A stretch of 32,500 nucleotides of DNA from Streptococcus danieliae (lineage in GTDB: Bacteria > Bacillota > Bacilli > Lactobacillales > Streptococcaceae), in assembly GCF_009767945.1 (NCBI RefSeq), contig NZ_WSRS01000005.1, positions 1-32,500 on the forward strand. The letters are read 5' to 3'. Of the stretch, positions 1-32,500 are shown one piece after another. Under the pieces are notes generated by a model. That model was not told where the DNA came from and ran no database searches. It worked only from the letters and a program-made list of their open reading frames with translations. The first letter of the stretch is position 1; every line of letters starts with the position of its first letter. A program made the translations under genes and the position numbers.

Positions 1-63
1 TGAAAACAATATGATCCTGTGGTAAGACTGAAGCAATTTCTAGTGGTAAGGTGGTTTGATTTG

Positions 64-72
64 TGTTATAGT
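64..72 (+). promoter_or_regulatory. Possible extended -10 promoter
   Basis: The sequence TGT TATAGT fits an extended -10 element (TGn then a TATAAT-like hexamer). There is no convincing -35. No gene follows; the next feature is the strong terminator at 142-177, so if active it would give an RNA of about 100 nt. This is inference from motif and spacing only. Confidence 0.25.
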
Positions 73-141
73 GAATGTACATGGGATAGCCTTTCTCAGT
101 ATTTTGTCCTAATTATATTGTATCAAGACTATCTCCATAAG

Positions 142-177
142 GCAAAAAGCAACGGCTTTAAAACCGTTGCTTTTTGC
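142..177. terminator. Rho-independent terminator, perfect 14-bp stem
   Basis: Positions 142-155 pair perfectly with 164-177 around an 8-nt loop. The stem base is A/T-rich, giving a T-run on either strand, so it could stop transcription in both directions. It probably ends a transcript entering from the left of the window. The stretch 1-141 holds no convincing gene. Confidence 0.8.
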
Positions 178-186
178 GTTAGTCAG

Positions 187-458
187 AGGGGTTTTTGTCC
201 CAGCCTCGTAGTGCCACCCCCGCAAGGTTGATTAGGTCGGGTTCAGAGTCCTCTCAGCGAGTCAGGAATTGACTCGCTGAGCCTATGATATGGACGAACA
301 TGAAATGTTCGCTATCAAGCGAACGATTGGAGTTTGCTTCGCAAACAAGATTTGGTACTCTCTAACAGCATACAATGCTGTTAGACCCAATCAACTACTG
401 CGTCAAAGGTATTTTGCTAATCATAAAGAGAGAGGCTAGACTTTTGTCCCAGCCTCTC
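187..458. repeat. Large structured intergenic repeat, copy A
   Basis: This region separates the terminator at 142-177 from the uracil permease. Its left module (about 207-238) matches 7104-7135. Its right part, 330-423, is almost identical over 94 bp to the reverse complement of 29208-29301. It contains nested palindromes, including one around ACAGCATACAATGCTGT and one around GTTTGCTTCGCAAAC. The left GTTGATT and right AATCAAC can pair and close a large stem-loop. The element ends in the aggctagac...gtcccagcct hairpin that ends the permease transcript. I see no coding sequence in it. Confidence 0.75.
430..458. terminator. Terminator hairpin after uracil permease
   Basis: GAGAGGCT (430-437) pairs with AGCCTCTC (451-458). 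It lies about 20 bp beyond the permease stop codon. The same aggct-gggac hairpin recurs after polA and prs, so this sequence type is reused as a terminator here. The T-run is weak on the minus strand. Confidence 0.6.
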
Positions 459-477
459 CTCTTACAAAAAGCTCTAG

Positions 478-1767
478 TTATTCAGCCGAATCCTCAGCTG
501 CTGCTGGCAAAACCAGGTTCAAAAAGACACCGACCAAGGCCGCCAAGGCTGTCCCTGAAATAACCAGGTCAGAACCCAACTTCAAGACACCGCCACCGAG
601 GCCCAAGACCAACATGGCACTAGCGATTACAAGGTTGCGGGACTCCATAAAGTTGACCCGAGCTCGAATCAGAACCTTCAAACCGTTGCTGGCAATAACT
701 CCATAAAGCAGGATTGACATCCCTCCCAAAACGGCACTTGGAATAGTCGAAATCAAGGCTGTAAACTTAGAGAAGAAACTCAAACCAATGGCAATCAAGG
801 CCGCATTCCGGATCACCGAAATACTAGCAATTCGGGTCAAACCAACAACCCCGGTATTCTCTCCATAAGTGGTATTGGCAGGACCACCAATAAAGGCTGA
901 AACCGCTGTAGCCACCCCATCTCCAATCAGGGTCCGATTGAGACCTGGTTTTTTCAAGAAATTACGGCCACAAATCTCCCCTAAAACCATGTGGTCTCCG
1001 ATATGTTCTGCAATGGTTACAATCGCAATGGGTAGAATGGCAAAGGCTTCCGGACCAAAGTAAAGCTTGTACTCTTTCAAACCTGCGACTCCTGTTGCAA
1101 ATGGCAGGCTCAGATCCGGCAAGGACAACCAAGCCGCTTCTTGAACTGGGGTAAAGTCAACCATCCCCAAGAAAATAGCTACTACATAACCTCCGACAAT
1201 AGCAATCAGAAACGGAATCACCCGTACAAAGCCTTTTCCCCGTGTTTGGATGGTCACCGCAATCATAAAGCTCACAGCCGCCACCAACATGTTTTTCCAA
1301 TCACCATCGGCCACAAAGCCAGCTGAGGTTACAGCTGTGTTGGCCAGTCCCAAACCGATCACCATAATCATCGGCCCAATTACAATCGGTGGCAAGAGAC
1401 GGTCAATCCAGGCTGTCCCAACCTTTGCAACAATTAAAGAAACCACTACATAAACCAGACCAACCATCATAATCCCGGTTTGTCCAGCACTAATATCTCC
1501 ACCCATTTGTTCCTTGGCAAAAGCCATGGCTGAAATATAGGCAAATGAAGAACCTAGATAGACCGGAACACTAAACTTGGTAGAGATCATATAGATCAGA
1601 GTCCCAATCCCCGAAGCCAGCAATGCAGTCGAAATCGACATCCCTAGTAAAATCGGAACTAGGATCGTCGCTCCAAACATCGCAAAAACGTGTTGCACAC
1701 TCAGGAGCAACCCTTTTGCAGTGTCTGGCTTTTCATGAATATCAAATAACAAACGTTTTTCTGCCAT
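478..1767 (-). CDS. pyrP: Uracil permease, NAT/NCS2 family
   Basis: A 429-aa polytopic membrane protein of the nucleobase-ascorbate transporter (NCS2) family, most like uracil:proton symporters (PyrP/UraA). Family marks are visible. The early 'SVQHVFAMFGATILVP' carries the QH pair. 'AEHIGDH' and 'GENTGVVGLTRI' carry the two glutamates that bind uracil in UraA and the NAT signature. About 12-14 hydrophobic helices span the length. The start is supported by AAAGGGGG just upstream. It stands alone. Uracil, rather than xanthine or guanine, is favoured by the sequence type and by the PyrR-like attenuator in its leader (1849-2010), which implies repression when UMP/UTP is plentiful. The role is import of uracil for pyrimidine salvage. 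Confidence 0.9.
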   Translation of the reverse strand: MAEKRLLFDIHEKPDTAKGLLLSVQHVFAMFGATILVPILLGMSISTALLASGIGTLIYMISTKFSVPVYLGSSFAYISAMAFAKEQMGGDISAGQTGIMMVGLVYVVVSLIVAKVGTAWIDRLLPPIVIGPMIMVIGLGLANTAVTSAGFVADGDWKNMLVAAVSFMIAVTIQTRGKGFVRVIPFLIAIVGGYVVAIFLGMVDFTPVQEAAWLSLPDLSLPFATGVAGLKEYKLYFGPEAFAILPIAIVTIAEHIGDHMVLGEICGRNFLKKPGLNRTLIGDGVATAVSAFIGGPANTTYGENTGVVGLTRIASISVIRNAALIAIGLSFFSKFTALISTIPSAVLGGMSILLYGVIASNGLKVLIRARVNFMESRNLVIASAMLVLGLGGGVLKLGSDLVISGTALAALVGVFLNLVLPAAAEDSAE

Positions 1768-1848
1768 TTTATCCCCCTTTTTGTTCCTATTCTGACGGCA
1801 TCTTGAATCAAAACAGGACGGCGCGTTTTATTTGACTTAGCTTTTTTT

Positions 1849-2010
1849 CAAAAAAAAGCCTCATCATGAAATGAGACTCTGTGGATAGATATTCGATAAA
1901 AATTTCCTCACAAAACAGGACAGAGTCTGGACTCTGCACTACTCTATGATTCTTTGATTCGAAAAGTCCTTAGTAGGCTCTCTGTCCTACCTTAAAAGTC
2001 TTTATTTCGA
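1849..2010 (-). promoter_or_regulatory. PyrR-type transcription attenuator in pyrP leader
   Basis: Read on the minus strand, the roughly 240-nt leader starts with a hairpin whose loop contains GGACAGAGAGCCTAC (plus-strand 1975-1990). This matches the PyrR binding-loop type (cAGAGAGgcu, then AAGG). Next, the segment at 1921-1928 can pair with 1874-1881 (antiterminator). Then comes a terminator, 1858-1864 with 1871-1877, followed by a U-run from 1857-1849. The segment 1874-1881 is shared, so the two structures exclude each other. This is the known architecture for PyrR control of pyr genes. The pairings are seen in sequence; PyrR binding is inferred. Confidence 0.75.
1858..1877 (-). terminator. 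Attenuator terminator of pyrP leader
   Basis: GTCTCAT (minus strand, 1877-1871) pairs with ATGAGGC (1864-1858) around a 6-nt loop and is followed by a run of U. It lies inside the pyrP leader about 90 nt before the start codon. Confidence 0.75.
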
Positions 2011-2016
2011 ATATTA

Positions 2017-2045
2017 ATTCTACCACATCTAGTGGATTTATACAA
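2017..2045 (-). promoter_or_regulatory. Promoter of pyrP
   Basis: On the minus strand: -35 TTGTAT (2045-2040), 17-bp spacer, -10 TAGAAT (2022-2017). Transcription would begin near 2010, directly at the foot of the PyrR hairpin, which supports both calls. Confidence 0.7.
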
Positions 2046-2059
2046 GTTTCCTGCTCCGT

Positions 2060-2078
2060 CGAGTTTCAAAGAAACTCG
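2060..2078. terminator. Weak hairpin after the first acyltransferase
   Basis: CGAGTTTC (2060-2067) pairs with GAAACTCG (2071-2078) around a 3-nt loop, between the acyltransferase stop and the pyrP promoter. No clear T-run follows, so termination is only probable. Confidence 0.4.
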
Positions 2079-2095
2079 GTTATAGCAAGAGCACC

Positions 2096-3916
2096 TTACT
2101 TAGCTGGCTTGGCTTGAGCTGCTTCAACAGCTTGGCGAACGGTTTCGGCGTAAATCTTGGCCCCTACCTGGATGGCTTCACCAGTGCCACCGAAGTGGAT
2201 ATTGTCACTATCTTCCCACATTTCAGGATGGTTGAGAGAGACCTTGTGCCAATCTGCCAGAGTAATAAAGGAATGTTTGCGAGCTAATTTCAGTTCATAC
2301 TTCCAGGTTTCTTCTGCGGTTGCCTCGACGTACTGATCGGAATTTCCGTCATAAGGGGTTACGAGGACTAGGCGGTGGCCTTTAGGGAGATCCTTAATAA
2401 TGCCGTCCAATTCTTCTTTATAATTGCTCACGATATTAACCCCAATCCCTAGAACAACCGTTTTACCTAGGATGCCGGCTTGGGCCTGAGCATTCATAAT
2501 CGCACGCGCCTGGGTCAGGTTCCGGCTACCGGCGGCATCAATATTTCCATCCGGGAAGACCTGATTGAGTTGTGTATTGGCCCGCAAGGCAACAGAGTCC
2601 CCAATGAGTGAGAGACCACCAGGAACTGAAAGACTCTCAATTTCCGGTTCAGCTTCCTGCTTGGCCAAACGCGCTGTCGGATTCACCTGATAATATAGCC
2701 GTTCTAAGCCCTGGGCCGATTGGGCCATATTGTTGGCCGCCATGTCCCGCGCAAAATTGGTCATCACCGGTGCCTGATAAAGGCGAACCCCACTGGCGGT
2801 CACAAAACCAACCAAGACCAAGACCATAATCATTCGGGCCGACTTATTGAAGTGCTGCCGTCCTGCCAGAATCGGTTCCACAATGTAAAAAGAAAAAGCG
2901 GCAAAGGTGTAAGAAAGAAGGACTGTGAGGAAAACCGCTTGCCAGTGTACCAATTGATCCTTAAAGATACTGTAGAGCGGCCAGTGGAAAAGATAGACCC
3001 CATAGGAAGTATCAGCCAAAAAAGTCAACCAAGCAGGTTCTGCCACATCTGGCAACTGATTGTGGAGCAGGCGCAGACTGCGAATCAGAACCGTTGCCGC
3101 CAGAGCCGCCAAGGCTAGCCCCCCAAGATAGGTGATATGCTGGTCAAAGCGCAAGCCGATCAACAAACCAGTCAGAATGACCACACCTAGCAAGCTTCCC
3201 AGGATAATTCCCGGCCAGTTGGAATGTTCCAAACGCTTTTCAAAGGACAGAGATAGCGAGGAGACACCGGTCATAGCCGCTAATAAACTTCCAAAAAAGA
3301 AAGGAAAGAGGTGACTGAGACTGGCAAAATAAAGCATAGATGGACTGGCTCCCAACAAGAGCCCCAAGACCATAGTCCCATAAGACACTACAAGAAGCGG
3401 CAAGGACAAGGTGATGACGCTACCTCGGAACTGCGATGTGTTCCGCGATCGCTTGGCCAGACGATACAAAAGGAAGGACCAAAGCAAGTAGAAATGAACC
3501 TCCACCGCCAAACTCCAATTGTGGACAAAGAGATGGGGGATAAACTGATCCTCGTAGTTCCCACCCGTCAGCATCTCATAGAGGTTGGTCACGTAACCCA
3601 AAACTCCTGCGACTTGCGTTGGGAGATCTGCTACATATTCTAGACGAACCAACCAGGTCAAGGGCAGGGCCACCAAAAGCATCAGCACAACTGGCGGCAC
3701 AATCCGATACAAACGCCGCCGCAGAAAGGCCTGCATATCCACCTGACCTGTTCGGTCTACTTCATCAATCATCAAAGCGGTAATCAGAAAGCCTGAGAAG
3801 GTGAAAAAGACATCCACTCCAACAAAACCACCTGGGAAATACTTAGGGTAAAAATGGTATAGTAAAACCCACAACAAGCCTAAGACCCGCACGCATGAAA
3901 ACCAGCGTATCCGCAT
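2096..3916 (-). CDS. OatA-like O-acetyltransferase (acyltransferase 3 + SGNH domain)
   Basis: A 606-aa protein with two parts. Residues 1 to about 370 are a multi-helix acyltransferase-3 membrane domain, with 'FTFSGFLITALMI' early and 'HNWSLAVEVHFYLLW' near 135. Residues about 430-600 form an extracellular SGNH esterase-fold domain. The visible triad is Ser441 in GDS, Asp571 and His574 in 'DNIHFGG'. This is the layout of OatA, which moves acetyl groups to the C6-OH of MurNAc in peptidoglycan and gives lysozyme resistance; other surface glycans are possible substrates. The start follows TAGGAG. It has its own promoter at 4049-4077. A close paralogue of 599 aa lies at 18666-20465, so which one is the true peptidoglycan OatA cannot be decided here. 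Confidence 0.88.
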   Translation of the reverse strand: MRIRWFSCVRVLGLLWVLLYHFYPKYFPGGFVGVDVFFTFSGFLITALMIDEVDRTGQVDMQAFLRRRLYRIVPPVVLMLLVALPLTWLVRLEYVADLPTQVAGVLGYVTNLYEMLTGGNYEDQFIPHLFVHNWSLAVEVHFYLLWSFLLYRLAKRSRNTSQFRGSVITLSLPLLVVSYGTMVLGLLLGASPSMLYFASLSHLFPFFFGSLLAAMTGVSSLSLSFEKRLEHSNWPGIILGSLLGVVILTGLLIGLRFDQHITYLGGLALAALAATVLIRSLRLLHNQLPDVAEPAWLTFLADTSYGVYLFHWPLYSIFKDQLVHWQAVFLTVLLSYTFAAFSFYIVEPILAGRQHFNKSARMIMVLVLVGFVTASGVRLYQAPVMTNFARDMAANNMAQSAQGLERLYYQVNPTARLAKQEAEPEIESLSVPGGLSLIGDSVALRANTQLNQVFPDGNIDAAGSRNLTQARAIMNAQAQAGILGKTVVLGIGVNIVSNYKEELDGIIKDLPKGHRLVLVTPYDGNSDQYVEATAEETWKYELKLARKHSFITLADWHKVSLNHPEMWEDSDNIHFGGTGEAIQVGAKIYAETVRQAVEAAQAKPAK

Positions 3917-4048
3917 AATAACTCCTAATATATCTTTAAAATCATACTACTCGAATAAGACAAAAAATGACGAGGAAAACCGACGAAGGTTTAACTAAAG
4001 TCAGATTTTGAAAGTAAATAAGTATAACTAAACATTTCCTTTTTTACC

Positions 4049-4077
4049 ATTATATCGTAAATACAGATACATTCCAA
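4049..4077 (-). promoter_or_regulatory. Promoter of the first OatA-like gene
   Basis: Minus strand: -35 TTGGAA (4077-4072), 17-bp spacer, -10 TATAAT (4054-4049). It lies just past the tgt terminator and would give a leader of about 125 nt. No known regulatory RNA was recognised in that leader. Confidence 0.65.
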
Positions 4078-4084
4078 ATAGAGC

Positions 4085-4114
4085 AAAAACCAGGCTACTC
4101 GGAACCTGGTTTTT
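4085..4114. terminator. Terminator after tgt
   Basis: AAAAACCAGG (4085-4094) pairs with CCTGGTTTTT (4105-4114), with T-runs on both strands. It begins 9 bp after the tgt stop codon. Confidence 0.88.
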
Positions 4115-4122
4115 TTTTACAA

Positions 4123-5277
<1,155 letters not shown>

Positions 5278-5307
5278 CTAGGAAAAACAGTCCTAGTTCT
5301 GACCCCT

Positions 5308-5336
5308 ATTGTAGCAAAAAGCCCCTCCCTTGTCAC
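5308..5336 (-). promoter_or_regulatory. Promoter of tgt
   Basis: Minus strand: -35-like GTGACA (5336-5331), 17-bp spacer, extended -10 TGC TACAAT (hexamer 5313-5308). The leader is about 35 nt and contains the GGAAGGAG ribosome site. Confidence 0.55.
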
Positions 5337-5417
5337 AATCGATTTCCTTGTATCCAGCTTCACTTAAATTGTCTAAAAATTAGAATCGTGCAACTTTTTT
5401 CAGACACTGATAATTGC

Positions 5418-5446
5418 TTGACTCCGTTATTTAGAATGATTATAAT
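5418..5446 (+). promoter_or_regulatory. Promoter of dpr with overlapping PerR box
   Basis: -35 TTGACT (5418-5423), exactly 17 bp, -10 TATAAT (5441-5446). The 15-mer TTAGAATGATTATAA at 5431-5445 matches the PerR box TTATAATNATTATAA with one mismatch and overlaps the -10, as expected for a repressor. This predicts peroxide-inducible expression of dpr by PerR. The perR gene itself is not in the window. Confidence 0.85.
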
Positions 5447-5477
5447 TTATTTAGAAAAACAAAAAGGAGAACTTCTT

Positions 5478-5945
5478 ATGAACAACACTATTTCTGTTCT
5501 GAACCAAACCGTCGCTGACCTCTACACTGCTCGCATCGCTCTCCACCAACTCCACTGGTATATGCGTGGAGCTGGTTTCATGGTTTGGCATCCAAAAATG
5601 GACAAATACATGGACGCTATCGATGGTACCTTGGATGAAATGAGTGAGCGCCTCATCACTCTCGGTGGCCAACCTTACTCAACCCTAACTGAATTTCTAC
5701 AACACTCTAAAATCGAAGAACTTCCAGGTCAATTCAAATCTGTTGAAGAAAGCCTAACACGTGTGATCGACATCTTCAGCTACCTAACTGAACTTTTCCA
5801 AGCAGGACTAGATGTTACTGACGAAGAAGGAGACGATGTGACCAACGGTCTCTACGCAGATGCCAAAGGTGACTTCGAAAAAACTATCTGGATGCTCTCT
5901 GCTGAACTTGGCCTCGCTCCACAACTCGCCAACAAAGAAGCCTAA
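5478..5945 (+). CDS. dpr: Dps-family peroxide resistance protein (Dpr)
   Basis: A 155-aa ferritin-like protein that should assemble into a 12-subunit shell, oxidise and store iron, and so limit Fenton damage. Ferroxidase residues fall at His26, His38, Asp53 and Glu57, with spacings 12, 15 and 4 as in E. coli Dps (51/63/78/82). I chose ATG 5478 because AAGGAG lies at 5463-5468 and because an upstream in-frame extension would run through the promoter. It is monocistronic, between a PerR-type promoter and a strong terminator. Streptococci lack catalase, and Dpr is their known peroxide defence. Confidence 0.95.
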   Translation: MNNTISVLNQTVADLYTARIALHQLHWYMRGAGFMVWHPKMDKYMDAIDGTLDEMSERLITLGGQPYSTLTEFLQHSKIEELPGQFKSVEESLTRVIDIFSYLTELFQAGLDVTDEEGDDVTNGLYADAKGDFEKTIWMLSAELGLAPQLANKEA

Positions 5946-5960
5946 CACTCATTTAATTTC

Positions 5961-5993
5961 AAAAGACTCTCGAATTTAATCCGAGAGTCTTTT
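5961..5993. terminator. Terminator between dpr and the CoA-binding gene
   Basis: AAAAGACTCTCG (5961-5972) pairs perfectly with CGAGAGTCTTTT (5982-5993) around a 9-nt loop. The A/T ends let it serve dpr on the plus strand and the converging gene on the minus strand. Confidence 0.88.
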
Positions 5994-6028
5994 TACATAT
6001 TTTAGAATAGGCAACTCACAACCTCTAC

Positions 6029-6460
6029 TCAGAGAGCGTGAGGATCCACCAGTAACTGGTGATCTACTTTAATACAGCGGTCCATCACGATTTCCTGGAT
6101 CCCAGCCTGGGTCAGCAGATCCAAGGCTTCTTGACTAAATAAGCCCTGTTGAGCCCAAAAAACTTTGGCTTCGGCTTTTAAAAAGTCCGTAGCAACAGCC
6201 GGTAAAAACTCACTGCGACGAAACACATCCACAATATCAACAGGGAAGGGAAGACTTTCCAAGCTTGGGTAGACCTGTTCCCCTAAAATTTGCTGGTCCA
6301 CAGCCCGTGGATTAACTGGTACAATGCGGTAACCCTGATCTTGCAGGTATCGGGCCACCCGATGGCTAGTCGCCTCTTCTCGCGGAGAAAGTCCAACAAC
6401 TGCGATTGTCTTACTTTCCTCCAGAATTTTTTTGAGCCCGGCAGAATCTCTTACAAGCAT
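6029..6460 (-). CDS. CoA-binding domain protein (YccU/COG1832-like)
   Basis: A 143-aa single-domain protein with the Rossmann-like CoA-binding fold. The dinucleotide-type turn 'IAVVGLSPREEATSHRVARYL' is near residues 18-38, followed by 'RIVPVNPRA' and 'VDIVDVFRR', as in the YccU family. Biochemical role is unknown in the family. CGGAGG precedes the ATG. It starts one base after the stop of the DUF2200-like gene upstream (stop 6462-6464), so the two should be translationally coupled. In related streptococci this gene usually follows polA, and it does so here after an inserted 425-bp non-coding stretch and one extra gene. Confidence 0.85.
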   Translation of the reverse strand: MLVRDSAGLKKILEESKTIAVVGLSPREEATSHRVARYLQDQGYRIVPVNPRAVDQQILGEQVYPSLESLPFPVDIVDVFRRSEFLPAVATDFLKAEAKVFWAQQGLFSQEALDLLTQAGIQEIVMDRCIKVDHQLLVDPHAL

Positions 6461-6461
6461 C

Positions 6462-6809
6462 TTAAGACCTCCGTATTTTCTCTAGGGGACGGCCTTTAGC
6501 CAGCTCGTCCACCAGCTTATCGGTAATGCGAATTTGTTTCATCAAAGGATCCGTTAATTCTTGAATCTTAACCCCACAAATGGTCCCCGTAACACCAGTT
6601 GCCGCTAGATTCCAGGCAGGACATTGGTTGTAAAAATCAGCTACGGTTCGAGTTTCAGGTCCCTGCTGGACTTGCTCAGGACTATAACCGGTTAGCCAAG
6701 TTAACACCTGATCCAACTCATCTTGCGTTCTCGCTTTGCGCTCTACTTTATTCAGATAAGCTTGATAAATCCCCATCCAGCTCATCTGATCAATGGTTTT
6801 TCGCGGCAT
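6462..6809 (-). CDS. DUF2200-like protein
   Basis: A 115-aa cytoplasmic protein of unknown function. It has the family pattern of an N-terminal 'MSWMGIYQAYLNKVERKARTQ', then 'WLTGY', a central 'ICGVKIQELTDPLMKQIR' and a C-terminal 'LVDELAKGRPLEKI', which I recognise from DUF2200 proteins. Length fits the family. The reading frame also allows GTG at 6812, but AAAGGAGG lies only 3 nt before that codon and 6 nt before the ATG at 6809, so ATG is preferred. It sits upstream of and almost touching the CoA-binding gene. Confidence 0.75.
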   Translation of the reverse strand: MPRKTIDQMSWMGIYQAYLNKVERKARTQDELDQVLTWLTGYSPEQVQQGPETRTVADFYNQCPAWNLAATGVTGTICGVKIQELTDPLMKQIRITDKLVDELAKGRPLEKIRRS

Positions 6810-6941
6810 CACTGACCTCCTTTGTTTCTAAACTGCAAATCTCTTCTATCCCAAAAACCTAATACCCGAAAAGAACCTATTCCATCATCTATTCGATGCT
6901 CACTCCCCTGACTATCTTCGCTCTCACGTTTCTAGGCCAGG

Positions 6942-6971
6942 TTCCAACAGTCTCTCCCCAGACTGTTGGAA
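6942..6971. repeat. Perfect 12-bp stem-loop
   Basis: TTCCAACAGTCT (6942-6953) pairs with AGACTGTTGGAA (6960-6971), loop 6 nt. It lies in the 425-bp non-coding gap between polA and the DUF2200-like gene. No T-run follows, so it is not a typical terminator. Confidence 0.7.
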
Positions 6972-7008
6972 TCCACTGGACTAGCCTCGCTCCCTTATTT
7001 GTAGGCTC

Positions 7009-7041
7009 GGGTGGAAAAGGTCTGGGAGACCTTTTCCACCC
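7009..7041. repeat. Perfect 15-bp stem-loop
   Basis: GGGTGGAAAAGGTCT (7009-7023) pairs with AGACCTTTTCCACCC (7027-7041) around a 3-nt loop. It is 37 bp from the hairpin at 6942-6971. Both stems are G/C-ended and lack a T-run. Function unknown; possibly an RNA processing or transcription-stop structure in the polA downstream region. Confidence 0.7.
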
Positions 7042-7068
7042 CCTAATTTAATACAAAGCTCGTGATGG

Positions 7069-7236
7069 GAGTGGGACAGAACTAAATTTGAAAAAATTTA
7101 GTTCGTAGTCCCACCCCCGCAAGGCTGATTAGGTCCTCTTCCGAGCTTGAAAAGCGAACGAAGAGGCCAATCAGCTACTGCGTCAAAGGCATTTTATTAA
7201 CCAAAGTCAATAAGGCTAGACTTTTGTCCCAGCCTC
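7069..7236. repeat. Large structured intergenic repeat, copy B
   Basis: It shares the left module of copy A (7104-7135; ...CCACCCCCGCAAGG) and the right module (about 7168-7236; CTACTGCGTCAAAGG then the aggctagac...gtcccagcct hairpin). The left GCTGATT pairs with AATCAGC. In copy A the same pair is GTTGATT with AATCAAC, a compensatory change. An extra hairpin, GAACTAAATTT with AAATTTAGTTC, lies at its left end. The right end abuts the polA stop and supplies a terminator. No coding sequence seen in 6830-7237. Confidence 0.75.
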
Positions 7237-7237
7237 A

Positions 7238-9880
7238 TCACTTCGCTTCATACCAGGTTTTTCCTTTGTTGCCGTCGGCGACGAGGGGAACGGCGAGTTG
7301 GATGGCGTTTTCCATGACTGCTTTGAGGAGGGTGGTGATGGCTTCTACTTCTGAGTTGGGGACTTCGAGAACGATTTCGTCGTGTACTTGGAGGAGCATG
7401 CGGCTGGTGTAGTTGCCTTCTTCCAAGGCTCGGTCCAGGTTGATCATGGCGATTTTGAGGATGTCAGCGGCTGATCCCTGGATTGGGGAGTTGATGGCGG
7501 TTCGTTCCGCAAAGGAACGGACTTGAAAATTCCGAGCATGGATATCTGGCAAAGCGCGACGGCGGTGGAAGATGGTTTCCACATAGCCTTGGTCTCGCGC
7601 TTCACGCACAATCCGATCCATATAATTCTTAATGCCTGGATAGCGTTCAAAGTAGGTCTCAATGTAGTCCTTGGCTTCGGCTCGGGTGATGCCTAGGTTA
7701 TTGGCTAAACCAAAATCAGAGATGCCATAAACCACCCCAAAGTTAACCGCCTTGGCATTGCGGCGATCCAGATCAGTCACCTCTGCTGCGGAGGCCCGGC
7801 CAAAGACCCGCATGGCTGTCGAACTATGGATATCCAGTCCATCTTTAAAGGCCTGAATCAAGTGCTCATCCTGAGAAATATGGGCCAGCACCCGCAATTC
7901 AATCTGCGAATAATCCGAACTCATCAACACTGCATCCTCAAAGGATGGAACGAAAGCCTTCCGAATCAAACGGCCCTGCTCCAAGCGAATCGGAATATTT
8001 TGCAGGTTGGGATCCGTACTTGAAAGCCGACCCGTCTGCGTCAAATCCTGAACATAGCGGGTATGGATCTTGCCATCCTCTGCGATGGCCTCCTGCAAGC
8101 CCATGACATAGGTAGACTGCAACTTGGTAATTTGCCGATAGTCGAGAATCTTAGCCACGATCGGCGCAATCGGAGCCAAACGCTCCAAGACATCCACGGC
8201 AGTTGAGTAGCCCGTCTTGGTTTTCTTGGTGTATTCCAAAGGCAAGCCCATTTTCTCAAACAAGATGATCCCCAGCTGCTTCGGCGAATTGATATTAAAC
8301 TCCTCGCCCGCCAAGTCGTAGATCTCCTGCGTCAAGCCCTCAATAACCGCCTGATTCTCAGCCTGCATGTCCACCAATGTTTCACGTTGAACCTGAATCC
8401 CCGCCAATTCCATTTTGGACAAAACCTTGGCTAGGGGCTGCTCCATGTCAACCAAGAGCGGCCATTGCTCCTGCTCCACCAATTGGCTTTGGAGGGACTC
8501 CTGTGTTTCCACCAAAACGGCTAGCTTATCAGCCAGGTGTTGGAAAAAGACCTCTTCCTCCGGAATTGCCCGTTTGACACCCTTGCCATAGATCACCTCA
8601 TCCTCAGCCAAAGACCGACTTCCATACAAACGGGCAATCGTTGAAATCTGATTGTCTTCAACCGTAGACAAAAGATACTTGGCCAAACGACTATCGAAAG
8701 CCGGTACAGGCAAGTCCAACCCATAAGGGGCTAACAAGACCTGAACCTTTTTAAAATCATAGACATACAAAGGCGTCTGCTCCAAAAAGGCTTGGAAAAC
8801 CGGACTCTCCAAAATAGCTGGAGACTCCCCCACATAAATCTGGTCTTTTGTCCCCCAAACCACTCCCCGTAAAGGTTCGGTATGGTAATTCTCTCCCAAC
8901 AACTCCAAATGCAGGAAGGTTTCCGGACCAAACATTTCCGCTGTCGGCTCTGTAACCACCTGGTAGGCCGCATGCTCCACCGGTGTCGCACCGGCAGCCG
9001 CCTGATCCAACTGCTGCTTCAATTGCAAAAAGCCCATATCCTCATAGAATTGACCTAGGGCTGGGACATCCGGCCCCTGGTAGGCTAAATCTTCCAAACC
9101 AATCGCAATTGGGGACTGGGTGTTGATGGTCGCCAAGGTCTTGGACAAGAAGGCCTGGTCCCGATCATTGATCAGATTTTCCTTCATTTTGGACTGCTTC
9201 ATCCCATCCAGATTTTCATAAATGCCTTCCAAGGACCCGTATTCTGCCAAGAGTTTCAGACCGGTCTTCTCCCCAATCTTGGTCACGCCAGGGATATTAT
9301 CAGATTTATCCCCCATCAAGGCCTTTAAATCAATGAACTGGGCAGGAGTAATCCCCATTTTCTCCATCAGATAAGCCGGGGTGTAGGCTTCAAATTCCGC
9401 TACCCCTTTTTTCGAAATTTCAACAACCGTATTGGCATCAGTCAATTGAATCAAGTCCTTGTCACCCGAAACAATGGTTACATCAAACTCTTGAGCCTCG
9501 GCTAGTTTATCCAAGGTTCCGATAATATCATCCGCCTCATAATTTTCCAATTCATAATGGCGAATCCCTTGAACCTCCAAAAGCTGCCGAATAAAGGGGA
9601 ACTGCTCCCGGAACTCATCCGGCGTCTTGGCCCGCCCCCCCTTATAGTCCGCAAACATCTGCGTCCGGAAGGTCGTCTTACCCGCATCAAAAGCAACCAA
9701 GATATGACTAGGCTGAACCCGCTCCAACAGGTGGGTCAACATCAACTGGAACCCATAAATCGCATTGGTATGCAAACCAGACGGCGCCTTAAAGCGATCC
9801 AGTTGCTGATAGAGGGCAAAAAAAGCCCGAAAAGCCACAGAGGACCCATCAATTAATAGTAATTTTTTCTTATTTTCCAT
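7238..9880 (-). CDS. polA: DNA polymerase I
   Basis: An 880-aa repair and replication polymerase that removes RNA primers and fills gaps. The order is an N-terminal 5' nuclease domain (about 1-290, with 'LLIDGSSVAFRAFFAL' and 'VSGDKDLIQL'), a 3'-5' exonuclease-like domain (about 300-470), and the polymerase domain to the end. Motif A is 'DYSQIELR' with Asp656, motif B is 'RRNAKAVNFGVVYG', and motif C is 'VHDE' with Asp834. The exonuclease-like domain lacks the DxE metal site ('FLHLELLG' stands in its place), so proofreading is probably absent, as known for streptococcal and Bacillus Pol I. The ATG has no Shine-Dalgarno; an extended -10 ends 6 nt before it, so the mRNA may be leaderless. The repeat copy B follows the stop. 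Confidence 0.98.
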   Translation of the reverse strand: MENKKKLLLIDGSSVAFRAFFALYQQLDRFKAPSGLHTNAIYGFQLMLTHLLERVQPSHILVAFDAGKTTFRTQMFADYKGGRAKTPDEFREQFPFIRQLLEVQGIRHYELENYEADDIIGTLDKLAEAQEFDVTIVSGDKDLIQLTDANTVVEISKKGVAEFEAYTPAYLMEKMGITPAQFIDLKALMGDKSDNIPGVTKIGEKTGLKLLAEYGSLEGIYENLDGMKQSKMKENLINDRDQAFLSKTLATINTQSPIAIGLEDLAYQGPDVPALGQFYEDMGFLQLKQQLDQAAAGATPVEHAAYQVVTEPTAEMFGPETFLHLELLGENYHTEPLRGVVWGTKDQIYVGESPAILESPVFQAFLEQTPLYVYDFKKVQVLLAPYGLDLPVPAFDSRLAKYLLSTVEDNQISTIARLYGSRSLAEDEVIYGKGVKRAIPEEEVFFQHLADKLAVLVETQESLQSQLVEQEQWPLLVDMEQPLAKVLSKMELAGIQVQRETLVDMQAENQAVIEGLTQEIYDLAGEEFNINSPKQLGIILFEKMGLPLEYTKKTKTGYSTAVDVLERLAPIAPIVAKILDYRQITKLQSTYVMGLQEAIAEDGKIHTRYVQDLTQTGRLSSTDPNLQNIPIRLEQGRLIRKAFVPSFEDAVLMSSDYSQIELRVLAHISQDEHLIQAFKDGLDIHSSTAMRVFGRASAAEVTDLDRRNAKAVNFGVVYGISDFGLANNLGITRAEAKDYIETYFERYPGIKNYMDRIVREARDQGYVETIFHRRRALPDIHARNFQVRSFAERTAINSPIQGSAADILKIAMINLDRALEEGNYTSRMLLQVHDEIVLEVPNSEVEAITTLLKAVMENAIQLAVPLVADGNKGKTWYEAK

Positions 9881-9886
9881 AACACA

Positions 9887-9895
9887 ATTATAGCA
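9887..9895 (-). promoter_or_regulatory. Extended -10 promoter of polA, leaderless type
   Basis: Minus strand TGC TATAAT, then 6 nt (TGTGTT), then ATG of polA. With the usual 6-7 nt from the -10 to the start site, transcription would begin at or next to the A of the start codon. No SD sequence fits in the gap. The -35 is weak, which is normal with a TGn element. Confidence 0.6.
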
Positions 9896-9996
9896 CAGAC
9901 CTCAAAGAAGCAAGCCTTGGAGCAGGTTGGAAAAGGAATCCTAGATTAATGACGCAACACCTAATCTATCTAAGCAAATAATTTTTATGTTATTAT

Positions 9997-10025
9997 TTGA
10001 TTCTCCATTCCATCTTTGTTAGAAT
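9997..10025 (+). promoter_or_regulatory. Candidate promoter of the LysM-toxin gene
   Basis: TTGATT (9997-10002), 17-bp spacer, TAGAAT (10020-10025). A second possible -10, TATAAT, lies at 10031-10036 without a good -35. It is the only reasonable promoter seen between polA and the LysM gene. Confidence 0.45.
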
Positions 10026-10100
10026 AAATATATAATATTTTGATAGCGTTTTCGTTTTTGTGAAACGTTATTGTCTCTTGGTCTTCATAGGGAGGTTCTT

Positions 10101-12707
10101 ATGAGAAAAAAACATCTTTATCGTACATTGCTACTCTCCAATATCCTGTTAGTGCTCGCCAATCCTGATTTTCATGAAGGAAAAGTCAGCGCCGATGAGA
10201 AAGTCAACTCAGCTGAGACGGAGCTCCAAGTGGAAATTTCCGAAACACCGCTAGATGATGCTGCCAATTTCCAGATCCCAGAAGCCAATCCTTACACAGT
10301 TCCGCCTAGCTTACCCCAAGAAGCACCGAAAAGCGTCGAAAACAATACAACAACTAACTTGGACATTCAAACAGTTCCCCAATCAAATGAAGTTGAATTC
10401 GTTACGGAGACTGCAATAGGAACAAATCCTGATAAGGACATAGAGAAGACTGCTGATAGGGATACAGATACAAAACTTTCCACAAGCGAAAATCTAGTTC
10501 CCAACCGTCCTTTCCGTAGAGTGTCAAATAATGATTCTGATGATATAGATCCGAAATTCGAAGAAAAAGTCCAGCAGTACCTAACCAATCTGACACCAGA
10601 GGAACACCAATTACTACAAGCAAGTCCTGATCTAGACAGTAAGCGGAAGATTTTTGAAGACATTCTTGTTCGGCAAATTAATGAAGAATACAGCCTCAAA
10701 GAACTGGAAGAATTCAAGAAAACCCTAACTGAGCAACAAGTAGCCGAGCTCGAACAAGCTTCTAATCTAGTCGCATTTGAAACAACACTCAAAACTTTCC
10801 ACCAAACTGCCCAAGCCCAACGGGACTTTGAAAATCTTCTCGATCACTTAATCTTAGAAAGTACGGAAGAAGAATTTAAACAACTGCAAGCAGCCAGTAG
10901 CAATCCTGACAGGTTTACCCAGACCATCCTGGAGCTTTCAGCTCAAAAAGCACAAACGACAACTTCCACAAAACCGTTTCGAGTTGCAGCAGCCATTCCA
11001 CTCCTTATAAAAGCAGCACCTTATATTATTGCTGGAGCAAAAGCCTTAGGGTCAGTCCTAGTAGCCAAAGGTCTCGCCTACTTGGGGTCTCAGGCAATCA
11101 ATTATAGCTATCAGCAAGTCCAGGCTCAAGCCGCTCAAAGACAGCGAGCTCAGTATGCTGCTATGGCCAAAAGTTATACCAACCAACAGGCCAGAATCCA
11201 AGCCATCAGCCAAGCTCAGAGCTATACCTATACGGCACCTGGCCAGTATGCGATTCAGCATTACACCTATCAGCCAACTCCTTCCTATGGCTATAGCCCT
11301 AGCTATTCCTATGCTCCACAATCTGTTGGCAGCTATGCTGCCCCTACACGCGCCTACGGACAGGTTGCCGCCAATGTCTTTTATTATACAGGTGTTTCCA
11401 AGCTCCCAGTTTACAATCTATCCGGAGTCAAACACACCGTCCTCCCCAATGAATCCGTTTGGTCGATTTCTCAAAAATACAATATTCAGATGAATGATCT
11501 AGTTATTTGGAATGGACTGACAAACGGACTAATTCATCCAGGGCAAAAGGTTGTCGTCAAACCGGACACCCTCATCAATAATGGACTCCAACACCAAGTC
11601 CTCCCCAATGAATCTGTCTGGTCCATTTCCCACAAATATGGGATCGCAATGGCTGATTTTGTAGCCTGGAATAATATCCAACAAAATACGATTCATCCAG
11701 GGCAAAAAGTCTATATCAAACCAAAATCTTGGGCCCAAAAAGCTCGATATATTGTCAAAGCAGGGGACACTCTTTGGAGAATTGCTAAGGAACACGGGGT
11801 CACAATTGATGATTTAGTCAGATGGAATAAAGTTTCAAACTTCACCATCCACCCAGGGGATGCCCTCATCACCACACAACCTCCCATCAATCCAACACCA
11901 GCTGTCATCACCAAACAACCCTTACCGCAATTAGGTGCACTCTATACAGTTAAAGCAGGTGATTCCATCTGGAAAATTGCTCACGACCACAAGATCACCA
12001 TGCAGGAACTGCTAGACTGGAATCAGATTAGCAATCAAACCATCCACCCCGGGCAACAGCTCGTCACCCAAAAACCAACAAGTCCTGCTGCAAGCACTGC
12101 CAGCAGCTCCTACACGGTCAAAGCAGGCGATTCGGTCTGGAAAATTGCCCACGATCATGGCATCTCCATGGATGATCTTGTGAAATGGAATAATATCTCC
12201 AATTTCACAATCCACCCTGGACAGCAACTCACTGTCCAAAAACCAACCACTGCATCCACAATTACAGCAGACAAATCCTATACGGTCAAAGCTGGAGATT
12301 CAGTTTGGAAAATTGCCAACGACCATGGTATCTCCATGGATGACTTAGTGAAGTGGAACAATATTTCCAACTTTACCATCCACCCCGGAGAAGTCCTTAT
12401 TCTCAAACAACCAACAGAAGCACCCTATTTCGGACTCACAACCCATACCGTTCAAGCCGGTGAATCCGTCTGGCTCATCGCTCAGAAATATGACATCACC
12501 ATGGATGAACTGGTGAAATGGAATAACATTTCCAATTTCGCAATCCATCCAGGACAGAGGGTGATAACTGGGCGTAAACCAACAAATGCTGAAGCTAGAG
12601 CACAGGCTAAAAAGCTAGGTTACACAGAGTATAAAGGTACTGAAAACTCACGCAATGCATTAATATTTAAGGGGACCTCTAAAAACCCCAGTTTTTCTTC
12701 AAATTGA
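10101..12707 (+). CDS. Secreted 7-LysM protein; polymorphic toxin truncated by MITE
   Basis: An 868-aa product from ATG 10101, chosen because GGAGG is at 10091-10095. Residues 1-33 form a Sec signal peptide with a likely cut after 'KVSA'. About 34-290 is charged, with helical coiled-coil-like stretches. About 292-330 is a hydrophobic Ala/Leu/Ile segment. About 360-425 is a Tyr/Gln/Ser/Pro-rich linker. Seven LysM repeats run from about 444 to 825, each ending near 'IHPGQ'; they should bind peptidoglycan. After 'ARAQAKKLGYTEY' the frame enters a 99-bp MITE at 12671 and stops inside it. Removing the MITE and one TTAA continues the frame to a stop at 12925-12927 (907 aa) through a toxin-like C-terminus. 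So this is probably a wall-associated toxin that has lost its warhead. The LysM part may still be made. Three candidate immunity genes follow. Confidence 0.85.
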   Translation: MRKKHLYRTLLLSNILLVLANPDFHEGKVSADEKVNSAETELQVEISETPLDDAANFQIPEANPYTVPPSLPQEAPKSVENNTTTNLDIQTVPQSNEVEFVTETAIGTNPDKDIEKTADRDTDTKLSTSENLVPNRPFRRVSNNDSDDIDPKFEEKVQQYLTNLTPEEHQLLQASPDLDSKRKIFEDILVRQINEEYSLKELEEFKKTLTEQQVAELEQASNLVAFETTLKTFHQTAQAQRDFENLLDHLILESTEEEFKQLQAASSNPDRFTQTILELSAQKAQTTTSTKPFRVAAAIPLLIKAAPYIIAGAKALGSVLVAKGLAYLGSQAINYSYQQVQAQAAQRQRAQYAAMAKSYTNQQARIQAISQAQSYTYTAPGQYAIQHYTYQPTPSYGYSPSYSYAPQSVGSYAAPTRAYGQVAANVFYYTGVSKLPVYNLSGVKHTVLPNESVWSISQKYNIQMNDLVIWNGLTNGLIHPGQKVVVKPDTLINNGLQHQVLPNESVWSISHKYGIAMADFVAWNNIQQNTIHPGQKVYIKPKSWAQKARYIVKAGDTLWRIAKEHGVTIDDLVRWNKVSNFTIHPGDALITTQPPINPTPAVITKQPLPQLGALYTVKAGDSIWKIAHDHKITMQELLDWNQISNQTIHPGQQLVTQKPTSPAASTASSSYTVKAGDSVWKIAHDHGISMDDLVKWNNISNFTIHPGQQLTVQKPTTASTITADKSYTVKAGDSVWKIANDHGISMDDLVKWNNISNFTIHPGEVLILKQPTEAPYFGLTTHTVQAGESVWLIAQKYDITMDELVKWNNISNFAIHPGQRVITGRKPTNAEARAQAKKLGYTEYKGTENSRNALIFKGTSKNPSFSSN

Positions 12708-12773
12708 ATCACTCAAACCTTGATAAATCAACATTTAGATTTTCAGAAATTTAGTTTTTAGAGGTGCCCTTAA
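12667..12773 (+). mobile_element. 99-bp MITE, copy 1, with TTAA target duplication
   Basis: The element is 12671-12769, flanked by TTAA at 12667-12670 and 12770-12773. Terminal inverted repeats are 16 bp with one mismatch (GGGGACCTCTAAAAAC against GGGCACCTCTAAAAAC). It matches the reverse complement of 14397-14495 at 98 of 99 positions. It encodes nothing; a transposase must act in trans. Four-base T..A targets and this end type suggest an IS5-like parent, but that is a guess. Confidence 0.9.
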
Positions 12774-12927
12774 AAGAAAAAAGGGTAAGGGACCAAGATT
12801 TATTTCTCCTGATCAAGATGTACACAATGGTGGTTATTGGAAAGGCGGTGACGATCCTAAAAGACTTAACACTAAGCCAGGTCGCTCAGGAACTTATGAT
12901 AAGAATTTAAATAGAATAAAGGACTAG
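12774..12927 (+). pseudogene. Severed C-terminal toxin domain (Ntox21-like)
   Basis: Read in the frame restored by MITE removal, this segment gives about 50 residues. They include 'RFISPDQDVHNGGYWK' and end in 'GTYDKNLNRIKD', followed by TAG. I recognise this pattern (ISPD.D.HNGG.WK ... GTYD..LNRI.D at the extreme C-terminus) from 'toxin C-terminal domain' proteins of the Ntox21 type in polymorphic toxin systems; that assignment is from memory and needs a profile search. The N-terminal part of the domain is still attached to the LysM protein (about residues 828-857). As it stands it has no start codon or ribosome site and is not translated with the LysM protein. Confidence 0.72.
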
Positions 12928-13039
12928 AGATTGCAGATTAAACCTCTTTTCAATAACAAAAATGCCACAGAAATAGAGAATAATTATTTCAATGTAGTCC
13001 TTGAGCAATAAACTTAAGATAATTAAAAGAGGATCCTAT

Positions 13040-14155
13040 ATGCCAGCATTATCCATTTACAAATACGACAAAAGCAATCCCAACTATGGTGACGATTGGA
13101 CTGCTATATCTGATATTTGGGATAGCTTTTATGGAACAGTATTGACCTTAGAAGACTATCTTGAAGTCGAAAACCGGTATGTAAAAACTATCGAAAAGAT
13201 TCTACGATTATTTAACATAGATAGCTTAGAAGTAAGAGAACTATCAAAATATTTTAGTGTGCAGTTTCAAAAAAGAGAAAGCTTGCTGAATCCTAAGCAA
13301 TGCCAATTATCTCAGCAACTTGATAACGGATTGTTACTGACTGGAGAAGCAATCTCCGAAGTTGCACGCTTCAATCTCCGAGAAGCAGTCTGGTGCCGTC
13401 TCTACAGCCCCAATCTTCAAGTCCATTTTGGCTATGATTATTATATGTATGTCCAAAGTATGGACGAGGAAAAACTCGAGCAATGTAAACAGATTATCCG
13501 TGAAATGGATCTTTACTATCAAGAATTTTCGATCTCCCCTCATCAAATGGAGGAAGAAGATATTGCTCCTTTTACCTACACTTGGGGCGATGGTCAGACC
13601 AATCCACCAGGAGACTATCATCATGACCTTCGAATTTCCAAGGATGACCCTCTGAATCGCAGCTACACCGAATGGAGTCATTTTGACGAAATCGAAAACG
13701 GACTGGATTGGGAAGAGTACCAAGCTGTGGAACAAAAATACCTCCAGCTAGTTTTAGACTTTTTGGAGTTCTTCCAGATAAACCACCTAGCCGTTAATGG
13801 AGGTCTAGAATTTACCAGCATTCAGGAACTCGGTGTCCCTGCCCACTACTTCTCTCCCCAAGAAGAAGCACTATTCCAACAATTGCAGGAATATGACGAG
13901 ACTGTAGAAGATTGGACGATCGAGTCATTTATGATCCCAAAAGAAGATTTTACGACCCTCTTCCAATTAATTTTCAAAGGTAGATTTTATGCTTGGATCA
14001 ATACAGATTCTATCACCATCCAATTTGACTCTTCCTACCGACTCTACCTCTCCTTCTATGGGCACAAAAAGGAAGTCCAGCAACTGGTTGAAAAACACGG
14101 GCTTTATTGGCAGGAGCGTCAACCACCTTATAAAAAAGCAGTTGGTTTCAGATAA
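13040..14155 (+). CDS. Candidate immunity protein, paralogue 1 (intact)
   Basis: A 371-aa acidic, soluble protein without signal peptide or membrane segment. Start is ATG 13040 after AAAGAGGA; the frame is open further upstream to a TTG, but the paralogues start at the equivalent 'MPALSI'. It is an internal duplication. The N-half (about 10-160: 'SNPNYGDDWTAISDI' ... 'FGYDYYMY' ... 'LYYQEF') resembles the C-half (about 197-362: 'DDPLNRSYTEWSHFDEI' ... 'SSYRLYLSF' ... 'LYWQER'). The hinge carries 'YTWGDGQTNPPGDYHHD'. I do not recognise a named family. Its place just after a toxin-domain gene, in three tandem copies, is typical of immunity genes, so toxin neutralisation in the cytoplasm is inferred, not shown. 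Confidence 0.75.
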   Translation: MPALSIYKYDKSNPNYGDDWTAISDIWDSFYGTVLTLEDYLEVENRYVKTIEKILRLFNIDSLEVRELSKYFSVQFQKRESLLNPKQCQLSQQLDNGLLLTGEAISEVARFNLREAVWCRLYSPNLQVHFGYDYYMYVQSMDEEKLEQCKQIIREMDLYYQEFSISPHQMEEEDIAPFTYTWGDGQTNPPGDYHHDLRISKDDPLNRSYTEWSHFDEIENGLDWEEYQAVEQKYLQLVLDFLEFFQINHLAVNGGLEFTSIQELGVPAHYFSPQEEALFQQLQEYDETVEDWTIESFMIPKEDFTTLFQLIFKGRFYAWINTDSITIQFDSSYRLYLSFYGHKKEVQQLVEKHGLYWQERQPPYKKAVGFR

Positions 14156-14172
14156 TTAAGAGAAGTTTCTGT

Positions 14173-15390
14173 ATGCCTACATTACTTATTCACAAATACG
14201 ATAAAAGCAATCCCAACTATATTCAAGATTGGATATCTATTTCAGATATCGGTAAAATATTTTATGGAACTGTATTAACGTTAGACAAATACCTGAAAAT
14301 AGAAAACTCTTATATTCAAACCATACATGAAATCCTCGATTTTATGAAAATCGATACCCTGGAAATTCGAGCTATTGAGAAAGGATTTAGTCTACAGGGC
14401 ACCTCTAAAAACTAAATTTCTGAAAATCTAAATGTTGATTTATCAAGGTTTGAGTGATTAAATTTGAAGAAAAACTGGGGTTTTTAGAGGTCCCCTACAA
14501 TACATTAGAAAAAATAGCCTAATTAATGCGAAACAAGCTTCCTTTTACCAAATGCTAGATAACGGAGTATATTTAACACAAAATGGCATTACTGAGGCCA
14601 TTAAACTCAATCTACGTGAAGCTCTCTGGTGTAGACTATATAATCCTAAAATTGAAGTTAACTTTGGCTATGACTATTACATGGGAATTACTGTTGCTGA
14701 ACAGGAAAAGATTGAAATTTTCAAAAAAATTATCGAAAAACATGGACTCTACTGGCAAGAATTTACTACTTCTCCTTTCAAACTAGAAGAGGAATTTAAA
14801 AAAGCTAAGACATTTTTTTGGGGCGATGGGCAAACCAATCCATCAGGGGACTATCACCATGACCTCCGTATTTCCAAGGATGATCCTCTGAATCGCACCT
14901 ATACCGAGTGGAGTCATTTTGACGAAATCGAAAATGGACTGGATTGGGAAGAGTACCAGGCTGTGGAACAAAAGTACCTCCAGCTAGTTTTAGACTTTTT
15001 GGAGTTCTTCCAGATAAACCACCTAGCCGTTAATGGAGTCTAGAATTTACCAGCATTCAGGAACTCAGTATCCCTGCCCACTACTTCTCTCCCCAAGAGG
15101 AAACACTATTCCAACAATTGCAGGAATATGACGAGACTGTAGAAGATTGGACGGTCGAGTCATTTATGATCCCAAAAGAAGATTTTACGACCCTCTTCCA
15201 ATTAATTTTCAAAGGTAGATTTTATACTTGGATAAGTACAGCTTCTATCACCATCCAATTCGATTCCTCCTACAGGCTCTACCTCTCCTTTTATGGCCAC
15301 AAAAAGGAAATCCAGCAACTGGTTGAAAAACACGGACTTTATTGGCAGGAGCGTCAACCACCTTATAAAAAAGCAGTCGGTTTCAGATAA
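14173..15390 (+). pseudogene. Candidate immunity protein, paralogue 2 (broken by MITE and frameshift)
   Basis: This starts 17 bp after paralogue 1 and is homologous along its length to paralogues 1 and 3. Two lesions are visible. A MITE at 14397-14495 with TACA duplication interrupts it after 'GFSLQ'. One G is missing near 15036-15042, where paralogue 1 has GGAGGTCTAG and this copy has GGAGTCTAG, creating a TAG. Removing 103 bp and restoring one base gives exactly 371 codons plus stop, the same as the other copies. From about 14900 to the end it is nearly identical to paralogue 1, while its first half is more diverged, suggesting recombination between copies. Present pieces: 14173-14415, 14552-15043, 15118-15390. 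Confidence 0.9.
14393..14499 (-). mobile_element. 99-bp MITE, copy 2, with TACA target duplication
   Basis: The element is 14397-14495, inverted relative to copy 1, flanked by TACA at 14393-14396 and 14496-14499. The single internal difference from copy 1 lies near its middle-left (TTGAATC against TTTAATC). Such near-identity implies recent movement. Excision with one TACA rejoins the host codons as ...S-L-Q-Y-I-R.... Confidence 0.92.
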
Positions 15391-15407
15391 TTAAGAGAGG
15401 AGCTTAT

Positions 15408-16523
15408 ATGCCTGCACTTTCCATTCATAAATACGATAAAAGTAATCCCAACTATGTTGACGATTGGATTTCTATATCCGATATTGGAGCTAGCTTTTAT
15501 GGAAAAGTATTAACCTTAGAAGACTATCTTGAAGTCGAAAACCGGTATGTACAAACTATCGAAAAGATTCTAACATTATTTAATATCAATAGCCTTGAGG
15601 TACGGGAGTTAGAAAAATCTTTTAGTCTGCAGTTCCAAAAAAAGACCAGTTTGCTGAATTCTAACCAGTGTCAATTATATCAGCAACTTGATAATGGATT
15701 TTTACTAACTGGAGCAACAATCTCTGAGCTTATCCGATTCAATCTACGCGAAGCCGTCTGGTGCCGTCTCTATAGCCCTGATCTTCAAATCCACTTTGGC
15801 TATGATTATTATATGTATGTCCAAAGTATGGACGCAGAAACACTCGAGCAGTGTAAGGAGATTATTCGTAAAGAGAATCTTTACTATCAAGAATTTGCTT
15901 TCTCCCCTTATCAAATGGAGGAGGAAGACATCCCTATCTTTACCTACACTTGGGGTGATGGGCAAACTAACCCACCTGGGGACTACCACCATGACCTGCG
16001 TATTTCCAAGGATGATCCTCTAAATCGCACCTATACCGAGTGGAGTCACTTTGACGAAATCGGACATGGGCTGGCTTGGGAAGAGTACCAAGCTACAGAA
16101 CAAAAATACCTGCAGTTAGTTTTGGAAGTTTTAAACTTTTTCCAAGTAACCGAAATAACCGTCAGTGGAGGTTTAGGATTTACCAGTGTTCAAAAACTCG
16201 GAGTCCCTGCACATTATTTCTCGCCTCAAGAAGAAACACTGTACCAAAAAATATATGATTACCGTGAAAATATCGAGGATTGGACAATTGAATCCTTCCA
16301 CATTCAAAAAGAGGATTTCTCAACCCTCTTCCAGATTATTTTCAAAGATAGACTTAGTACTTGGATCATTACCGATCCCCTCACCATCCAATTCGATTCC
16401 TCCTACCGGCTCTACCTCTCCTTCTATGGCCACAAAAAGGAAGTCCAGCAACTGGTTGAAAAACAGAGCCTTTACTGGCAGGAGCGGCAACCGCCCTACC
16501 ATGAGACTGTCGATTTTAGTTAA
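15408..16523 (+). CDS. Candidate immunity protein, paralogue 3 (intact)
   Basis: A 371-aa protein with the same two-half architecture as paralogue 1 ('MPALSIHKYDKSNPNY', hinge 'YTWGDGQTNPPGDYHHDL', C-half 'SSYRLYLSFYGHKKEVQQL'). GAGAGGAG precedes the ATG; it begins 17 bp after paralogue 2, the same spacing as between 1 and 2, so the three arose by unit duplication. It differs from paralogue 1 mainly in the third quarter (about residues 215-310). A strong terminator follows, so the LysM gene and the three paralogues may form one transcript ending at 16568. No recognised Pfam family; immunity is inferred from position. Confidence 0.75.
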   Translation: MPALSIHKYDKSNPNYVDDWISISDIGASFYGKVLTLEDYLEVENRYVQTIEKILTLFNINSLEVRELEKSFSLQFQKKTSLLNSNQCQLYQQLDNGFLLTGATISELIRFNLREAVWCRLYSPDLQIHFGYDYYMYVQSMDAETLEQCKEIIRKENLYYQEFAFSPYQMEEEDIPIFTYTWGDGQTNPPGDYHHDLRISKDDPLNRTYTEWSHFDEIGHGLAWEEYQATEQKYLQLVLEVLNFFQVTEITVSGGLGFTSVQKLGVPAHYFSPQEETLYQKIYDYRENIEDWTIESFHIQKEDFSTLFQIIFKDRLSTWIITDPLTIQFDSSYRLYLSFYGHKKEVQQLVEKQSLYWQERQPPYHETVDFS

Positions 16524-16539
16524 CTCCCTCCAATCCACA

Positions 16540-16569
16540 AAAAGAGCTCTGCCAGGCAGAGCTCTTTTT
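16540..16569. terminator. Terminator ending the toxin-immunity cluster
   Basis: AAAGAGCTCTGCC (16541-16553) pairs with GGCAGAGCTCTTT (16555-16567), followed by Ts. It is 20 bp beyond the third paralogue. The next 118 bp to the HAD gene hold no gene. Confidence 0.9.
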
Positions 16570-16665
16570 TGGAGATTATTATGAAAAAGAAAAGTTTTAG
16601 GAGTCAAATTAAGAGGTTTTCTTAATTTGTGACTCTAGTATAGCCAAGTCACCTTAAAGCAAACT

Positions 16666-16682
16666 TAATACTCTTTCTATTT
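16666..16682. repeat. 17-bp inverted repeat, left copy
   Basis: TAATACTCTTTCTATTT here is the exact reverse complement of 18642-18658. The pair brackets the HAD and MATE genes. No transposase or target duplication is seen. Confidence 0.5.
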
Positions 16683-16686
16683 TCCT

Positions 16687-17289
16687 TCAAATTTGCAAAA
16701 ATGGTAACTTCGAAATATCCCCCAAGTGCTCAATCGCCTGACTCTCTGGGTGGTTCAAAAAATTGATAGACTGGATTCCCGCTGCCAGGGCAGCTTCAAT
16801 ATCCAGCAGGCGATCACCAATATAGTAGGTCTGATCGGGATTCAATTTGTACTTGTCCAGCAAATAGTAGAGGGCCCCCGGATCCGGTTTCCGCGCAAAG
16901 CCATCGCTGGCGGTCACCACCTCCCGGAAGTAGGCAGCCAAATCCAGGCGCTCCAAGAGCGGGTGGGCTTCCCCATCCTTGTGGGTAAACACAAACTGCT
17001 GAATCCCCTGTTCTTCCGCCCAGTCCAAGATCTCCCGAGCCCCCGGTAACAAACGGATTTCCCCACTGAATTGCGGTAAAGCCTTTTGGTACAGAGGTTT
17101 CAAATTGCTGCCGGTTTCTTTTTCAATTTTTTCAAAAAAATCCTTAACAGAGGTTGCCAAAATATGTCGGCGAATAGCCTCCTTGTCAAAAGGGTAATCC
17201 GTGTTTCCCAAGGCCTCTTGAATGGCAGCCAAGATGGCTTCATAAGAATCCAAGAGCGTCCCATCCAAATCCCAAATAAAAGCAGTCAT
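16687..17289 (-). CDS. HAD-superfamily phosphatase
   Basis: A 200-aa cytoplasmic hydrolase of HAD subfamily IA (phosphoglycolate-phosphatase/beta-phosphoglucomutase-like). All four motifs are present: 'DLDGT' with Asp7 nucleophile and Asp9, Thr102 in 'FTHKD', Lys134 in 'RKPDP', and Asp159/Asp163 in 'GDRLLDIEAA'. The helical cap is at about 15-80. Substrate cannot be told from sequence. Its start overlaps the end of the MATE gene as ATGA, with AAAGGAG inside the MATE coding end, so the pair is cotranscribed and translationally coupled. Confidence 0.88.
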   Translation of the reverse strand: MTAFIWDLDGTLLDSYEAILAAIQEALGNTDYPFDKEAIRRHILATSVKDFFEKIEKETGSNLKPLYQKALPQFSGEIRLLPGAREILDWAEEQGIQQFVFTHKDGEAHPLLERLDLAAYFREVVTASDGFARKPDPGALYYLLDKYKLNPDQTYYIGDRLLDIEAALAAGIQSINFLNHPESQAIEHLGDISKLPFLQI

Positions 17290-18563
17290 ACCTGCTCCTT
17301 TCTATACAAACGGTAATGACGTCTGAGCCACCACCAACGAAAACCATTGTCCACAAGCGTTCCAATCCAGATGCCAACCAAACCCCAGCCCAGCCAATGG
17401 CCGAACAAGGCTCCACAGCCTAACCGCAGCACCCACATACCAATACTGGTCGCATAAAAAGGCAAACGAGCATTGCCCAAGCCCTGCCACAAACTGGTAT
17501 AGATCAGGGTCCCAGCTGTCATGGGCGTCCCCAAGAGCGCGAACAGCAACACTGTTTGGCTGGCGGCTAAAACCTGGGGCTGGCTATTGTAAAGTTGCGT
17601 CAGGGGCTGCCCCAAGAGGTAAAAGACCTGGGCGATTGGGACCATCAAGACCAAGGTCCAGAAATAGAGACGCCGGGTCAAGATATCCACCTGTTCCCAG
17701 TCCTCCTGCCCCCGGGCCTGGGCAATCAAGATAACTCCCGCTGTGGCCATCCCTAGGGCTGGCATCCCACTGAATTGAATCAAGGTTTCGCCAATCGCAT
17801 TTCCGGCGACCACTTCTGTTCCAAAGGAGACGACCAGAACCATCAGCAGAAAATCACCTAAACGCATCATCAGACGTTCCCCCGCAGCCGGGAGGGCAAA
17901 ACTTACCAAGCTCCAATCCCAAGTCCAGGAAGATCCTAGGAGAGGAAAGGGAACCCGCCACCAAAGATAAAGTGTTCCCAACAAACGGGCTAGGACTGTC
18001 CCCAGGGCAACCCCCAGCAAACCTCCATCTAGGCCATAAAGAAACACAAGGGAGAGTATCACATTTAAGAAATTAGCCAGTAAACTAACCCACATGGGTT
18101 CCTGGGGCCTGCCCCAGGTTCGCAAAATCGCCCCTAGGCTCATCATCAGGCCTTGAAATAGGATGGTCCCCCCGACTAAACTGAGGTAGAGACCACCAGT
18201 CTGGGCCACCGCTAGATCTGTTCCCATCAAGGCCAGCATCGCAGGACCTGCCACCACCGCCAGCAAGCCCAAGACCAGGGCCAACAAGACGGTTAAAGCC
18301 AAGCCCGATCGGGCCAACTGCTGGGCTTCCTCCTCGTTTGTAGCCTGAGCCTTGGCCACAAAACTAGACAAGGTTGCCACCAAGGCTAAAAACAAGGCCT
18401 GATAAATTGCTAACACACTGGAAGCCAAGGACACACCTGAAAGAGCCACCAAACCAAGACTAGCCACTAGATAGGAGTCGACCACTCCCATCACCATCTG
18501 TAAAAAATTCTCCAACATGGCCGGCAAGGCCACATTAAAAATCCGCCGATTGACATTGTTCAT
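17286..18563 (-). CDS. MATE-family efflux transporter
   Basis: A 425-aa integral membrane protein with about 12 hydrophobic helices in two similar halves, as in MATE (MatE) exporters. Recognisable parts are 'NVALPAMLENFLQMVMGVVDSYLVA' split over the first helix and 'ALGMATAGVILIAQARGQ' in the second half. Members export cationic drugs, dyes or metabolites using Na+ or H+; the cargo here is unknown. ATG 18563 has no SD. The extended -10 TGC TATACT ends 6 nt before it, so the mRNA may be leaderless. It overlaps the HAD gene by 4 bp. A terminator for the upstream acyltransferase lies at 18583-18608, directly upstream of this promoter. Confidence 0.88.
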   Translation of the reverse strand: MNNVNRRIFNVALPAMLENFLQMVMGVVDSYLVASLGLVALSGVSLASSVLAIYQALFLALVATLSSFVAKAQATNEEEAQQLARSGLALTVLLALVLGLLAVVAGPAMLALMGTDLAVAQTGGLYLSLVGGTILFQGLMMSLGAILRTWGRPQEPMWVSLLANFLNVILSLVFLYGLDGGLLGVALGTVLARLLGTLYLWWRVPFPLLGSSWTWDWSLVSFALPAAGERLMMRLGDFLLMVLVVSFGTEVVAGNAIGETLIQFSGMPALGMATAGVILIAQARGQEDWEQVDILTRRLYFWTLVLMVPIAQVFYLLGQPLTQLYNSQPQVLAASQTVLLFALLGTPMTAGTLIYTSLWQGLGNARLPFYATSIGMWVLRLGCGALFGHWLGWGLVGIWIGTLVDNGFRWWWLRRHYRLYRKEQV

Positions 18564-18569
18564 AAGTCT

Positions 18570-18578
18570 AGTATAGCA
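18570..18578 (-). promoter_or_regulatory. Extended -10 promoter of the MATE gene, leaderless type
   Basis: Minus strand TGC TATACT, then AGACTT, then ATG. The same geometry occurs at polA and ruvB. No SD and no good -35. Confidence 0.5.
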
Positions 18579-18582
18579 AAAT

Positions 18583-18608
18583 GAGGCTGGGTTCTAGACA
18601 CCAGCCTC
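18583..18608 (-). terminator. Terminator after the second OatA-like gene
   Basis: GAGGCTGG (18583-18590) pairs with CCAGCCTC (18601-18608), followed on the minus strand by ATTTT. It has the same stem type as the hairpins after pyrP, polA and prs. Confidence 0.65.
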
Positions 18609-18641
18609 CTGCTATTTCAATTTGATACTACTTCCATTTTC

Positions 18642-18658
18642 AAATAGAAAGAGTATTA
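18642..18658. repeat. 17-bp inverted repeat, right copy
   Basis: Exact reverse complement of 16666-16682, about 2 kb away. It lies just after the second OatA-like gene's stop. Confidence 0.5.
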
Positions 18659-18665
18659 GAAAGGA

Positions 18666-20465
18666 TTAGGGTTTGGTCGGAGCATCCTGGGCCTTCTTCA
18701 AGGCATCCCGAACGGTCTTGGCGTATAGTTTTCCACCCTGAGCAATGCCACTGGCATTGGCTCCAAAGTGAACATCGTCGGTTCCGTACCAGATTTCAGG
18801 ATTGTCGACAGCTGTCTGATACCAATCCGCTACCAGTACATAGTCATACTGCTCCGCTAGCTTGAGCATATAATCTCGGGTCCGGTTGGCAATCGCATTG
18901 GGATTGTCCAGAACCCGACCATCATAAGGTGTTACCAGGATCAAACGATGACCTGCTGGTAGGCTCTTAACCAATTGATCCAGCTGGTCCATGTAGTCAT
19001 TCACCTCATTAACCCCTAGAGCAATGATCACATCTGTCACCAGAGTTCCATTTTTAGCAGCCTTTTTCAGCATTTTCTGGCCATCAATCAAATTCCGCGA
19101 CACAGCCGCATCCATATCGAGCCCGGGTAGGACTTCATGTAACCAGTCACTGGCCCGCAGGGCCACCGAGTCACCAACCAGCGTTGCCCCGTCAGCGATC
19201 GCATCAGGATTCTCCGTGCGAACCCGCATTGACCGCATTTGTTGGCTGGCTTGTTGTAGACTATTCCCCACCAGATTGGCCTCAAAACTGCCCATCATTG
19301 GACTGGTCACCACCCCGATGCCCCAAGCAGTTACCAACAGGAGCGGTAGAACCCACCCTTTCCAGCCCAGGCTGGGAAGCGCCACTGGCGTACCCAAGAT
19401 TTTCGGATTTTTCCCTTGCAACATTGGTTCCAAGAGGTAAAAAGAAAAAGCAGCCAAGATCAGAGAAAACAGCGTGGTTAGGAAAACAGCTTGATGATGT
19501 CCCATCCATTCGGAAAAAATCAAATAAAGGGGCCAATGGAAGAGATAAACTCCGTAAGAGGTGCTGGCTAGGAAGTCCAGTAGCCGTGGTTCCTTGAGCC
19601 GGGTCTTCTCATGTAAGATACGTGTGGTCAGGATCATCATCCCCGCCAAAAGGGAGGCTGCCAAGAGACCCAGAGTATAGGTCCACAAGGACTCAAAGGG
19701 GAGAAAACGAGCCAGTGCAATCGACAGCCCCAAGGCTCCCAGATAAACCAACAGGGTCTTGCCCAAACTCCACTTCTGGATCAGACTCCGCAACAACATG
19801 CCCTGGTGCTGCAAGCCCGTCAAGGCAGCTAGACTCGATCCTACAAAAAAGGGGAAACTGTGTGATAAGGTTGAGAAATATAAATTGGAAACATTGTCCG
19901 TTGTGAAAGTTCCAATCAACATACTGATGTAAGACACCAGAAGAAAACCGGTTGATACCAAAAATACCTGACTCTTAAACCGGCGAATATCTTTCGAGCC
20001 ACGCGCCACAAACGCTAACACTAGTACCCAAACCAGGTAGTAGTGCACCTCTAAAGCCAAACTCCAGGTATGCAAAAAGAGATGAGGAATAAATTGACTT
20101 TCATAACTCCCCCCCAGAAGTATCTCATACCAGTTGGTTACAAACCCTAAAGCCCCTGCCGTCTGGGTGCCGATATCCACCCGAAAATCGGACTTAACAA
20201 ACAAGATCAAGGGGGCAACCACCAAGAGCATCAAAACCAAAGGTGGCACAATCCGATAGAGCCGCCGTTTCAGGTAAGCTACCAGATCAATCTTCTTAGT
20301 TTTCCCAACTTCCTCAATCAATAGCGCTGTGATTAGAAAACCTGAGAAGGTGAAGAAGATATCTACCCCAATAAAACCGCCTGGTAATTGCTCCTTATAA
20401 AAGTGATAAATCAGGACAAAGAGCAGCCCTGTGATCCGAATAAGAGAAAACCATTTAATTCTCAT
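18666..20465 (-). CDS. OatA-like O-acetyltransferase, second paralogue
   Basis: A 599-aa protein with the same architecture as 2096-3916. Residues 1 to about 370 form the acyltransferase-3 membrane domain ('FTFSGFLITALLI', 'HTWSLALEVHYYLVW'). Residues about 420-599 are the outer SGNH domain, with Ser433 in GDS, Asp563 and His566 in 'TDDVHFGAN'. It is expected to acetylate peptidoglycan or another surface glycan. Its start overlaps the MORN gene by 11 bp, so it is the last gene of the phosphatase-MORN-acyltransferase operon, an arrangement seen in other streptococci. It differs from the first copy through most of the linker and membrane loops, so it is not a recent duplicate. Confidence 0.88.
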   Translation of the reverse strand: MRIKWFSLIRITGLLFVLIYHFYKEQLPGGFIGVDIFFTFSGFLITALLIEEVGKTKKIDLVAYLKRRLYRIVPPLVLMLLVVAPLILFVKSDFRVDIGTQTAGALGFVTNWYEILLGGSYESQFIPHLFLHTWSLALEVHYYLVWVLVLAFVARGSKDIRRFKSQVFLVSTGFLLVSYISMLIGTFTTDNVSNLYFSTLSHSFPFFVGSSLAALTGLQHQGMLLRSLIQKWSLGKTLLVYLGALGLSIALARFLPFESLWTYTLGLLAASLLAGMMILTTRILHEKTRLKEPRLLDFLASTSYGVYLFHWPLYLIFSEWMGHHQAVFLTTLFSLILAAFSFYLLEPMLQGKNPKILGTPVALPSLGWKGWVLPLLLVTAWGIGVVTSPMMGSFEANLVGNSLQQASQQMRSMRVRTENPDAIADGATLVGDSVALRASDWLHEVLPGLDMDAAVSRNLIDGQKMLKKAAKNGTLVTDVIIALGVNEVNDYMDQLDQLVKSLPAGHRLILVTPYDGRVLDNPNAIANRTRDYMLKLAEQYDYVLVADWYQTAVDNPEIWYGTDDVHFGANASGIAQGGKLYAKTVRDALKKAQDAPTKP

Positions 20466-20877
20466 CTTGATAGATTCCTTGTTTAAAAGTTCCAGTATAG
20501 GCGACCTTATCCTCTGTTACCAACTCTCCTTTTCCATCTGGTTTTCCATTGGTAAATTGACCCGTGTAACGCCAACCGTCCTTAGATTTAAAGGTCCCAT
20601 GACCCTGGAAGGCCCCATTTTTAAACTCACCTTCATAGACATCACCGTTCTCATAGGTCAGTTTACCCTGACCTGTTATTTTTCCACGCACCAGGGTTCC
20701 CTCATAGGTCATTTTGCCATCGTTTAAGGCAATCTTCCCCCTCATGGGGATTCCAGATGCAAAAACCCACAGGGCACAAAGAAGGATCACCAATCCTGTC
20801 ATCAATTCAAAACCCGACCGTTTCCAACGAATCCCCTTGGAAGCGGTTGGTTTCTTTTTAGCTACTTGTCCTGCCAT
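20455..20877 (-). CDS. Membrane-anchored MORN-repeat protein
   Basis: A 140-aa protein. One N-terminal membrane segment (about 29-47, 'FELMTGLVILLCALWVFAS') follows a Lys/Arg-rich head. After it come about four MORN repeats ('YEGTLVRGKITGQGKLTY', 'YEGEFKNGAFQGHGTF', 'YTGQFTNGKPDGKGEL', 'YTGTFKQGIY'). The orientation places the repeats outside the cell. Function is unknown. The ATG at 20877 is preferred over an upstream in-frame codon because TAGGAG lies 7 nt before it and because it overlaps the phosphatase stop as TGATG. Its 3' end overlaps the acyltransferase start, which implies coupled translation and perhaps a shared role in envelope modification. Confidence 0.85.
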   Translation of the reverse strand: MAGQVAKKKPTASKGIRWKRSGFELMTGLVILLCALWVFASGIPMRGKIALNDGKMTYEGTLVRGKITGQGKLTYENGDVYEGEFKNGAFQGHGTFKSKDGWRYTGQFTNGKPDGKGELVTEDKVAYTGTFKQGIYQDEN

Positions 20878-21299
20878 CACAATTCTCCTACTTTTTCTTT
20901 CCATTCTTGACAGCCTTGACGAACGAGACGGTAGGTTTCCTCAAAATCACCGGTGTACCACGGATCAGGTACTTCACCGTCAATTAAGGGATGAATCTTA
21001 TCCAAGGCTTCTTGAGGGGCCATCGCTTGTAAATCTTTCAGATTCGATCGGTCCATGGCCAGAATTAAATCGGCCTCAAGAAAGTCTTTTTGGGAAATTT
21101 GTTGGGACTGTTTCGATAAATCGTAGGGAATTTGGTATTTTTGCAGAATCGCTTGGGTCCCTTGATGGATTGGATTACCATGTTCCCACGTCGAAGTGGC
21201 ACGACTTTCTACATCCCAAGAGGGCATTTCCTGCTTCATCACAAACTCCGCCATCGGGCTGCGACAAATATTTCCTAAGCAAACCATAATCACATTCAT
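20877..21299 (-). CDS. Low-molecular-weight protein tyrosine phosphatase
   Basis: A 140-aa cytoplasmic phosphatase with the P-loop 'CLGNICRS' (Cys7 nucleophile, Arg13) and the acid 'DPWY' (Asp112). It removes phosphate from protein tyrosines; in streptococci such enzymes are linked to capsule and virulence control, but the target here is unknown. The ribosome site GGAGGGGAGG is very strong. First gene of the operon with the MORN protein and acyltransferase. In related genomes it follows ruvB directly; here a CPBP gene on the opposite strand separates them, and the operon has its own promoter at 21318-21326. Confidence 0.93.
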   Translation of the reverse strand: MNVIMVCLGNICRSPMAEFVMKQEMPSWDVESRATSTWEHGNPIHQGTQAILQKYQIPYDLSKQSQQISQKDFLEADLILAMDRSNLKDLQAMAPQEALDKIHPLIDGEVPDPWYTGDFEETYRLVRQGCQEWKEKVGEL

Positions 21300-21317
21300 A
21301 TCGTATACCTCCCCTCC

Positions 21318-21326
21318 ATTATAACA
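21318..21326 (-). promoter_or_regulatory. Extended -10 promoter of the phosphatase operon
   Basis: Minus strand TGT TATAAT followed directly by GGAGGGGAGG and the ATG about 18 nt on. The leader would be only about 12 nt, just enough for the SD. No strong -35. Confidence 0.55.
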
Positions 21327-21504
21327 TATAAGGAAAGGGTGAATAAAAGAATTTCTGAACCTCTATGGAGATAGTGACTTCATGAATCAGGTTTTTCTAA
21401 GTATTACATATCATTATTTGTATATTTATGATAAAATGAATCTAGAAAAGCTATTTCCAGTCAATGACTCCATTGAATAACGTGAAAAACGGAGGAAGAA
21501 TGAG

Positions 21505-22416
21505 ATGATGCAAAAAAGAATATTAGAAAACACGACCAAACGGTATGAAAAACTGCCCGCATGGCTAATGATTATTCTTGCCTGTTTGATGGTAGAACTT
21601 TTCTTTATCGGCGGTACTGTGATTGGGGGCCTCATCCTTGCCGTTCTTTCAATGCCCTTCCTGATTTCTAATCTAGGGAATCTGGATGCAATCATTGAAA
21701 CGTTTACTCACCTATATGTTCAACTGGGGATATTTGCCTTTATTATGCTGATACTTTTCGCCTGGGTGAAATGGTACGAGAAACGCCCCATTTCTAGCCT
21801 TGGATTTTTCAAAACAAATTATTTGCTTGAAATTCTAAAAGGTTGGGGAGTGGGAATGCTAACCTTCAGCTGTTCCTTAGGACTGAGCTATCTTTTTGGC
21901 GGTGTTGTATTAAACCGTATCGATTTTTCAGGTAACACTCTCCTCTTTGTCCTATCAACTATCCCATTTTGGTTGATTCAAGGAGGTACCGAAGAACTTC
22001 TAACCCGTGCTTGGCTTCTACCGATTATCAACAAACGTTCAAACCTTGCTCTTGCAATTGGCATCTCGAGTACTCTTTTTGGAATCATACACTTGGGTAA
22101 TAACAATGTGACTGTCTTATCCATTTTAAGCATCATCTTATCTGGGGTATTCATGGCTCTCTACATGCTTAAGACCGACAATATCTGGGGTGTTGCAGGT
22201 CTGCACGGTGCTTGGAATTTCACACAAGGCAATATTTTCGGAGTTGCCGTCAGCGGTACAACTACTGGTCCTTCGCTCTTTTCATTTGAAACAAAAACTG
22301 GTGTAGCAGAATGGATTTCAGGTGGATCCTTTGGAACTGAAGGTAGCATCATGGCAAGCATCATCTTACTTCTTGGAATTATTTATTTAGCCCTTCAATT
22401 GAAAAAAGAAAACTAA
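21505..22416 (+). CDS. CPBP-family intramembrane protease-like protein
   Basis: A 303-aa polytopic membrane protein of the CAAX-protease/Abi (CPBP) family. The three motifs are present: EExxxR in 'TEELLTRAW' (about 162-170), FxxxH in 'FGIIHLG' (about 192-198) and HxxxN in 'LHGAWNF' (about 233-239). These form the putative zinc site, so the protein may be an active intramembrane peptidase. Some members give self-immunity to bacteriocins; nothing here identifies such a partner. GGAGGA lies 8 nt before ATG 21505 (a second ATG follows at once). It is the only plus-strand gene inside the ruvB-phosphatase region and is A+T-richer than its neighbours, which fits insertion. A weak extended -10 (TGA TAAAAT) lies at 21429-21437. 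Confidence 0.88.
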   Translation: MMQKRILENTTKRYEKLPAWLMIILACLMVELFFIGGTVIGGLILAVLSMPFLISNLGNLDAIIETFTHLYVQLGIFAFIMLILFAWVKWYEKRPISSLGFFKTNYLLEILKGWGVGMLTFSCSLGLSYLFGGVVLNRIDFSGNTLLFVLSTIPFWLIQGGTEELLTRAWLLPIINKRSNLALAIGISSTLFGIIHLGNNNVTVLSILSIILSGVFMALYMLKTDNIWGVAGLHGAWNFTQGNIFGVAVSGTTTGPSLFSFETKTGVAEWISGGSFGTEGSIMASIILLLGIIYLALQLKKEN

Positions 22417-22424
22417 CTCCGCCC

Positions 22425-22469
22425 AATCAATAAGAGGCAGGTCCACTTGGAACCTGCCTCTTATTGATT
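22425..22469. terminator. Terminator with perfect 18-bp stem
   Basis: Positions 22425-22442 pair perfectly with 22452-22469 around a 9-nt loop, 8 bp after the CPBP stop. The lower stem is A/T-rich, so it may act on both strands. Confidence 0.85.
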
Positions 22470-22490
22470 TTGTCCTTCAGATACGAAGAT

Positions 22491-22636
22491 TAGACTTCCT
22501 GCAAAACAGTGACAGAACCTAAGATTTATCGGAGTCATCACTTGAAAAAGACTGAGTTACAAAATGTTTCAGTGTGGTTATGCGATCTATCCTGCTGAGA
22601 AATGGGATCTAATACATTAGTTCCGCAGGAAGTCTA
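22491..22636. mobile_element. 142-bp TA-flanked mini-element beside ruvB
   Basis: GACTTCCTGC at 22493 is matched by its exact inverse ending at 22634, and both sides are flanked by TA (22491-22492, 22635-22636). This is the form of a MITE inserted at a TA site, as known for IS630/Tc1-type elements such as the pneumococcal RUP. It contains no open frame. It touches the ruvB stop codon, so it may also have supplied that gene's 3' end. The identity with RUP is not established. Confidence 0.5.
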
Positions 22637-23638
22637 TTAATTTGTTCCTGGTAAAGGATAGCCCAAATGTTCATAAGCTTTTGCAGTAGCCTGACGGCCA
22701 CTGCGAGTGCGGATAATAAAGCCTTGTTGAATCAGGTAGGGTTCGTACATGTCTTCAACCGTCTCTCGCTCTTCTGCAATATTAATGGCGATAGTCGACA
22801 GACCAACAGGACCTCCATTGTAGAGCTCAATCATGGTGCGGAGAATTTTCTGATCCACATAGTCCAAACCCTCCTGGTCTACGTCTAACATGGTCAGAGC
22901 TTGATGAGTCATCTCCCGATTGATGATTCCTTCTCCTTTAATCTGCGCAAAATCGCGAACACGCTTGAGCAGGCGGTTGGCAATCCGAGGTGTTCCCCGA
23001 CTCCGACGAGCCAGCTCAATGGCAGCTTCTGGTAAAATCTCTGTTTCAAAAATAGCTGCCGTTCGCTCCACAATCTCTGTCAAATCGTTGAGTTCATAGT
23101 ATTCCATGTGGGCATTAATCCCAAAGCGAGCCCGTAAGGGATTGGACAACATTCCTGCCCGTGTCGTTGCACCAATCAATGTAAAAGGCGGTAATTGCAG
23201 ATGCACTGAGCGACTGGTTTCGCCACTGCCAATCATAATGTCCACATAAAAATCCTCCATAGCACTATAAAGAATCTCTTCGACAGCCATGGGCATGCGA
23301 TGGATTTCATCAATAAAAAGGACATCGCCTGGTTCCAAGTCATTCAAAAGAGCTACCAAATCCCCAGCCTTTTCAATCACTGGACCTGAGGTTTGCTTGA
23401 GATTGACCCCCAATTCATTTGCGATAACAAAGGCCATAGTCGTTTTTCCCAAACCGGGAGGACCAAACAACAAGGTGTGATCCAAAGATTCATCCCGTAA
23501 TTTTGCGGCCTCAATAAAAATCTTTAATTGCTCCTTGACCTTTCCCTGGCCAATATATTCCTGAAAATTTTGCGGACGAAGACTTCCTTCAATCAGACTA
23601 TCCTCTTCCCTTTGTTCCATATCCACTAATCTAGTCAT
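22637..23638 (-). CDS. ruvB: Holliday junction branch migration ATPase
   Basis: A 333-aa AAA+ motor that forms hexameric rings and, with RuvA, drives branch migration in recombination and repair. The Walker A 'GPPGLGKT' is at 59-66, Walker B 'DEIH' at 110-113, and the sensor and arginine region is 'GATTRAGML' and '[12 protein letters not shown]', followed by a winged-helix C-terminus ('[20 protein letters not shown]'). Length is normal. The start 'MTRLVD' aligns with other streptococcal RuvB starts; there is no SD, and an extended -10 ends 6 nt before the ATG. ruvA is not in the window. Confidence 0.98.
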
Positions 23639-23644
23639 GGGTCT

Positions 23645-23653
23645 ATTATATCA
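23645..23653 (-). promoter_or_regulatory. Extended -10 promoter of ruvB, leaderless type
   Basis: Minus strand TGA TATAAT, then AGACCC, then ATG of ruvB. It predicts a transcript beginning at the start codon. Third case of this exact spacing in the window. Confidence 0.6.
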
Positions 23654-23853
23654 GAAAATCCTAGCAAACTTTTCCTGCACCTAAGATTTGTTCTGCTCTA
23701 AAACACTCACTACACCAACTTATAGTAGTTTTATATCCTTAGCACAAATCTATAAATTAATAATATATTAAAAAATTCATATTTTGTCAAGAATTTTTTA
23801 AGTTTTTATGGTAAAATCTTAATAGAGGGAAGGAAAGTGAGGTGATATATAGC

Positions 23854-24564
23854 ATGGCAATCCCAAAGTATCAACAAATTAAAGATGAACTCAAGCACAA
23901 GATTATCTCTGGACAATTTGAAAATGGAGATAAATTTTATACAGAGGCCGAATTGATTGATATGTATAATGTTAGTTCAATTACGGTTGTCCGTGCCTTG
24001 AACGACTTGGCAAAAGATGGTTACATCGTCCGCCAACAGGGAAAAGGTACCTTTGTATCCCGCGCTGGTAATCACAAACTCATCGAATATTCTGATGCTG
24101 ATTTTCTTGAGGATAAAGTCGATGAAGTGACAGTCTTATCCATCACACGGGATAACAATCCAGAGTTCATCGCAAAACTTGGACTTGGTCCAATGCATTA
24201 CTACTATAAGATCGAACGGATGCGTACAGCGGATGGTACCCCTTATGTTTTCCATGAATCTTATATCCCGGAGCAGTATATCAATGCCAATTATCCGGAT
24301 GTAAATTACTACAGCTCTATCTACGATCGGTTTAAATTTGACTACCATATTCATCTAAATGATGAAAAATTTGAAGAAACAACGGAAATTCTCTTTCCAA
24401 CAGAAGCTGCAATTAGCAAACGTCTAGAGGTCGCAGAAGAGTTTCCAACTGTCCTTCAAATCAAAACCACACGCCTTGAATCTACTGGTCAAATTTTAGA
24501 ATACCGTAAAACCTACAAACGTGGTGACTACTTTAAGTTCACCCTCCTATCACGGAATCAATAA
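23854..24564 (+). CDS. GntR-family regulator, HutC subfamily (UTRA domain)
   Basis: A 236-aa DNA-binding regulator. Residues about 1-70 hold the GntR winged helix ('YQQIKDELKHKIISGQF', 'YNVSSITVVRALNDLAKDGYIVRQQGKGTFV'). About 90-235 is the UTRA effector domain, which in this subfamily usually binds sugars or sugar phosphates. I prefer ATG 23854, because GAGGTGA precedes it by 8 nt, over the GTG at 23842. It stands alone between ruvB and purB, as a similar GntR gene does near purB in other streptococci. Its target genes are not evident; no matching operator repeat was found nearby. Confidence 0.87.
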   Translation: MAIPKYQQIKDELKHKIISGQFENGDKFYTEAELIDMYNVSSITVVRALNDLAKDGYIVRQQGKGTFVSRAGNHKLIEYSDADFLEDKVDEVTVLSITRDNNPEFIAKLGLGPMHYYYKIERMRTADGTPYVFHESYIPEQYINANYPDVNYYSSIYDRFKFDYHIHLNDEKFEETTEILFPTEAAISKRLEVAEEFPTVLQIKTTRLESTGQILEYRKTYKRGDYFKFTLLSRNQ

Positions 24565-24589
24565 TAGTGATGATAAACAATAAACGCTC

Positions 24590-24630
24590 AAAAAGGCCTA
24601 CTTCTCACCCAGGAGAAGCAAGGCCTTTTT
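24590..24630. terminator. Bidirectional terminator between the GntR gene and purB
   Basis: AAAAAGGCCT (24590-24599) pairs with AGGCCTTTTT (24621-24630), with an inner stem CTTCTC/GAGAAG (24601-24606/24613-24618). It serves both converging genes. Confidence 0.9.
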
Positions 24631-24634
24631 TTTG

Positions 24635-25927
24635 TTAGAGTCCCAAACGATTAAAAATAGCTTCAACTCCGCTGGTGTAATAGTCTGGGTTAAAGACTTC
24701 ATCAATTTCCGCTGGAGTGAGGTAAGAAGTGATGGCAGAATCTTCTAGTAGCAACTGTTTAAAATCAACCTGTTGGTCCCAGGCCTCAGCCGTTTTGGGC
24801 TGAACCAAGTCATAGGCGGCTTCCCGCGTCATTCCCTTTTCAATTAAAGATAATAAAACACGCTGGCTATAAATCAAACCAAAGGTTGCGTCCATGTTCC
24901 GGCGCATATTATCAGGGAAGACCGTCAAGTTCTTAACGATGTTCCCAAAACGATTGAGCATGTAATCCACAAGAATGGTTGAATCCGGAGTGATGATCCG
25001 CTCAGCAGAAGAATGGGAAATATCCCGCTCATGCCAAAGCACAACATCCTCCATGGCTGTCACCATATGTCCCCGCAAGACACGGGCCAATCCGGTCATG
25101 TTCTCAGAGCCAATCGGGTTGCGTTTATGAGGCATGGCTGAACTACCTTTTTGCCCCTTGGCAAAGAACTCCTCCACCTCACGTTGCTCCGACTTCTGGA
25201 GGCCACGAATCTCGGTTGCCATACGTTCAATCGAAGTCGCAATCAGGGCTAGACAATTAAAGTAATCCGCATGCAGATCCCGTGGCAGAACCTGAGTGGA
25301 AATTTCCTGCGGTCGAATGCCTAAACGCTCGCAGACATACTCCTCCACAAAGGGTGGAATGTTCGCAAAGTTCCCAACCGCACCAGAAATTTTACCAGCT
25401 TCAACACCCTTAGCGACTGCCTCAAAACGCTCCATGTTCCGCTTCATCTCACTGTACCAAGTTGCCAGTTTCAAGCCAAAAGTCGTTGGCTCCGCATGAA
25501 CACCATGGGTCCGCCCCATCATAATGGTGTATTTATGCTCCCGCGCCTTATCGGCAATAATATTGGTAAAGTTTTCGAGATCACGGCGAATAATATCGTT
25601 AGCCTGCTTATAAAGATAACCGTAAGCTGTATCCACCACATCTGTTGAAGTCAAGCCAAAGTGGACCCACTTGCTTTCCTCACCCAAAGACTCTGATACG
25701 GCCCGAGTAAAGGCCACCACATCATGGCGAGTTTCCTGCTCAATCTCCAAAATTCGCGCCACATCAAAGCTAGCCTTCTCGCGCAACAGGGCCACATCTT
25801 CCTTGGGAATCTCCCCCAACTCAGCCCAGGCCTCAGCCGCTAAAATTTCCACCTCTAACCAGGCCTGATACTTATTTTCCTCAGACCAAATGGCTCCCAT
25901 TTCAGGTCGCGTATACCGTTCTAACAT
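24635..25927 (-). CDS. purB: Adenylosuccinate lyase
   Basis: A 430-aa homotetrameric enzyme acting twice in purine synthesis: SAICAR to AICAR and adenylosuccinate to AMP, releasing fumarate. The fumarase/aspartase signature '[11 protein letters not shown]' (with the catalytic-loop serine) is clear, as are '[11 protein letters not shown]' and '[13 protein letters not shown]'. Length is normal. TAGGAGGAACCT precedes the ATG. In many streptococci purB follows a long de novo purine cluster; here the CHAP gene and plsX lie upstream instead. No other pur gene is in the window besides prs. Confidence 0.98.
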
Positions 25928-26024
25928 AGGTTCCTCCTACAAGTGTTCTCTTACTAGTTTACCTTATTTACAACTTTTTCTCCAGTCATTCCGAATGAAT
26001 AGAAAAAGAACCAAGGAGGTGCCC

Positions 26025-27287
26025 ATGTATCCAGCAACCCCTATTCAAGCAGCGATCCAGCCCAACCAATCCATCCAGATCACCCCTGTAACTGCCCAGC
26101 AGGTCGAGCTTCTTTTCCCTATGGTCAAACAAGAAGGACCTCTGACCCTGCACATCCAAGCTAGTCAAGATCCAAAGAGCTGGCACTACTATCCCCTACC
26201 AGAAACCAAGCAGACTCCAAGGCTAAGCTTAAACCTCAAAGACTTCCCCTCACAGGCTGGTCCCTACACCTACCAACTCAGAACTAGCCAGGGACAGATT
26301 CTCCAAAGTGGAAGCTTAGCCCTCCCTGCAAACCCAAACCAAGATTTCAAACCCCGGACCCAGTTTTCCCCTGCTCAACTGGATCAAGGACTCCTGCTCT
26401 TTCAGCTCAAACCTGCACCAGCCAGTCCAGCCATTAAGCAAGCTCGCTTGCAGATTAGACAAGACCACCAAGAGCCCAAGACCTACCCTCTAAGCCTAGA
26501 AAATACAGCTGGAAGTTTCCAAACCACGATTGATCTCAACCAAGAACTAGCTGGGAGTCCCATCCAAGCCCAGATTGAAATCAGCTTTGATCAAGGACAA
26601 AGCCAAGTCTATCCATTGGCTGACTACCAAATCCCACTCGACAAACTAAAACCACAAGTCCAAGTCCAGCAGGAAGATCGGACTCTGCATGTAGTAATCT
26701 CCAGAGCTCAGACTCTGGAACAAGCCCAGCTTCTCCTGAATCATCAAGCCTATCCCCTGCAACAAATCAGTCCAGCCCTCTACCAGCTGAGCTTGGACCT
26801 GCCCACTACTGAGACAGCTGACATCCAACTCCAGGCCTTCCAACAGGGTCACGAACAAATTCTCTACCGTAAGACCTTTCAACCAGTCCCTAGCTTCAAT
26901 CAACCACCGGAGACCTCAACAAATACAGCGGATCCCTTTCCCGCTATCTACCCCGCACCCACCTATCCCGTCGGCCAATGCACCTGGGGCGTCAAACGCT
27001 TAGTCCCCTGGGTTGGTGACTGGTGGGGTAACGGTGGCCAATGGGCCCAGTCTGCCCAATCCCTCGGTTTTGCCACTGGCTCAGAACCCCGCGTCGGTGC
27101 CATCGCCTGCTGGGACGATGGCAGCTACGGCCACGTAGCCCTGGTCACCCACGTTAATTCCACCCAAGCCATCCAGGTCAAAGAAGCCAACTATAACGGT
27201 CAGGGAAGTATCCGCAACTATCGTGGCTGGTTTGACCCCAGCCGCGGCTGGGGTCAGTTGACCTATATTTACCCGCCGGGGAGATAA
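26025..27287 (+). CDS. CHAP-domain amidase/peptidase-like protein without signal peptide
   Basis: A 420-aa protein from ATG 26025 (AAGGAGGT at 26013-26020). Residues 1 to about 290 are Gln/Pro-rich and look like two or three beta-sandwich repeats, perhaps the GBS Bsp-like type (not certain). Residues about 308-420 are a CHAP domain with Cys319 in 'VGQCTWG', His370 in 'YGHVALV' and Asn389 in 'EANYN'. CHAP domains cut peptidoglycan cross-bridges or the amide to MurNAc. There is no signal peptide or membrane segment at this start, and the frame upstream lacks one too, so export would need another route, or the protein acts on lysis. No holin is beside it. It lies between divergent purB and convergent plsX. 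Confidence 0.8.
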
Positions 27288-27330
27288 TATAAAAAGGTTT
27301 TTGGGATTCCATCCCAAAAACCTTTTTATA
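27288..27330. terminator. Bidirectional terminator, 19-bp perfect stem
   Basis: Positions 27288-27306 pair perfectly with 27312-27330 around a 5-nt loop, between the converging CHAP gene and plsX. Confidence 0.92.
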
Positions 27331-27335
27331 ACGTC

Positions 27336-28343
27336 CTATTCTTTCTCAACCTGATCAGCTTGGAAAACTTCCTTGGCTTGGTCAACAATCTGACTCTCCA
27401 GAATGGAGGCAACTTGTTTGATTGTGTAGTAAATCGACTTGGCATCACTGGAACCATGGGCCTTAACAACGGGAGCCTTCACACCAAAAAGCATGGCTCC
27501 TCCAGCTTCAGTATAGTCCAGACTTTGACGCATTGCTTGAAGACTCGGTTTCAACAACCAGGCTCCCAGCTTGGCCCGTAGCCCTCCAGCTAAAATAGTC
27601 GATTTTAACTGGCTAAGAATACCCAAGGCTGTTCCCTCCATCGTCTTGAGGACTGCATTGCCCGTAAAACCATCTGTCACAACAACATCCGCTACCTGGC
27701 TCATCAAATCCCGAGCTTCTACATTACCAATAAAGTTCAAATCTTCTCGAGCTGCCAGCAGCTCGTAAGCCTCCTTCCGCAAGGAGTCTCCCTTACCAGC
27801 TTCTGAGCCATTATTCAGCAAACCAACTCGAGGATTCTGGATTCCTCGAACCTGACTAGCATAGAAAGAGCCCATTAGGGCATACTGTTCCAAATGCTTG
27901 GGACTACTTTCCGCATTGGCCCCCAAATCCATCATCACAAACCCTTGCCCATTTTGACTAGGTAAGGTTGTCAGCAAACCTGGCCGGTCAATTCCTTTGA
28001 TCCGGCCGATAATAAAGAAAGCAGCCGCGAGCAGGGCACCGGTATTACCAGCAGATAAAAGGGCATCCGCCTGGCCATCCTTAACTGCCTTAGCCGCCAA
28101 GACCATGCTGGCATCCTTTTTGCGCCGAATAGCCCGCGTTGGCTCATCATCCCCTTCAATTTTTTCCTTGGTATGAACAATCTCAATTCGATCAGCATTC
28201 CCAATTAGTGGCAAAATCTGATCTTGATCCCCATACAACTGAAACACCACATCGGACAGCTCATCACGAGCTCTCAAAACACCTTCAATAATGGCCTGAG
28301 GCGCAGCATCGCCCCCCATAGCATCAATGGCAATACGTTTCAT
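27336..28343 (-). CDS. plsX: Acyl-ACP:phosphate acyltransferase
   Basis: A 335-aa enzyme that makes acyl-phosphate from acyl-ACP, the first committed step of phosphatidic acid synthesis with PlsY. The start '[15 protein letters not shown]' is typical; ATG 28343 has GAAGGAGAG before it, and the longer frame upstream lies inside recO. Other family marks are '[12 protein letters not shown]' and '[17 protein letters not shown]'. It overlaps the recO stop by 4 bp (ATGA), so the two are translationally coupled. acpP, which commonly follows plsX in streptococci, is absent; a terminator comes straight after. Confidence 0.97.
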
Positions 28344-29104
28344 TTTCTCTCCTTCAACAAACTCCCCCACTCATCTAGGGAATCTAGAAATTTTTTGGCC
28401 TTCAATTGAATGCCGACATATTCTTGGTAAAAAGTATCAAGAGTCTGACGCAAGTCAGCCTTGGTTTCTTTAGACAAACGGATGCTCTCTAATTCCTCCA
28501 GGGAAACAGCCTGAAACCGCTCCAAAAGAAAGAGGCAGTTAGGCTTGAAATGCGCCCGATGGACATCCTGCTCATAATGGTCTGGGCACAAGACCCCATC
28601 ATAGACAAAACTATAATCAAAGGGCTGCCCTGACCGATGGCAAAAACAACATTCCGACAGCACCAGACGAGTCCCAAACCGATCTAAAATCTGCATTTCA
28701 AAAATCAAGGTCAAGACCTCATAATCCAAACCTGCTTCCATCAAGTCCAAAGTCTTGGTAACAAATTGAAAAAGGGCTGGATCTGCTTGCCCATCCTGAA
28801 TACTAGCATCCGCCAAAGCCAATACATAGGAAGCATAAGCCAAGGAATAGATATCTCCCTGAATCTTCGGATAGGCCATCTCGACACTGACTTCATCAAT
28901 ATAACCCAAGCCCTCCTGCCGCAACTTAAAAATATAATCTCCAACAACCAAGGGCTGGATCTGAGCCAAACGCTGGGACTTCTCTACATTGCGGACAAAA
29001 AACATCCGCTTCCCAGCCTTCTCTGTAAAAATTTTAACCAGACGATCCTTTTCCCGATAGGGACGATTGTAAAGAACCAAGCCCCTGGACTGAACTGTCT
29101 CCAT
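28340..29104 (-). CDS. recO: DNA repair protein RecO
   Basis: A 254-aa recombination mediator that, with RecR, loads RecA onto SSB-coated DNA. The N-terminal OB-fold ('[21 protein letters not shown]') is followed by a helical domain with a zinc-like cluster, 'CCFCHRSG' near 150 and 'LCPDH' near 175. Length is normal. AAGGTGG precedes the ATG by 7 nt. It overlaps plsX (ATGA). The gap upstream to prs (279 bp) contains repeat copy C and the prs terminator, so recO is probably transcribed from its own promoter in that gap. Confidence 0.95.
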
Positions 29105-29207
29105 CAGACATCCACCTTAATCGTATACTCTTTTAGTTTATAACTACCTTAGCTCATCCTGCTGTCCCACTTTGAGGGGGGAGACAAAAGTCTAACCCCA
29201 TTGACTT

Positions 29208-29340
29208 TGATTAACAAAATGCCTTTGACGCAGTAGCTGATTGGGTCTAACAGCATTGTATGCTGTTAGAGAGTACCAAATCTTGTTTGCGAAGCAAACT
29301 CGAAAAAACTATAAAAGGCTGGGACAGATGTCCTAGCCTT
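29208..29340. repeat. Structured intergenic repeat, copy C (partial)
   Basis: Positions 29208-29301 match the reverse complement of 330-423 (copy A) at about 95% over 94 bp, including both inner palindromes. The left module of copies A and B (CCACCCCCGCAAGG...) is missing, replaced by the hairpin at 29315-29340. The outer right end (29165-29200) is a degraded form of the aggctagacttttgtccc segment. The region 29105-29383 has no gene. Confidence 0.75.
29315..29340 (-). terminator. Terminator after prs
   Basis: AAGGCTGGGACA (29315-29326) pairs with TGTCCTAGCCTT (29329-29340) with one mismatch. On the minus strand it is followed by TTATAGTTTTTT. It lies 43 bp past the prs stop. Confidence 0.8.
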
Positions 29341-29383
29341 ATTGTATTCATTCACAAAAACATTTTAAGCCAATGATTGATAA

Positions 29384-30352
29384 CTATTTGTTTTTGTTCA
29401 AGGCAAACAAACTAGACAACGGACGTTTCTCATGAATCCGAATAATAGCCTCTGCCAACAGATTTGCCGTTGAAATCTGAACAATCTTATCAATCAAGCG
29501 ATCTTCTGGGAGATCAATCGTATCCAAAACAACCAACTTCTTAATGGCTGAATTTTGAATATTATCCATCGCTGGGCCTGATAATACTGGGTGAGTACAG
29601 CTCGCATAAACTTCAACTGCTCCCGCTTCTTGTAAGGCATCTGCAGCATGAGCAATCGTACCAGCCGTATCAATCATATCATCAATGAGGATACAAGTCT
29701 TCCCTTCAACCTTCCCGATAATGTTCATGACTTCACTGGTATTCATCTTATCAACAGAACGCCGTTTGTCAATAATGGCAATCGGAGTTCGTAAAAACTC
29801 AGCCAATTTCCGAGCCCGAGTCACTCCCCCATGGTCTGGACTGACAACAACATAGTCATCCCCAACCATTCCCCGACGTTCGAAGTAATCTGCAATTAGT
29901 GGCGCCCCCATCAAGTGGTCCACGGGAATGTCAAAGAATCCCTGGATTTGAGCGGCATGCAAATCAATAGTCAAGAGACGGTTAACCCCTGCCACCTGCA
30001 GCATATCTGCCACAAGCTTGGATGTAATCGGCTCCCTAGCTCGTGCTTTCCGGTCCTGACGGGCATAGCCATAATAAGGCATAACCACGTTCACAGATTC
30101 TGCACTCGCCCGTTTCAAAGCATCTACCAAAATCAGAATTTCCATGAGATTGTCATTTACAGGTGAGCTCGTTGATTGAAGAATATAAACATGTTTCCCA
30201 CGAATTGATTCCTCAATATTTACTTGGATCTCCCCATCTGAAAACTGACGCACACTGGATTTTCCCAATTCCATACCAATCGCAGCTGCCACACGCTTAG
30301 CCAGGTCCTGATTTGACGACAGAGCAAATAATTTTAAATCAGAAAAAGACAT
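29384..30352 (-). CDS. prs: Ribose-phosphate pyrophosphokinase
   Basis: A 322-aa hexameric enzyme converting ribose 5-phosphate and ATP to PRPP, the precursor for purines, pyrimidines, His, Trp and NAD. The ATP-site '[12 protein letters not shown]', catalytic '[11 protein letters not shown]' and PRPP loop '[11 protein letters not shown]' are all intact. Length is normal. GGAGGG precedes the ATG. It has its own promoter (30383-30411) and terminator. In several streptococci pcsB lies between mreD and prs; here only 65 bp separate them. Confidence 0.98.
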
Positions 30353-30382
30353 GATTCCCTCCGCATTTTTTTCCCTTCTTAT

Positions 30383-30411
30383 ATTTTAAACCTTTTCAAC
30401 TCTTTTTTCAA
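30383..30411 (-). promoter_or_regulatory. Promoter of prs
   Basis: Minus strand: -35 TTGAAA (30411-30406), exactly 17 bp, -10 TAAAAT (30388-30383), about 30 bp before the prs start and just after the mreD stop. Confidence 0.65.
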
Positions 30412-30417
30412 TCGAAA

Positions 30418-30924
30418 TCAAGATTTGGCTAGGAAAAAACGAAAGAGGGGAGTTACCAATAAACTTAAAAGGAGGTTGACCGCTAAACTCGGCGCCAAAC
30501 TTAGGGCCACAAAATCCGTCCAATCCAGGCTGACCATTCCCATCAAGGTTGCAGCCCCAAAGTACAGGCCTTCAAACAGACTAATCAACAAAACAGTTGC
30601 CAATAAGATCGTCCAGATATTCCGTAAAAATAAACGGTTAAAACTGGTTACAAACAAAACACAGAGGGGAAGCAGAACCAAGAGAACTCCTAGGGAATGG
30701 AAAACATAGCTATCCAAAAGCAAACCGGCAATCAAACTTGCTCCTAATAAAGCAAAGGTTGAGAAAAAGACCGAAGCAAATAGCAGAAATAGCAAGCTAC
30801 CATGAACAACAGGATACCAATGATTGGGAATTAGATAGGACACAAAAAGGGACAATTGTTGATCTACAAACCAGAGAAAGAGAAAGAAACCAAGGATTTG
30901 AAGAAGATTCCAAACTGCTTTCAT
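30418..30924 (-). CDS. mreD: Rod shape-determining protein MreD
   Basis: A 168-aa very hydrophobic protein with about five membrane segments, as expected for MreD, which with MreC directs peripheral (sidewall-like) peptidoglycan synthesis in ovococci. Sequence conservation in this family is low; the call rests on topology, length and its place right after mreC, whose stop it overlaps (TAATG). Streptococci lack MreB, so MreCD act without the actin-like filament. Confidence 0.9.
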   Translation of the reverse strand: MKAVWNLLQILGFFLFLWFVDQQLSLFVSYLIPNHWYPVVHGSLLFLLFASVFFSTFALLGASLIAGLLLDSYVFHSLGVLLVLLPLCVLFVTSFNRLFLRNIWTILLATVLLISLFEGLYFGAATLMGMVSLDWTDFVALSLAPSLAVNLLLSLLVTPLFRFFLAKS

Positions 30925-31739
30925 TATTGACCCACCACACTGACTGTTGAAAAATCCAGACTAGTTGCCGATAGTTTTACATAGACTTCCCGCTCCAGAT
31001 TATGACTATTTTGTTTACTCGACTCAACTTGACCCAAGGGAATGTCCTTGACTGGCATATTACCCAGACCAGAAGTCATCACTCGTGCTCCTTTAGGAAT
31101 CTCATCACCAGCATTTAACTGACTGACTGTGACCAATTCCTGTACAGGATCATAGGACTTAATAATTCCAAAAATATCTTTTGAACCCGTATTAATTTTC
31201 ACGGGGATCGGCAGCGATTCCTGCTTAGAGGTTAACAGGGCTACAACACTGGTATCCTCAGACACCTCCAAAACTTGCCCCACCAGTCCTCCATGCGCCA
31301 CGACGTACATGTCCTCAACCAGCCCCTCTTTAGAACCCTTATCAATCAGCAAACGATTGGCCCAAGTAGCCGGTAGGCGATCGATTACCGCTGCCTGGAT
31401 CACTTTGCGGTCCTTAAACTGTGACTGTAAACCTAACTGTTGCCGCAATTCTTCATTCTCTTTTTTTAGAGACTCGACTTGGTTGACTTCCTCATCCATG
31501 GCATAAAGTCGCTGCTTCAAGTCCTTATTTTCTTCATAAGCATAAAACAAATTAGAAAAATCAACCTCAGCCTGCCGCAACAGTCCAAAGGGCTGGTGCA
31601 GGATCCGGCTCAAAAACGAAACAGCTCGATTGGTCTGCTGGACAACCACAGAAGGGTAAGAAAAAAACAGTAATCCCAAGACTAGAATCGAAGCTAAACC
31701 TGTAAGGAGAACTGTCTTTGACATGCGAAATTTTTTCAT
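30924..31739 (-). CDS. mreC: Cell shape-determining protein MreC
   Basis: A 271-aa bitopic protein. One membrane helix (about 9-28), then a coiled coil (about 65-105, 'DEEVNQVESLKKENEELRQQL' broken into heptads), then the extracellular beta domain ('GLVGQVLEVSEDTSVVALLTS', 'VMTSGLGNMPVKDIPLGQV'). It organises the elongasome for peripheral wall growth. Length is normal. The SD is weak (GGTG, 8 nt before ATG). It overlaps mreD by 1 bp and begins 29 bp after the tRNA terminator, so it may be partly reached by readthrough from the tRNA array. Confidence 0.95.
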   Translation of the reverse strand: MKKFRMSKTVLLTGLASILVLGLLFFSYPSVVVQQTNRAVSFLSRILHQPFGLLRQAEVDFSNLFYAYEENKDLKQRLYAMDEEVNQVESLKKENEELRQQLGLQSQFKDRKVIQAAVIDRLPATWANRLLIDKGSKEGLVEDMYVVAHGGLVGQVLEVSEDTSVVALLTSKQESLPIPVKINTGSKDIFGIIKSYDPVQELVTVSQLNAGDEIPKGARVMTSGLGNMPVKDIPLGQVESSKQNSHNLEREVYVKLSATSLDFSTVSVVGQ

Positions 31740-31768
31740 AGATTCACCACTAAAAAGGATAAAATAAG

Positions 31769-31793
31769 AAGGTTAGGATCCTATCCCAACCTT
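31769..31793 (-). terminator. Terminator of the tRNA array
   Basis: AAGGTTAGGAT (31769-31779) pairs with ATCCCAACCTT (31783-31793) with one mismatch, followed on the minus strand by CTTATTTTAT. It lies 10 bp after the last tRNA. Confidence 0.7.
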
Positions 31794-31802
31794 ACTTCAC
31801 AA

Positions 31803-31890
31803 CGGAGAATGGGGGATTCGAACCCCCGCGCCGGTTACCCGACCTAACGATTTAGCAAACCGTCCTCTTCAGCCTCTTGAGTAATTCTCC
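31803..31890 (-). tRNA. tRNA-Ser(GCT)
   Basis: 88 nt with a long variable arm, the class II form of tRNA-Ser. Acceptor GGAGAAT pairs with ATTCTCC; discriminator G; anticodon GCT reads AGC/AGU. CCA is not encoded. Confidence 0.96.
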
Positions 31891-31892
31891 TA

Positions 31893-31966
<74 letters not shown>

Positions 31967-32006
31967 AAGTCTATGACTTGGAAATTATCATTGAACTTTC
32001 GTTCAA

Positions 32007-32077
32007 AGCGGGTGACGAGAATCGAACTCGCGACAACAGCTTGGAAGGCTGTAGTTTTACCACTAAACTACACCCGC
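32007..32077 (-). tRNA. tRNA-Gly(TCC)
   Basis: 71 nt; acceptor GCGGGTG with CACCCGC, anticodon TCC in CTTCCAA. CCA not encoded. Confidence 0.96.
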
Positions 32078-32093
32078 TTATGCTAAAAAGAAA

Positions 32094-32166
32094 TGGCGCG
32101 AGACGGAATCGAACCGCCGACACATGGAGCTTCAATCCATTGCTCTACCAACTGAGCTACCGAGCC
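32094..32166 (-). tRNA. tRNA-Phe(GAA)
   Basis: 73 nt; anticodon loop TTGAAGC, discriminator A. The acceptor stem GGCTCGG with TCGCGCC has a U4-C69 mismatch, which seems usual for the streptococcal gene. CCA not encoded. Confidence 0.95.
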
Positions 32167-32169
32167 AAA

Positions 32170-32243
<74 letters not shown>

Positions 32244-32256
32244 CTATTAACAAATA

Positions 32257-32346
32257 AGGAGGATGTGGGATTCGAACCCACGCACGCTTTTACACGCCTG
32301 ACGGTTTTCAAGACCGTTCCCTTCAGCCGGACTTGGGTAATCCTCC
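32257..32346 (-). tRNA. tRNA-Ser(TGA)
   Basis: 90 nt with a long variable arm; acceptor GGAGGAT with ATCCTCC; anticodon TGA reads UCN codons. CCA not encoded. Confidence 0.95.
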
Positions 32347-32351
32347 ATAAA

Positions 32352-32425
32352 TGGACCTTGTAGGACTTGAACCTACGACCACTCGGTTATGAGCCGAGAG
32401 CTCTAACCAGCTGAGCTAAAGGTCC
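32352..32425 (-). tRNA. tRNA with CAT anticodon, probably tRNA-Ile2 (lysidine)
   Basis: 74 nt; acceptor GGACCTT with AAGGTCC; anticodon CAT. It has C4-G69 and C5-G68, which TilS uses to recognise tRNA-Ile2, and differs from the elongator Met gene next to it. With lysidine at C34 it would read AUA. A scanner going by anticodon alone would name it Met. Confidence 0.7.
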
Positions 32426-32446
32426 AAGCAAGATCGATTATTTAAA

Positions 32447-32500
32447 TAGCGGCGAAGGGGATCGAACCCCCGACCTCCCGGGTATGAACCGGACGCTCTA
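32447..32500 (-). tRNA. Elongator tRNA-Met(CAT), cut by window end
   Basis: The 3' part from position 73 back into the D-arm is present: anticodon CAT in GGTTCATACCC, T-loop TTCGATC, acceptor 3' strand CGCCGCT, discriminator A. It matches the elongator Met pattern of Firmicutes. The 5' end lies beyond 32500. Confidence 0.88.

Follow-up and report, generated by a model that had tools for sequence, protein, structure and literature searches.

The 32,500-nucleotide stretch of Streptococcus danieliae DNA analysed here (the window) carries an ORF with a C-terminal CHAP domain between purB and plsX, antisense to both genes (Table 1). Among the surrounding genes, ruvB, purB, plsX, prs and mreC were confirmed by NCBIfam models, and gntR, recO and mreD were named by eye. 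Between the ORF and plsX lies a strong hairpin, probably a bidirectional terminator that was not reported by a consensus terminator scan, and the gene is therefore probably monocistronic. The coding strand is rich in C: within the CHAP-coding part, C occupies 53% of third positions (60% in the orthologue from Streptococcus sp. 121, locus L038), and the GC content of this part is 61%, compared with 45% for the whole window. The C-richness of both genes (26025-27287 in the window and 5001-6290 in L038) exceeds that of four other plus-strand genes examined.

Table 1. Features of the locus and of the remainder of the window (positions are those of the window)
Feature	Position	Strand	Basis or remark
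purB, left flank of the lytF locus	24635..25927	-	NCBIfam TIGR00928
Putative sigma-X (ComX) promoter	25974..26007	+	T-run 25975-25979; cin-box TCCGAATG 25990-25997, then AATA
Ribosome binding site AAGGAGG	26013..26019	+	sequence
Gene for a probable lytF-descended CHAP protein without signal peptide	26025..27287	+	420 aa
Predicted beta-sandwich repeat 1 (residues 16-101), degenerate Bsp-like	26070..26327	+	model; fold matches; at most 2.6 SD to LytF repeats
Predicted beta-sandwich repeat 2 (residues 106-203), degenerate Bsp-like	26340..26633	+	model; fold matches; at most 3.5 SD; orthologue 4.9 SD
Predicted beta-sandwich repeat 3 (residues 205-292), degenerate Bsp-like	26637..26900	+	model; 5.6 SD; orthologue 2.4 SD
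CHAP domain (residues 308-420)	26946..27284	+	Pfam PF05257, NCBIfam, solved PcsB structures
Cys319; His370; Glu387; Asn389	26979-26981; 27132-27134; 27183-27185; 27189-27191	+	CHAP residues
Hairpin between the CHAP gene and plsX, probable bidirectional terminator	27288..27330	.	-25.1 kcal/mol, z -8.2
plsX, right flank of the lytF locus	27336..28370	-	NCBIfam TIGR00182
Tandem copies of a protein of ~370 residues	13001-14155, 14552-15043, 15408-16523		ORF list, by eye

The gene starts with ATG behind its ribosome binding site, and the first 16 residues of the product are not signal-like. Within residues 1-45, the highest Kyte-Doolittle mean over 10 residues is 0.94 in the window protein and 0.65 in L038, whereas it is at least 1.61 in all 13 of the Bsp+CHAP loci compared, which have hydrophobic, signal-like N-termini; the measure is crude, starts were chosen by ribosome sites first and hydrophobicity second, and the 13 loci are not independent, since five belong to the S. 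australis group and L093 and L094 are near-identical. When 54 distinct CHAP relatives were screened in the same way, five fell below 1.6. These were L038 itself, three loci (L101, L104 and L029) in which an upstream TTG or GTG start gives back a signal-like N-terminus, and L014, which is truncated by the end of its locus and is resolved by the longer stretch L111. As far as this crude hydropathy goes, the window protein lacks the signal peptide of secreted LytF-type enzymes.

The start of the ORF is secure. L038 starts at the same place, with an in-frame stop immediately upstream, and the promoter-like box described below ends a mere 23 bases before the ATG of the window gene. The original prediction of a CHAP protein without signal peptide, its start fixed by the ribosome site, is borne out by the Pfam match and the hydropathy of the N-terminus, and by the arrangement in L038. 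It had also named an upstream signal-bearing start or a sequencing error as the finding that would overturn it, and this check was run. A signal peptide hidden in this manner is extremely improbable: the window does have an in-frame extension reaching ATG codons at 25995 and 25890, but neither adds a segment that looks signal-like by eye, the extension overlaps purB on the opposite strand and is interrupted by a stop in L038, and this independent orthologue has no signal peptide either. A hidden start was therefore rejected.

CHAP (PF05257; residues 312-389, E=3e-18) is the sole Pfam family over its cut-off in the window protein. The best NCBIfam match, which covers the C-terminal part only, is PcsB (NF046104) at 189.8 bits, below the family cut-off of 450 bits, and the nearest solved CHAP structures are the PcsB chains 9r6w (E 1e-42) and 4cgk (E 3e-42). 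In the 4cgk alignment, Cys319, His370 and Glu387 pair with positions 292, 343 and 360, which are given as the catalytic triad of pneumococcal PcsB in the available part of PMC13126162. Because of this match, Glu387 is more likely to be the third catalytic residue than Asn389. The Cys319-His370-Asn389 pattern that had been called intact is indeed present in all three residues, but its last member is less likely to be the third catalytic residue; Asn389 is conserved too, though outside the PcsB-type triad. As in LytF, the CHAP domain is C-terminal and has the catalytic Cys and His. It is 62-69% identical to the nearest LytF and PcsB domains, with no sign of an altered active site; the site is intact, and the protein is predicted to be an active enzyme. 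That the domain has taken up a cytosolic, non-wall role would fit a protein that has kept its active site but neither its export signal nor the Bsp motif; given the closeness to LytF and PcsB domains and the unchanged active site, we consider such a role very improbable, and no support was found for the non-wall substrate suggested earlier.

The position of the gene was compared with that of lytF in related genomes. In one relative (G009), a LytF gene with a signal-like N-terminus, Bsp repeats and a CHAP domain sits in antisense orientation between purH and purD; plsX comes ahead of purM, and purB and gntR lie beyond purE (plsX…purM-N-H–lytF antisense–purD-E…purB). A second genome (G024) has the same order from purM to gntR, plsX being outside the compared stretch. 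In the window, the CHAP gene is flanked by plsX and purB, with gntR and ruvB next in order; it is antisense to its neighbours and occupies the interval between plsX and purB that contains the purine cluster in G009 and G024. No counterpart of purH turned up in the genome at E up to 0.001, and the simplest account is therefore that the purine genes flanking lytF on either side were lost. In the available parts of the literature, lytF is tabulated as 0036 in a column that we take to be S. sanguinis (PMC5069739), and the lytF locus of S. constellatus is described as like that of S. sanguinis, with differences in lytF loci between species (PMC13278378). Moreover, a CHAP tree of 53 rows places the window gene and L038 with the S. 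australis LytF clade at moderate support (UFBoot 92, SH-aLRT 70), both on long branches. Descent of the window gene from lytF is well supported by these comparisons, and we file the gene as a lytF descendant rather than a LytF enzyme because the signal peptide is missing. The housekeeping setting noted in the original prediction is literally true, but this description overlooks the lytF locus and the competence-type promoter. Its observation that no phage genes lie nearby agrees with the ORF lists, checked by eye. Although endolysins often lack signal peptides, a domesticated phage endolysin has a negligible probability and was rejected, because the N-terminus, the only part searched, matched none of 50,697 phage records at E 0.01, a viral-contig scan with just two N-terminal peptide patterns confirmed no relative, and both locus and CHAP tree point to lytF.

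A structure model of the window protein contains three beta-sandwich repeats of seven or eight strands each ahead of the CHAP domain. The models are modest (mean pLDDT 59.8 for the window protein, and 63.3), and the CHAP part of the protein's own model is poor, mostly below 50; the fold matches therefore say only that residues 14-289 form a tandem beta-sandwich of Fn3/Ig type, and VIA-align Z values of 8.2-9.6 with an rmsd of ~7-17 Å indicate a common arrangement only. The repeats of a LytF model match the same Fn3/Ig kind of folds, and the model of S. australis LytF has two repeats with a similar strand order and a short helix at the WSE..GQDD motif. This signature is absent from the N-terminal repeats of the window protein, and PF08481 (Bsp) was found neither in the window protein at E up to 10 nor in the orthologue at E up to 1.

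Profile comparison of the N-terminus with LytF repeats by hhalign, based on shallow profiles, gave no useful probability (2.5%, E 0.019), and a shuffled-alignment test was used instead. Scores of the individual repeats are uneven. For repeat 3, the best partner is the final Bsp repeat of S. australis LytF, at 5.6 SD, a score reached by 0 of 500 shuffles. The corresponding values of the orthologue against LytF repeats are 2.1, 4.9 and 2.4 SD for repeats 1, 2 and 3, and the three repeats of the window protein score at most 2.6 SD against one another. The whole N-terminus exceeds all 500 shuffles when aligned with the LytF repeats of G009 (6.1 SD; orthologue 8.4 SD), and it reaches only 3.1 SD (orthologue 1.0 SD) with the S. 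australis repeats. LytF has 3-5 N-terminal Bsp repeats according to the available text of PMC13192262, and two are present in the S. australis LytF loci compared here. As modelled, the N-terminus probably consists of three degenerated Bsp-type repeats that lack the WSE..GQDD signature.

Upstream of the gene lies a 12-base box, TCCGAATGAATA, at positions 25990-26001. Five competence genes of the same genome have TNCGAATA boxes just upstream, which read TGCGAATA for comGA, TCCGAATA for ssbB, comEA and coiA, and TTCGAATA for radC, shortly 5' of their starts. Here, comGA and coiA are single Pfam-family matches in the genome, ssbB and comEA were picked by context from three SSB and two HHH_3 matches, respectively, and radC was recognised by eye. 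The box begins 35 bases before the start codon of the window gene and 22-32 bases before the first open start of comGA, ssbB, comEA and coiA; the interval is 13 bases in radC, the true start of which is probably further on. Three of the five genes have a T-run resembling that of the window site.

A 34-base matrix built from these five genes was scanned over both strands of the window and ranked the site first among 64,934 positions, with a score of 18.8 (runner-up, 11.5). In first-order simulated sequence such a score arises at ~1e-6 per position (2 in 2 million positions), a rate at which a few equally high scores are expected genome-wide, the scan having covered the window only. The five training sites, which are favoured by construction, all score higher (26.8-37.0). 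The 12-base pattern, composed after the window site had been seen, is not enriched genome-wide with up to one mismatch allowed (74 sites versus 74 for a reversed control); it has seven exact matches in the genome, and one of these (L050) has the same 12 bases with no gene start behind it. The 12-base box alone therefore proves nothing, and it is the matrix with its flanks that singles the site out. The 50 bases around the box are identical in S. danieliae STR (L037) and L038, yet they also lie upstream of purB, and for this reason the three-row DNA comparison was not counted as proof of the box. A comparable box is present in 10 of the 13 LytF-type Bsp+CHAP loci, two of these (L093 and L094) beginning with C and being counted only after the pattern was widened; L111, L098 and L100 have no box within 160 bases. 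In silico, the five-gene matrix places before the gene a cin-box of the kind found in LytF loci, with a G at position 8 that is off the published consensus, and we regard the site as a putative sigma-X promoter from which the gene would be expressed.

It is quite improbable that TCCGAATG is not a working sigma-X promoter, being instead a purB/PurR-type box or a chance or decayed site, and that the gene is not competence-regulated. The G at position 8 counts in favour of this, because all five training genes have A and published box forms have A or T at this position, as far as the available parts of these sources show: TACGAATA (PMC12029793), YTACGAAYW in S. suis (PMC7992943) and YNCGAATW in S. 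constellatus (PMC13278378). In addition, the site contains CCGAA and is located 62 bases ahead of the start codon of purB. The PurBox consensus is AWWWCCGAACWWT, but the site is without its CGAAC core, no CGAA[CT] occurs on either strand in the 200 bases before purB of G009 and G024, and genome-wide the PurBox pattern shows no enrichment, with 90 sites against 127 for its reversed control, which makes a PurBox reading weak. Moreover, T-run and spacing match those of the competence genes, and LytF relatives have boxes as well.

Residues 1-305 were found at E 1e-5 in only three of 284 Streptococcus genomes, namely the window genome, S. danieliae STR (99% identity) and Streptococcus sp. 121 (60% over residues 1-305). 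L038 is the sole full-length relative found in a clearly different species and is 65% identical overall. Relative to sp. 121, dS is 1.26 (about 1.3) and dN/dS is 0.183, with 0.187 for residues 1-300 and 0.115 for the CHAP domain. These values can be set beside 0.035, 0.041 and 0.054 for purB, plsX and recO in the same comparison; the window gene is 3.4-5.2 times higher than recO, plsX and purB. Both frames are open (420 and 429 codons in the window and L038, respectively) and differ by two in-frame gaps of 5 and 4 residues. Of 200 neutral simulations at 0.1 substitutions per site, 0.5% kept a stop-free frame, and none did so at 0.3 substitutions per site or more. In STR, besides four synonymous and three nonsynonymous differences, codon 45 is TAA, on a contig whose name states a coverage of 6.8. 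The gene is therefore dispensable in STR, or the base is erroneous.

Such a pattern raises the question of whether the gene is an early relict, in which loss of the signal ended the use of the enzyme and the gene is now decaying, possibly still transcribed in competence. The stop in STR, the lost Bsp signature, the restriction of the N-terminus to three genomes, a dN/dS above that of the neighbours and the off-consensus base in the box would all agree with decay. On the other hand, two divergent frames have stayed open with in-frame length differences only, the catalytic residues are kept, a neutral frame of such length would almost always contain stops according to the simulation, and a dN/dS of 0.18 that includes the N-terminus argues against long-dead decay. 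It seems that the protein is under constraint, and we consider a relict rather unlikely.

What a competence hydrolase does is relevant here. In the available part of PMC13192262, LytF is described as secreted, with Bsp repeats that bind septa and poles in S. gordonii; in S. sanguinis, LytF raises ComGC pilus display or extrusion and transformation, for which the catalytic cysteine is needed, and LytF added from outside does not restore transformation. LytA, according to the accessible text of PMC12029793, is an amidase without signal peptide whose transcription comes in part from the competence promoter ahead of cinA. Since the window protein has no Sec export, the job of LytF would be impossible for it in the usual way, and this lack together with the LytA precedent leads us to favour a cytosolic store that is released on lysis. 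From sequence and comparison we infer descent, promoter, absent Sec signal and constraint on the protein. In the lineage of S. danieliae and sp. 121, the purine genes around lytF would have disappeared, together with the Sec signal peptide and Bsp signature of its product, and the sigma-X-type promoter and an intact CHAP active site would have been kept. With the promoter kept and the signal lost, the protein is expected in competent cells, staying in the cytosol after translation, where it would be stored as pneumococcal LytA is. Upon lysis of the competent cell or breach of its membrane, e.g., by competence bacteriocins, the stored enzyme would reach the peptidoglycan and cut stem peptides, and more wall breakdown and DNA release would follow. 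Taken together, a competence-induced lytF descendant that is not Sec-exported and acts after lysis in the manner of LytA is, in our judgement, somewhat on the probable side of even; the LytA-like release step, taken by itself and drawn by analogy, falls somewhat short of even. Non-classical release or a lysis role, proposed from the sequence at the outset, are still the leading options, although the upstream sigma-X-type box and the descent from lytF had been missed.

The protein may also leave intact competent cells without Sec and do the wall job of LytF, e.g., by making holes for the transformation pilus. The S. sanguinis results on pilus extrusion and the lack of rescue from outside (PMC13192262, available part) would suit such non-classical export, as would the arrival of LytA at the envelope without a signal peptide (PMC12029793, available part) and the retention of promoter and catalytic residues in the window gene. 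However, neither inspection by eye nor hydropathy revealed an export motif in the N-terminus, the protein no longer has the Bsp signature, and we judge this route unlikely.

Release of a cytosolic store on lysis, the reading preferred here, would have a broader consequence, which we put forward tentatively and with less confidence than the release step: a secreted competence hydrolase may have become internal, made only in competent cells and released by lysis, as a LytA counterpart built from LytF in a lineage seemingly without PcsB and FtsX. If true, a dying competent cell would deliver a burst of wall-cutting enzyme along with DNA, by an independently evolved counterpart of LytA. The role of competence hydrolases is disputed between DNA release from victims, self-lysis and pilus exit, and for S. 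sanguinis the available part of PMC13192262 favours pilus exit, while noting that the roles differ in other species. With promoter and active site kept and Sec export lost, a LytF descendant would separate these roles, because a living cell should not be able to attack its neighbours with such an enzyme, barring a non-Sec route. It would also exemplify a wall hydrolase gene that was retained after losing its export signal. In the literature searched, which was available in part and included few subscription journals, we found no description of competence in S. danieliae or of a LytF without signal peptide.

Further comparison with known systems places the window protein closest to LytF of the S. 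sanguinis, S. gordonii, S. mutans and S. australis group. It shares with LytF the C-terminal CHAP domain, N-terminal repeats of similar predicted strand pattern, the purine-locus position (as in G009 and G024) and a sigma-X-type box, whereas it has no signal peptide and no PF08481 match, has lost WSE..GQDD, and has a repeat sequence that is hardly recognisable. The catalytic fold of LytA differs from CHAP, and LytA also differs by its choline binding; its likeness to the window protein concerns behaviour only and is a proposal. The shared traits of LytA of S. pneumoniae are those of a peptidoglycan hydrolase without signal peptide that is partly under a competence promoter (PMC12029793, available part). 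CbpD, CrfP and ScrM, described as CHAP enzymes of competence in other streptococci in the available parts of PMC13192262 and PMC7992943, differ in having a signal peptide and SH3b domains after CHAP. PcsB/GbpB has the closest solved CHAP domain, with the same Cys-His-Glu positions; a signal peptide, a coiled coil and the location between mreD and prs set PcsB apart from the window gene, which has none of them.

In the window and L038, mreD and prs are adjacent, and pcsB is missing from its usual place between them (30352-30418 in the window); G009 has it at that place. In the whole genome of the window, a draft of 244 contigs, no protein scores above the PcsB family cut-off, and the extracellular domain of FtsX (PF18075) has no match in it at E 0.001; in a control set without Streptococcus, PF18075 matched in 7 of 14 genomes, including Lactococcus lactis. 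The FtsX-PcsB division system may have been lost in this lineage, as far as the draft indicates. A protein encoded elsewhere in the genome (L002, 213-1523 on contig C161), with a signal-like N-terminus, an Ala/Glu/Gln-rich middle and a PcsB-type CHAP domain, gives 220 bits to PcsB over its positions 205-400 and is a candidate PcsB substitute. In addition, a ScrM-like hydrolase gene (L003, 766-2598 on contig C99; 411 bits, cut-off 400) encodes a YSIRK signal, CHAP and three SH3 stretches; it adjoins a transposase-like ORF, as judged by eye, and has no sigma-X box upstream.

Two other loci of the same genome (L046 and L048) have the sigma-X-like boxes TTCGAATAAATA and TCCGAATAAATA, which precede an ORF that resembles a double-glycine bacteriocin and the start of a gene that resembles a peptidase-type bacteriocin transporter, both judged by eye; the transporter-like frame ends after 31 codons. 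Elsewhere in the window, the protein of ~370 residues listed in Table 1 is present in three tandem, partly truncated copies within 13001-16523, and a large, probably exported protein with several tandem LysM-like repeats in its C-terminal half, recognised by eye, is encoded at 10071-12707.
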